In this document: piece by piece, positions 1 to 42,690 of the stretch
Layout: each line of letters opens with the position of its first letter
Numbering within the stretch: the first letter of the stretch is position 1
Assembly: GCA_944325075.1 (NCBI GenBank)
Contig: CALUYU010000014.1
Span: forward strand, 1-42,690
Source of the DNA: Candidatus Gastranaerophilales bacterium
GTDB taxonomy: Bacteria; Cyanobacteriota; Vampirovibrionia; Gastranaerophilales; Gastranaerophilaceae
DNA: 42,690 nucleotides
Direction: 5' to 3'
Position numbers and translations under genes: made by a program
The notes under the pieces: generated by a model
The model's input: the letters and a program-made list of their open reading frames with translations, nothing else
Databases searched by the model: none
What the model was told of the DNA's origin: nothing

Positions 1-42
1 CTTTTTGTGACTAAAAATATTAAGTCCCAGTTCATGTTGTTG

Positions 43-193
43 GTCTGAATATTTTTAACGGTGGCTAGATCCTGAAATACTCTGCGAGCACCCTCCCTTG
101 TAAGCCTCCTTTTCGTCGGCAACAAGAGGAGCTGCGAGTTCAGGATGACATGGGAAATTTTTTATCGACCTTTTCTCTATGCGTCCCACACAG
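43..193 (-). repeat. Dispersed palindromic repeat, left copy
   Basis: This block matches the block at about 42243-42336 near the other end of the window, in the same orientation. Positions 139-193 align without gaps to 42282-42336, with only a few mismatches. The core is an inverted repeat, ATCCTGAA (69-76) and TTCAGGAT (139-146). In the right-hand copy the two arms are only 5 nt apart; here a roughly 62-nt segment separates them. On the minus strand the core can encode the CHPELVSGS-type peptide known from palindromic elements in many bacteria. It probably forms part of the leader of a gene beyond the left edge. Identity as a dispersed element is supported by two copies here; genome copy number is unknown. 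Confidence 0.8.
82..138. repeat. Hairpin segment nested in the palindrome, flanked by 7-bp direct repeats
   Basis: CTGCGAG occurs at 82-88 and again at 132-138, bordering the segment that separates the two palindrome arms in the left repeat copy. The interior has an imperfect inverted repeat (CCTCCTT near 105-111 against AAGAGGAG near 124-131). The uninterrupted copy at 42269-42289 lacks all of this. The arrangement looks like a tiny element inserted in the loop with a 7-bp target duplication, but it could equally be a longer natural variant of the repeat. Confidence 0.45.
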
Positions 194-280
194 CGAAGCG
201 TTATAGGGAAGTCCCTCAGGGACAAACCACAACCTACATCTAAAGAAAATTCGTTTTAAGTCCCGAAAGGGTAAATCAAA

Positions 281-308
281 TCTCACGACTAATAGCGCTT
301 TCTTTTTG
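281..308 (-). repeat. 28-bp repeat shared with 42578-42605
   Basis: The 28 bases at 281-308 match those at 42578-42605 at 26 of 28 positions, in the same orientation. In both places the block lies upstream (minus-strand sense) of the palindromic repeat block, so the two ends of the window carry the same ordered set of modules. The rest of 1-348 holds no gene I can support: short reading frames here run through repeats. Confidence 0.75.
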
Positions 309-348
309 CCTGAGGTCTTTGACAAAATTCCCGATAGAAAAACAAATT

Positions 349-1602
349 CTATTCCTGGTCTTGCTCTTGCTCAAGCAGGAGGCGTTCGTATTCAGCTCTT
401 ACTTCTGGATTTTTTTCAAGAAATTCACCCAAAACAAGTTCATAATCAGCCTTTAACGCATCTAATTCTGCAAGCTGAGCATCAATTTCAGGACTGGAAC
501 CGGCCGAATTTAAGACCAAAGTATCATTTTCTATTTTTTGGGCAGCACGAGATATAAGATTAGCCGCAGACTGTTGGTTATGTTCAGCTTTAAGTGCGGC
601 CAATTCCGCCTGCTCTTCATCATATTTTTGAAGCTCACTTTTTCCCATCATTGAATGAGCGGCTTTACCAATTCCCCAGCTGAGAAGTCCGCCGATTATA
701 GCTCCGGCAACGCATCCAACAACATTGCCCACGCCCGGAACAACAGTTCCAATAGCAGTACCCAATGCCGCTCCAGCTTTCATACCTGCCATAAAGCCAA
801 CACTTTCAGCAACAGCTACTCCGGTTGATTTTAAAATTTCTTTTTGCATAGCCTTTGTACCAACCTTTTCTTTAGTCAGCACAAACTTATCATAATCAGC
901 AGCAACTGAAATTAAACTAAATGCGGCATTTCCCTTTACAAACTTTGATGCAGCACGAATTTTAGATGAATTTGCAGACAATATTTTTAATGCAGTATTT
1001 CCGGCCCGCACACCGGTAACCGTTTTTACTCCGTTTGAAAGTTTACCTGTAAATTTGGCAGGTTTTAAGTTCCCGTTAAATTTCGCTTTATATGCTTCAA
1101 GTTTTGCTTTTGCAAAGGCCTTTTCAAATTCCTTAAGCTTTTTAGCCTGCTCTTTACCTCTTAGGCCTTTTGCTTCTTTCAAAAGGCGTCTTGCTTCATC
1201 GTAATAAGCGGATTTAAAAACATTTTTTTTATATTTTAATCGTTTATTGTCAGAAAGCACGTTATATTCTCTTAAATCAAATCTTTTTTCAGGCGGAAGT
1301 TTTCTTTCATATCCCTGAATTGTTTCATAACGCCATGCATTTTTTAGAGTTTGGGCGGGATTTGTCCCCTTTAGCTGACGTATTTCAACTTTTTTACGTA
1401 AATTCCTAATTTTAGCGGATTTGTCTTTTGAAAAAATATCCTTAACTTTCGAGGCACCAGCGCCCGCAAGGCCAAGTCCGGTTCCAATGGCACCTTGTAT
1501 AATAACGCCTTCCTGAAAAGACATATAATCATTATTTAAAGCTACTGTATTAACAGTTAACGCTAATTTTGATAAATTATTCAAATACTCGTGGCGTGAC
1601 AT
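349..1602 (-). CDS. Glycine-zipper protein of unknown function
   Basis: This is a 417-residue protein that I do not recognise as a named family. An early glycine-rich hydrophobic stretch (about residues 33-50, GAIGTGLGLAGAGASKVK) is followed by a long Lys/Arg-rich, mostly helical middle. A glycine zipper lies near residues 270-312 (AGMKAGAALGTAIG, then VVGCVAGAIIGGLLSWGIG), and the tail is acidic and coiled-coil-like. There is no Sec signal peptide. Glycine zippers of this type pack as membrane hairpins in colicin-like toxins, outer-membrane lipoproteins and some effectors; which applies here is unknown. The start is supported by GGGGA about 5 nt upstream of the ATG. Proteins at 1769-2626 and 31800-32594 have the same style, and the motif GASKVK recurs at the C-terminus of the latter. 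Gene reality is likely; function is open. Confidence 0.75.
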   Translation of the reverse strand: MSRHEYLNNLSKLALTVNTVALNNDYMSFQEGVIIQGAIGTGLGLAGAGASKVKDIFSKDKSAKIRNLRKKVEIRQLKGTNPAQTLKNAWRYETIQGYERKLPPEKRFDLREYNVLSDNKRLKYKKNVFKSAYYDEARRLLKEAKGLRGKEQAKKLKEFEKAFAKAKLEAYKAKFNGNLKPAKFTGKLSNGVKTVTGVRAGNTALKILSANSSKIRAASKFVKGNAAFSLISVAADYDKFVLTKEKVGTKAMQKEILKSTGVAVAESVGFMAGMKAGAALGTAIGTVVPGVGNVVGCVAGAIIGGLLSWGIGKAAHSMMGKSELQKYDEEQAELAALKAEHNQQSAANLISRAAQKIENDTLVLNSAGSSPEIDAQLAELDALKADYELVLGEFLEKNPEVRAEYERLLLEQEQDQE

Positions 1603-1703
1603 ATTTTCCCCGTATTAAAAATTTCCCCTTGTAAATATATAAAGTATTTTCAGGTCAAAAAAATTACCAGTTTTACACAAATGTAAAGAAAAATTAAGAA
1701 GAA

Positions 1704-1739
1704 AAATCCGGCAACAGAACCATTAGAGTTACCGGATTT
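1704..1739 (-). terminator. Intrinsic terminator after the 1769-2626 gene
   Basis: AAATCCGG (1704-1711) pairs with CCGGATTT (1732-1739), with a further AAC/GTT pairing after one mismatch. On the minus strand the stem is followed by TTTCTTCTT. It lies 30 nt past the stop codon of the minus-strand gene. Confidence 0.75.
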
Positions 1740-1768
1740 AAACGTATTATTTAATTTAGACGTATATT

Positions 1769-2626
1769 TTAAGATTTTGTGTCAAGGCCAACTCCACCGG
1801 CAGCAAGATTTTGTGCGAACAATTGCGGATTACTTAAATAAGCCTGCTGTAACTGATACAACATATACTGGTCAGCCGACATACCACCGTTAGCAATCGG
1901 GTTGGTAGATCCGGTATCAAAACCGCCTTTAGCTTGAGCAATTTCTTCTTTTGCTTCTTTTTTCATATCGTTCTTCTGTGCAGTATAGCTTTTTCCAACA
2001 ACCAAACTTGTTAACATATCACCAAGCATACCGCCGACAATACCGCCAAGGAAAGGACAAACCGGACATAAAGCAGCACCTAAAGCAAAACCAACAACAC
2101 CGCCGGCTGCTCTTGCCCCAGCTTTTACAACTTCACCGGCACCTGTTACCAAACCGCCTTCCCAAGTTGCTGTCGCAATATTCGGGAGTTCAGTTGCAAG
2201 AAAAAGTAATGAACCTATTAAAGGCATTTTTCCTGCCAGGGATTTTCCTACACCTTTAACACTACCCCAAAGACCTGACTTACCAGCAGCCTTTGCAGCA
2301 TCTCCTCCGGTTTTCCAGGCAGTTCTTGCATCAGGAAAAATATTCTTTATATTTTTCCACATCGCTTTGAAAAATCCGCCTTCCTGATTAATCAACACTT
2401 TATTATGATTTTCTGAAGCGATAAAAGCATCTTTAATTTTACTTCCTAAATTTTTATATCCGGTACCGCCAACATACTTGCCGGCTGAATTTTTTGTCCC
2501 TTTAATTGAAGACTTTAAAGTATTGCAAAAAACTTCTCCGCCAGTTCCTAAAGCGAAATCCGGAGCCATTTTTAAACCACGTTTTGCATAATTCCATACT
2601 TTACCTAAAGTAACAGCACTAATCAT
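1769..2626 (-). CDS. Glycine-zipper membrane-active protein of unknown function
   Basis: This 285-residue protein is basic in its first half and has a glycine/alanine-rich region at about residues 150-215. Two hydrophobic hairpins there (AAGGVVGFALGAALCPVC and PFLGGIVGGMLGDMLTSLVV) have the spacing of a glycine zipper, with a CPVCP motif between them. A charged KKEAKEE segment and a Gln/Ser/Gly-rich tail follow. No signal peptide is visible. AGGTAGG lies close upstream of the ATG and serves as the ribosome site. It is probably a paralogue in style of the neighbour at 349-1602, from which it is separated by its own terminator, so the two are separate transcription units. Its function is unknown; membrane insertion is inference. 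Confidence 0.75.
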   Translation of the reverse strand: MISAVTLGKVWNYAKRGLKMAPDFALGTGGEVFCNTLKSSIKGTKNSAGKYVGGTGYKNLGSKIKDAFIASENHNKVLINQEGGFFKAMWKNIKNIFPDARTAWKTGGDAAKAAGKSGLWGSVKGVGKSLAGKMPLIGSLLFLATELPNIATATWEGGLVTGAGEVVKAGARAAGGVVGFALGAALCPVCPFLGGIVGGMLGDMLTSLVVGKSYTAQKNDMKKEAKEEIAQAKGGFDTGSTNPIANGGMSADQYMLYQLQQAYLSNPQLFAQNLAAGGVGLDTKS

Positions 2627-2751
2627 AATTTACCTACCTATAAGTAACCTTTAACTAACCTTATATATAAAAAGAAATTTTGTTCTCTAAAATTGCCATA
2701 AAAAAATAAAAAGTAACAAAAGTTTACAAAATTAATTAACCGACCATTTAC

Positions 2752-2779
2752 TTTACTAATAACTTTTTTCTGGTAAAAT
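2752..2779 (+). promoter_or_regulatory. Promoter of the AI-2E family gene
   Basis: TTTACT (2752-2757), a 16-bp spacer and TAAAAT (2774-2779), preceded by TGG, form an extended -10 promoter. The transcript would begin near 2786, with a short leader holding the GAGAGGG ribosome site. Confidence 0.6.
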
Positions 2780-2803
2780 ACACTTAAATAAAGAGAGGGA
2801 TAT

Positions 2804-3841
2804 ATGCTAAAAAGGATTTTAACATACAAAAACATTATTTTTATAATACTTGTTGTCGCATTACTGCTTATCATACCGAAGATTGTAAACATACTGCTGT
2901 TATTTTTTGCGGCATTTGTAATAGCATGCGCGCTAAATCCATATGTTATAAAAATGGAAAAATATATGGGAAGAAAACTTGCTTCATTAATAGCGGTTTT
3001 AGTAAGCTGTATTGCAATATTTGCACTATTTTTACCAGTACTGATTATGACTTTTAAGGAAGTTAAAACATTTTTAATGAACATTCCTCAAAAGGTTAGC
3101 GCGCTCATAGCATATATTAACTCAACTACAATATTCGGAAAAAAACTCTCTGACATTGTAACATTCGATAGCATATTGGCAAACAAAAACGACATAGCCG
3201 GAAACCTTGTAAACCAATCCTGGAGTATAACCCTTGGACTGTTTGAAGTTGCAGTGATAGCAGTTGCATTAATGATGATTGTATATTACCTCCTTGAGGA
3301 TAAAGAGCATCTTCGTAATAAATTTCTTGAATTTTTTCCTCAGGACATAAAGGAAAAAGCAAATAATATATTAAGAACTATAAGCAGCAAAGTCGGCGGA
3401 TATGTCAGCGCCCAAATTCTTTCAATGGCCGCAGTTGGCCTGATGACCATGATATTTTTAATATTCCTTGGAGTTGATTATTCCCTTTTGCTTGGGCTTA
3501 TAACCGGGATTTTAGATATTGTACCAATAGCAGGGCCTACAATTGCATTGGGCATAATATTCCTTGTTGCATATCCGTTCAGTTTAGGAAAAGGTCTGCT
3601 GATTTTTGCTCTGTTCTTAATAGTTCAGCAATTATCAAACTATATTGTACGCCCGATTGTGTTTGGGAAATGGATGGAATTACATCCGCTAATGATTTTT
3701 TTAGCTTTATTTCTTGCCCAACAGTTCCTTGGTTTTTGGGGCGTAATTTTATCTCCGGCAATCGCCGCAACTGTTTGCGTTTTAATTGATGAACTTTACC
3801 TAAAGCCAATGAACGAAAAAACCGAGGCCAAGAATGAATAA
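2804..3841 (+). CDS. AI-2E family transporter (PerM/YdiK-like)
   Basis: This is a 345-residue integral membrane protein of the AI-2E transporter (UPF0118) superfamily. Two hydrophobic segments open the protein (about residues 10-45), a third follows at 60-85, and a soluble region lies at about 90-140. A C-terminal bundle carries the family-typical stretch DIVPIAGPTIALGIIF and the PRIVFGKWMELHP-like region near residue 285 (here RPIVFGKWMELHP). Members export small molecules or ions (autoinducer-2, sodium/proton and others), and sequence does not tell which. GAGAGGG lies 5 nt before the ATG. The stop overlaps the start of the radical SAM gene by 8 nt, so the two are translationally coupled and perhaps functionally linked. 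Confidence 0.85.
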   Translation: MLKRILTYKNIIFIILVVALLLIIPKIVNILLLFFAAFVIACALNPYVIKMEKYMGRKLASLIAVLVSCIAIFALFLPVLIMTFKEVKTFLMNIPQKVSALIAYINSTTIFGKKLSDIVTFDSILANKNDIAGNLVNQSWSITLGLFEVAVIAVALMMIVYYLLEDKEHLRNKFLEFFPQDIKEKANNILRTISSKVGGYVSAQILSMAAVGLMTMIFLIFLGVDYSLLLGLITGILDIVPIAGPTIALGIIFLVAYPFSLGKGLLIFALFLIVQQLSNYIVRPIVFGKWMELHPLMIFLALFLAQQFLGFWGVILSPAIAATVCVLIDELYLKPMNEKTEAKNE

Positions 3842-5393
3842 TACAGAAATTCTTCTCTACATGCCCAAAACTAAAAAAAAAGCAGAGGCAAATATATGGA
3901 TGATATTTCCGGGGCCGGAAGCATTTGCACTTTCATCATTAGGGTATCTGTGGCTGTTTAAAACTATTGACGAATTGGAAAATATTAATATAGAACGGGT
4001 CTATACTGATACCCAAAGAACACACTTTAATGCAGAAGATATTGATTTAGCAGGATTTTCTTTCACATTTGATACAGATTTTATAAATATTTTCTCAATA
4101 CTTGAAAAGCAGAATATTCCTATAAGAAAATCTGAACGTCAAGAAAAATTTCCGCTAATATTTGCAGGCGGGCCGGTTGTAACAGCCAACCCAACTCCAT
4201 ATGAGGACTTTTTTGACTTTTTCATTATAGGAGACGGTGAAGAGGCAAACCTAAAAGTTATAAACCTCTACACCCAAAATAAACATTTGAATAAAAAAGA
4301 ATTATTAAATCTGATATCTGAAGTAGAAGGGGTATATGTTCCGCAAATAAATAAAAGTGTAGCTAAACTAACCAAACGATTAGATGAATGTATTTACACG
4401 CCGGTTCTGAGCAAAAAAGCCTTTTTCCCAAACACTTTTATAATGGAGGCCGCAAGAGGCTGCTCAAACAGATGCGGATTTTGTCTTGCCTCATATCTTA
4501 ACCTTCCGTTCAGGTTTATGCCGTATGAAGACTTGATAAATACCATTGAACTAGGTTTAAAATATACTAATAAAATTGCGCTGCTGGGTGCACAATTAAG
4601 TGCTCATCCTAATTTTGCAGAAATATGCAATTATGTGCATAAAAAGATACAAAACGGTAATAAAATAGAAATGAGTGTTTCGTCACTGCGTGTAGATGCA
4701 ATCACTCCGGAAATAATGAATACTCTGGTAGCCTGTGGACAAAGAAACGTAACACTTGCTATTGAGGCAGGGAGTGAGCGGTTAAGAAAAGTTATTAATA
4801 AAAATCTGACAAAAGATCAAATATTTAAAGCCGTTGAAATTGCCAAGGATTGCGGATTAAAGGGCTTTAAATTTTACGGAATGCTCGGACTTCCAACGGA
4901 AAATTATGATGACCTAAATGAAATGATTATGCTCGCAAAAGAAATTAAGGATCTATACAAAGGTTTCGACATTTCATTTGGTTTTTCAACCTTTATCCCA
5001 AAGCCAAATACTCCGTTTCAGTGGTGCGGCCGAGAAAAGACAAAATTGCTTGAAGAAAAAAGCGAATATATAAAAAAAGAAATGCATAAAATAGGGATTA
5101 AGGCTGGTGTATCAAGTGCAAAATGGGATTACTGGCAGGCCGTTTTGTCACGCGGAGACCAAAATCTGGGTGATTTTGTTGAAGATGTTTACAGAAACGG
5201 CGGGAAACTCGGAGCTTATAAACAATCCGCAAAAAAATACAATATAAATACGGATTATTATGCTTGCGAAAATTGGGAATTTAATCAACCGCTTGCCTGG
5301 GATTTTATAGAAATTAAACCCGGAAAGAATTTTTTAATAAAAGAAAACCAGAGACTATTATCTATATCCACCAATAGAGTTTCTGAGATTTAG
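3834..5393 (+). CDS. B12-binding domain radical SAM protein
   Basis: This 519-residue protein has a B12-binding-like Rossmann domain at about residues 10-165 (note FAGGPVVTANPTPYEDFFDF and IGDGEEAN). A radical SAM core follows, with the CX3CX2C cluster motif at C210, C214 and C217 (GCSNRCGFC). Later landmarks are a glycine-rich SAM-binding segment (AIEAGSERLR) and KFYGMLGLPTE. The architecture matches the family of uncharacterised cobalamin-type radical SAM enzymes related to the N-terminal half of the tRNA/TIGR03960 proteins. Such enzymes typically methylate or rearrange unactivated carbons; the substrate is unknown. It overlaps the upstream transporter gene by 8 nt and its stop overlaps the convergent protease gene by 4 nt. 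Confidence 0.88.
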   Translation: MNNTEILLYMPKTKKKAEANIWMIFPGPEAFALSSLGYLWLFKTIDELENINIERVYTDTQRTHFNAEDIDLAGFSFTFDTDFINIFSILEKQNIPIRKSERQEKFPLIFAGGPVVTANPTPYEDFFDFFIIGDGEEANLKVINLYTQNKHLNKKELLNLISEVEGVYVPQINKSVAKLTKRLDECIYTPVLSKKAFFPNTFIMEAARGCSNRCGFCLASYLNLPFRFMPYEDLINTIELGLKYTNKIALLGAQLSAHPNFAEICNYVHKKIQNGNKIEMSVSSLRVDAITPEIMNTLVACGQRNVTLAIEAGSERLRKVINKNLTKDQIFKAVEIAKDCGLKGFKFYGMLGLPTENYDDLNEMIMLAKEIKDLYKGFDISFGFSTFIPKPNTPFQWCGREKTKLLEEKSEYIKKEMHKIGIKAGVSSAKWDYWQAVLSRGDQNLGDFVEDVYRNGGKLGAYKQSAKKYNINTDYYACENWEFNQPLAWDFIEIKPGKNFLIKENQRLLSISTNRVSEI

Positions 5394-6787
5394 ACAATGA
5401 AGTTTAATAGTTCTTTTATGTCATCTTCAAGCGTATTGCCGGTTGTAAAGTTTGCATAACCTTTATAAGCAATTGTACCATCTTCCCTAAGCGTATCTTC
5501 ATTATATGCCATATTTTCTTCATGGCCATGCTCTAATACACTATCTTTATAAGGATCAGCGTCCTCGTCATAAGCCTCTAAATCGTGAAAAGATAATCCG
5601 CCTCCATCGCCGGTTGGAAGGTATATATCTCCATAAGTTAATTGATTTAAGTTCAGATCCATAAAAATCTGGTCAACCGCAACTTGTGTTGAAGAACTCC
5701 AGTTTGCAGAAATAATCTGATCTCTAAAATCATCTTCAATCATTTCGCAAGTATTATAAGTAACGACTTCATTTGTAATATGTGTTGAGTGGATAAGCTC
5801 ATGGGCAAGAATTGAGGCAAAATAAGCAGATGAAAAATTATAATAAACCTCATCTGATGCCAAAACCATTGCGGCGTAAGCCTCATTTATATCTGCCTGT
5901 GTAATATCGTCTTCAAATAAATAATCAAATTCACCGTTATTTATAGCATTTCTCAATTGTGTTTCATTTGTATAAGGGCGATCAATCATAAAGACGCTTG
6001 CATTAAAAATAATGCTCCTGTTTGTCTGCTGTAGAGCCCCGACATTTTCATTGGCATGATCTTCCGGATTTAGATAGTATGAAGTGTTATAAGCACTTGA
6101 ATATGCCCCGAGAACAACATAGCCGTCCTCGGACGATTCCTGAAAATATTCATCGTTTCCAAAACCTATCGGGAAATCACAATTTTCGATTGATTTACGT
6201 AATCTTAATAAAAATGACAACTTAACTTCAGACTCACCATTTGCCTTTCCTTCGGCAACTCTTTCGTCATAATTATTAATATAATCATCAAGCCAGTTTA
6301 CAAGTAACTGAATACCTCCTTCGATGATTTTTTGTTGAACTTCCGTATTATAATTATCACTATATTGAATTGATTTAAGAATATTTGTTGTATCGGTTTT
6401 TTCGCTAATATTTTTGCCGGATGACACACTTGCTGTAGAATTAAGTGTACTAAGAGTTTCTTCATAGCTGACAAATCCAATGTCTTTTGCCTGGAATGTA
6501 TTACTAACGCTGGCCACGACAAGATCTGATGAAGCAGAAGTATTAGCTTGCAGCAGAGCATTTATCTGATCTTCTTCTGTTTGAAGTTTTTCAATTTCAG
6601 ACTGAACATCTCCTGAAAGAACATCCTCATCAGCATAAACTACACCGCCTAACTGTGAAAAATCAAACCTGTTTGTCACTGTCAAAAAAGACGGCCCCGC
6701 CTGAACCTCGGTAGCAAGACTGCTTACAAGGTTTTCTGATAAGTTATTATAATACTTATTTAATTGTAGGGAATTAACTTCTGTCAT
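5390..6787 (-). CDS. Zincin-type metalloprotease with no signal peptide
   Basis: This 465-residue acidic protein carries the zinc-protease motif HELIH at residues 329-333 (AHELIHSTHI), inside a predicted helix. E348 or E351 is placed 15-18 residues downstream as a possible third, gluzincin-style ligand. H336 is an alternative ligand. The N-terminal 150 residues are Ser/Thr/Gln-rich and low in hydrophobicity, and no Sec signal or transmembrane helix is visible. I cannot assign a MEROPS family. It begins 6 nt after the GLUG-repeat gene, without a clear ribosome site, so it is probably translated by coupling from that gene. Its Thr/Ser/Asn-rich composition resembles exported surface proteins. 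Protease activity is inference from the motif. Confidence 0.72.
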   Translation of the reverse strand: MTEVNSLQLNKYYNNLSENLVSSLATEVQAGPSFLTVTNRFDFSQLGGVVYADEDVLSGDVQSEIEKLQTEEDQINALLQANTSASSDLVVASVSNTFQAKDIGFVSYEETLSTLNSTASVSSGKNISEKTDTTNILKSIQYSDNYNTEVQQKIIEGGIQLLVNWLDDYINNYDERVAEGKANGESEVKLSFLLRLRKSIENCDFPIGFGNDEYFQESSEDGYVVLGAYSSAYNTSYYLNPEDHANENVGALQQTNRSIIFNASVFMIDRPYTNETQLRNAINNGEFDYLFEDDITQADINEAYAAMVLASDEVYYNFSSAYFASILAHELIHSTHITNEVVTYNTCEMIEDDFRDQIISANWSSSTQVAVDQIFMDLNLNQLTYGDIYLPTGDGGGLSFHDLEAYDEDADPYKDSVLEHGHEENMAYNEDTLREDGTIAYKGYANFTTGNTLEDDIKELLNFIV

Positions 6788-6793
6788 ATTATA

Positions 6794-8824
6794 TTAGCCA
6801 AATGTTTTAAATGATCTTTCTACATTCTTATTAAGAACATTTTTAATGCTCTCTTCTTCTGCCAGATAGGCATTATATTGGGTATCAATTTTTTTCTGGT
6901 CTAATTCATAACGCTTATCTTTTGCCTGAATTTCCTGCATGCTTTTGTTATATTCAGCTTCTGCTTTATCAACAGCAGCCTGTTCAGTTTCATCTGTTAT
7001 TGATGAACAAGAGCTTAACGCAACAGTTTCATAAAATAATCCGTTAATCGAAATAGCCTGTGTAGACTCGCTGTCTGATTCTTTAACCAGAGTATATGCT
7101 CCGCTTCTAAGACCCTGCTCTAAAGCAAGTGATGAGATAGAAAATCCCGGATCTTCAACAAGCTGCGTTTCATAAACATCAATTTCAGTATATACCGGCT
7201 TTTGCTGATAACCAATAGGTTCTGCATCAGTATCAGGAACGGATTCAGTGCCATCCTTGGTTAAACCTGCCGCCTGCAAGGCTGTAAGGTTTAAAACCGG
7301 AAGGTTATTATTTTGTGCACTAAGCTGGTTCTGCTCATCATAGCCGGCCGCCCCCGGATTTAACCAGGTATAAACCTTACTTCCATCCGGAAGAGTTTCC
7401 TCTGCATTTGCAATGGAGTCAGGCTGGATTCTTGAGCCGCTTGAAAAACTAGGATTTTCATCATTTTCCCAATACAACACGTCATTATTATTACGTGTAT
7501 CCAATGCAATCATATTACTTACATTTGATTCAATAACCGGCCCCCAATTAGCAAGGTCGGATCCGTTTATCGGATCACCGTTAGCTGTCGTAATACTTCC
7601 TAAAGATATACAATTAGAGATTATTGTTTCGTAAGTATCATCTCCAATGAAAGCATTTATTGAATTAGAGTAATCTGTTCCTGTGCCAAGTGAAATATTA
7701 ACATCAGAATAACAGTTCTCAATAACATTATCAGGGTCTCCGTAAGCCGGATTAATGTTTGCGCCAATAAAACCGCCAATATAGCCAAAACTATCATCCG
7801 CATTAGGAATACTGATGGAACCCTGAACAGAAGTATTTCTTATAGAGCCGTTGTTGTAACCCACAATACCGCCGACTCCGCATCGCTCAGAATCATATCC
7901 CTGAGTATAATCTTTGTTTTGAAGATTACAGGTCAAATTGAGATTTGTAACATTACAGTTTTCAATTAGACCGCCGTCTCCAAGGTAGCCTGCAATACCG
8001 CCGATTGAATCTGTTTCAGCAGAAATTACGGCTCCATCAATGTTCACATTTTTAACCGTTCCGTAAACATCTCTAAATAATCCCTGAGTCCCGTTTAATC
8101 CGGTAATTGTAACCCCGTTTCCATCAAAAATTCCCTGGAAGAAAGGTATACCGGTGCTGGTATATTTTGACATGTCAACGGAATCAATATCAAATGCATA
8201 ATTTTGCTGAAGTGCATTATCAAGCGTTCCAGCAACAGCTTCATTCTGTAAAAGTTCATAAATAGCCTCAAAACCTTGTTGTGATTTAATAACAATTGAA
8301 TTTAATTCTTTTTCTTCACCATTAATGGTGGTAGTGTATGACTGAACAGCCAAATCATCTTCAGTTAGCCCCAAAGAATCTACTATTGCTTGCATTTTTT
8401 CGATATCACCGGCTGCAGTTGCAGAGGGTTCTTCAAAACCCGAAACTTCAACTTCCTTTGTAGGATAAATAGGTTTTGTATAATCCGGTTCCCATCCGGT
8501 TTGAACTGTTTCCTTTTCACCTGTTGCAACTTTCTGCCAGCTGTATCCTAAAATAGAACTACCATCAGAGACCATAAGTCCCTGCGATTTCAAATTCGCA
8601 ATAGTAATATACTCACTCTTAGTATAAGATCCATCCGCAGAAAAAATATTTGTATTTAAAAACAGTCTGCTTGAATTTAACGCTTTTATATATTTTTCCT
8701 GGATAGCCTCGGTATCCATTGCAAGGCGGGTCTTTGCGTCGGAAACACTCTGACCCTTTAATGATAAATTATTAAGTTGAGCTGTAAGGTATAATAACCT
8801 TGCCTGAGAAGCAGACATTCCCAT
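6794..8824 (-). CDS. GLUG-repeat surface-type protein with coiled-coil ends
   Basis: This is a 676-residue protein. The N-terminus (MGMSASQARLLYLTAQLNN) and the C-terminal 75 residues are charged, helical and coiled-coil-like. The middle (about residues 215-400) carries GLUG-type repeats: GIFDGNGVTITGL, GGIAGYLGDGGLIENCNV, GGIVGYNNGSIRNTSV and GGFIGANIN, which normally form a beta-helix in adhesins and IgA-protease-like surface proteins. There is no signal peptide, although the repeats belong to exported proteins. AAGGAA lies about 9 nt before the ATG. It is first in a two-gene unit with the zincin protease. The combination suggests an adhesin or matrix protein with a partner protease, but the export route is unclear. 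Confidence 0.78.
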   Translation of the reverse strand: MGMSASQARLLYLTAQLNNLSLKGQSVSDAKTRLAMDTEAIQEKYIKALNSSRLFLNTNIFSADGSYTKSEYITIANLKSQGLMVSDGSSILGYSWQKVATGEKETVQTGWEPDYTKPIYPTKEVEVSGFEEPSATAAGDIEKMQAIVDSLGLTEDDLAVQSYTTTINGEEKELNSIVIKSQQGFEAIYELLQNEAVAGTLDNALQQNYAFDIDSVDMSKYTSTGIPFFQGIFDGNGVTITGLNGTQGLFRDVYGTVKNVNIDGAVISAETDSIGGIAGYLGDGGLIENCNVTNLNLTCNLQNKDYTQGYDSERCGVGGIVGYNNGSIRNTSVQGSISIPNADDSFGYIGGFIGANINPAYGDPDNVIENCYSDVNISLGTGTDYSNSINAFIGDDTYETIISNCISLGSITTANGDPINGSDLANWGPVIESNVSNMIALDTRNNNDVLYWENDENPSFSSGSRIQPDSIANAEETLPDGSKVYTWLNPGAAGYDEQNQLSAQNNNLPVLNLTALQAAGLTKDGTESVPDTDAEPIGYQQKPVYTEIDVYETQLVEDPGFSISSLALEQGLRSGAYTLVKESDSESTQAISINGLFYETVALSSCSSITDETEQAAVDKAEAEYNKSMQEIQAKDKRYELDQKKIDTQYNAYLAEEESIKNVLNKNVERSFKTFG

Positions 8825-8913
8825 AATATCTATTCCTTTTGTTTTTCCTTATACTTTTTATCGGAATAAACAAAGGAATACTTTAGCAATGGTTAAAAAA
8901 ATTTAAAAATTTG

Positions 8914-9168
8914 TTACATTTTTTTATCAATAAGTTTTAACTTTTCTTCTCTGGATAAATGTTTTATACGATATTCTTCTTTTTGAGCTTCTGATTTAGT
9001 TAAAAATTCTTTTGTATAAACAACCTTAAGAGGTTTATTGGCCCTGGTATATTTTGCCCCATGCCCCGAACAGTGTGCCGCAAACCGTTTTTCAACATTA
9101 TCGGTATACCCGCAATATAGTGTACTATTCTCTGTTAATAATATATAGACATAATACTTTTTATCCAT
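8914..9168 (-). CDS. GIY-YIG nuclease, URI/UPF0213 family
   Basis: This is an 84-residue single-domain GIY-YIG protein of the URI (UPF0213, YhbQ-like) family, at the usual family length. The signature appears as YVYIL at residues 6-10 and YCGYT at 18-22. The catalytic-type Arg is in VEKRFAAH, with the conserved GAKYTRANKPLKVVY stretch and a Glu-rich SEAQKEEYRIKHLS helix after it. These small proteins nick DNA structures in vitro, and their cellular role is poorly known. Only 18 nt separate its start from the terminator stem of the preceding gene, so it has a very short promoter region or depends on read-through. Confidence 0.88.
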   Translation of the reverse strand: MDKKYYVYILLTENSTLYCGYTDNVEKRFAAHCSGHGAKYTRANKPLKVVYTKEFLTKSEAQKEEYRIKHLSREEKLKLIDKKM

Positions 9169-9186
9169 ATATAAATTATAAAATAA

Positions 9187-9213
9187 AAAGACGGATTAGT
9201 TAAACCCGTCTTT
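9187..9213 (-). terminator. Intrinsic terminator after the Gly/Ser-rich gene
   Basis: AAAGACGG (9187-9194) and CCGTCTTT (9206-9213) form an 8-bp stem with an 11-nt loop, followed on the minus strand by TTTATTT. It ends the 9268-9642 transcript. Confidence 0.85.
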
Positions 9214-9267
9214 CCACATCTTTTATTTCGCTTATTTATATTAGTGAAGGGAGAATAATTTGGTTAA

Positions 9268-9642
9268 TTAACCAACAGAAGTAAATCCGCCGCCAACAGA
9301 GCAGGAACCGCCGCCACAGCCTGCTGATGCAACTGACACAGCTGAACCGCCACTGAAAGATGCTCCGTTAAAGTTTGAAATAACAGACATTGCATTTGCA
9401 AACCCTTGCATAAAGCTTGAATTATTTGCTAAATTCTCGCTGCCTTCTGCTGAATAACTGCTAAAATCTATATTTAAAGAGAAAGGATTTGTTGGTACAA
9501 ACATATCGTAATTGTAAACCGGCACACTAAATAACGGGGCATTATTCATTGCTAAAGAACCGGTTGTTTCAACATCATTTTGATTTTTTGCTGATGCCGT
9601 CTTTGTTAAAGAACCTGATTGTTGTGTTAATATACCGTTCAT
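9268..9642 (-). CDS. Small Gly/Ser-rich protein, probably exported
   Basis: This 124-residue protein is not recognised as a named family. It is rich in Ser, Asn, Ala and Gly. It has a central region of aromatic and proline residues (SVPVYNYDMFVPTNPF) and a Cys-containing glycine tail (AGCGGGSCSVGGG). There is no N-terminal signal peptide. A ribosome site (AAGGAG) lies 7 nt upstream of the ATG, and a T-tract with TATATA lies about 35 nt upstream, resembling the upstream region of the glycine-zipper gene at 31800-32594. Its position beside the GLUG and protease genes suggests a surface role, but nothing in the sequence proves it. Confidence 0.6.
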   Translation of the reverse strand: MNGILTQQSGSLTKTASAKNQNDVETTGSLAMNNAPLFSVPVYNYDMFVPTNPFSLNIDFSSYSAEGSENLANNSSFMQGFANAMSVISNFNGASFSGGSAVSVASAGCGGGSCSVGGGFTSVG

Positions 9643-9918
9643 CTCAATCTCCTTAATATCATCTCGTTACATCTATATAAAAAAAAATTTTTTAAGCCAA
9701 TTTCAGCATGCACTATTTTTGTAACATTTGTTAATATAAGAAAAAATTAAAAAGGCATGCGCCTGCACAAGAAAAAGTTACCATTTTTATATTAATCTAA
9801 GCCAAATAATTGCAAAATCTCAATCTATAGATCTATAAACCCAAGCCTGTTGGTTGATGACTTATGAGTTTTAAAGATTTATGCTTAAAATGTGAAAAAG
9901 ATTGGGGAAAGTAAACAG

Positions 9919-10572
9919 ATGAAAAAATTCGTTTTAACAATAATCACAATATTACTAACAAGCTTTATTCCAAGCTTTGCAGCAGAAAATTTTCTAAATA
10001 CTGTTGTTCTGGAAGGTACAGACAATGGATCCTATAACATTGTATTGAGATCTGATGCAATTGCGTCGGTTAAAAGAACTGTAGAAAACAACAACAAAAT
10101 TGTACTTGAAATAAGAGGTCTGGCCGTATCAGAAAATCTTTCTACAGTTTATAAAAACACCTCAGCTGCTAACGGGATAATAGTTGAGAACAACGGCAAC
10201 AACGGCGTAAAAATACAAATTCAAGGGAAAAATATTGCTAAGGCAAATATAATTTTTGATAGTCCTGCCTCAGCGCCAATAGTTGTACCTGATAAAGTTT
10301 CAAAACATACTATTTTCTGGAGTATATTTGCCGGATTAGCACTATGTATAATTTTATCAAAATCAAGAAATATTAAGGTTGATTCAAGAGATAAAATTAA
10401 AGATGCCGTACAAAAAAATATAAGAGAAAGAGAAATTGCCATGTTCAAGAACTACAGAAGAGAACTTCTGACAATTCCAAGCATAGATCATAAGATAACA
10501 AATCCACGAATGAAACGGGCAATTAGAAGAGCTGATACAATAAGGCATTTACAAAGAATTTCCAGAGGATAA
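9919..10572 (+). CDS. AMIN-like domain protein with signal peptide and C-terminal membrane segment
   Basis: The protein is 217 residues from the chosen ATG at 9919. A GTG 27 nt upstream is in frame, but starting at 9919 puts a clean signal peptide first (MKKFVLTIITILLTSFIPSFA|A) and leaves GGGGA upstream as the ribosome site. Residues of about 20-120 resemble an AMIN domain: beta-strand pairs such as YNIVLRSDA, NKIVLEIRGL and VKIQIQGKN, as seen in PilQ and AmiC envelope proteins. A transmembrane helix (about 135-150) and a very basic cytoplasmic tail follow. It is probably an inner-membrane protein with a periplasmic AMIN-like domain. It could serve type IV pilus or cell-wall machinery, by inference only. 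Confidence 0.7.
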   Translation: MKKFVLTIITILLTSFIPSFAAENFLNTVVLEGTDNGSYNIVLRSDAIASVKRTVENNNKIVLEIRGLAVSENLSTVYKNTSAANGIIVENNGNNGVKIQIQGKNIAKANIIFDSPASAPIVVPDKVSKHTIFWSIFAGLALCIILSKSRNIKVDSRDKIKDAVQKNIREREIAMFKNYRRELLTIPSIDHKITNPRMKRAIRRADTIRHLQRISRG

Positions 10573-10617
10573 TCTTAATTCCAAACAACTTAAAATAAAC
10601 CTTAATAATCCTTAATC

Positions 10618-10647
10618 ATCCGCTCAAAAAATAGAGCGGATTTTTTT
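10618..10647 (+). terminator. Intrinsic terminator
   Basis: ATCCGCTC (10618-10625) pairs with GAGCGGAT (10634-10641) around an 8-nt A-rich loop, followed by a run of seven Ts. It lies 45 nt after the AMIN-like gene. Confidence 0.9.
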
Positions 10648-10743
10648 ATATATACAAACTTAAAATGCATAAGTTAAAACAGCAAGGAATGCTTAAACAA
10701 ACAACCTTATTAAGTCAGGCAATATACATTAGAGAAGAAAAAA

Positions 10744-11859
10744 CTAGGTGAAATATTGTCTGATAACTTCCCGAATTTTCTTGGAAGAAGTGCCATCACC
10801 ATATGGATTTTGGGCTTTAAGACGTGTATTTTCTCTGGAATTTGAAAGAATATCCTCACTCAATGAAACAATCTTATCATAATCAGCCCCGACTAATACA
10901 GAAACACCTGCATCAATTCCTTCCTGACGCTCAGTCTCATATCGCATAACAAGGGTCGGACAGCCAAAAGACGGAGCCTCTTCCTGAATACCTCCGGAAT
11001 CTGTTAAGATTAATTTTGCATTTTTCATCAAATAAACCAGCAAAGGATAATCTAAAGGGGTTAAAAGTTTAACATTATTATATTTCCCAAGACGCTCATG
11101 AATCTTGTTTTTAACATTAGGATTTGGATGTACCGGAATAACAAAAGTATGATCCGTATATTTTTCAGCCAGATATTTAATTGCCTCAATAATCCGGTCA
11201 ATTCTCTCTCCATGATTTTCCCGTCTGTGGGCAGTTATCAAAACAAGTTTATCATTAATATCAATATTATGCCCTTCAAAAAATCCGGCAGCATACTGCA
11301 TTGTTTCATCAGAAAGACAAAATAAAGCATCTATTACAGTGTTACCGACAACATGAATATGCTTATCATCAATGTTTTCCTTTAAAAGAGCAAGCCTGTT
11401 TTTCTCAGTAGGCGCGAAATGAAGTACTGCAACTCTTGAAGTCATCTGACGCATAACCTCTTCAGGGAATGGTTCATAAATATCATACGAACGCAAGCCT
11501 GCTTCTACATGGAAAACCGGGATTTTATTGTAAAAACTTGCAAGCGCCCCGCACAAAACAGTCATTGTATCGCCCTGAACAACAGTCGCATCAATTGTAT
11601 TATTTTTATAAACTTGATCAAGGGCTGTTAAAATTCTTGATTGAACCTCAAGAAGAGATTGATTAGGCTTCATACAATCAAGATTTATATCAGCTTTTAA
11701 GTTAAAATAAGCGAGTGTCTGATTGGACAACTCCTTCTGCTGTTCTGTATTACATATAATAACCTTATACTCATCCGGATAACGCTTCAACTCCAAAATA
11801 ACCGGTGCCAGTTTTATAACTTCTGGTCTTGTCCCAAATACAAATAAAATATTTTTCAT
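10744..11859 (-). CDS. wecB: UDP-N-acetylglucosamine 2-epimerase (non-hydrolysing)
   Basis: This 371-residue protein interconverts UDP-GlcNAc and UDP-ManNAc, supplying ManNAc units for cell-surface polysaccharide. The family signatures are all present: GTRPEVIKLAPVI at the N-terminus, VQGDTMTVL, HVEAGLRS followed by PFPEEVMRQMT, TAHRRENHGER, PVHPNPNVK and the nucleotide-binding DSGGIQEEAP near residue 290. Length is normal for the bacterial enzyme. The gene stands alone: it is flanked by a plus-strand terminator on one side and a divergent promoter for the glutaredoxin unit on the other. No wecC/ManNAc dehydrogenase or glycosyltransferase is in the window, so the downstream polymer is unknown. 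Confidence 0.95.
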   Translation of the reverse strand: MKNILFVFGTRPEVIKLAPVILELKRYPDEYKVIICNTEQQKELSNQTLAYFNLKADINLDCMKPNQSLLEVQSRILTALDQVYKNNTIDATVVQGDTMTVLCGALASFYNKIPVFHVEAGLRSYDIYEPFPEEVMRQMTSRVAVLHFAPTEKNRLALLKENIDDKHIHVVGNTVIDALFCLSDETMQYAAGFFEGHNIDINDKLVLITAHRRENHGERIDRIIEAIKYLAEKYTDHTFVIPVHPNPNVKNKIHERLGKYNNVKLLTPLDYPLLVYLMKNAKLILTDSGGIQEEAPSFGCPTLVMRYETERQEGIDAGVSVLVGADYDKIVSLSEDILSNSRENTRLKAQNPYGDGTSSKKIREVIRQYFT

Positions 11860-11948
11860 ATTTTAGATAATATATGAAACAAAAAATATTTACAAGAATT
11901 AAATCTAATAAACAATAATAAGAAGATATATTATCCCCCGTGTTACTA

Positions 11949-11977
11949 ATGACAAAAAGTAACTTTATCATGATAAT
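11949..11977 (+). promoter_or_regulatory. Promoter of the glutaredoxin / Hcp-like operon
   Basis: ATGACA (11949-11954), 17 bp and GATAAT (11972-11977), ending 22 nt before the chosen start codon and followed by AAAAGGAGG. Confidence 0.65.
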
Positions 11978-11999
11978 ATTAAGGGAAAAGGAGGCAAAA

Positions 12000-12233
12000 A
12001 TGCTAGAACTATTTTACTCAGATACATGCCCATACTGCAAAAAGGTTATAGACTTTTTTGAAAGTAACAATGTTAAATTCATTCCAAAAGAAATTCACCA
12101 GAGCCCTAACTATGACGAATTAATGACCATAGGTAAAATTGCTCAGGTTCCTTTTCTGGTTGATAAAGAAAATAATGTTAGTATGTATGAATCAGACGAC
12201 ATTATAGAATATGTAAAAAATTTAAATAAATAA
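12000..12233 (+). CDS. Glutaredoxin-like thiol protein
   Basis: This 77-residue glutaredoxin-fold protein has the active-site motif CPYC at residues 10-13 (SDTCPYCKK), the cis-proline turn QVPFLVD and a C-terminal ESDDIIEYVK helix. The ATG at 12000 is chosen because AAGGAGG lies 6 nt before it; a longer reading frame starting at 11940 would run through the promoter. It is dithiol-type and should reduce disulfides or handle glutathione-like thiols. It is followed after 8 nt by the Hcp-like gene, almost certainly in one operon, which makes the two probable redox partners. Confidence 0.9.
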   Translation: MLELFYSDTCPYCKKVIDFFESNNVKFIPKEIHQSPNYDELMTIGKIAQVPFLVDKENNVSMYESDDIIEYVKNLNK

Positions 12234-12241
12234 GGTGAGTT

Positions 12242-13843
12242 ATGCTATATAATTTTTTTTCAGATAATTTTGAATATGATGAATGCACTGCCCGCGGTGC
12301 TTGTTCCGTGCCGCCAAGTATTTCTGCGCTGCACGAGATTTTACTTACCACACTAAGACAAAGTGCATTTTATGTACTTAAGCTAAAAGATATGAGCATT
12401 GACTCTCCCGAAACTGAAGAAAATATTATAAACACATTTGCAAACGTTATATCTACAACTGATTACAGTGATGCTCAGCTGCTGAGTCTTGTATCAAACG
12501 CATATTATGGCTTGCTTAAAATTAGAAAAAGATACATGGATATTTGCAATGAACAAAATATTGACTGTACCGATTTAAAGTCAATACTTAACCTGACACC
12601 GGAAATGAGCCTATCGCAGATTATAGCGCTTGGAGAAAAATCATTCCTACACAAGTACAAAACCTCCTCCCAGGATCAAAAAAATTTAGGGGATGTTTTA
12701 TTGCTTGTTATAAAAAGCGTTTGTGCAAATATTTCAAAACTTATAAGCTTTAGTATAAGGCCTGCCGAAGCAGTTAACGAAGTAATGAACGGACTTAATT
12801 TGTTGAATTTTGAGAAAATTACACTTAATAAATGCAAAAATCAGATAAAAAAGCTTGCTCGAATAGATAAGGAAATAACAGAAAAACTTTATCAAACGCA
12901 AATTGAAGAATACGGAAATATTCAAAAAGTCGTGGTCTCAAGAAGTACTGAAAAGTCAAAGGCCATACTTGTCTCCGGCTCAAACTTGCAGGATCTTATG
13001 AACCTTTTGAAATTTTCCCAAAATGAAGATATTGATATATACACTCACGGAGAATTACTGATTGCACATGCATTTGAAAATTTCAGGAAGTTTCCAAATC
13101 TTAAAGGCCAGTTTGGAAGCTGTAATGAAAACTGTGTTCTTGATTTTGCAACATTCCCGGGAGCAATTCTCTTATCAAAAAACTCCAATATAAATACAGA
13201 ATATTTGTATAGAGGAAGATTATTCACAACATCGAACATACTTCCTCATGGCGTTATTGCAGTTAAGGACAATGATTTTAGCGAGTTAATTGATTCCGCT
13301 AAAAATGCAAAGGGGTTTGCCAAAGGCCAGACAAGGCAAAGTGAAGAAATAGGCTATGATCTGAATGAACTTACTATAAAATTTGATGAAATTACACAAA
13401 AATTTAACAACGGAGAAATTAAAAATATCATTGTACTTGGACTTATAAACAATCCTCGCTCGCAAATGGATTACTTTGAGAAACTGGTCAAAAAAATTCC
13501 GAAAAGTACCTTTATACTTAGTTTTTCGTACAATACTGAACGAGAAAATTTTCTCAAAATAAATCTTGTAAACAACCGTCCGTTAATCTACAACGTTCTA
13601 TACAGATTATTCAAAAATATTCCTATAAACTCGGAGAATATCTCCTTTTTCCTTGCAAAATGCGATGTTACGTCTATCTCAAATATAATTAACATGAAGG
13701 AAAACGGAATAAAAAATATCTATCTGACAAACTGTTCGCCAAATGTAATTAATCCGGCAGTTCAAGCCTTTCTGGAAAAAGTCTACAAAATTAAAACCGC
13801 TGTAAATCCGGAAAAAGATCTTGAAAATTTTGGAATAATTTAA
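12242..13843 (+). CDS. Hybrid-cluster-protein homologue lacking most cluster ligands
   Basis: The protein has 533 residues. The Hcp fold is recognisable from DIYTHGELLIAHAF near residue 265, KGQFGSC, DFATFPGAILLSKN, RGRLFTTSNILPHGV and the C-terminal GIKNIYLTNCSPNVINP. In true Hcp the N-terminal [4Fe-4S] cluster uses four Cys. Here only C15 and C21 (ECTARGAC) remain; positions 3 and 6 are Tyr and Phe. Of the hybrid-cluster ligands, Glu in THGE (E271) is kept. The usual His of SGHDL is Ser (VSGSNL), and the Cys of TSNC/TTNC is Ser. The later Cys of the GCDG- and AGCA-type motifs are absent (VLGLINN, LSFSYN). A hydroxylamine/NO reductase activity is therefore unlikely. A related Cys-poor Hcp-like group exists in anaerobes, as far as I recall, with unknown function. 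The ribosome site GGTGAG is weak. Confidence 0.75.
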   Translation: MLYNFFSDNFEYDECTARGACSVPPSISALHEILLTTLRQSAFYVLKLKDMSIDSPETEENIINTFANVISTTDYSDAQLLSLVSNAYYGLLKIRKRYMDICNEQNIDCTDLKSILNLTPEMSLSQIIALGEKSFLHKYKTSSQDQKNLGDVLLLVIKSVCANISKLISFSIRPAEAVNEVMNGLNLLNFEKITLNKCKNQIKKLARIDKEITEKLYQTQIEEYGNIQKVVVSRSTEKSKAILVSGSNLQDLMNLLKFSQNEDIDIYTHGELLIAHAFENFRKFPNLKGQFGSCNENCVLDFATFPGAILLSKNSNINTEYLYRGRLFTTSNILPHGVIAVKDNDFSELIDSAKNAKGFAKGQTRQSEEIGYDLNELTIKFDEITQKFNNGEIKNIIVLGLINNPRSQMDYFEKLVKKIPKSTFILSFSYNTERENFLKINLVNNRPLIYNVLYRLFKNIPINSENISFFLAKCDVTSISNIINMKENGIKNIYLTNCSPNVINPAVQAFLEKVYKIKTAVNPEKDLENFGII

Positions 13844-13897
13844 CCCAAAATCAAAATCTTATAACACAGCAATTTTATTTATATTAAAATTATACAG

Positions 13898-13934
13898 AAA
13901 AAAAGTCCCCGATATAACCAACGGGGACTTTTTT
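13898..13934. terminator. Bidirectional terminator between Hcp-like gene and rpsG
   Basis: AAAAAGTCCCC and GGGGACTTTTTT pair around a 12-nt loop, with A- and T-runs on the two sides, so the hairpin serves both converging units. It means the rpsL-rpsG transcript ends here, with no fusA or tuf following. Confidence 0.92.
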
Positions 13935-13947
13935 ATATAAATACAAA

Positions 13948-14418
13948 TTAGTATCTGTAGTGAGCAAAAGCTTTATTAGCTTCAGCCATTTTGTGGGTAT
14001 CTTCACGCTTTTTACAAGCAGCACCGGTACCATTAGAGGCATCAATCAATTCATTTGTTAATTTATCAATGAATGATTTGCCGCCGCGCTTTTTAGCAGC
14101 TTCAATAATCCAAGAAGAAGCAAGTGCAAATCCGCGATCAGCCTTAACTTCAATTGGTACCTGGTAAGTAGAACCACCGATACGGCGTGCTTTAACTTCC
14201 AAAAGCGGAGTTGCATTAGTCATTGCTTTTTGGAAAATTTCAAGTGCTTTTTCGTTAGTTCTTTCTTCAATTCTTGTTAAAGTAGCATAGAAGATTTTTT
14301 CAGCCAGAGACTTTTTACCACGTCTCATAATTCTGTTGATAAATTTTGATATATCAACGCTGTTATATACCGGATCAGCTAACGGTACACGTTTAACCGG
14401 TTTAGAACGTCTTGACAT
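13948..14418 (-). CDS. rpsG: 30S ribosomal protein S7
   Basis: This 156-residue protein is full length for bacterial S7. It binds the 3' major domain of 16S rRNA and nucleates assembly of the 30S head. Landmarks are SRRSKPVKRVPLADPVYNS at the start, KFINRIMRRGKKSLAEKI, the beta-arm region KARRIGGSTYQVP and the C-terminal HKMAEANKAFAHYRY. Its ATG overlaps the rpsL stop by one base (TAATG), and AAAGGAGG inside the end of rpsL is its ribosome site. In many bacteria fusA and tuf follow; here a terminator follows instead. Confidence 0.98.
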   Translation of the reverse strand: MSRRSKPVKRVPLADPVYNSVDISKFINRIMRRGKKSLAEKIFYATLTRIEERTNEKALEIFQKAMTNATPLLEVKARRIGGSTYQVPIEVKADRGFALASSWIIEAAKKRGGKSFIDKLTNELIDASNGTGAACKKREDTHKMAEANKAFAHYRY

Positions 14419-14804
14419 TACTTCTTACCTCCTTTAGCATTTTTCTTAGCACCGTACTTAGATCTGCTTTGTGCTCTGTTAGCAACACCTGCAGTATCAA
14501 GAGTACCTCTTACAATGTGGTAACGAACACCAGGAAGATCCTTTACCCTACCGCCTCTGATAAGAACAACACTGTGTTCCTGGAGGTTATGACCTATACC
14601 TGGGATATAAGAAGTAACTTCAAATCCGTTTGTTAATCTTACCCTGGCAACTTTTCTAAGTGCCGAATTTGGTTTTTTAGGGGTTGTAGTGTAAACCCTT
14701 GTGCAAACTCCGCGTCTTTGAGGACAATTCATCAACGCCGGAGATTTAGTTTTGTCTGTAAGCTTTTTACGTTCATTACGTACAAGCTGGTTAATTGTAG
14801 GCAT
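14418..14804 (-). CDS. rpsL: 30S ribosomal protein S12
   Basis: This 128-residue protein forms part of the decoding centre. The start at 14804 ([14 protein letters not shown]) is the universal S12 start and has GGAGAAAAC before it, so the 13 upstream in-frame codons are not used. The conserved loops [13 protein letters not shown] and [14 protein letters not shown] keep the lysines whose mutation gives streptomycin resistance, so the protein looks streptomycin-sensitive by type. The two-gene unit rpsL-rpsG is driven by a consensus promoter about 200 nt upstream. Confidence 0.98.
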
Positions 14805-15013
14805 TGTTTTCTCCTTTTTTCTTTTCTTACCGGTAAAGACCACAATCCAAAACCCTTACGCATTCTGATTATGACCGGAACTGCCGGATCAGATTTTATA
14901 AAAACCAAGATAGTTTTTTACTTAATCAAGATCCCTACGTTCCTGCTTTACCTGTTAACTTAAACTCTTAACCGGATTCCAGCACGAAAATTCCGGCATT
15001 AGTGTATACACAA

Positions 15014-15042
15014 ATTAAACAACAATAACAACTTAATGTCAA
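15014..15042 (-). promoter_or_regulatory. Promoter of rpsL-rpsG
   Basis: On the minus strand TTGACA (15037-15042), exactly 17 bp and TTTAAT (15014-15019). Transcription from about 15007 gives a leader of roughly 200 nt before rpsL. A small CCGGA/TCCGG hairpin (14972-14996) and CCGG-rich segments within it could have a regulatory role. Confidence 0.75.
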
Positions 15043-15081
15043 CAACTAATATTCTGCTTATACCAAGAAAAAAAATCAAAT

Positions 15082-15573
15082 TTACAGCTTAAAACCGCCG
15101 TTTTTCTTAATATGCTCGACCAAACCTCCGTCATTCAGCATCTTAATCATAACCGGAGGAAGCGGCTCGATAGGAATTATCGCCCCATTTGTAAGGTCAG
15201 TAAGAATACCCTTTTCAATATCAAGGTCTAACTCATCTCCGGCATTAATTCCGTCAGTATCACATTCAATAGCCAGAAGTCCAATATTAATTGCATTTCT
15301 GTAAAAAATTCTTGCAAATGATTTTGCAATAACAGCCCCGACTCCGGCAATTTTTATAATTTGCGGAGCATGCTCTCTTGAAGAACCAAGTCCGAAATTT
15401 GAGCCAGCAACTACAAAATCCCCCTTATTCATCTTTGATGCAAAATCAGGATCAGCATCTTCAAGAACATGTTTTGCAAACTCCGGCAGGTTTGAGCGCA
15501 AGTGAAACAAGCGTCCGGGTGCTATATGATCTGTAGAAATGTTATCCGGGAATTTAAAAGCTTTACCTTTCAT
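15082..15573 (-). CDS. leuD: 3-isopropylmalate / homoaconitate-type dehydratase small subunit
   Basis: This 163-residue swivel-domain subunit of an aconitase-superfamily dehydratase is of the short archaeal/bacterial type. The start DNISTDHIAPGR and the SNFGLGSSREHAP phosphate/carboxylate-binding loop are clear, followed by AKSFARIFYRNAINIGL. With the large subunit (26442-27683) it would isomerise 2- to 3-isopropylmalate for leucine. The substrate loop that separates isopropylmalate from homoaconitate enzymes reads HLRS here. An Arg in that loop is the feature of homoaconitate-type subunits (YLRT), so specificity is uncertain. The partner gene is 11 kb away on the other strand. The name leuD is a default. 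Confidence 0.9.
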   Translation of the reverse strand: MKGKAFKFPDNISTDHIAPGRLFHLRSNLPEFAKHVLEDADPDFASKMNKGDFVVAGSNFGLGSSREHAPQIIKIAGVGAVIAKSFARIFYRNAINIGLLAIECDTDGINAGDELDLDIEKGILTDLTNGAIIPIEPLPPVMIKMLNDGGLVEHIKKNGGFKL

Positions 15574-15653
15574 AAATCGTCTCCTATAAATAATACATTT
15601 ATATTACAACAAAATTAAATTTTGTGTTATTATATTAACAAGAGGATAAAAAT

Positions 15654-16274
15654 ATGTATTTTGATAGAAAATGTAAAATTACTTTTATAAGCCACGGGGC
15701 AACAATTTTCAGTGAAGAAGGGAGATTTTCCGATATGGAAAATCATCCGCCGCTTAGCGAAAACGGAGTTGAAGAGATTGGTAAAATTTGCGATTATTTA
15801 AAGAAAAGACGCGTACAGAATGACCGAATTTACTCTTCATCTGCAACTAGATGTATTCAATCTGCAAAATACGTATCTAAAGTTTACAAAAAGGATTTCG
15901 AAATTATAGACCTTAAGCCAAGAAAATGCGGGGGATTTAGCGGATTAACATTTGAGCAAATTGAAACAAAATCTCCGGATCTTTTAAACAGATTAATAAA
16001 CGACCCGGACAAACCTACCCCTGAAGATGCCGAAAGTATCACGGAATTTATTAATCGGGTAACAGAAGTTGTTAATAAAATTGTTGAAGAGAATATCGGG
16101 AACAGAGTTATTATAGTCACCCATCCCGACGTAATTAAGGCCGCAATCTGCGATGCACTTAACATTCCGCACTCTTCGCTTCAGCATATTTATATGAAAA
16201 CCGGCTCTGCTACACAAATAAGCTACTTTGAAAGCTGGAAAAGTTTAATTTATTCTGACTATACTCCACTTTAA
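15654..16274 (+). CDS. Histidine-phosphatase-fold protein with altered RHG motif
   Basis: This 206-residue protein has the phosphoglycerate-mutase/histidine-phosphatase fold. The phospho-acceptor motif normally written RHG reads SHG (TFISHGAT, residues 12-19), so the first catalytic Arg is replaced by Ser. Other elements survive: LSENGVEEI, the second Arg region SSSATRCIQSA and the second His in VTHPDVIKA. A family relationship to alpha-ribazole phosphatase or phosphoglycerate mutases is clear, but activity is doubtful or altered. AAGAGG lies 8 nt before the ATG. Single-gene unit. Confidence 0.85.
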   Translation: MYFDRKCKITFISHGATIFSEEGRFSDMENHPPLSENGVEEIGKICDYLKKRRVQNDRIYSSSATRCIQSAKYVSKVYKKDFEIIDLKPRKCGGFSGLTFEQIETKSPDLLNRLINDPDKPTPEDAESITEFINRVTEVVNKIVEENIGNRVIIVTHPDVIKAAICDALNIPHSSLQHIYMKTGSATQISYFESWKSLIYSDYTPL

Positions 16275-16289
16275 CGAATCAACCAAAGT

Positions 16290-16384
16290 AGTGGGGAGTA
16301 ATCAAAGAACAACTCTTAATTCCTGGTGAAAACAGTGCAGCCAAAGGTTTTCAGGCGCGGTATCCCCATGAGTAATAAGTTCGT
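16290..16384 (+). other. Gene-free segment with nested inverted repeats, possible structured RNA
   Basis: TGGGGA (about 16292-16297) pairs with TCCCCA (about 16363-16368). Inside it TGAAAAC (16327-16333) pairs with GTTTTCA (16347-16353). Outside both, AACGAA (16273-16278) pairs with TTCGTT (16380-16385). The three nested stems suggest a folded RNA of about 110 nt on one of the strands. I could not match it to SRP RNA, 6S RNA or a riboswitch class. It may simply be the joined 3' ends of two converging transcripts. Confidence 0.35.
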
Positions 16385-17083
16385 TTAAACCGGGCAAACA
16401 TTGCTTTTTAAACTTATAATACCTTCAAAATTACTAAAATCAGTTATAATCATATCAACTGAAGGCATTTTTCTATAAAAATCAACCGGTTCCATAGATG
16501 CAATAGCAACAATCTTCCCTATTCCTGCTGATTTAGCCGCCTCAATTCCGGATACAGCATCCTCAACTACAACGCAATCACAAGGATTTAATCCTAATTT
16601 TCCGGCAGCAATTTGATATATATCAGGAGCCGGTTTTCCTTTAATTTTTCCGTCAGAATACACAATTTTATCTAAATCAAACCATTTTGCCAGATTAAAG
16701 TGTTCAATATAAAAATCAACATTATCCTTTTCTGACATAGTCGCAATTGTCATAGGCACATTATTTGACTTCAGATAATCCAGAAATTCAACGGCATACG
16801 GGGCAAGTTTACAATCTTTACCCATTGCACGGCATCTGTTTCTGTACAATTCTTCTTTTTCAAATGCAAGCCTTTCCACCAGTTCGGGAGAAGGTTCTTT
16901 GCCTATCGCATATGCAATTATATCATGGTTAGTTCTCCCAAACATATGATGTCTCATTTCTTCATCCGAGAAAGGCGTTCCTCTTAGTTTTTCAGAAAAC
17001 TCGCGCCAAGCCTCAAGATGCATTTCCGAATCAAAAAATAATGTCCCGTTAAAATCAAAAATTATACCTTTACATTTTTCCAT
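16385..17083 (-). CDS. HAD-superfamily hydrolase, beta-phosphoglucomutase-like
   Basis: This 232-residue haloacid-dehalogenase-fold phosphatase or mutase has a helical cap inserted after motif I. Motif I is DFNGT (residues 10-14), so the usual second Asp (DxD) is Asn. Motif II is in TIATMSEK, the motif III Lys in GKPAPDIY, and motif IV is VVEDAVSGIEAAKSAG, typical of the beta-phosphoglucomutase/phosphatase branch. The Asn change would weaken the general acid/base step but is found in some members of this branch. It lies 9 nt after the TPR gene, on the same strand and probably in the same operon. Confidence 0.88.
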   Translation of the reverse strand: MEKCKGIIFDFNGTLFFDSEMHLEAWREFSEKLRGTPFSDEEMRHHMFGRTNHDIIAYAIGKEPSPELVERLAFEKEELYRNRCRAMGKDCKLAPYAVEFLDYLKSNNVPMTIATMSEKDNVDFYIEHFNLAKWFDLDKIVYSDGKIKGKPAPDIYQIAAGKLGLNPCDCVVVEDAVSGIEAAKSAGIGKIVAIASMEPVDFYRKMPSVDMIITDFSNFEGIISLKSNVCPV

Positions 17084-17092
17084 AAATAAATC

Positions 17093-17671
17093 CTAATTAT
17101 TGTTTACAATTTTATTATAGTAATCTAAATATAATTGAGCGCTTTTAGTGTTATTAAGCTTTTTATAAACGTAAGCAAGATTGTAATAAAAATCTGCAAC
17201 AGTAGGCTTAAAATATATAGCATCCAAAAAAGCATTTTTAGCTTTTCTAAGTTCTCCGGCCTTAATGTAGGCACATCCTAAATTATAATAAGCATGAGCA
17301 AAGTCCTTTTTATATTTTAAAGCCTGCTTATACTCCTGAATAGCCATATTTGTCTGTCCGTTTTGCAGATGAAGGTTTGCCAGGTTATAAATAGCCTTAT
17401 AATATTTGGGATCCACATTTAATGCAGAATTATACATAAATTCAGCATCACCCGCCTTATCAAGATCCATCATAATGTTACCCATAATAAGCCACTGCTG
17501 GGCTGATCTTTCCTCCTGGGGAACGCTCAAAAGGAGGTTAAACGCATCATCAAGTCTGTTAGCAGCATATAAAGAATTAACTCTCACATCAAGATCCGTA
17601 TCTGTTTCCGCAAAAACCGGAGATGAGAGTGAAACTATTATTAATGCTGTTAGTACCAGTAACTTTTTCAT
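17093..17671 (-). CDS. Secreted or periplasmic TPR protein, apparently leaderless
   Basis: The protein is 192 residues from the ATG at 17671. It has a signal peptide (MKKLLVLTALIIVSLSSPVFA) and then about four tetratricopeptide repeats (for example NPKYYKAIYNLANLHLQNG-like units ending with YKKLNNTKSAQLYLDYY), so it is probably a periplasmic scaffold. A longer frame would begin at a TTG nine codons upstream, which is rejected because it spoils the signal peptide. There is no Shine-Dalgarno. TATAAT ends 6 nt before the ATG, placing the transcript start on the A of ATG. The HAD hydrolase follows after 9 nt. Confidence 0.8.
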   Translation of the reverse strand: MKKLLVLTALIIVSLSSPVFAETDTDLDVRVNSLYAANRLDDAFNLLLSVPQEERSAQQWLIMGNIMMDLDKAGDAEFMYNSALNVDPKYYKAIYNLANLHLQNGQTNMAIQEYKQALKYKKDFAHAYYNLGCAYIKAGELRKAKNAFLDAIYFKPTVADFYYNLAYVYKKLNNTKSAQLYLDYYNKIVNNN

Positions 17672-17677
17672 AACAAA

Positions 17678-17705
17678 ATTATAAACTAAATAACACAAAA
17701 ATCAA
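17678..17705 (-). promoter_or_regulatory. Promoter giving a leaderless TPR transcript
   Basis: On the minus strand TTGATT (17700-17705), a 16-bp spacer and TATAAT (17678-17683), ending 6 nt before the ATG at 17671. The expected start site is the first base of the start codon. Confidence 0.6.
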
Positions 17706-17721
17706 AGATTAATCAAAAAAT

Positions 17722-17749
17722 TTGACAATAAAAAAAAATATATAATAAT
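17722..17749 (+). promoter_or_regulatory. Promoter of the candidate small RNA
   Basis: A perfect TTGACA at 17722-17727 is followed by an A-tract and the overlapping -10 options TATAAT (17741-17746, short spacer 13) or AATAAT (17744-17749, spacer 16). No coding start follows for about 190 nt. Confidence 0.5.
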
Positions 17750-17754
17750 GTTGG

Positions 17755-17812
17755 TGATGTCTCTTTTACTGGTTAACCTCTGTTTCTCCTCCTTGAAACA
17801 GAGGTTCTTTTT
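17755..17812 (+). ncRNA. Candidate small RNA with a CUCCUCC loop and terminator
   Basis: From the promoter just upstream, a transcript of about 55-60 nt would end at a perfect 12-bp hairpin. The arms are AACCTCTGTTTC at 17775-17786 and GAAACAGAGGTT at 17795-17806, followed by CTTTTTATTTT. The eight-base loop is TCCTCCTT, which complements Shine-Dalgarno sequences of the AAGGAGGA type. Unpaired C-rich loops of this kind are used by several known regulatory RNAs (for example RsaE-like RNAs) to block ribosome sites. The cupin gene starts 125 nt further on, so an attenuator role for that gene is the alternative. There is no expression evidence. Confidence 0.5.
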
Positions 17813-17936
17813 ATTTTATTGAGGAAAAATTTTAACTAGAGTGCAAAATAATAAATTATTCTGTCTGATATCAATAAGCAGGATAGATTTATTCATACAT
17901 AAATATTTAAATATAAGTAACAGAAAGGAGTAATTT

Positions 17937-18242
17937 ATGTACTACAACGTTTTAGAAGCTAAAGAACTTGCAGATCTGGGCGATAGCAAATTTAACAAAG
18001 AAATTCTAATGGAAAACAATGAGTCCTGTTTGTCTGTAATATCAATTAAAAAAGAGGAAATAATTGATACCCACACATCAAACTGTAATACTGCCGTATA
18101 CGTAATTGAAGGAAAAATAGAAATACATTTCAGTGCAGAAAAATTTACTCTTGATAAAGGTGAAATAATTATGTTCAAACGCGATGATGAGCATAAAGTT
18201 GTTGCGCTAAAAGACAGTAAATTTTTCTTGATAAAAATATAA
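17937..18242 (+). CDS. Small cupin-fold protein
   Basis: This 101-residue single-domain cupin has beta-strands around DTHTSNCNTAVYVIEGKIEI (His, then a turn with Gly) and the second motif GEIIMFKRDDEHKVVALKDS. Possible metal ligands are H46 and H81. Small cupins may bind metal or a small ligand or act as sensors, and no specific activity can be assigned. AAAGGAG lies 7 nt before the ATG. It lies downstream of the candidate small RNA and ends at a hairpin shared with ruvB. Confidence 0.75.
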   Translation: MYYNVLEAKELADLGDSKFNKEILMENNESCLSVISIKKEEIIDTHTSNCNTAVYVIEGKIEIHFSAEKFTLDKGEIIMFKRDDEHKVVALKDSKFFLIKI

Positions 18243-18258
18243 TCCCGAAAAACCAGAG

Positions 18259-18279
18259 GCCGGAATTAATTCCGGCTTT
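18259..18279. terminator. Convergent hairpin between the cupin gene and ruvB
   Basis: An 18-base perfect palindrome, GCCGGAATTAATTCCGGC (18259-18276), followed by TTTC on the plus strand and, after a few bases, by TTTTT on the minus strand. It lies between the two converging stop codons. Confidence 0.65.
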
Positions 18280-18283
18280 CTGT

Positions 18284-19357
18284 CTAAAACAAATTCTGCT
18301 GTTCCGAAAAACCTTTACATGAACAGCCAAGATGCTTTAGGGCATACGCTGTAATTTTTCGCCCTCTTGGAGTTCTTTGAATAAACCCGGCTTGCAAAAG
18401 ATAAGGTTCACAAACATCCTCAAGCGTTCTTGTATCTTCGCCAAGTGCAGCTGCCAATGTTTCAACCCCGACCGGGCCGCCGTTATATTTATTTATAATA
18501 AGTTCCAAAAGATTTCTATCTGTAGTGTCAAGCCCGCAGCAATCTATTTTCAATATATCAAGAGCCTCATCTGCAATATTTTTTGTAATTTTTCCGTCAG
18601 CCTTAACAAGTGCATAATCAGCAACGCGTTTTACCAATCTGTTTGCAATACGCGGAGTTCCTCTTGATCTCCCGGCAATAGCGTATGCTCCGCCTTCATC
18701 AATATCTATTTCCAAAATTCCGGCCGTACGTTTTACAACCATTGCGAGTTCGTCTTTTGTATAAAATTCCAGTCTGTGAATAATTCCAAACCTGTCTCTT
18801 AGCGGGCCTGACAATGATCCCGCTTTTGTAGTAGCCCCAATTAAGGTAAATTTAGGAAGAGGAAGTCTTAAAGTTTTTACAGTCTGAGCCTTGCCGGTTG
18901 TCATATCAAGGAAAAAATCTTCCATCGCAGGATATAAAATTTCCTCAGCAACTTTATTGAGCCGGTGAATTTCGTCTATAAAAAGAATTTCTCCACCCTT
19001 CAGAGACATCAAAATCCCGATAATATCACGTGGTCTCTCAAGCGCAGGGGCAGAAGTAATCTTTATATCAACCCCCATCTGTTTGGCAATTACTCCAGCC
19101 AAGGTTGTTTTCCCAAGTCCCGGAGGGCCGTAAAACAACAGATGATCAAGCGGCTGTTCCCGCTTTTTGGCAGCTTCAATAGTAATTTTCAGCGTCTCCT
19201 TCAAGGCCGATTGACCTATATATGCATCAAAACTTTTTGGACGAATACTGTTTTCAAATGTTTTGTCACTCTCATTCGTCTGAGGCTCTATAACCGGATT
19301 TCTGCTGTTTATGTCTACTCTTTTAAAATTATTTTTTTCGTCAGATATTATACTCAT
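18284..19357 (-). CDS. ruvB: Holliday junction branch-migration ATPase RuvB
   Basis: This 357-residue protein is the hexameric motor of the RuvABC resolvasome. Visible motifs are [12 protein letters not shown], Walker A GPPGLGKT, Walker [11 protein letters not shown], sensor [27 protein letters not shown] in the arginine-finger region, and the winged-helix domain ending [14 protein letters not shown]. The N-terminal 30 residues are a non-conserved extension. No good ribosome site is seen upstream. A 183-codon plus-strand frame antisense to its 5' half is a shadow. Confidence 0.97.
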
Positions 19358-19512
19358 AGCCGTTCTTTTTCAAAATTTAAACTAATATCATATCCCAGTG
19401 TAAAAATTTTATCACAGAATACTACATGGTTTAGCATTTTAACTATTTTCATGTTATCATATAAATCAAAGTTAGGGAAATTATTAAGTTTAGATAACAG
19501 ATTGGAGAGAAG

Positions 19513-20685
19513 ATGAAAGTATCAGAACGCTTAGAAAAAATACCTCCGTATTTATTTGCTGAGATTGACAGAAAAATTGCCGAGGCAAAAGCCGAAGGGC
19601 GTAATATAATAAGCCTTGGAATCGGGGATCCGGATACACCTACCCTTCAGCCGGTGGTGGATGAAATGCATAAGGCCATAGATGATCCAAAAAATCATGA
19701 CTATCCGCCTTACAATGGAACTGCACAGTTCAGGAATGCTGCAGCTGAATGGATGAAAAGACGTTTTGGTGTAGATTTGGATGCGGATACAGAAGTTCTT
19801 TGCAACATTGGATCAAAAGAAGCAATCGCTCATGTATTTTTTGCATTCGTAGACAAAGGAGATTATACACTTGTTCCGGATCCTGGATACCCGGTTTATA
19901 AAAATGCAACAATTTTTGCCGGTGGGACTCCTTATGCTATGCCGATTTTAGAAGAAAATAACTTTTTGCCTGACTTTGAAAAAATTCCTGAAGATATTGC
20001 TAAAAAATCAAAAATCATGTTTTTGAATTACCCGAATAACCCTACCGGAGCAGTAGCAGACATGGATTTTTACAAAAAAGCAGTTGATTTCTGTAAAAAA
20101 TACGACATATTGCTATGCTCTGATATGGCATACTCAGAAATGACTTATGACGGATATAAAGCTCCGTCAGTTCTTCAGGTAGAGGGTGCGAAAGATGTAG
20201 CGCTTGAATTTTACTCCCATTCAAAATCATATAACATGACCGGCTGGCGTGTAGGTTTTGTATGCGGAAATGCCCAAGCAATTAAAGCTCTTGGCACAAT
20301 CAAAAACAATATTGACAGCGGAACGTTTAAGGCAATTCAGCAAGCAGCAACAGCCGCATTTACTATTGATCAGTCATATATTGACAAACTGAACGGAATG
20401 TATCAGGAAAGACGTGATGTGATGGAAGAAGGATTAAGAGAACTCGGATGGGATATAAAACCTTCTAAAGCAACATTCTACATATGGATTCCAACACCGG
20501 GGAACATGTCCAGTGAAGAGTTCGCTACCCTCATGCTTGAAAAAGCAAATGTAGTTGTTCCTCCGGGAATTGGATACGGAAAATGCGGAGAAGGATACAT
20601 TCGTATAGCTCTAACAAAAGACACTGATACTTTGAAAAAGGCTATTCAAAGAATGAAAGATGCCGGCATTCGCTACAAAAAATAA
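19513..20685 (+). CDS. dapL: LL-diaminopimelate aminotransferase
   Basis: This 390-residue class I/II PLP aminotransferase makes LL-diaminopimelate from tetrahydrodipicolinate and glutamate in one step, for lysine and peptidoglycan. This route is typical of Cyanobacteria, Chlamydiae and some anaerobes. Signatures are ISLGIGDPDTPT, YPPYNGTAQFR, NYPNNPTGAV, SDMAYSEMTY and the PLP lysine in SHSKSYNMTGWRVGF. The ribosome site TTGGAGAG is just before the ATG. It appears to be a single-gene unit, with a long hairpin right after the stop. Confidence 0.95.
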   Translation: MKVSERLEKIPPYLFAEIDRKIAEAKAEGRNIISLGIGDPDTPTLQPVVDEMHKAIDDPKNHDYPPYNGTAQFRNAAAEWMKRRFGVDLDADTEVLCNIGSKEAIAHVFFAFVDKGDYTLVPDPGYPVYKNATIFAGGTPYAMPILEENNFLPDFEKIPEDIAKKSKIMFLNYPNNPTGAVADMDFYKKAVDFCKKYDILLCSDMAYSEMTYDGYKAPSVLQVEGAKDVALEFYSHSKSYNMTGWRVGFVCGNAQAIKALGTIKNNIDSGTFKAIQQAATAAFTIDQSYIDKLNGMYQERRDVMEEGLRELGWDIKPSKATFYIWIPTPGNMSSEEFATLMLEKANVVVPPGIGYGKCGEGYIRIALTKDTDTLKKAIQRMKDAGIRYKK

Positions 20686-20700
20686 GACTTTACGTAAATA

Positions 20701-20758
20701 TGTTTTGCGCCAAGGCCGGAGACAGACAGTGTATATGCCAAAATCCGGCCGCAAAACA
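20701..20758. repeat. Long inverted repeat downstream of dapL
   Basis: TGTTTTGC (20701-20708) pairs with GCAAAACA (20751-20758), and GGCCGGA (20714-20720) pairs with TCCGGCC (20744-20750), leaving a 23-nt loop. There is no T-run beyond it on either strand, so it is not a classical terminator. It may stabilise the dapL mRNA end or act in termination with a factor. Confidence 0.6.
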
Positions 20759-20780
20759 AATTATTACCAAGTATTAAGTT

Positions 20781-20810
20781 TTGTATAAATAAGAGTTAAT
20801 ATGGTATAAT
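20781..20810 (+). promoter_or_regulatory. Extended -10 promoter for the leaderless zinc-ribbon gene
   Basis: TTGTAT (20781-20786), an 18-bp spacer and a perfect TATAAT (20805-20810) preceded by TGG. The next six bases are TCAGGT and then the ATG at 20817, so the predicted transcript start coincides with the start codon. Confidence 0.75.
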
Positions 20811-20816
20811 TCAGGT

Positions 20817-23800
20817 ATGGAATGTCCTAAATGCGGTTTTGAGATTGACGAAAAAACAACAGTTTGCCCGAATTGCAAAAAAGTTTTAAAAATTGTTTGT
20901 CCGAAATGCAAAACCATAAACAAAACAAATACATGTAAACGGTGCGGTTATGTTATTTTAACGAAATGCAACCGGTGTGGAAAAATAAACCTCACCGGGA
21001 ACGGGAAGTGCAAAAAATGCGGTTTTGATCTTGAAAAAAGCGTTATCCTCAATGAGGCAAACAGCGACAAATTTGCATGTCTGGTTATAAACTTTCCAAG
21101 TATGGGAGAAGTTGCGCAACTGCTCGGCAGTGCAAAATTACTGAATAAATTTAAAGATAATATTGATAAAATCATCGTTGAACAGGCAAAAAGTGCTTTA
21201 GTTAGAAGGCAGCTCATAGACAAAAATATTGTAATACGATTTGATAAAGAGTATTCATTCAAGTCTTCAGCAAGGACAGCAGTTAAAACAGCAATAAAAA
21301 TTTTAACTGAAATAACTAAAATGAATTATCGTCTGACAAACAAAAAAAATACCACAGTAAAATGCAACATGCTCCTTATTCAACGTACTATCAACGACGA
21401 TCCGTACGATTTTAATTCAGGTTTTAACATAAACCTTGTAAAAAGTGCCGAAAATAAAAAAGATAAACTAATGAGTACATTCCAGCTTCTGGCTGATAAT
21501 TTTGTTGAACAGTCAATCGGGAATGACTACCGTTTTGATCCTTTAAGCTCTATTTCTGTTAATGGAGACATGAGGACACTATATGATGTAGATATCTCAA
21601 AAGAGATAATTATTGATTTTGATGAACTTGATGATAAAGATGAAGAAGCGCAAATACCAAACTTTGTACAAAATATGCTTGTTGAGCAGGATAAACTTGA
21701 CGGGGCTGCATTAGATAAAATGGAAAAGCCATTTGATCCTGACGAAATTTATGATATAGAAACAATCAATTTCAATGAGATCCAATGCGAATTTATCAGA
21801 ACAGAAAATATTGATGTTTTCTACCACGTTGCAAGTAAATTACAATCAATACCTAAAGGAATTTTAGCAATAAGAACCGCTCCTTTGTATGTGCCTTATT
21901 CAATAAAATTATTGTCTGCAATTAACGATTTGGGGTTATATTCAAATATCATAACAGTTACCTGCTATGACGAGATGAAGTATTCCCCGTATTCATTCTT
22001 TAGGAACCTTGTGTCAGCAATTTTTGAATACACTGTTTCACAAAAATTATTTAAAAAAAATGACTTTTCTATGTTTGCCTCAATAGACACAACAGGAATG
22101 ATTAAGGATCTTATTACTTTCACTCAGAGAAATGATAACCCGCAAGACACAAGATATACATATTTTGATATATTTCTTACACTATTGCAGGCAATACCAA
22201 ACACTCTGATATTTATCGAAAACTTTGACAAAATTGATGCAAGTTCATATGATGTGCTCCAGTATCTGTTTGAAGCATTCGAACAGCTTGATATAAGTTA
22301 TCTTGTGCAATATGATAAAGACTTTGGACTGCACAAAGATATGCATTTTCTTCTCACTAAACCTTATTATACAGAAATAACTCTTAAACCAACACCGTTT
22401 GAAAGGATGGTCGAAGAAAATAAAGATTACTATAAATATGTTATGGACAGCTTTTATTTTCAACGAATAGCCAAATATTCATACGGAAGTATACTATTTT
22501 TGGATATTGCAATCCAATATCTTATTGAAAGCGGCGTTTTTGTAGAAGAAGATGATCATATTAAACTCCTCAATCCTAAAACGCTTATAATCCCTTCAAG
22601 CTTAAGTAAGCTAATAAAAAGAAGACTAAATTTACTTAAGGATTATCCTGAAGCAATCAAATTCCTTACAACAGCTATTCTTCTAGGTACAAGGGTGGAT
22701 GAAGCAACTATAAAGAGTCTTGGGTTTAATAATCTTGGCGATATACTGGATAAGCTTACAGAAATGGGTTATATATATTACTACAACAATTGTCTGTATT
22801 TTCCAAATTACAACCTCTTAAAAACCTGTATACTTGAAACAATTGATTTGACAGTGCTTAAAGAAATTTCAAATATGCTTTTTGAAAGAGTATTTGATGA
22901 AAATATGCCTTGTCCTGAAAAAGCATACATTTATAACCTTTTAAAAGATTACAGATCTGAATTTTTGGAATGGGAAAAACTTGCGAAAATAAATCTTTCT
23001 CTCGGTGATTTTAATGCTTACCTTAATTGCGCTGACAAAATCCTTAATATTCTTGATATGAACAAAGATGAAGAGGCGCAGGAAGATATTGAAAAGTACA
23101 GGCTTGATTTGTATGAAAATATTGCCGCAAATATGTTTGATTTTGTGCCGCAGAAAACATTTGAAATTGCAGAAAAAACATTACGCTATCTTGAAAATAC
23201 AACCAATACAGATAAAATTATTGATCTTTGCAATAAACTTATTCAAGGATGCCTCCAAACCGGGCAATACACGCACGCATTGGAATTAACGCATAAAGTT
23301 CTTTCACTTCTGCCAAATTGTTCTATTGATCCTGGAACAACAAATTTTAACAAATACTTTTTCCTGATGACAATTGTTCATGTTGAAATTCTGTTTAATA
23401 TAGGGAATTGGGAAGACTGTATTGATGTTGGGTACCGGGTTTTAAATGTAGTAAATCAGGAAAATCTCTCAATTATGCGCCCGGATTACATGACGACCGA
23501 ACAGTTTGAAAAAATTATAATGGATACAATTGGATATGTAGCTCTTGCAAACATACTTCAACTGAAAGGAAACGTAAAAGATTTCCTAAATATTGTCCGC
23601 TCGGATTTTAATAATGTTCCCCATGGATATGACGCTTTTGCAGCACTGGAAAGTTTTATCTTTGGCGAACAACCTAAGTATGATAACTCACTCTTAGAAG
23701 AGAACAACAAATTTTCAGGAATAATATATCATATTATAGAAGCATTTAGCCGATGTAGACACGATTATAAGATATTTGCAGAAGAAATATATCAGGCAAA

Positions 23801-24413
23801 AATTCTGGCAAAAAAATATCATCTATTCCAAATCGAGTTGTTTATTGATCTTATGATGGGATATGCCTATTTAAAATTATGCTCTTTCAGAAAAGCATCT
23901 GCCATAATCTACCATATTATAAAAACTGCAAATGAATGCGGGCTTACAAACCTGCTTTACATTGCCTGGTATGTTATGAGCGAACTGAATCTTGCAGAGG
24001 GGAAATACATTGTTACAAAAGGAATTTTGAATAATGCGCTAATCCAATTAGAAAAAGGAGATGACTCAAATCCTTATATCTTAATGCTTTATAAATATAA
24101 CATGTATAAAGTTTTAAGATTTAAAGGAGAGATTGAAAATTCGAAAATATGTCTTGCTCAGGCAAACTATATTGCCCATAAATACGGAATAAAATTTGAA
24201 TTTGATATGAATCCTGGCCATTTTGTACCTTTAGTTGATCCGGATGACGAAAATACTGCCGGAGATAATGATAAAAACTTCAAAATGGGATCGTTAGATG
24301 AACTTGCGCCGATGAATAATGATACAATAGCAACAACGGCAACAGATAACAATGAGTCTAAGGGAAAAAATGAACAAAACGATAATTTTAATGGATTTAA
24401 AATTATTGAGTGA
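20817..24413 (+). CDS. Zinc-ribbon / degenerate cyclase / degenerate STAND ATPase / TPR scaffold
   Basis: This is a 1198-residue protein. Six CxxC pairs (C3/C6, C17/C20, C28/C31, C40/C43, C51/C54, C65/C68) give three zinc ribbons. Residues of about 80-230 resemble a class III nucleotide cyclase domain, but the metal-binding start (FADIVGFT in the family) reads LVINFPSMGE. Next comes a STAND/AAA-like NTPase. Its Walker B equivalent is recognisable (LIFIENFDKIDASSYDVLQYL region), while the P-loop position (GILAIRTAPLYVPYS) lacks GxxxxGKT. From about residue 700 on there are helical TPR-like repeats. The layout is that of cyclase-AAA-TPR signalling proteins with both enzymes apparently dead, suggesting a regulatory scaffold. 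The ATG is 6 nt after TATAAT with no ribosome site, so translation is probably leaderless. glgA follows after 39 nt. Confidence 0.72.
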   Translation: MECPKCGFEIDEKTTVCPNCKKVLKIVCPKCKTINKTNTCKRCGYVILTKCNRCGKINLTGNGKCKKCGFDLEKSVILNEANSDKFACLVINFPSMGEVAQLLGSAKLLNKFKDNIDKIIVEQAKSALVRRQLIDKNIVIRFDKEYSFKSSARTAVKTAIKILTEITKMNYRLTNKKNTTVKCNMLLIQRTINDDPYDFNSGFNINLVKSAENKKDKLMSTFQLLADNFVEQSIGNDYRFDPLSSISVNGDMRTLYDVDISKEIIIDFDELDDKDEEAQIPNFVQNMLVEQDKLDGAALDKMEKPFDPDEIYDIETINFNEIQCEFIRTENIDVFYHVASKLQSIPKGILAIRTAPLYVPYSIKLLSAINDLGLYSNIITVTCYDEMKYSPYSFFRNLVSAIFEYTVSQKLFKKNDFSMFASIDTTGMIKDLITFTQRNDNPQDTRYTYFDIFLTLLQAIPNTLIFIENFDKIDASSYDVLQYLFEAFEQLDISYLVQYDKDFGLHKDMHFLLTKPYYTEITLKPTPFERMVEENKDYYKYVMDSFYFQRIAKYSYGSILFLDIAIQYLIESGVFVEEDDHIKLLNPKTLIIPSSLSKLIKRRLNLLKDYPEAIKFLTTAILLGTRVDEATIKSLGFNNLGDILDKLTEMGYIYYYNNCLYFPNYNLLKTCILETIDLTVLKEISNMLFERVFDENMPCPEKAYIYNLLKDYRSEFLEWEKLAKINLSLGDFNAYLNCADKILNILDMNKDEEAQEDIEKYRLDLYENIAANMFDFVPQKTFEIAEKTLRYLENTTNTDKIIDLCNKLIQGCLQTGQYTHALELTHKVLSLLPNCSIDPGTTNFNKYFFLMTIVHVEILFNIGNWEDCIDVGYRVLNVVNQENLSIMRPDYMTTEQFEKIIMDTIGYVALANILQLKGNVKDFLNIVRSDFNNVPHGYDAFAALESFIFGEQPKYDNSLLEENNKFSGIIYHIIEAFSRCRHDYKIFAEEIYQAKILAKKYHLFQIELFIDLMMGYAYLKLCSFRKASAIIYHIIKTANECGLTNLLYIAWYVMSELNLAEGKYIVTKGILNNALIQLEKGDDSNPYILMLYKYNMYKVLRFKGEIENSKICLAQANYIAHKYGIKFEFDMNPGHFVPLVDPDDENTAGDNDKNFKMGSLDELAPMNNDTIATTATDNNESKGKNEQNDNFNGFKIIE

Positions 24414-24452
24414 ACCAGTAATAAGAATACAAAATAAATAGGAGAATAAAAT

Positions 24453-25898
24453 ATGAAAGTTCTTTTTGCAGCAGCGGAAGTTGCACCTTTTTCAAAAGCC
24501 GGTGGGCTGGCGGATGTAGTCGGAAGTTTACCGAAATATCTGGAAAAAGATGCCCAGATTGCAATCTTTACGCCGTTGCATGGGCTAATTGATGTTGATA
24601 AATTCGGGATCAAAGAGCTGGAAAATTCGGAAATGTGGCTTACGTTCGGGAATCAGGGGCATAAATTCAGATTATTTATGTGTAAACTTCCGGGAACTAA
24701 TATTAATGTATTTTTTGTACATAATGACTGGTATTTTAGCTGTTTCAAAGATGTTTATCCTAAATGGCTTGACACAAGATACGAACACGAACGTTATATT
24801 GCGTTTTCACTTGCTGTTATGGAATACGCAAAGCTTTTAAACTTCAGAGCTGATGTTATCCACGCAAATGACTGGCACACAGCAATGATACCGGTTTATT
24901 TAAAAAGTAATTATAAATACGATGATTATTGGAAGAATACAAAAACTGTTTTTGAAATACACAACCTTGCATACCAAGGGGTATGGTTTGAAGATGTTCT
25001 TGACTTTGCCAATATGAGGAAGGACATAGTCTATAACCAGTGGGGAGTTGAACATTACGGAAAAGTTAACTGGATGAAAGGCGCGATAAATTATTCTGAC
25101 CGCGTTGTAACAGTTTCCCCTACATACGCCAGAGAAATTCTAACCGGCGAATACGGTGAAGGCATGGACTACACACTCCGCGGCGCAGAATATAAATTAC
25201 GAGGAATATTAAACGGAATTGATTATAATGTCTTTAATCCTAAGAAGGATAAATATATTGCAAAAAAATATGATATAAAGACAATTCAAAACAAAGAAGA
25301 AAACAAAAAAGTTTTGTGTGAAAAATTCGGGTTAAAGTACAATCCAGAAAGGCCTTTAATAGCTAGCATTTCAAGACTTGTAGATCAAAAAGGATTTGAT
25401 CTTATCAGGGATGCAGAAAATGCTATGAAAAATACAGAGGCCGATTATGTATTTCTCGGAAGCGGAAACAAAGATTATGAAAACCTATTAATCTGGCTTT
25501 CCAATAATTCATCAAACATAAGAGCATATGTTGGCTATAATGCGGAATTAGCAAATCTTATATACGCAGCAAGTGATTTTTACCTTATGCCTTCAAAATT
25601 TGAGCCTTGCGGCCTGAGCCAGCTTATTGCAATGAGATATGGCTCATTACCAATAGTACGAGCTACAGGCGGATTGGAAGATACTGTTACCGGTTATCCG
25701 CTTAATGACAGCACAGGGTTCAAGTTCTGGTCATACAACGGTTTTGACATGATGCAGGCCGTTAATTGTGCTCTTGAAGTATATAAAGACAAATACACAT
25801 TTAATGCAATGAGAAAAACCGCAATGGAAGCAGATTTCTCTTGGAAGAAAAGCTCTCAGGAATATCTTAAAATGTATAAAGAATTAACAGGAAAATAA
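24453..25898 (+). CDS. glgA: Glycogen synthase (ADP-glucose type, GT5)
   Basis: This 481-residue enzyme transfers glucose from ADP-glucose to growing alpha-1,4-glucan. The N-terminal sugar-nucleotide motif is SKAGGLADVVGSLP, and VIHANDWHTAMIPVYL, ETHNLAYQG-like EIHNLAYQGVW, LNGIDYNVFNP, ISRLVDQKGFDL and the C-terminal MPSKFEPCGLSQLIAMRYG and GGLEDTV complete the GT5 signature. Full length. AGGAG lies 8 nt before the ATG. It could be cotranscribed with the preceding scaffold gene, and its last base overlaps the start of the next gene. The ADP-glucose supplier glgC lies 4.4 kb downstream on the opposite strand. Confidence 0.97.
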   Translation: MKVLFAAAEVAPFSKAGGLADVVGSLPKYLEKDAQIAIFTPLHGLIDVDKFGIKELENSEMWLTFGNQGHKFRLFMCKLPGTNINVFFVHNDWYFSCFKDVYPKWLDTRYEHERYIAFSLAVMEYAKLLNFRADVIHANDWHTAMIPVYLKSNYKYDDYWKNTKTVFEIHNLAYQGVWFEDVLDFANMRKDIVYNQWGVEHYGKVNWMKGAINYSDRVVTVSPTYAREILTGEYGEGMDYTLRGAEYKLRGILNGIDYNVFNPKKDKYIAKKYDIKTIQNKEENKKVLCEKFGLKYNPERPLIASISRLVDQKGFDLIRDAENAMKNTEADYVFLGSGNKDYENLLIWLSNNSSNIRAYVGYNAELANLIYAASDFYLMPSKFEPCGLSQLIAMRYGSLPIVRATGGLEDTVTGYPLNDSTGFKFWSYNGFDMMQAVNCALEVYKDKYTFNAMRKTAMEADFSWKKSSQEYLKMYKELTGK

Positions 25899-26383
25899 TG
25901 GGAAAATATATTGGTTTTATAATTTGTATTATAGCAAGTATAGGAATTTTCTCGCTTTCTCTTGTTAAGGACAGTTTTCACTGTACGGAAAGCATATGTG
26001 AAATTAAATCCAGCATATCTTTAGCAAATATTCAATTAAGTAAAACTCAATTTCGCCCGGATCAAATCAGTCAAATACACTGTAAAGCACAATATCAGCC
26101 GGCAAGATCAGGGAAAAAGCGATTTTATATTCTTGAACTTAAAACCGAAGATAAAAATTATAACCTTGGAAGCTTTAAAAATTATAAGCAGTGCATGTAC
26201 AGCGCCGGCCCAATAAAAGCTTTTATTTCCGGGAAAAGGAAGAATGTAATTTATGAATCAGGCATAGGAGTTACAAATGCAATAGGACTTCTGATGGGTA
26301 TCTTAATGCTGGTCATTGCAATCGTAATAGTAACCTCACCACCTGAAAAAGAAGAAGATGATGAGTGGGATGAAGATACATAA
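25898..26383 (+). CDS. Two-helix membrane protein of unknown function
   Basis: This 161-residue protein has an N-terminal transmembrane helix (about 5-23), an extracytoplasmic domain with three to four Cys (about 28-125), a second helix (about 128-148) and an acidic tail ending DDEWDEDT. It is not recognised. The topology is reminiscent of small membrane proteins with an Ig-like or DUF3592-like beta domain between two helices, but this is only a resemblance. The start overlaps the glgA stop by one base (TAATG), so it is translationally coupled to glycogen synthase. Confidence 0.7.
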   Translation: MGKYIGFIICIIASIGIFSLSLVKDSFHCTESICEIKSSISLANIQLSKTQFRPDQISQIHCKAQYQPARSGKKRFYILELKTEDKNYNLGSFKNYKQCMYSAGPIKAFISGKRKNVIYESGIGVTNAIGLLMGILMLVIAIVIVTSPPEKEEDDEWDEDT

Positions 26384-26409
26384 AATTAATCCTCCGGAAA
26401 ATATCTTTG

Positions 26410-26418
26410 TGATAAAAT
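26410..26418 (+). promoter_or_regulatory. Extended -10 promoter of leuC
   Basis: TGA immediately followed by TAAAAT (26413-26418), 23 nt before the ATG, with no recognisable -35. The ribosome site AAAGGAG follows. Confidence 0.45.
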
Positions 26419-26441
26419 AATTACAAAAAGGAGCTGATAAA

Positions 26442-27683
26442 ATGGGGCAAACAATAGCGGAAAAAATAATTTCAGAACATACCGGTCATAAAGTAAAAGC
26501 CGGTGAACTTGTAATAGCAGATGTTGATGTAACAGCGGTTCAGGACGGAACCGGACCTCTAACTGTGCAGGAATTTAAAAAATTAGGAATTCCAAAACTT
26601 CATAATCCGGAACGAACAATACTTTTCATTGACCATGCTTCACCAAGCCCGCGTAAAGAACTTTCTAATACCCATACGGTTCTTAGGGAATTTTCAAAAG
26701 AATACGGAGCAATACTATCAGATGTCGGCGCCGGAGTATGCCACCAAAGATTAATAGAAACATTTGTAAATCCCGGAGACATATTAGTCGGAGCAGATTC
26801 TCACACTTGTACTTCGGGGGCGCTCGGAGCATTTGCAACCGGCATGGGTTCCACAGATATTGCAGTTGCTATGGCTTTAGGCAAAACCTGGTTGAAAGTT
26901 CCGCAAACATTTAAAATAGAAGTTACCGGGGACTTTAGAAAAGGAATATGTTCAAAAGATTTAATGCTTTATCTGATAGGTTTGATAGGTGCAGACGGGG
27001 CAACATACAAAGCTCTTGAATTTTGTGGAGATACAATTGAGAGTATGAGTATGTCTCAAAGATTCACACTTGCCAATATGGCTGTAGAAGCAGGAGCCAA
27101 GGCAGGTTTATTTGCAACTGACCACAAAACAAAAGAATATTTAAAATCAAGAGGCAGAGAAGAAATGTTCAAGCTGATTGAACCTGATGAAGATGCGGAA
27201 TATGAGCGCGTGATAAAAATTTATGCAGAAGATATTCCTCATACTGTTTCTTGTCCACACACTGTTGATAACACCAAAACTGTTGATGAGTTAAAAAAAG
27301 TTAAAGTTGATCAGGTCTTCATCGGGACCTGCACAAACGGAAGGATTGAGGACTTAAGAATTGCAGCAGAAATTCTTAAAGGCAAAAAAGTTCATCCGGA
27401 TGTAAGACTTCTGATATCACCGGCTTCTAAAGATGTTTACACCCAGGCTCTTAATGAAGGGCTTATAACAACATTTGTAGAAGCAAATGCAGCTATACTT
27501 CCGCCGGGATGCGGGCCGTGTGTAGGTGTTCACGCTGGTATACTTGCAGATGGTGAAGTCTGTCTGACAACGCAAAACAGAAACTTTCAGGGCAGAATGG
27601 GGAATACTAACGGATTTATTTATCTGGCTTCTCCTTATGTAGCTGCATATACAGCACTTAACGGCTATATTTCTGCCGAATAA
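26442..27683 (+). CDS. leuC: 3-isopropylmalate / homoaconitate-type dehydratase large subunit
   Basis: This 413-residue [4Fe-4S] subunit is of the shorter LeuC2/homoaconitase type. The cluster cysteines are in GTCTNGRIEDLR and PPGCGPCVGVHAG. Other conserved blocks are DVDVTAVQDGTGP, IDHASPSPRKE, GADSHTCTSGALGAFATGMGSTD and NRNFQGRMG. It partners the small subunit at 15082-15573. Its substrate (isopropylmalate in leucine synthesis or homoaconitate in a 2-oxoacid elongation) cannot be decided from this chain. AAAGGAG lies 8 nt before the ATG. The gene is followed by the hairpin that precedes the sigma factor gene. Confidence 0.92.
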   Translation: MGQTIAEKIISEHTGHKVKAGELVIADVDVTAVQDGTGPLTVQEFKKLGIPKLHNPERTILFIDHASPSPRKELSNTHTVLREFSKEYGAILSDVGAGVCHQRLIETFVNPGDILVGADSHTCTSGALGAFATGMGSTDIAVAMALGKTWLKVPQTFKIEVTGDFRKGICSKDLMLYLIGLIGADGATYKALEFCGDTIESMSMSQRFTLANMAVEAGAKAGLFATDHKTKEYLKSRGREEMFKLIEPDEDAEYERVIKIYAEDIPHTVSCPHTVDNTKTVDELKKVKVDQVFIGTCTNGRIEDLRIAAEILKGKKVHPDVRLLISPASKDVYTQALNEGLITTFVEANAAILPPGCGPCVGVHAGILADGEVCLTTQNRNFQGRMGNTNGFIYLASPYVAAYTALNGYISAE

Positions 27684-27747
27684 TTTTCTGATTTGTAAGA
27701 TTAAAAAATAGCCCGGTAATAATATATGTTGGCGTAAGCAATTATTG

Positions 27748-27782
27748 AAAAATCTCCTTATTATGTTAATAAGGAGATTTTT
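27748..27782 (+). promoter_or_regulatory. 15-bp hairpin burying the ribosome site of the ECF sigma gene
   Basis: A perfect 15-bp stem, arms at 27748-27762 and 27768-27782, with a 5-nt ATGTT loop. The 3' arm contains AAGGAG (27771-27776), the only Shine-Dalgarno for the ATG at 27786, and ends in TTTTT. It can act as an intrinsic terminator for leuC, or as a leader hairpin that hides the ribosome site (attenuator or thermometer), or both. A possible promoter (TTGTAA at 27693-27698, TAATAA at 27717-27722) lies upstream, so the hairpin would fall in the leader of the sigma mRNA. Confidence 0.75.
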
Positions 27783-27785
27783 GTT

Positions 27786-28385
27786 ATGTCATCTTCTAAG
27801 CTGCAATATAAAAAAATGTCAACAGAAGAACTTGTCGTGCTTGCACAGCAGGATGATTTCAAGGCGCTTGAAGAACTTATAAAAAATGAGCAGAAAAATG
27901 TATTTGCGACATTCTCATACCTGACAAATAAGAGAGAAAATGTTGCAGATTTAACTCAGGAAGCACTCTTAAAGCTTGCTAAAAACTTAAAAACACTAAA
28001 AAATCCTAAAAATTTCAGGGGCTGGCTTAACCAGATTGTTACAAACCTTTTCTATGATGAATTGAGAAAAAGTTCCAGAAAGCCTGATATTCTCTCTATT
28101 GACGATGAAAAAGATGAAGATACACAATTTTCCATAAAAAACATTATAGCAGACAAGAAATGCAAACCTCCGGAAAAATGTATATCATCTGAATTAGAAG
28201 AAATAATAAAAAGGCAGATAAAAAAACTTCCGGAACAATTTCGCATAGCCATTGTACTTAGGGAGCTTCAGGGACTAAGTTATGAAGAAATTGCCGAGGC
28301 AACACAGGCAAGTATCGGTACTGTTAAGTCAAGAATAGCACGTGCCAGAATTAAGCTCCAGGAAGAACTTAAAGCTTATATTTAA
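27786..28385 (+). CDS. ECF-type RNA polymerase sigma factor
   Basis: This 199-residue sigma-70 family protein has ECF size. Region 2 covers about residues 25-95 (VADLTQEALLKLAKNL and FRGWLNQIVTNLFYDELRK), and region 4 covers about 130-195 (LPEQFRIAIVLRELQGLSYEEIAEATQASIGTVKSRIARAR, helix-turn-helix). The linker is charged. The gene is followed 27 nt later by its probable anti-sigma factor. Its ribosome site is inside a strong hairpin, so synthesis is probably conditional at the RNA level. The target promoter is unknown. Confidence 0.93.
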   Translation: MSSSKLQYKKMSTEELVVLAQQDDFKALEELIKNEQKNVFATFSYLTNKRENVADLTQEALLKLAKNLKTLKNPKNFRGWLNQIVTNLFYDELRKSSRKPDILSIDDEKDEDTQFSIKNIIADKKCKPPEKCISSELEEIIKRQIKKLPEQFRIAIVLRELQGLSYEEIAEATQASIGTVKSRIARARIKLQEELKAYI

Positions 28386-28412
28386 ATTTTTATAGAAAGG
28401 AGATTAACGCAC

Positions 28413-28964
28413 ATGCAAGAACTTAATTGTAACCAGGTTATTACACTTATGACATTTTTTATTGAGGGAAAGTTAAGCAGCAAGCTTATGGCCAGTGTTG
28501 AATACCACCTTAGTATTTGCGCTGACTGCAGGCAAAAGTATATGAAGTTAAAAAAAATTCTGGATAATTTTTCCGAAATTAAAAATAAAATTGATAATGA
28601 CTGTGCAGAAATTGACGAAAAATTTTACGATAATCCGCAATACAAAGTCTTTAAAGAAAATCTCTCCGCCTATATTGATAACGAACTCAGCGATGAAGAA
28701 AATATTAGAATAAAAAAAATTGCAATAGCAAACCCACTTGCCAGGAAAGATCTTGAAAATATTTATGCATTTAAACAACTATTGCAATCATCCTTTTCCA
28801 GAACAAAAAATTCAATGAAGAATGATTTTGTGAAAAAGACACTTAATAAATTATCAATAAAAGAAGACTCAGACAACGACCACCAATTCTACAAAATTAT
28901 AACAGTATTTGCCGGAATAATGACATTTATACTAGTAGGGGTAATTAATCTGCTAAACTTTTAA
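28413..28964 (+). CDS. Membrane-anchored zinc anti-sigma factor
   Basis: This 183-residue protein has an N-terminal ZAS (zf-HC2) anti-sigma domain with the zinc ligands C6, H32, C36 and C39 (EYHLSICADC). A second ZAS-like helical unit at about residues 77-120 (LSAYIDNELSDEEN) lacks the Cys/His set. One transmembrane helix at the C-terminus (about 160-180) leaves only a few residues outside. It is expected to hold the preceding sigma factor at the membrane until a signal releases it. The very short outer tail argues against classical periplasmic sensing and for redox or zinc control. AAAGGAG is the ribosome site. Its end overlaps the convergent gene by 12 nt. Confidence 0.88.
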   Translation: MQELNCNQVITLMTFFIEGKLSSKLMASVEYHLSICADCRQKYMKLKKILDNFSEIKNKIDNDCAEIDEKFYDNPQYKVFKENLSAYIDNELSDEENIRIKKIAIANPLARKDLENIYAFKQLLQSSFSRTKNSMKNDFVKKTLNKLSIKEDSDNDHQFYKIITVFAGIMTFILVGVINLLNF

Positions 28965-29618
28965 ATTTCCGGAAGGATGAATAATTTTTGAATAAGCATT
29001 ATTAGTAAAATTATTAATTGACACCCGCGGAGTCACAGGAACATTATCATGCGATTTTTCCCCTCTCATCTGGGCAATCATATCTTTTTGGCGTTTGGAT
29101 GCGTAATAATTTCTTGCAAGAGGAGTAATCAGGTTGCTTGAAATTATTGAACCGGTAAGCCCCGCAATAACTTCTGCACCATTGTTAAACGGTTTAAACT
29201 TATTTTCGATATCCGATTTATAATTTTTTAACTTTGTAATATCAAAATCCCAATCACCGGCATATACTTTTCCTTTAACACGTTGTTGGCCCTTTTCAAG
29301 AATAAGTCCTCTGTCTTTGAGTAATTTAGTTACCTCGGCCGTTCTAAGTTTACATGTTTTTGTAAGTTTTGCCCCTATATATTTTATTCCGCTTGTAAAA
29401 GCATAGAAGGAAAGAATATTTACCCCGCCATCGGCTATTTCCTGCGGAATAAGAAACATCTTTTGCTCAGTAGGAATTTTATCGTTTAAAACTATAGCAA
29501 AAACCTGGGCAGCAGAAGATAAAATCCAGCCTATTACGCCGGTATGAACAAGCATATTGCCGGGGTCTTTACTGTACTTTGTGTAGATATTCGCTTTCCA
29601 CTTAGAGAATGAAAACAT
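28953..29618 (-). CDS. Membrane-associated protein of unknown function, second of a pair
   Basis: This 221-residue protein is not recognised. Hydrophobic stretches lie at about residues 22-45 and 68-85, with a further glycine-rich one near 148-165 (VIAGLTGSIISSNLITPLA). The remainder is basic and the C-terminus polar. There is no signal peptide. Its start overlaps the stop of the preceding gene by one base, so the two are coupled and likely form a complex. The style (basic, membrane-touching, glycine-rich helix) resembles the glycine-zipper proteins elsewhere in the window. Confidence 0.68.
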   Translation of the reverse strand: MFSFSKWKANIYTKYSKDPGNMLVHTGVIGWILSSAAQVFAIVLNDKIPTEQKMFLIPQEIADGGVNILSFYAFTSGIKYIGAKLTKTCKLRTAEVTKLLKDRGLILEKGQQRVKGKVYAGDWDFDITKLKNYKSDIENKFKPFNNGAEVIAGLTGSIISSNLITPLARNYYASKRQKDMIAQMRGEKSHDNVPVTPRVSINNFTNNAYSKIIHPSGNLKV

Positions 29619-30178
29619 TATTTATGTTCTCCTTTCTCCTGGAGCGCTATAAATTTATTTGTTAAAAATTTTGTTAAAGGCGCGTCAATTAGGAAATTTG
29701 TAAATACCATAGCTACAAGTGAAAGAATAGTTCCCATAGCATTCCGGTATTGTTCAAGTGCATCTTTATCATTAGGATTAAGATTATTAGGCGTCAAGGA
29801 GTGCATTAACTTCTTAACAAACGGTTTGGCATCTTTAGGAATTTCGCTTGCCGGCCTTGATAGAGCCTTTATACCTTTAATAAATCCATATCTAAGAGCA
29901 ACACCGGTAGCAGTACCGGCTATAATCTTGGCAAATGTACGCGCTACAGAAACTTTTCTTGTTTTTTCGTCAACGTTTTTATTTTTCCAGTCAATAACAG
30001 GCTGCATAACAATTGCAGTCAGCCCCATGATTGCACGTTGATGCGGGGAGGTCCATTTTTGACCTATATAAGCAACGCGGTCTATAACTTTATTTTTTGC
30101 AATAACAGCAGACGGAATCCGGTTATATACGGCCTTACAAGAATTTGTTATTGGAGATATAAAATTTAAAGATACCAT
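29618..30178 (-). CDS. Membrane-associated protein of unknown function, first of a pair
   Basis: This 186-residue basic protein has hydrophobic helices at about 47-62 (AIMGLTAIVMQPVIDW), 80-100 (IIAGTATGVALRYGFIKGI) and 145-165 (ILSLVAMVFTNFLIDAPL). It is not recognised as a family. The shared pattern with its downstream partner is a membrane helix, a charged helix and a final hydrophobic stretch. ATG is preceded by GGGTAGGA. The pair forms one operon, convergent with the sigma/anti-sigma genes. Confidence 0.68.
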   Translation of the reverse strand: MVSLNFISPITNSCKAVYNRIPSAVIAKNKVIDRVAYIGQKWTSPHQRAIMGLTAIVMQPVIDWKNKNVDEKTRKVSVARTFAKIIAGTATGVALRYGFIKGIKALSRPASEIPKDAKPFVKKLMHSLTPNNLNPNDKDALEQYRNAMGTILSLVAMVFTNFLIDAPLTKFLTNKFIALQEKGEHK

Positions 30179-30340
30179 ATTCCTACCCGTATCAATAAAG
30201 ACTGTAAAGGAACAAAATTGCCCTAATAGCGGGGTATTTTAACAATTATTTACAATCAAATATTGAGGCAAGAAAATCATACTACATCTTTAGTTATTTG
30301 TAAAGAAGTAATATTATCTTAAACGGAGAGGTATGAAGAA

Positions 30341-31576
30341 TTATAAGATAGAACCTTTCGGTACAACAGTAACACCGCCGGCAGATACATGGAAGCCGCG
30401 TCTTAAATCCTCATCCCTGTCATATCCGATTTTGATATTAGGCGGAATTACAACATTTTTATCAATAATTGCCCGCCGGATTTTTGCATAACGCCCCACC
30501 GAAACATTTTCCATTAGTATACTCTCATAAACCTGGGAATAGCTGTTTATACGGACTTTTGGAGATAAAATACATCGGGAAATACTCCCTCCGGAGACAA
30601 TACAGCCTTCAGACACCATTGAGTTTGTAGCCATTCCGACCCTGTCACCTTCCTGCCAGATAAATTTAGCAGGAGGATAATTGTAATTAAAAGATCTTAA
30701 AGGCCAGTCTTTAGAGTATAAATTCAACTCCGGATTAGCCGAAAGTAAATCCATGTTAGCCTGCCAATAGGCATCAATACTCCCGACATCACGCCAGTAG
30801 CCGCGTTCAGTATCGGTTATTCCAGGAAATTCATTCGTTGAGAAGTTGTAAATATAGATATTTTTTCCCTGATTTAAAAGCATAGGAATAACATTTTTTC
30901 CAAAATCGTGATTTGAATTTTCATACGATTCGTCTTGCTCCAATGCGGATAAAAGCACACCTTTATTGAAAATATAATTTCCCATTGAGGCCAGACACAT
31001 ATTGGGATTGCCGGGAATTGATTTTGGTCGTTCAGTAGGTTTTTCCACAAAGTTTACTAACTTCCAGTTATCATCAATTTCAATTATACCAAATTCAGAG
31101 GCTTCTTCAATCGGAATTGGGATTGCAGATATAGTTAAGTCGGCATTTTTAGCTTTGTGAAAATCCAGCATTTGGGAAACATCCATCTTATAAATATGGT
31201 CACCGCCAAAAATACAAACATAATCAGGATCTTCATCAGTTATATGAAAAACATTCTGATAAATAGCATCGGCAGTTCCGCGATACCAGTCCTGACCGGT
31301 CCGCATTTGAGCAGGAGCAAGATCCACATATTGGTTTAAAAACGGGGACAATGCCCATCCGCGCGTAATATGTTTGTTCAAAGAATCTGACTTATATTGT
31401 GTTAAAACCTTTATCTTAAAAAAGCCCGAGTTAATAAAATTATTCAGGACAAAATCAATTATTCTGTATCTGCCTCCAAAAGGTACAGCCGGTTTTGCAC
31501 GATCCTTGGTCAGCGGAAGAAGTCTTTTCCCCTCTCCTCCGGCCAAAATCATTACCAATGCATCATCTATAGACAT
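30341..31576 (-). CDS. glgC: Glucose-1-phosphate adenylyltransferase
   Basis: This 411-residue ADP-glucose pyrophosphorylase makes ADP-glucose for glgA. The nucleotide loop is LAGGEGKRLLPLTKDRAKPAVPFGG, with YRIIDFVLNNFINSG, the conserved WYRGTADAIYQN, GDHIYKMD, and the substrate-binding VEKP and RGYWRDVGSIDAYW segments. The C-terminal left-handed beta-helix with AKIRRAIIDKNVVIP gives the allosteric/oligomer domain. Full length. GGGAGAAG is the ribosome site and a consensus promoter lies 30 nt upstream. Confidence 0.97.
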   Translation of the reverse strand: MSIDDALVMILAGGEGKRLLPLTKDRAKPAVPFGGRYRIIDFVLNNFINSGFFKIKVLTQYKSDSLNKHITRGWALSPFLNQYVDLAPAQMRTGQDWYRGTADAIYQNVFHITDEDPDYVCIFGGDHIYKMDVSQMLDFHKAKNADLTISAIPIPIEEASEFGIIEIDDNWKLVNFVEKPTERPKSIPGNPNMCLASMGNYIFNKGVLLSALEQDESYENSNHDFGKNVIPMLLNQGKNIYIYNFSTNEFPGITDTERGYWRDVGSIDAYWQANMDLLSANPELNLYSKDWPLRSFNYNYPPAKFIWQEGDRVGMATNSMVSEGCIVSGGSISRCILSPKVRINSYSQVYESILMENVSVGRYAKIRRAIIDKNVVIPPNIKIGYDRDEDLRRGFHVSAGGVTVVPKGSIL

Positions 31577-31605
31577 ATCTTCTCCCTTATCAACTTTATA
31601 TATAA

Positions 31606-31634
31606 ATTATACACCAATTTTTTTATTATGTGAA
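31606..31634 (-). promoter_or_regulatory. Promoter of glgC
   Basis: Minus strand TTCACA (31629-31634), 17-bp spacer and TATAAT (31606-31611). The -10 ends 29 nt before the glgC ATG. Confidence 0.75.
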
Positions 31635-31723
31635 TTTATTAACTTTTTTTATTAATAACTTTACAGATTTAATCTTTGAGAACCATGGGGAAAAATTTTC
31701 AGCGGAAAATTAAATAAAAAAAA

Positions 31724-31747
31724 AGGGTTGAAAATTATTTCAACCCT
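31724..31747 (-). terminator. Intrinsic terminator after the 31800-32594 gene
   Basis: AGGGTTGAAA (31724-31733) and TTTCAACCCT (31738-31747) form a 10-bp stem with a 4-nt loop, followed on the minus strand by about ten Ts. Confidence 0.92.
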
Positions 31748-31799
31748 AAGCACAACGTATTACCTTTCTTAAACTTACACACTAATGAGAAAATTTTTA

Positions 31800-32594
31800 C
31801 TAAGCTTTAACCTTACTTGCTCCGTTGGCTCCCAAATATCCGGCAATACCACCGATAATGGTACCAAGTAGTGCCAGTTTTCCGCTTTTAAATCTTCCAA
31901 GAATTGTTCCGAGAGCCAAGCCCCAAGATGCGCCGCCTGCAACATTTCCTGCAATTTTCTTAGTTTTTTCTTTTCTTCCTACCGGCTGACCTGTAAATCC
32001 TGAGATATTCTCTTCAGCAGTTATACCATCATACAGACCGAAACTTAAAGTCTGCCAGAAACCATGCTCAAATGAACCGTCACCATGAGCTCTTATATCT
32101 TCTCTAAGAGATTTTCCGGTATATTGCTCATAAAGCGATTCAGCTTTAGCCATCAAATCTTCTTTATCCGCAGTTCCGGTCGGATCATAAGCTGATTGAA
32201 CACTGTGAACATATGCATCTAAAGCTTCTTTAAATTGTTCCTGCTCATTTTGTTCAATCTTTTCATGCAGAAGTCCGGCAGAATGCTTAACTCTTTCGAG
32301 CGGAGCATTCATTTTCAAGTCACTTTCACGCCACTTTTGAGTTTGGTGCAAATTATTATCAATTATTCGATCCTGATTTTCTCTCATTGTAGAATAGAAT
32401 TGATCATAATCTATCGGCGCCCCTGTAAAACTAGGGAATAAACTTCCGTTCATACTCATCATATCGTTATAACCTTCAAGACAAGCAACCTGATTCTGAT
32501 AGTTATTAAGAAGAGGATACATCATCATGTTGTTCATCCCGATACCACCAGGGCCAAAACTATAAGGACCTATTCCCATTAATAAAGGATCCAT
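31800..32594 (-). CDS. Glycine-zipper protein of unknown function
   Basis: The protein has 264 residues. The N-terminus is rich in Met, Asn, Gly and Pro (MGIGPYSFGPGGIGMNNMMM). A helical, charged middle (about 75-160) follows, then EHGFWQTLSFGLYDGITAEE and a C-terminal glycine zipper (IAGNVAGGASWGLALGTILG and LLGTIIGGIAGYLGANG) ending in GASKVKA. The GASKVK motif also occurs near the N-terminus of the 349-1602 protein. No signal peptide. A ribosome site (GGAGG) lies 7 nt before the ATG. An upstream T-tract with TATATA is shared in form with the 9268-9642 gene. Membrane activity is inferred from the zipper. Confidence 0.72.
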   Translation of the reverse strand: MDPLLMGIGPYSFGPGGIGMNNMMMYPLLNNYQNQVACLEGYNDMMSMNGSLFPSFTGAPIDYDQFYSTMRENQDRIIDNNLHQTQKWRESDLKMNAPLERVKHSAGLLHEKIEQNEQEQFKEALDAYVHSVQSAYDPTGTADKEDLMAKAESLYEQYTGKSLREDIRAHGDGSFEHGFWQTLSFGLYDGITAEENISGFTGQPVGRKEKTKKIAGNVAGGASWGLALGTILGRFKSGKLALLGTIIGGIAGYLGANGASKVKA

Positions 32595-32714
32595 TACCTA
32601 ACCTCCAATTGAGTTATTAACCTACCTTACTTATATAAAAAAATTTAAGCCGCAAAAATTGCATCAATCATAAATTATATTAACAAAACTTAATATTCTG
32701 ATAAGTAAAGAAAG

Positions 32715-32743
32715 TTGCAAAACAGCTAAAAAGATAGTACAAT
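32715..32743 (+). promoter_or_regulatory. Promoter of the membrane TPR gene
   Basis: TTGCAA (32715-32720), 17-bp spacer and TACAAT (32738-32743), followed by CAGGAG and a GTG start at 32763. Confidence 0.65.
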
Positions 32744-32762
32744 ACAGATCAGGAGCATTCCC

Positions 32763-33839
32763 GTGGCAGCAAGAGCAAAACAAATATTCAGAAGACTTTT
32801 TACATTTATACTATTTGCGGCATTTATAGCCTCAATGTTTGTGTACCCCGCCTGGTACAGAAGACAGGTTAATAAAGTCAAGGGGATGTATTATGTTGCC
32901 CAGGGTGATAAATACCTAAGAAAAGCAAAATTCCAGGTAGCAATAGACCAGTACCAAAAGGGATTGGAATTTTACCCGGAACATTACGGAGCATGGTTTA
33001 ATCTGGGGAACTTGTATGTTGCCTATGAAGACTTTTACTCTGCAATTGATGCATATAAAAATGCAATAAAATATAATCCTGATTACGTACTTGCAAGAAT
33101 GAATTATGGAATTATATCTTCTGAAAAATTAGGCGATTTTGACGGTGCAATTGAGCAGTATGATAAAATTCTTGAAATACGGCGTAAACTTGTTTATATC
33201 CCGTTTGTGTTCAACAATCTCAGAAGCTACAAAACGAATATTGGCTTGGCATATTATAACAAGGGGGTTGCATACAGGCAAAAGTCCACATATATAGATA
33301 ATGACGATGAAAACAGAGAAGAATATCTGCACAGAGCAATAGAAGCTTACGAAGATGCTGTTAAAATTTTAAAAGATGATTATGATGCAAGATATAACCT
33401 TGCGCTGGCATATCATCTTAACGGGGATTATAACCTGGCCGGCCTGACATACTGTAAGGCCATAGAAATTGCCCCGACAAATTATGAAGCGCATTACAAT
33501 CTTGCCGTTTTACTCAACCACCTCAAATACTATAAAGAAGCGCTCACGGAAATGCATAAGGCAAATACTTTAATATCCGCAGATGACGGAGATTCAAACC
33601 AATCAAGATATGTTTTTGATGTTATGAATGATGTAACCCGCAGGATATTAAGCAGTGACGGCGGAAGGAATTTTTTATCAGAACAGTTTGATATGGGAGA
33701 AAATTCGTCTACAAACGGGCTTACATATGTAAACGGAAAAATTGTTGCCTCTGAAGAGTTAGATAAATCAATGATGAAAAATTTCCAAACTTGCTCGGCA
33801 AAGTCTATTTTCAGAGATGAAGAGAATTTAGACGATTAA
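32763..33839 (+). CDS. Membrane-anchored TPR protein
   Basis: This 358-residue protein starts at GTG (CAGGAG 8 nt upstream). A signal-anchor helix covers about residues 10-28. About six TPR units follow, from GDKYLRKAKFQVAIDQYQKG through NLGNLYVAYEDFYSAIDAYK to ALTEMHKANTLIS. The last 80 residues are polar and disordered. It is probably a periplasmic scaffold that assembles an envelope complex; the partner is not identified. It has its own promoter and is a single-gene unit. Confidence 0.82.
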   Translation: MAARAKQIFRRLFTFILFAAFIASMFVYPAWYRRQVNKVKGMYYVAQGDKYLRKAKFQVAIDQYQKGLEFYPEHYGAWFNLGNLYVAYEDFYSAIDAYKNAIKYNPDYVLARMNYGIISSEKLGDFDGAIEQYDKILEIRRKLVYIPFVFNNLRSYKTNIGLAYYNKGVAYRQKSTYIDNDDENREEYLHRAIEAYEDAVKILKDDYDARYNLALAYHLNGDYNLAGLTYCKAIEIAPTNYEAHYNLAVLLNHLKYYKEALTEMHKANTLISADDGDSNQSRYVFDVMNDVTRRILSSDGGRNFLSEQFDMGENSSTNGLTYVNGKIVASEELDKSMMKNFQTCSAKSIFRDEENLDD

Positions 33840-34044
33840 AACAAGATACGGTTAAACAAAATAAAAATATCTTTTGTTCTGAAAGTAAAAAGCCGTACCT
33901 GCCAATAAATAACAAAAAAAGTAAAAAAAAAACGTGCTGAATAAGCCTGGCGATAATCCCAATGTTCTGCAAATATGAAGCCGGAGTGTCCCTAAAAGTT
34001 TAGGCATTTAATATTGCTTAGGGTGGCGCCCCTCCTTGCACAAA
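33840..34044. other. Gene-free 205-bp segment with several inverted repeats
   Basis: Within it, AACAAAA and TTTTGTT (about 33855-33880) pair inside TACGG/CCGTA. A second set has GGAG/CTCC enclosing CCCTAA (33991-33996) and TTAGGG (34017-34022). A run of about ten As (33923-33932) gives a T-run on the minus strand, but I find no stem just before it. No reading frame of interest is present. It could contain the 3' end structures of the TPR and permease transcripts or a small structured RNA, and I cannot assign a class. Confidence 0.4.
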
Positions 34045-34932
34045 CTATCCTTTAACAGCCCCTTCATTTTCTCCGGAAATAAAATATCTCTGCATTGCAA
34101 GAAAGAAAATTAATATAGGTATGGTTGCAAGGATTGAACCCGCAGCAATAAAACGCCAGTTAGAACTAAACATACCCTGCAAATTATTTACACCAACAGG
34201 AAGTGTATACATACTTTCCTTGGTAAGCACAATACTAGGCCATAAAAACTCGCCCCAGGAACCGATAAAAGTAAATATTGCAAGAACGGCAAGCGAAGGT
34301 TTTACCATTGGAATAAGAATTTTCCAAAACAATTGCCAAACAGAACATCCATCGACAATAGCCGCCTCTTCCATTTCCTTAGGAATTCCTAAAAATGCCT
34401 GACGCATCAAGAATATTCCGAATGCGCTGACAGCAAATGGCATAATTAATCCGATAAATCCGGCCGCATCACCGTAACCATCCACAAGATGAAGCTTTAG
34501 GGTAATAAGATATACAGGAAGCATAATTGCCTGAAAAGGAATCATTATAGTTGCCAAAACAGAAAAAAATACAACCTTTTTACCCATAAATTCCATTCTT
34601 GCTAACGGGTAGCCAGCCATCGCAGATAATATAAGATTTAACAAAACAGTTCCGCCGGCAACTATCATACTATTTACAAAATATCTTATAAAATCAACTT
34701 TTTGCCATACACCTGAATAATTTGCGAATGTAAAATCCTTAGGAATAATTACCGGAGGATATGCAAATATATTCTCCGAATTTCCCTTTAAGGAGGTTGA
34801 AATCAACCATATAAAAGGGAATATAGAGATTAACGATACAATAATAAGCACGCAATGAGATCCGGCATGCTTTAAATTAATTTTCATAAACTTTGATATG
34901 GAATACAAACATTGCGAAATCTTCTTTTTCAT
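34045..34932 (-). CDS. Sugar ABC transporter permease, MalG/UgpE type
   Basis: This 295-residue inner-membrane permease has six predicted helices. The EAA loop that contacts the ATPase is EEAAIVDGCSVWQLFWKILIP (about residue 195), typical of the carbohydrate uptake family CUT1. NSMIVAGGTVLLNLILSAMAGYPLARM is the family-conserved second helix region. It overlaps the upstream permease by 4 nt (ATGA). The substrate is unknown. No binding protein or ATPase gene is adjacent in the window. Confidence 0.92.
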   Translation of the reverse strand: MKKKISQCLYSISKFMKINLKHAGSHCVLIIVSLISIFPFIWLISTSLKGNSENIFAYPPVIIPKDFTFANYSGVWQKVDFIRYFVNSMIVAGGTVLLNLILSAMAGYPLARMEFMGKKVVFFSVLATIMIPFQAIMLPVYLITLKLHLVDGYGDAAGFIGLIMPFAVSAFGIFLMRQAFLGIPKEMEEAAIVDGCSVWQLFWKILIPMVKPSLAVLAIFTFIGSWGEFLWPSIVLTKESMYTLPVGVNNLQGMFSSNWRFIAAGSILATIPILIFFLAMQRYFISGENEGAVKG

Positions 34933-35852
34933 AACTGATACTTATTCCTTTCAAAGCAAAAAACATTTATAAGAGAAAATACCAAAACTATAACAAGAAG
35001 TACAACAGACATAGCCGAGGCATACCCCAAATCCAAATTTTCAAATGCCCGTTCATAAATATAATAAACTATAGTTTTGCTTGAATTTAGCGGCCCACCC
35101 TTTGTCATAACATAAATTTCAGCAAAAACCTTCATAGCAGAAATGGCGCTTATAGTTGTAACAAGTGCAATAGTAGGCATTATATGAGGAATTGTTACGG
35201 TCAAATGCTTAGTAAGAAAATTTGCACCGTCAATTTCGCAGGCCTCATAAAGTTCTTTTGGAACAGTCATTAATGCCGCAAGATAAATTATCATATAATA
35301 GCCTATTCCCTTCCAAATAGTAACAATTATTACCGAATATAGGGCAACATTTGGATCAGTCAGCCATCCCACCGGCTTTCCACCCAAAAGAGTAACTATA
35401 TAATTTAAAATTCCCTGATCAGCATAAAGCCATTTAAAAGCAATTGCTGCAACAACTATAGAAACTATAACCGGAAGGTAAATAAGAATTTTATATAACG
35501 TAACACCGCGAATTTTTTGGTTGATCAGCACAGCTATAAACAATGGAAATATCACCAGTATCGGAACTGCAACAAACAGATAGATAAAAGTATTCCAAAG
35601 AACTTTATAAAACAGCGGACTCTGAAAAAGATCAACATAATTCTGAATGCCAACAGCCGTCGGAGAATAAATATTGTGAGAATAATCAAAAAAACTTAAA
35701 TAAAGAGTTTGGAAAAACGGGATAAAAAAGAATACCAGTAAAACAATACCGGCAGGCAGTATAAAAAGATATGGAGAAAATTTCCCATAATACTTAAACA
35801 TAGTGAAATTGTAACGAAAATAATAATATCGGGCAAGTTTGTGAAAAAACAT
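34929..35852 (-). CDS. Sugar ABC transporter permease, MalF/UgpA type
   Basis: This 307-residue permease is the usual first partner of the following gene. It has PYLFILPAGIVLLVFFFIPF near the start, NTFIYLFVAVPILVIFPLFI, and the EAA loop EACEIDGANFLTKHLTVTIP near residue 215. The ribosome site is weak (AAGAAG), and a second Met 17 codons later (35801) is a possible start. The two form a heterodimeric channel. They would need an ATPase encoded elsewhere (a shared MsmK/UgpC-type subunit) and a lipoprotein binding protein, neither of which is within view. Confidence 0.9.
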   Translation of the reverse strand: MFFHKLARYYYFRYNFTMFKYYGKFSPYLFILPAGIVLLVFFFIPFFQTLYLSFFDYSHNIYSPTAVGIQNYVDLFQSPLFYKVLWNTFIYLFVAVPILVIFPLFIAVLINQKIRGVTLYKILIYLPVIVSIVVAAIAFKWLYADQGILNYIVTLLGGKPVGWLTDPNVALYSVIIVTIWKGIGYYMIIYLAALMTVPKELYEACEIDGANFLTKHLTVTIPHIMPTIALVTTISAISAMKVFAEIYVMTKGGPLNSSKTIVYYIYERAFENLDLGYASAMSVVLLVIVLVFSLINVFCFERNKYQL

Positions 35853-35930
35853 TAACTTCTTTACCAGGCTTAATACAGCAGAATACTTAATCCATGAAGA
35901 TAATCAAGAGGAAAATTCTAAATAAACAAC

Positions 35931-35959
35931 TTGCCCGAATTACGTAGAAAATATATAAT
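35931..35959 (+). promoter_or_regulatory. Promoter of the PP-loop fusion gene
   Basis: TTGCCC (35931-35936), 17-bp spacer and TATAAT (35954-35959), ending 20 nt before the ATG. TGGAG is the ribosome site. Confidence 0.65.
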
Positions 35960-35979
35960 AAAATATACTGGAGAAAAAA

Positions 35980-37848
35980 ATGATTACAATTGGCATACCA
36001 AAAATAACAAAACAGAGGAAAAAAATAAAAATTAGCTGTTCAATTGAAATGAACAATGAGACAAAAGAGTTATGGCTGGAAACTGAAGAAAAATACGGGA
36101 AGTATTTTGTTCAAGACCGATGTGACGGTTTTTTAATAGCAATGCTTCCGATTGCAATGCGTGGACAGAAAGATATAATATGCAATGCTCCGGTATCAGA
36201 AGAACTTCTGCATAATATCTCAACGCAGCTTATACCATCTGTTGTAAAAAATTCTAAGAATTTATATAAAACAAGGATTTCGGCCGAACCTGCAAGAACT
36301 CCGACAAAAAACACCGGTGCAGTTGGAGCCGGGCTATCCAGGGGCGTTGACTCTATGCATGTCCTAAGTCAATACTTAAACCCTAAATATCCCGATTTCA
36401 AACTAACCCACTTGCTGCTTCATAATGCAGGAGCATTCAGCATTGCAGGTTACAATGAAAAAGAACAAAAGGAAAGAGTTGAGAAGGAATGTTTTGAAAA
36501 ATCCCAAAATCTTGCACAAGAACTCGGATTACCAATCATTCTTGCAAACACTAATCTTGCGGAAGATTACAACATACAGTATCATTTATATTCCGAATAT
36601 TATAATTTATTTCCGGTATTTGTAATGCAAAAATTATGGAAAACATATTTCTATGGATCAACATATGACTTTTCAAATTTTAAGCTTAAAAATAATGACC
36701 TATATGACTGTGCACATTATGAACTTCTGCTTGTAAACTCACTCTGCACTTCAAACCTCAAAATTTATTCAGAAGGCGGAGAAAAAAACAGACTCGAAAA
36801 GACAGCTGATATTACAGAATTTGAACCTGCTCAAAAAAATCTTCATGTTTGCATTACTGACTCCAAAAACTGCAACGCTTGTATAAAGTGTATGAGAACC
36901 CTCTTATGCCTTGATGCACTGGAAAAACTTGACAATTTTAAAAATGTATTTGATATAGATCATTACCGCCATAACCGTCCGGTATACATGAACTATCTTG
37001 AAAACTGCCATAAGAAAAGAGATGAAATTAACGAGCCGACATATCAGCTTTTTAAAAAACAGGGAAGACTATATAACAGCAGCCCGAAATGTTTTATTGA
37101 GAACATTCAACTGCCGTCGGTCACAACATCAGCGCTAATTATAAAAAATCTCAGAACAGAACAGATTCTTATGGAAAAACAACCTAAAGAATTTTTTAAT
37201 GCAGTAGGTTTTTCTAAAATTTTAACGGCACTTATTGCCTTGGAAAGCGGAAAAACCCAAATGCCGGTAACTATTTCAGAAAAAGCCTATAACGGGTTAA
37301 AAGCTGCAACACTTTATGACCTGGTAAATATTATGCTGATTACACAAAATAACGTTGCAGCATTAAATATTGCGCAAGCAGTGGCCGGCTCGGTTGAAGA
37401 GTTTGTTAAATTAATGAATAAAAAATCTGCACAAATCGGAGCGCTAAACACTCTATTCTCAAACCCTACCGGAGTAAGCGGAGTAAATTATACAACAGCA
37501 GAAGATGCCTGCAAATTAATGGAATACGCAATTCAAAACAAACATTTTTGCGATATATTTAAGCGAAAATCATACACGGTTAAATTTAATGAAGAAGACA
37601 AAACATTTTCTACAACTAATCCAATGCTTACAGAAGGCAATAATTTCTATATTAAAGAATGTACAGCCGCTAAATACGGCTTACGTGGGAATTATAGCAC
37701 TGTATCTGCCGTTATCGAAAAAAATTCTGATATATATTTAGCAGTATTGCTTGGCGTGATAGAAAAAGATTCAAAAGCAAATAACTGCTTTAAAGATACA
37801 CAAAATCTCATAAACTGTATTCTTGAAAAAGCTCCGGTTATGAGTTAA
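35980..37848 (+). CDS. Fusion of a PP-loop ATPase-like domain with a catalytically altered D,D-carboxypeptidase-like domain
   Basis: The protein has 622 residues and no signal peptide. The N-terminal half (about 1-345) carries a PP-loop-like motif SRGVDS at 120-125 (family SGGxDS) and a Cys cluster C291, C298, C301 and C304 (NCNACIKCMRTLLCLDAL). It resembles QueC/adenylation-type proteins found in cell-surface loci. The C-terminal half (about 385-620) matches the PBP5/DacA fold: TTSALIIKNLRTEQIL, ILTALIALESGK, LYDLVNIMLITQNN, NKKSAQIGALNTLFSNPTG. The active-site SxxK is GFSK (410-413), SxN is TQN (455-457) and KTG is KYG (565-567), so peptidase activity is unlikely. Both halves appear cytoplasmic. 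The matrixin gene follows after 9 nt. Confidence 0.78.
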   Translation: MITIGIPKITKQRKKIKISCSIEMNNETKELWLETEEKYGKYFVQDRCDGFLIAMLPIAMRGQKDIICNAPVSEELLHNISTQLIPSVVKNSKNLYKTRISAEPARTPTKNTGAVGAGLSRGVDSMHVLSQYLNPKYPDFKLTHLLLHNAGAFSIAGYNEKEQKERVEKECFEKSQNLAQELGLPIILANTNLAEDYNIQYHLYSEYYNLFPVFVMQKLWKTYFYGSTYDFSNFKLKNNDLYDCAHYELLLVNSLCTSNLKIYSEGGEKNRLEKTADITEFEPAQKNLHVCITDSKNCNACIKCMRTLLCLDALEKLDNFKNVFDIDHYRHNRPVYMNYLENCHKKRDEINEPTYQLFKKQGRLYNSSPKCFIENIQLPSVTTSALIIKNLRTEQILMEKQPKEFFNAVGFSKILTALIALESGKTQMPVTISEKAYNGLKAATLYDLVNIMLITQNNVAALNIAQAVAGSVEEFVKLMNKKSAQIGALNTLFSNPTGVSGVNYTTAEDACKLMEYAIQNKHFCDIFKRKSYTVKFNEEDKTFSTTNPMLTEGNNFYIKECTAAKYGLRGNYSTVSAVIEKNSDIYLAVLLGVIEKDSKANNCFKDTQNLINCILEKAPVMS

Positions 37849-37857
37849 AATAAAGAT

Positions 37858-38388
37858 ATGAAAAGGGTTTTCATAATTTTTTCATTACTCATTATAACGG
37901 CCGTAACGTCATATGCATATGAATTTCCATACTGGCAGTATTTTCCTTTGAGTGTTTATATTGAAGCTAACCCGAAAAAGCCAATCGTTCAAAAAGCATT
38001 TAACACTTGGCAGTCAGCAACAGGATTTACAAAATTCAGATTTGTAGATACAGAAAAGAAAATTCCTCATATAATTGTAAAATTTTCAGACAATAATCCC
38101 AACACCTCTGGTAGCCAGTTTGAGAATGCAGTTGGGTTGGCGCATTCATACACCCCAACCGGATATTATGCGAAAGCTGTCATTACAATATGGCTTACCT
38201 ACCCGGGAACGGATAAGTTTATGACTGATACACAGATATACAGTATAGCACTGCATGAAATCGGACATGCTTTAGGGCTTATCGGACACTCCCCTTACAA
38301 AAATGATATTATGTACTTTCAGGAACACGGGCAGACAACTCTTTCGGACAATGATATTGCAAGATTAAAGAAAAAGTATTCCCCATAG
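37858..38388 (+). CDS. Secreted matrixin-like metalloprotease
   Basis: This 176-residue protein has a signal peptide (MKRVFIIFSLLIITAVTSYA) and one M10/matrixin-like domain. The zinc site is the full metzincin signature HEIGHALGLIGH (about residues 139-150). The Met-turn NDIMY follows about 10 residues later. The upstream YFPLSVYIEANPKKPIVQKAFNTWQSATG stretch matches the start of the catalytic domain in short bacterial matrixins. It is probably an active periplasmic or secreted protease. The gene follows the PP-loop fusion by 9 nt and is likely cotranscribed. Confidence 0.88.
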   Translation: MKRVFIIFSLLIITAVTSYAYEFPYWQYFPLSVYIEANPKKPIVQKAFNTWQSATGFTKFRFVDTEKKIPHIIVKFSDNNPNTSGSQFENAVGLAHSYTPTGYYAKAVITIWLTYPGTDKFMTDTQIYSIALHEIGHALGLIGHSPYKNDIMYFQEHGQTTLSDNDIARLKKKYSP

Positions 38389-38394
38389 CTGCGT

Positions 38395-41136
38395 CTATTT
38401 GAGAATTATATCGTCTCCAAACCACCCCCTGATCTCTTCATTGTAACCGGCCTTTATATTAGCCCGTACCTTTGGATTAGGAAATTCTGTTTCCATATGC
38501 TTAAGCCCGCGTTCATACAATTTCTGAGCCGACTTCAAAATCTCTTTTGGAATATCTCCGTCATATATTTTGCAGGCATGATATATTTCAAATAAACGGC
38601 GTTTAGCCATACCAGCAAGATAAACTTTTTTACCATTCTTAACAGAGTAATCGATATTCATTAAAGATATAGCTTTTTCATAATCGCCATCCTGAAGCGC
38701 TTCAACAAAACCGGGATGATTTTGTATAGTCCCTTCACCGCGGCTGAAAGTAAAATCCATTACAGCATCTTTTAATGCTGCCGGTAAATTATTGTAAGTT
38801 TCGGCTCCAAGAATTATCTTAAGGTTCTCGGCTCTGTCTAAAATATCCTGGGCAAGTAAAGTACAAACCTCCTCTTTAGTAAGTTCATCATTTTTGTAAC
38901 GACTAATTTCATCAGGCTTAATAAGGTGACCTATACCAATAGTTAAATTGCCGTTTTTATCATGGTAAGCTTTTTTGTGAAAGTCATTTTCTCCAAACCC
39001 CGGGGCATCTTCGCTTTTCTTCAAATCTCTTATATACTCAAGACTTAAACCGACGGCCTTTGAAACATCTTTTAAGTCATCAATATTTTTGGCCTCAATG
39101 CGCGGAGGGATTTTAAGAACCTGACCAACATCAAGGGAATCAGATTTCATCCGGTTGAGTTCTTTAATTCCTCTGACCTGAACTCCATACTTTTTAGCAA
39201 TAAGAGAAAGATTTTCACCGGATTTAACAGTGTGAAAAGGATTTTCCTCTACATCTACATATTTCAAATTAAATGTTTTTCTTATATCTTCAATCGTTAA
39301 TTTCTTTTTCTTTGGTGCTGATAAGTAATCAACAATACTCTTATTTAACTTTTCAGCAAGACTATTAACATATTTTTCATCAGTTAACCTTTCAACATCT
39401 TTAGGATTTTTCAAATTTCCAGTTTCAATAAGAATATCAGGGCCTTCATATGCCCTGCCATCTGTCCCCCTTAACACGGCAAGCCCTTGTGTTTTAATTT
39501 TTGAATACCCTTTGAATCGGTCATCCTGCTCCAGATTTTTTTGAATAGTTTCAGCTAAATCAGCATCATCATCATCAGGAATCAAACTTTTTCCTACCCT
39601 TGAAGTCGTCGGAATAATCATAATTCCTTCCTTATCGCCCACTGAATTTGCATGAAGACTTATCACCATATCAGCATCTTTTCTATACTTTTCAATTGTT
39701 TTGGGAACAACATATGCAGATCCGGTAATATAAACAACTTTAGCGCCTTGTTTAGTTAATTTTTCAGTCAGGGCATCCCCGAATTGACGATTGACAGTCC
39801 ACTCCTCAAGGGCTTTTCCGCCATTTCCGATAAACTGGCTTTTGTGCTCGATTTCAATTGTTTTTTTACCTTGTTTTCTCTTAACAACAACGGCATTGCT
39901 TGCACCGGGGTCAAAATTTACGGAATTATTTTGAGTATCGGCCATAATTCCACCATGCCCCGGATTTACTATAATAGTTTTACCGCTTAGAACGCCCTTA
40001 CCAGCGGGTTCATAAACTCTCACATCAGCAACTGGATTTCCATCTTTATCTACAGAAGGACGAGGTCGAACTTCTTCTCGATTCCATAATTTTGCATTTT
40101 TTTGCCAGTCCTCATACAAGCTATCGACAGTGAATCCTGATTTATTCCCGTTAATAACAACCTCAGTGTTGCCAGGGACACCCGCACGCTCAATACCATC
40201 CGGATATTTGCCGTCAATCAACGAATTAACTATTTTATCAAGTTTTTTGGTTGAAACTAAAGTAAACCACTTATCAAACTGTGCATCAAGTTCTTCCTTA
40301 AATGCCTTCCGGACATTTTCGTCTGCTAGACCTGAACCTGCACGCTTTTCAATCAGATTATATAATTGCATAACTGCATCTTTTCGCGGATTTCCCCGAT
40401 TAAACTTATTTGCTACTTCAGAACAAATCATCTCAATAAGCGATTCTTTTGGAGAAATCTTATCATAAGCCTTGATAACCTCAAAAACGTTATCTTTATT
40501 TACTTTTGCAAATGCAGTCTTAAAATTCTTTCTTGTTATAGCACCAAAATCAGAAGCCGATTTTTTTAATTCCTTTGCAATATCTTCAGGGGTATAAACA
40601 GGAACTCCCGCTCTAACTTCCGATTCCACATCATTGTCAACGGAAGTAGAAATATCATTACCGTCTGTAGAACTATCAGCTTCTATAATATCATCTGAAG
40701 GAGGAATAACAGCAGGTGTTTCAGGAATTTCCGTCTCTGATGCAGCAAAAGTTACTGTATCATCCTGCTTTTCAAATGCCCGATAAGGAACATTTATCAA
40801 AGTTCCCTTAGAAATCTTGTTTACATCTTTTATTTGAGGGTTTAACTTTGCCAAATCCTTTATTGACATATTATACTTTCTGGCAATGGCTGCAAAAGTT
40901 GTCTCAATTTTAACTGTAGGGAGATTCAGCACTGTCCCTTTCTGCAATTTAGCAGTCCCTGACATCTTTACGTAATCTCGAAACTCCTTTTCATTTTTAA
41001 AATTAAATGCATGCGTTAACCCGTAAACAGTATCGCCCGCTTTAACAGTATAATTTCCTGAAGGGCGTTTTTTCTTATTATTATCCTCTACAACTTTTAT
41101 ATCAGATATTTTGGCAGATCCAATTCTAAAATTCAT
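38395..41136 (-). CDS. Modular peptidoglycan hydrolase: LysM, amidase, LysM, GH24 lysozyme
   Basis: The protein is 913 residues from the ATG at 41136, chosen because GAGAGG lies 6 nt upstream; a start 8 codons earlier is weaker. Two LysM-like units lie at about 25-120. A linker follows with an EF-hand-like or helical region to about 370. The Amidase_3 domain then runs to about 615: PGHGG (zinc His near 394), EEWTVNRQFGDAL, SLHANSVG and LIETGNLKN. A third LysM lies at about 637-685. A GH24 phage-type lysozyme domain follows (catalytic-type Glu near 709 in KSEDAP, YHDKNGNLTIGIGH with Asp and Thr, and DFTFSRGEGT). Both enzyme sites look intact, so the protein can cut peptide stems and glycan strands. 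There is no signal peptide, as in endolysins, and the export route is unknown. Confidence 0.88.
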   Translation of the reverse strand: MNFRIGSAKISDIKVVEDNNKKKRPSGNYTVKAGDTVYGLTHAFNFKNEKEFRDYVKMSGTAKLQKGTVLNLPTVKIETTFAAIARKYNMSIKDLAKLNPQIKDVNKISKGTLINVPYRAFEKQDDTVTFAASETEIPETPAVIPPSDDIIEADSSTDGNDISTSVDNDVESEVRAGVPVYTPEDIAKELKKSASDFGAITRKNFKTAFAKVNKDNVFEVIKAYDKISPKESLIEMICSEVANKFNRGNPRKDAVMQLYNLIEKRAGSGLADENVRKAFKEELDAQFDKWFTLVSTKKLDKIVNSLIDGKYPDGIERAGVPGNTEVVINGNKSGFTVDSLYEDWQKNAKLWNREEVRPRPSVDKDGNPVADVRVYEPAGKGVLSGKTIIVNPGHGGIMADTQNNSVNFDPGASNAVVVKRKQGKKTIEIEHKSQFIGNGGKALEEWTVNRQFGDALTEKLTKQGAKVVYITGSAYVVPKTIEKYRKDADMVISLHANSVGDKEGIMIIPTTSRVGKSLIPDDDDADLAETIQKNLEQDDRFKGYSKIKTQGLAVLRGTDGRAYEGPDILIETGNLKNPKDVERLTDEKYVNSLAEKLNKSIVDYLSAPKKKKLTIEDIRKTFNLKYVDVEENPFHTVKSGENLSLIAKKYGVQVRGIKELNRMKSDSLDVGQVLKIPPRIEAKNIDDLKDVSKAVGLSLEYIRDLKKSEDAPGFGENDFHKKAYHDKNGNLTIGIGHLIKPDEISRYKNDELTKEEVCTLLAQDILDRAENLKIILGAETYNNLPAALKDAVMDFTFSRGEGTIQNHPGFVEALQDGDYEKAISLMNIDYSVKNGKKVYLAGMAKRRLFEIYHACKIYDGDIPKEILKSAQKLYERGLKHMETEFPNPKVRANIKAGYNEEIRGWFGDDIILK

Positions 41137-41245
41137 TATTACCTCTCGCACACATCTCAATCTATTAGAACGTAAATATTTAGAAAAAACTTTAAATATT
41201 TTAACAAAATTTTACATTAAATTTTCATATGCACATATAAAAATA

Positions 41246-41268
41246 ACGCTGTAAAATAAATACAGCGT
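41246..41268 (-). terminator. Intrinsic terminator after the prepilin gene
   Basis: ACGCTGTA (41246-41253) and TACAGCGT (41261-41268) with a 7-nt loop, followed on the minus strand by TATTTTTAT. Confidence 0.8.
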
Positions 41269-41300
41269 CATAAATATTTACCTAACAGCGACCAATATAA

Positions 41301-42086
41301 TTATCTTCCAATTGCAATGTCTTTAATCATCTCGTCGGTTGTCTTGCCGCCTTCTTCTATTGACCGTTCCGAACCGAGACCACGAATACCAACCCAAGCA
41401 CTTCCTTTACCATCACCAACTATTTCAAATTTGAAGATGTCATAACCAAATTTATTAGGCCGTGCACTTCCGTTAATATCAACATACCATAAAGGCATAC
41501 TAAAATTATTTCCATATGGCATTAAAATCATACCATTATCAAGAACTTCCATCGCCTGCGTATTTCTTAAGGAGTTTACAGAATAATTTTTATTGGGATT
41601 CGGATTATCTCCATTGTCTATCGTAGTATCAGTCCCTGAAGTGTATAGCGGGGAGCAGCCGTTTTGATAAGCATGATCCTCACACCTTTTAACAATTTTA
41701 AGATTTTTCTTCAACTTAATATAAAAATCTTTACAATCACTCATCGGTCCATTGTAATTAGCAACAAGAGCACTTCCATCCGGCATTGTCCAAGATGTAC
41801 ACTCTCCATATGAGTTATAAGAGGAACAATGGGCAGATCCATAAGGATTTTTCCCCCAATAATAACAGGCAACATCATATCCTTCTTGATTTCTTGTCAA
41901 ATTAACTGCAGTCGTCAAAAGGTTATAAGCTTTTTTAAACTGTGTTTTTAGAATATTTTCCTGAACCTTTGTAACAATAACTGGCAAGGTCATCGCCGCC
42001 ACAACACCGATTATGCCCAGGGTTATAAGAACCTCTGCGAGGGTGAACGCGACTTTACGAGGCGAATAGGGCCTGAGATACTTCAT
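41301..42086 (-). CDS. Type IV prepilin-like protein
   Basis: This call of 261 residues starts at MKYLRPYSPRKVAFTLAEVLITLGIIGVVAAMTLP. The basic leader, the probable cleavage just before FTLAE and the hydrophobic helix are the type III prepilin signature used by type IV pili and type II secretion pseudopilins. The rest is a Cys-containing globular domain rich in Asn, Gly and Tyr, ending in a charged tail (DEMIKDIAIGR). There is no Shine-Dalgarno or TATAAT near this ATG. The frame stays open another 377 nt upstream to 42463 through palindromic repeats, and a real promoter, ribosome site and ATG lie at 42507 in a different frame by one base. Translation may therefore start upstream and depend on the length of the G tract. 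Confidence 0.8.
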   Translation of the reverse strand: MKYLRPYSPRKVAFTLAEVLITLGIIGVVAAMTLPVIVTKVQENILKTQFKKAYNLLTTAVNLTRNQEGYDVACYYWGKNPYGSAHCSSYNSYGECTSWTMPDGSALVANYNGPMSDCKDFYIKLKKNLKIVKRCEDHAYQNGCSPLYTSGTDTTIDNGDNPNPNKNYSVNSLRNTQAMEVLDNGMILMPYGNNFSMPLWYVDINGSARPNKFGYDIFKFEIVGDGKGSAWVGIRGLGSERSIEEGGKTTDEMIKDIAIGR

Positions 42087-42123
42087 TACAATGCTCTGCC
42101 AACGGGATGAAACGGGAATCAAA

Positions 42124-42367
42124 GTAGGTTGGGCTTTCAGGTGCCTGAGGCACGACACTATTATGTTGCGCTCATCAGTATTCAACAAAATATTTATGTC
42201 GGTTGGGCATACTTGACCAACATTAGATTTTTGTGTGCAGATGGCCGAACATTTTTGATGGTGGCCAGATCCTGAAACTAGTTCAGGATGACATGGGGAA
42301 TTTTTTATCGACCTTTTCCATATGCGTCCAACACAGTTCAATGTAGGTTGGGGTTTCACCCCAACAT
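42124..42367 (-). repeat. Array of four different palindromic repeats in the prepilin leader
   Basis: From right to left: GTTGGGGT-TTC-ACCCCAAC (42347-42365); ATCCTGAA-ACTAG-TTCAGGAT (42269-42289), shared with the window start; ATGT/ACAT with GGTTGG/CCAAC arms (42196-42223); and GTGCCTGAGGCAC (42141-42153). On the minus strand they translate, all in one open frame, to peptides such as GVKPQPT, CHPELVSGS, VGQVCPT and CLRHLKAQPT. An open frame of about 115 codons over such repeats in AT-rich DNA is not expected by chance. Confidence 0.8.
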
Positions 42368-42462
42368 AATATTTATTTTCGTTTGATACAGAAAACTTTG
42401 TTTTGGAGAAAAATTTGAAGACAGGTATTTTTGACAAAAGCCCTTGTCTCCCTTGAGGTTTG

Positions 42463-42507
42463 TTACCCCCCCCCCCCCGTATACCCTACTATACTTGGCT
42501 TTTCCAT
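42463..42507 (-). CDS. Phase-off start of a contingency gene (14 codons, then stop)
   Basis: ATG at 42507 has GGAGGG 7 nt upstream and a promoter 23-50 nt upstream. It reads MEKPSIVGYT followed by four Gly codons from the G13 tract and then TAA. With 12 or 15 Gs the frame would join the open frame that runs to the prepilin stop at 41301. With 14 it would end after about 50 codons. The counts were worked from the coordinates: the distance from 42507 to the in-frame codon at 42437 is 70 nt. The start is convincing; whether the full fusion product is made is unknown. Confidence 0.65.
   Translation of the reverse strand: MEKPSIVGYTGGGG
42466..42478. repeat. Poly-C/poly-G tract of 13
   Basis: Thirteen uninterrupted Cs on the plus strand (Gs in the sense of the prepilin leader), directly after codon 10 of the frame starting at 42507. 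Such tracts slip during replication and act as on/off switches. The exact length is also a common sequencing and assembly error. Confidence 0.9.
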
Positions 42508-42529
42508 GTGTTTACCCTCCTTTTCTTTT

Positions 42530-42557
42530 ATTATATACTATTTTTTCAAATTTTCAA
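42530..42557 (-). promoter_or_regulatory. Promoter of the poly-G contingency leader
   Basis: Minus strand TTGAAA (42552-42557), 16-bp spacer and TATAAT (42530-42535). Start site near 42523, giving a leader of about 16 nt that contains GGAGGG at 42515-42520. Confidence 0.8.
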
Positions 42558-42577
42558 GTAGCTGTTTTTAATTTATG

Positions 42578-42605
42578 TCTCACGACTCATAGTGCTTTCT
42601 TTTTG
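42578..42605 (-). repeat. 28-bp repeat shared with 281-308
   Basis: Matches 281-308 at 26 of 28 positions and lies just upstream of the contingency promoter. From 42606 to the window end I see no gene. Confidence 0.75.
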
Positions 42606-42690
42606 TGTCTGATGCCCTGCATTATGACGCTGCGCTGTCTGAAACGCGTAGAAATAATATTAAATTTCTTATTTTTCAAGTCCCATTTTG

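Follow-up and report, generated by a model that had tools for sequence, protein, structure and literature searches.

The window considered here, 42,690 nucleotides that make up contig 14 of a 2.26-Mb genome of Candidatus Gastranaerophilales bacterium, encodes a fusion protein of 622 amino acids (35980..37848, + strand) in which a PP-loop domain of the QueC type is followed by a DD-carboxypeptidase domain without its catalytic serine. Related Gastranaerophilales come from the rumen and the gut. The architecture, its genus-wide conservation and the purifying selection acting on both halves could be established computationally: the fusion is real and maintained by selection, and both an assembly artefact and a decaying gene can be dismissed. 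As to function, we favour, with middling confidence, a two-domain enzyme or pseudoenzyme that was put together from two recruited enzyme folds and serves to bind or scaffold something in the metabolism of envelope glycans.

The reading frame starts with ATG, is preceded by GGAG, and its coordinates are exact. The first-pass annotation, which was made from the sequence alone, had described a cytoplasmic protein that joins a PP-loop half to a dead, DacA-like half; the folds (HUP-type and S11, respectively) and the motif losses agree with this description. The motif SRGVDS (residues 120-125) and the cysteine cluster at 291-304 (Cys 291, 298, 301 and 304) are found as it had listed them, and so are GFSK (410-413) and KYG (565-567). 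S11 domains are typically exported enzymes. The N-terminus of the fusion protein, as the same annotation had noted in denying it a signal peptide, is not hydrophobic (best 19-residue Kyte-Doolittle mean 0.95 within the first 60 residues), and hydropathy reveals no hydrophobic N-terminus in any of the eight fusion orthologues, which leaves the S11 domain without this mark of export.

The two-domain order, for which a search in other genomes had been proposed, is shared by 8 of 13 species within a single Gastranaerophilales genus. The proteins comprise 620-631 residues, are uninterrupted and share 50-79% identity; in all eight, which come from separate assemblies, the halves are joined and not encoded by separate genes. 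The fusion is absent from three genomes of the same genus with a completeness of at least 90%, and is thus an accessory gene. Among 386 genomes from the phylum and 383 from the order, no further QueC-like/S11 fusion was detected; a 692-aa and a 1006-aa protein (G529 and G366, respectively), which looked like extra S11 fusions, were found not to be. Domain trees group all eight fusions with support of 100/100 for the N-terminal half and 93/96 for the S11 half, which implies one origin of the fusion. Between the window protein (L001) and its counterpart L003, the least diverged pair, dN/dS is 0.103 for the N-terminal and 0.109 for the S11 half (Nei-Gojobori); this is the sole unsaturated pair of three, dS being saturated in most segments of the other two, which show pN/pS of 0.13-0.24. 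Of course, broken catalytic motifs could also betray an assembly fusion, a chance reading frame or a decaying pseudogene. Identical full-length architecture in eight species, a dN/dS of about 0.1 for each half and the single origin seen on both trees, however, make this hardly conceivable.

The C-terminal half is a degenerate Peptidase_S11 (DD-carboxypeptidase) domain of residues ~374-617 (37099..37830, + strand), as judged from PF00768 (83.6 bits), Foldseek and VIA-align. The Pfam match has an E value of 1.9e-23 and covers residues 378-554 of the fusion protein; together with the recurrence of the two-domain order in eight species, this lies well outside what chance would produce. In the AlphaFold2 model of the full-length protein (20-row alignment; mean pLDDT 92.7, pTM 0.84) residues 368-622 take the S11 DD-carboxypeptidase fold, and the structure prediction thus upholds the earlier assignment against any different fold. 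The nearest solved structure is DacB of B. subtilis (3mfd; Foldseek E 6.9e-17), which VIA-align superimposes with a Z of 30.7 and 2.4 Å over 228 residues, at 29% identity.

What made this fold an enzyme is gone. The former SxxK reads GFSK (37207..37218, + strand), and the nucleophilic Ser is replaced by Gly or Ala in 8/8 orthologues. The former KTG is KYG (37672..37680, + strand); its Thr has become Tyr or Val, while Lys and Gly are kept in all eight. The first-pass annotation had both of these motifs right, but took TQN for the former SxN, which alignment with active S11 enzymes places at Q456-N457-N458 (QNN; 37345..37353, + strand). Here Ser is exchanged for Gln or Arg and the last Asn is kept throughout. 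According to the alignment, none of the eight orthologues retains any of the three catalytic hydroxyls (SxxK Ser, SxN Ser, KTG Thr). K413, N458, K565 and G567 are invariant across the eight fusions, and fold stability alone may explain their retention. The loop after the SxxK helix, which lines the active site in active S11 enzymes, is shortened by ~9 residues in the fused domains; because it is deleted too, binding cannot be assumed from the S11 fold. To judge by the sequence, this half can neither hydrolyse a substrate nor be acylated in the usual way; non-covalent binding of a putative ligand is possible. That the domain is still a hydrolase with a different nucleophile is very improbable: Lys413 is retained and the window protein offers a Ser at 412, yet this position is Ser or Ala among the orthologues (GFSK, GVAK, GCAK, AFAK, ATSK), hence no conserved nucleophile is there, and the domain lacks an export signal.

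A literature search on dead or cytoplasmic PBP domains returned no papers, and among viral contigs the dead S11 domain had no relatives. Three S11-like matches in faecal records labelled 'Bacteriophage sp.' were examined and turned out to be active S11 proteins of the usual kind, whose N-termini have the character of export sequences. The only other S11 profile match in the genome of the window, L053 on contig 27, is a membrane-anchored protein of ~400 residues with SIIK, SDN and KTG that resembles class A beta-lactamases. In another genome (G379), a 695-aa tail-fibre-like protein (L087) has at its end an S11 domain in which SLTK, SAN and KTG are intact; it is possibly of prophage origin.

The N-terminal half is less easily named. 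Searches of Pfam, NCBIfam and PDB profiles yielded no curated family (best DUF6395, E 0.15, below the cut-off); there is no Pfam match to QueC (PF06508), and hhalign aligns the Cys region only, with a probability of 18%. Foldseek finds only weak matches, the best one being LarE (E 0.02). Modelled alone (16 rows), the half reaches a pLDDT of 93.9 and a pTM of 0.91, and VIA-align matches it to QatC (Z 14.5), to Cap9 of type IV CBASS (Z 12.4) and to QueC (Z 12.2). A generic PP-loop or asparagine-synthetase domain was rejected in view of these Z values of 12-14.5, as compared to 9.0 for TilS and about 8 for LarE. The alignment with QatC comprises 298 residues (rmsd 4.8-5.1) and spans model residues 1-363. 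The earlier 'PP-loop-like' was therefore correct as to the fold and can be sharpened to QueC-like, closest in fold to QatC.

The link to QatC is based on VIA-align, a common Cys4 site and a common layout of N-terminal extension, QueC core and C-terminal helices (PMC13279940, PMC13329287). The extension (residues 1-110; 35980..36309, + strand) consists of beta strands and helices and contains an invariant D49. The QueC-like PP-loop (HUP) core follows with residues 112-313 (36313..36918, + strand; Z 12.2-14.5 to QueC, Cap9 and QatC) and harbours C291-x6-C298-x2-C301-x2-C304 (36850..36891, + strand), which resembles the zinc site of QueC and QatC (PMC13329287, PMC13279940) and is invariant in all eight fusions and in 13/13 stand-alone relatives. 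In a broad structural sense both hallmarks of the QueC family are present, the PP-loop HUP core and a zinc-type Cys4 site, the zinc being predicted. We here treat the half as QueC-like in fold and do not class it as a member of QatC. A queuosine enzyme it is not, since all twelve genomes of the genus that were inspected (12/12) have a separate true QueC gene.

Whether the domain still uses ATP hinges on its P-loop (SRGVDS, residues 120-125; 36337..36354, + strand). The corresponding sequence in stand-alone relatives is SGG, SCG or SAGxDS; Ser120, Gly122, Asp124 and Ser125 are invariant in 13 of them, and position 121 is occupied by C, G, A or S. Seven of the eight fusions have Arg at 121, and most read SRGxDS, the window protein among them, where an intact loop would be SGGxDS. 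As position 121 varies in the stand-alone proteins as well, Arg121 is no proof of lost ATP binding. Further replacements are seen in 3/8 fusions: S120V in L006 (VGGIDS), D124N in L004 and D124S in L007. They fall in two lineages of the fusion tree and affect positions that correspond to S156 or D160 of QatC. The latter holds the phosphates of ATP by the equivalent Ser, Asp and Ser, and its S156A/S161A mutant has lost function (PMC13279940). The 'ATP-activating domain' of the first-pass annotation has thereby become doubtful, residues invariant in 13 stand-alone relatives being lost in three of eight orthologues. If the orthologues have one function in common, it should not need the P-loop, which leads to the pseudoenzyme reading. 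The other five fusions, that of the window included, retain Ser120, Asp124 and Ser125. In total, one or more fusions deviate in 13 of the 31 columns that are invariant in the 13 stand-alone proteins, e.g., Y78, H205 and S264, although the stand-alone set is far more divergent (mean identity 0.40 versus 0.61 among the fusions).

The stand-alone homologues have ~400 residues, share 25-45% identity with the N-terminal half and are annotated as hypothetical proteins. They are spread over other Gastranaerophilales, photosynthetic Cyanobacteria, Verrucomicrobiota, Kiritimatiellota, Clostridia, Bacillaceae, Bacteroidaceae, Methanomethylophilaceae and Paracoccus plasmids. L018, L020, L023, L034, L035 and others combine SxGxDS with C-x6-8-C-x2-C-x2-C and do not reach the cut-off of any Pfam or NCBIfam model. 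Pfam domains in 64 of their neighbours, taken mainly from loci that already looked polysaccharide-like, are glycosyltransferases (12 for the commonest family), EpsG, polysaccharide pyruvyl transferase, polysaccharide flippases, DegT aminotransferase and TupA-like ATP-grasp. Since some loci, e.g., those of Pontibacillus (L024), Clostridia (L027), Methanomethylophilaceae (L029) and Paracoccus, are not such clusters, the family may be said to reside mostly, not always, in surface-glycan loci. A member of 558 aa on a plasmid of Paracoccus yeei (L148:7461-9137) has about 150 extra N-terminal residues, which by eye look like a fragment of polysaccharide pyruvyl transferase.

The surroundings of the fusion gene itself suggest an envelope role. 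Only 9 bp downstream lies the gene of a matrixin-like metallopeptidase (37858..38388, + strand; PF00413, E 8.1e-17), which adjoins the fusion in 4/8 loci and is a possible, not an obligatory, operon partner. Its product, from a gut Gastranaerophilales genome, is small and secreted (HEIGHALGLIGH). Convergent to the fusion, and near it in five of the eight loci, is the gene of a peptidoglycan hydrolase (38395..41160, - strand; Pfam, synteny); the encoded protein of 921 aa unites three LysM stretches, Amidase_3 and a phage-lysozyme domain in a single chain. Gene order is partly inherited, however, and for this reason no proof of such a role.

A dead S11 domain has also been attached to another enzyme. 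In another genus of the same family (G272, contig 7, L133:5842-8052) a protein of 737 aa consists of a MurF-like ligase (TIGR01143, E 1.2e-71, below cut-off) and a C-terminal degenerate S11 part (Pfam, 39 bits), which hhalign relates to the S11 domain of the QueC-like fusion with a probability of 95%. The neighbourhood of the gene includes a radical SAM protein, a FemAB-like protein and a nucleotide-sugar dehydrogenase. In the S11 tree this domain sits on a long branch that does not distinguish a shared from a separate origin. The finding suggests that the S11 module has been reused, and two cytoplasmic folds of the ATP-ligase type with dead S11 tails within one family are the most suggestive hint at a transferable binding role. 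A fragment of an S11-like domain similar to that of the MurF fusion is seen in G077 (L098/L118).

How might such a chimera work? The N-terminal domain, QatC-shaped and of QueC-family type, would have been recruited from the stand-alone family of the surface-polysaccharide loci and combined with an S11 domain devoid of its nucleophile, and the chemistry of neither fold would be in use any longer, at least as a genus-wide rule. The N-domain, stabilised by nucleotide or zinc, and the serine-less pocket or surface of the S11 domain, with a putative ligand, would then serve binding, and the protein could be a sensor or a scaffold that takes part in the metabolism of envelope glycans or peptidoglycan. 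For this binding or scaffolding role speak the S11 hydroxyls lost in all eight fusions beside a retained K413, N458, K565 and G567, the shortened loop, the low dN/dS of both halves, P-loop losses in three and the other altered columns, which leave Cys4 untouched, the surface-glycan genes around the stand-alone relatives and the MurF-like fusion. Against it stand the P-loop residues kept in five of the eight, the variability of position 121 in the stand-alone proteins, the saturation of dS in two of three pairs and the possible retention of the four S11 residues for fold stability alone.

The main rival is an N-terminal half that is still an active ATP-dependent ligase of the QueC/QatC type; it would adenylate a carboxylate and, perhaps on an envelope precursor, couple it to an amine; the dead S11 domain, placed where the C-terminal extension of QatC binds QatB, would recognise the substrate or a partner. 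The QueC-family fold, the intact Cys4 site, the S..xDS kept by 13/13 stand-alone relatives and the MurF-like fusion, likewise a cytoplasmic ATP-dependent ligase with a dead S11 domain, are all in line with this, and because the window protein, like four other orthologues, keeps Ser, Asp and Ser, the idea stays alive for it. The loss of P-loop residues in three orthologues under similar purifying selection, and the changes at Y78, H205 and S264, make it a tentative alternative. A cytoplasmic receptor, in which the serine-less PBP fold senses precursors ending in D-Ala-D-Ala, e.g., UDP-MurNAc-pentapeptide, and signals via the QatC-like nucleotide-binding domain, is rather unlikely. More doubtful still is a role in anti-phage defence like that of QatC or Cap9, which the top structural matches might bring to mind. 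PADLOC models do not match; neither PADLOC nor the neighbourhoods of the fusion loci disclose an operon with qatA, qatB or qatD; and no KAP ATPase, TatD nuclease or CD-NTase lies beside the fusion or its stand-alone relatives, which are mostly located in polysaccharide loci. No QatB/CD-NTase-like acceptor whose N-terminus carries MG[GTSA][ST] is encoded near these genes, the single match being a homoaconitase-type ORF, and the Tyr/Asp pair for CDG recognition after the YxxS strand is, by eye, not conserved in the alignment.

Here an S11 domain is maintained by purifying selection in the cytoplasm, free of its nucleophile and joined to a QueC-family fold. Should this dead half bind precursors, it would be one of the rare sensors of wall precursors inside the cell; if the receptor reading is true, it would, together with the MurF-like/S11 fusion, be part of a wider intracellular reuse of dead S11 domains. 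The stand-alone family extends QatC-like proteins into the surface-glycan loci of many phyla, and its substrate would inform on the entire QatC-like group. For Cap9, protein-nucleobase conjugation in immunity has recently been shown; which reaction QatC carries out has yet to be established (PMC13279940).

Among known systems, QatC of the qatABCD anti-phage defence (PDB 9y01, 9y02; PMC13279940) shares the fold of the whole N-terminal half, the PP-loop and the Cys4 site. Identity is about 10-12%, and sequence profiles give no match. The fusions differ from QatC by a partly degenerate P-loop, the added C-terminal S11 domain and the lack of qat genes nearby; their cysteine spacing is C-x6-C-x2-C-x2-C instead of the C(x)19CGxCxxRR that, like T278/T280, is among the motifs of QatC. 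QueC (PF06508) and Cap9 have the PP-loop core and Cys4 in common with the fusion and lack its extra N- and C-terminal parts. Direct homologues of the N-terminal half are the stand-alone proteins (L018, L020, L023, L034; Paracoccus yeei WP_157767416.1), which like QatC have about 400 residues and, unlike the fusions, an intact P-loop Ser/Asp/Ser and no S11 domain. With the S11 DD-carboxypeptidases, such as DacB (3mfd) and PBP5 and PBP6 of E. coli, the C-terminal half has the fold in common; in contrast to them, it has lost the Ser, the second Ser, the Thr and the loop, and the protein to which it belongs has no signal peptide and carries a QueC-like domain instead.
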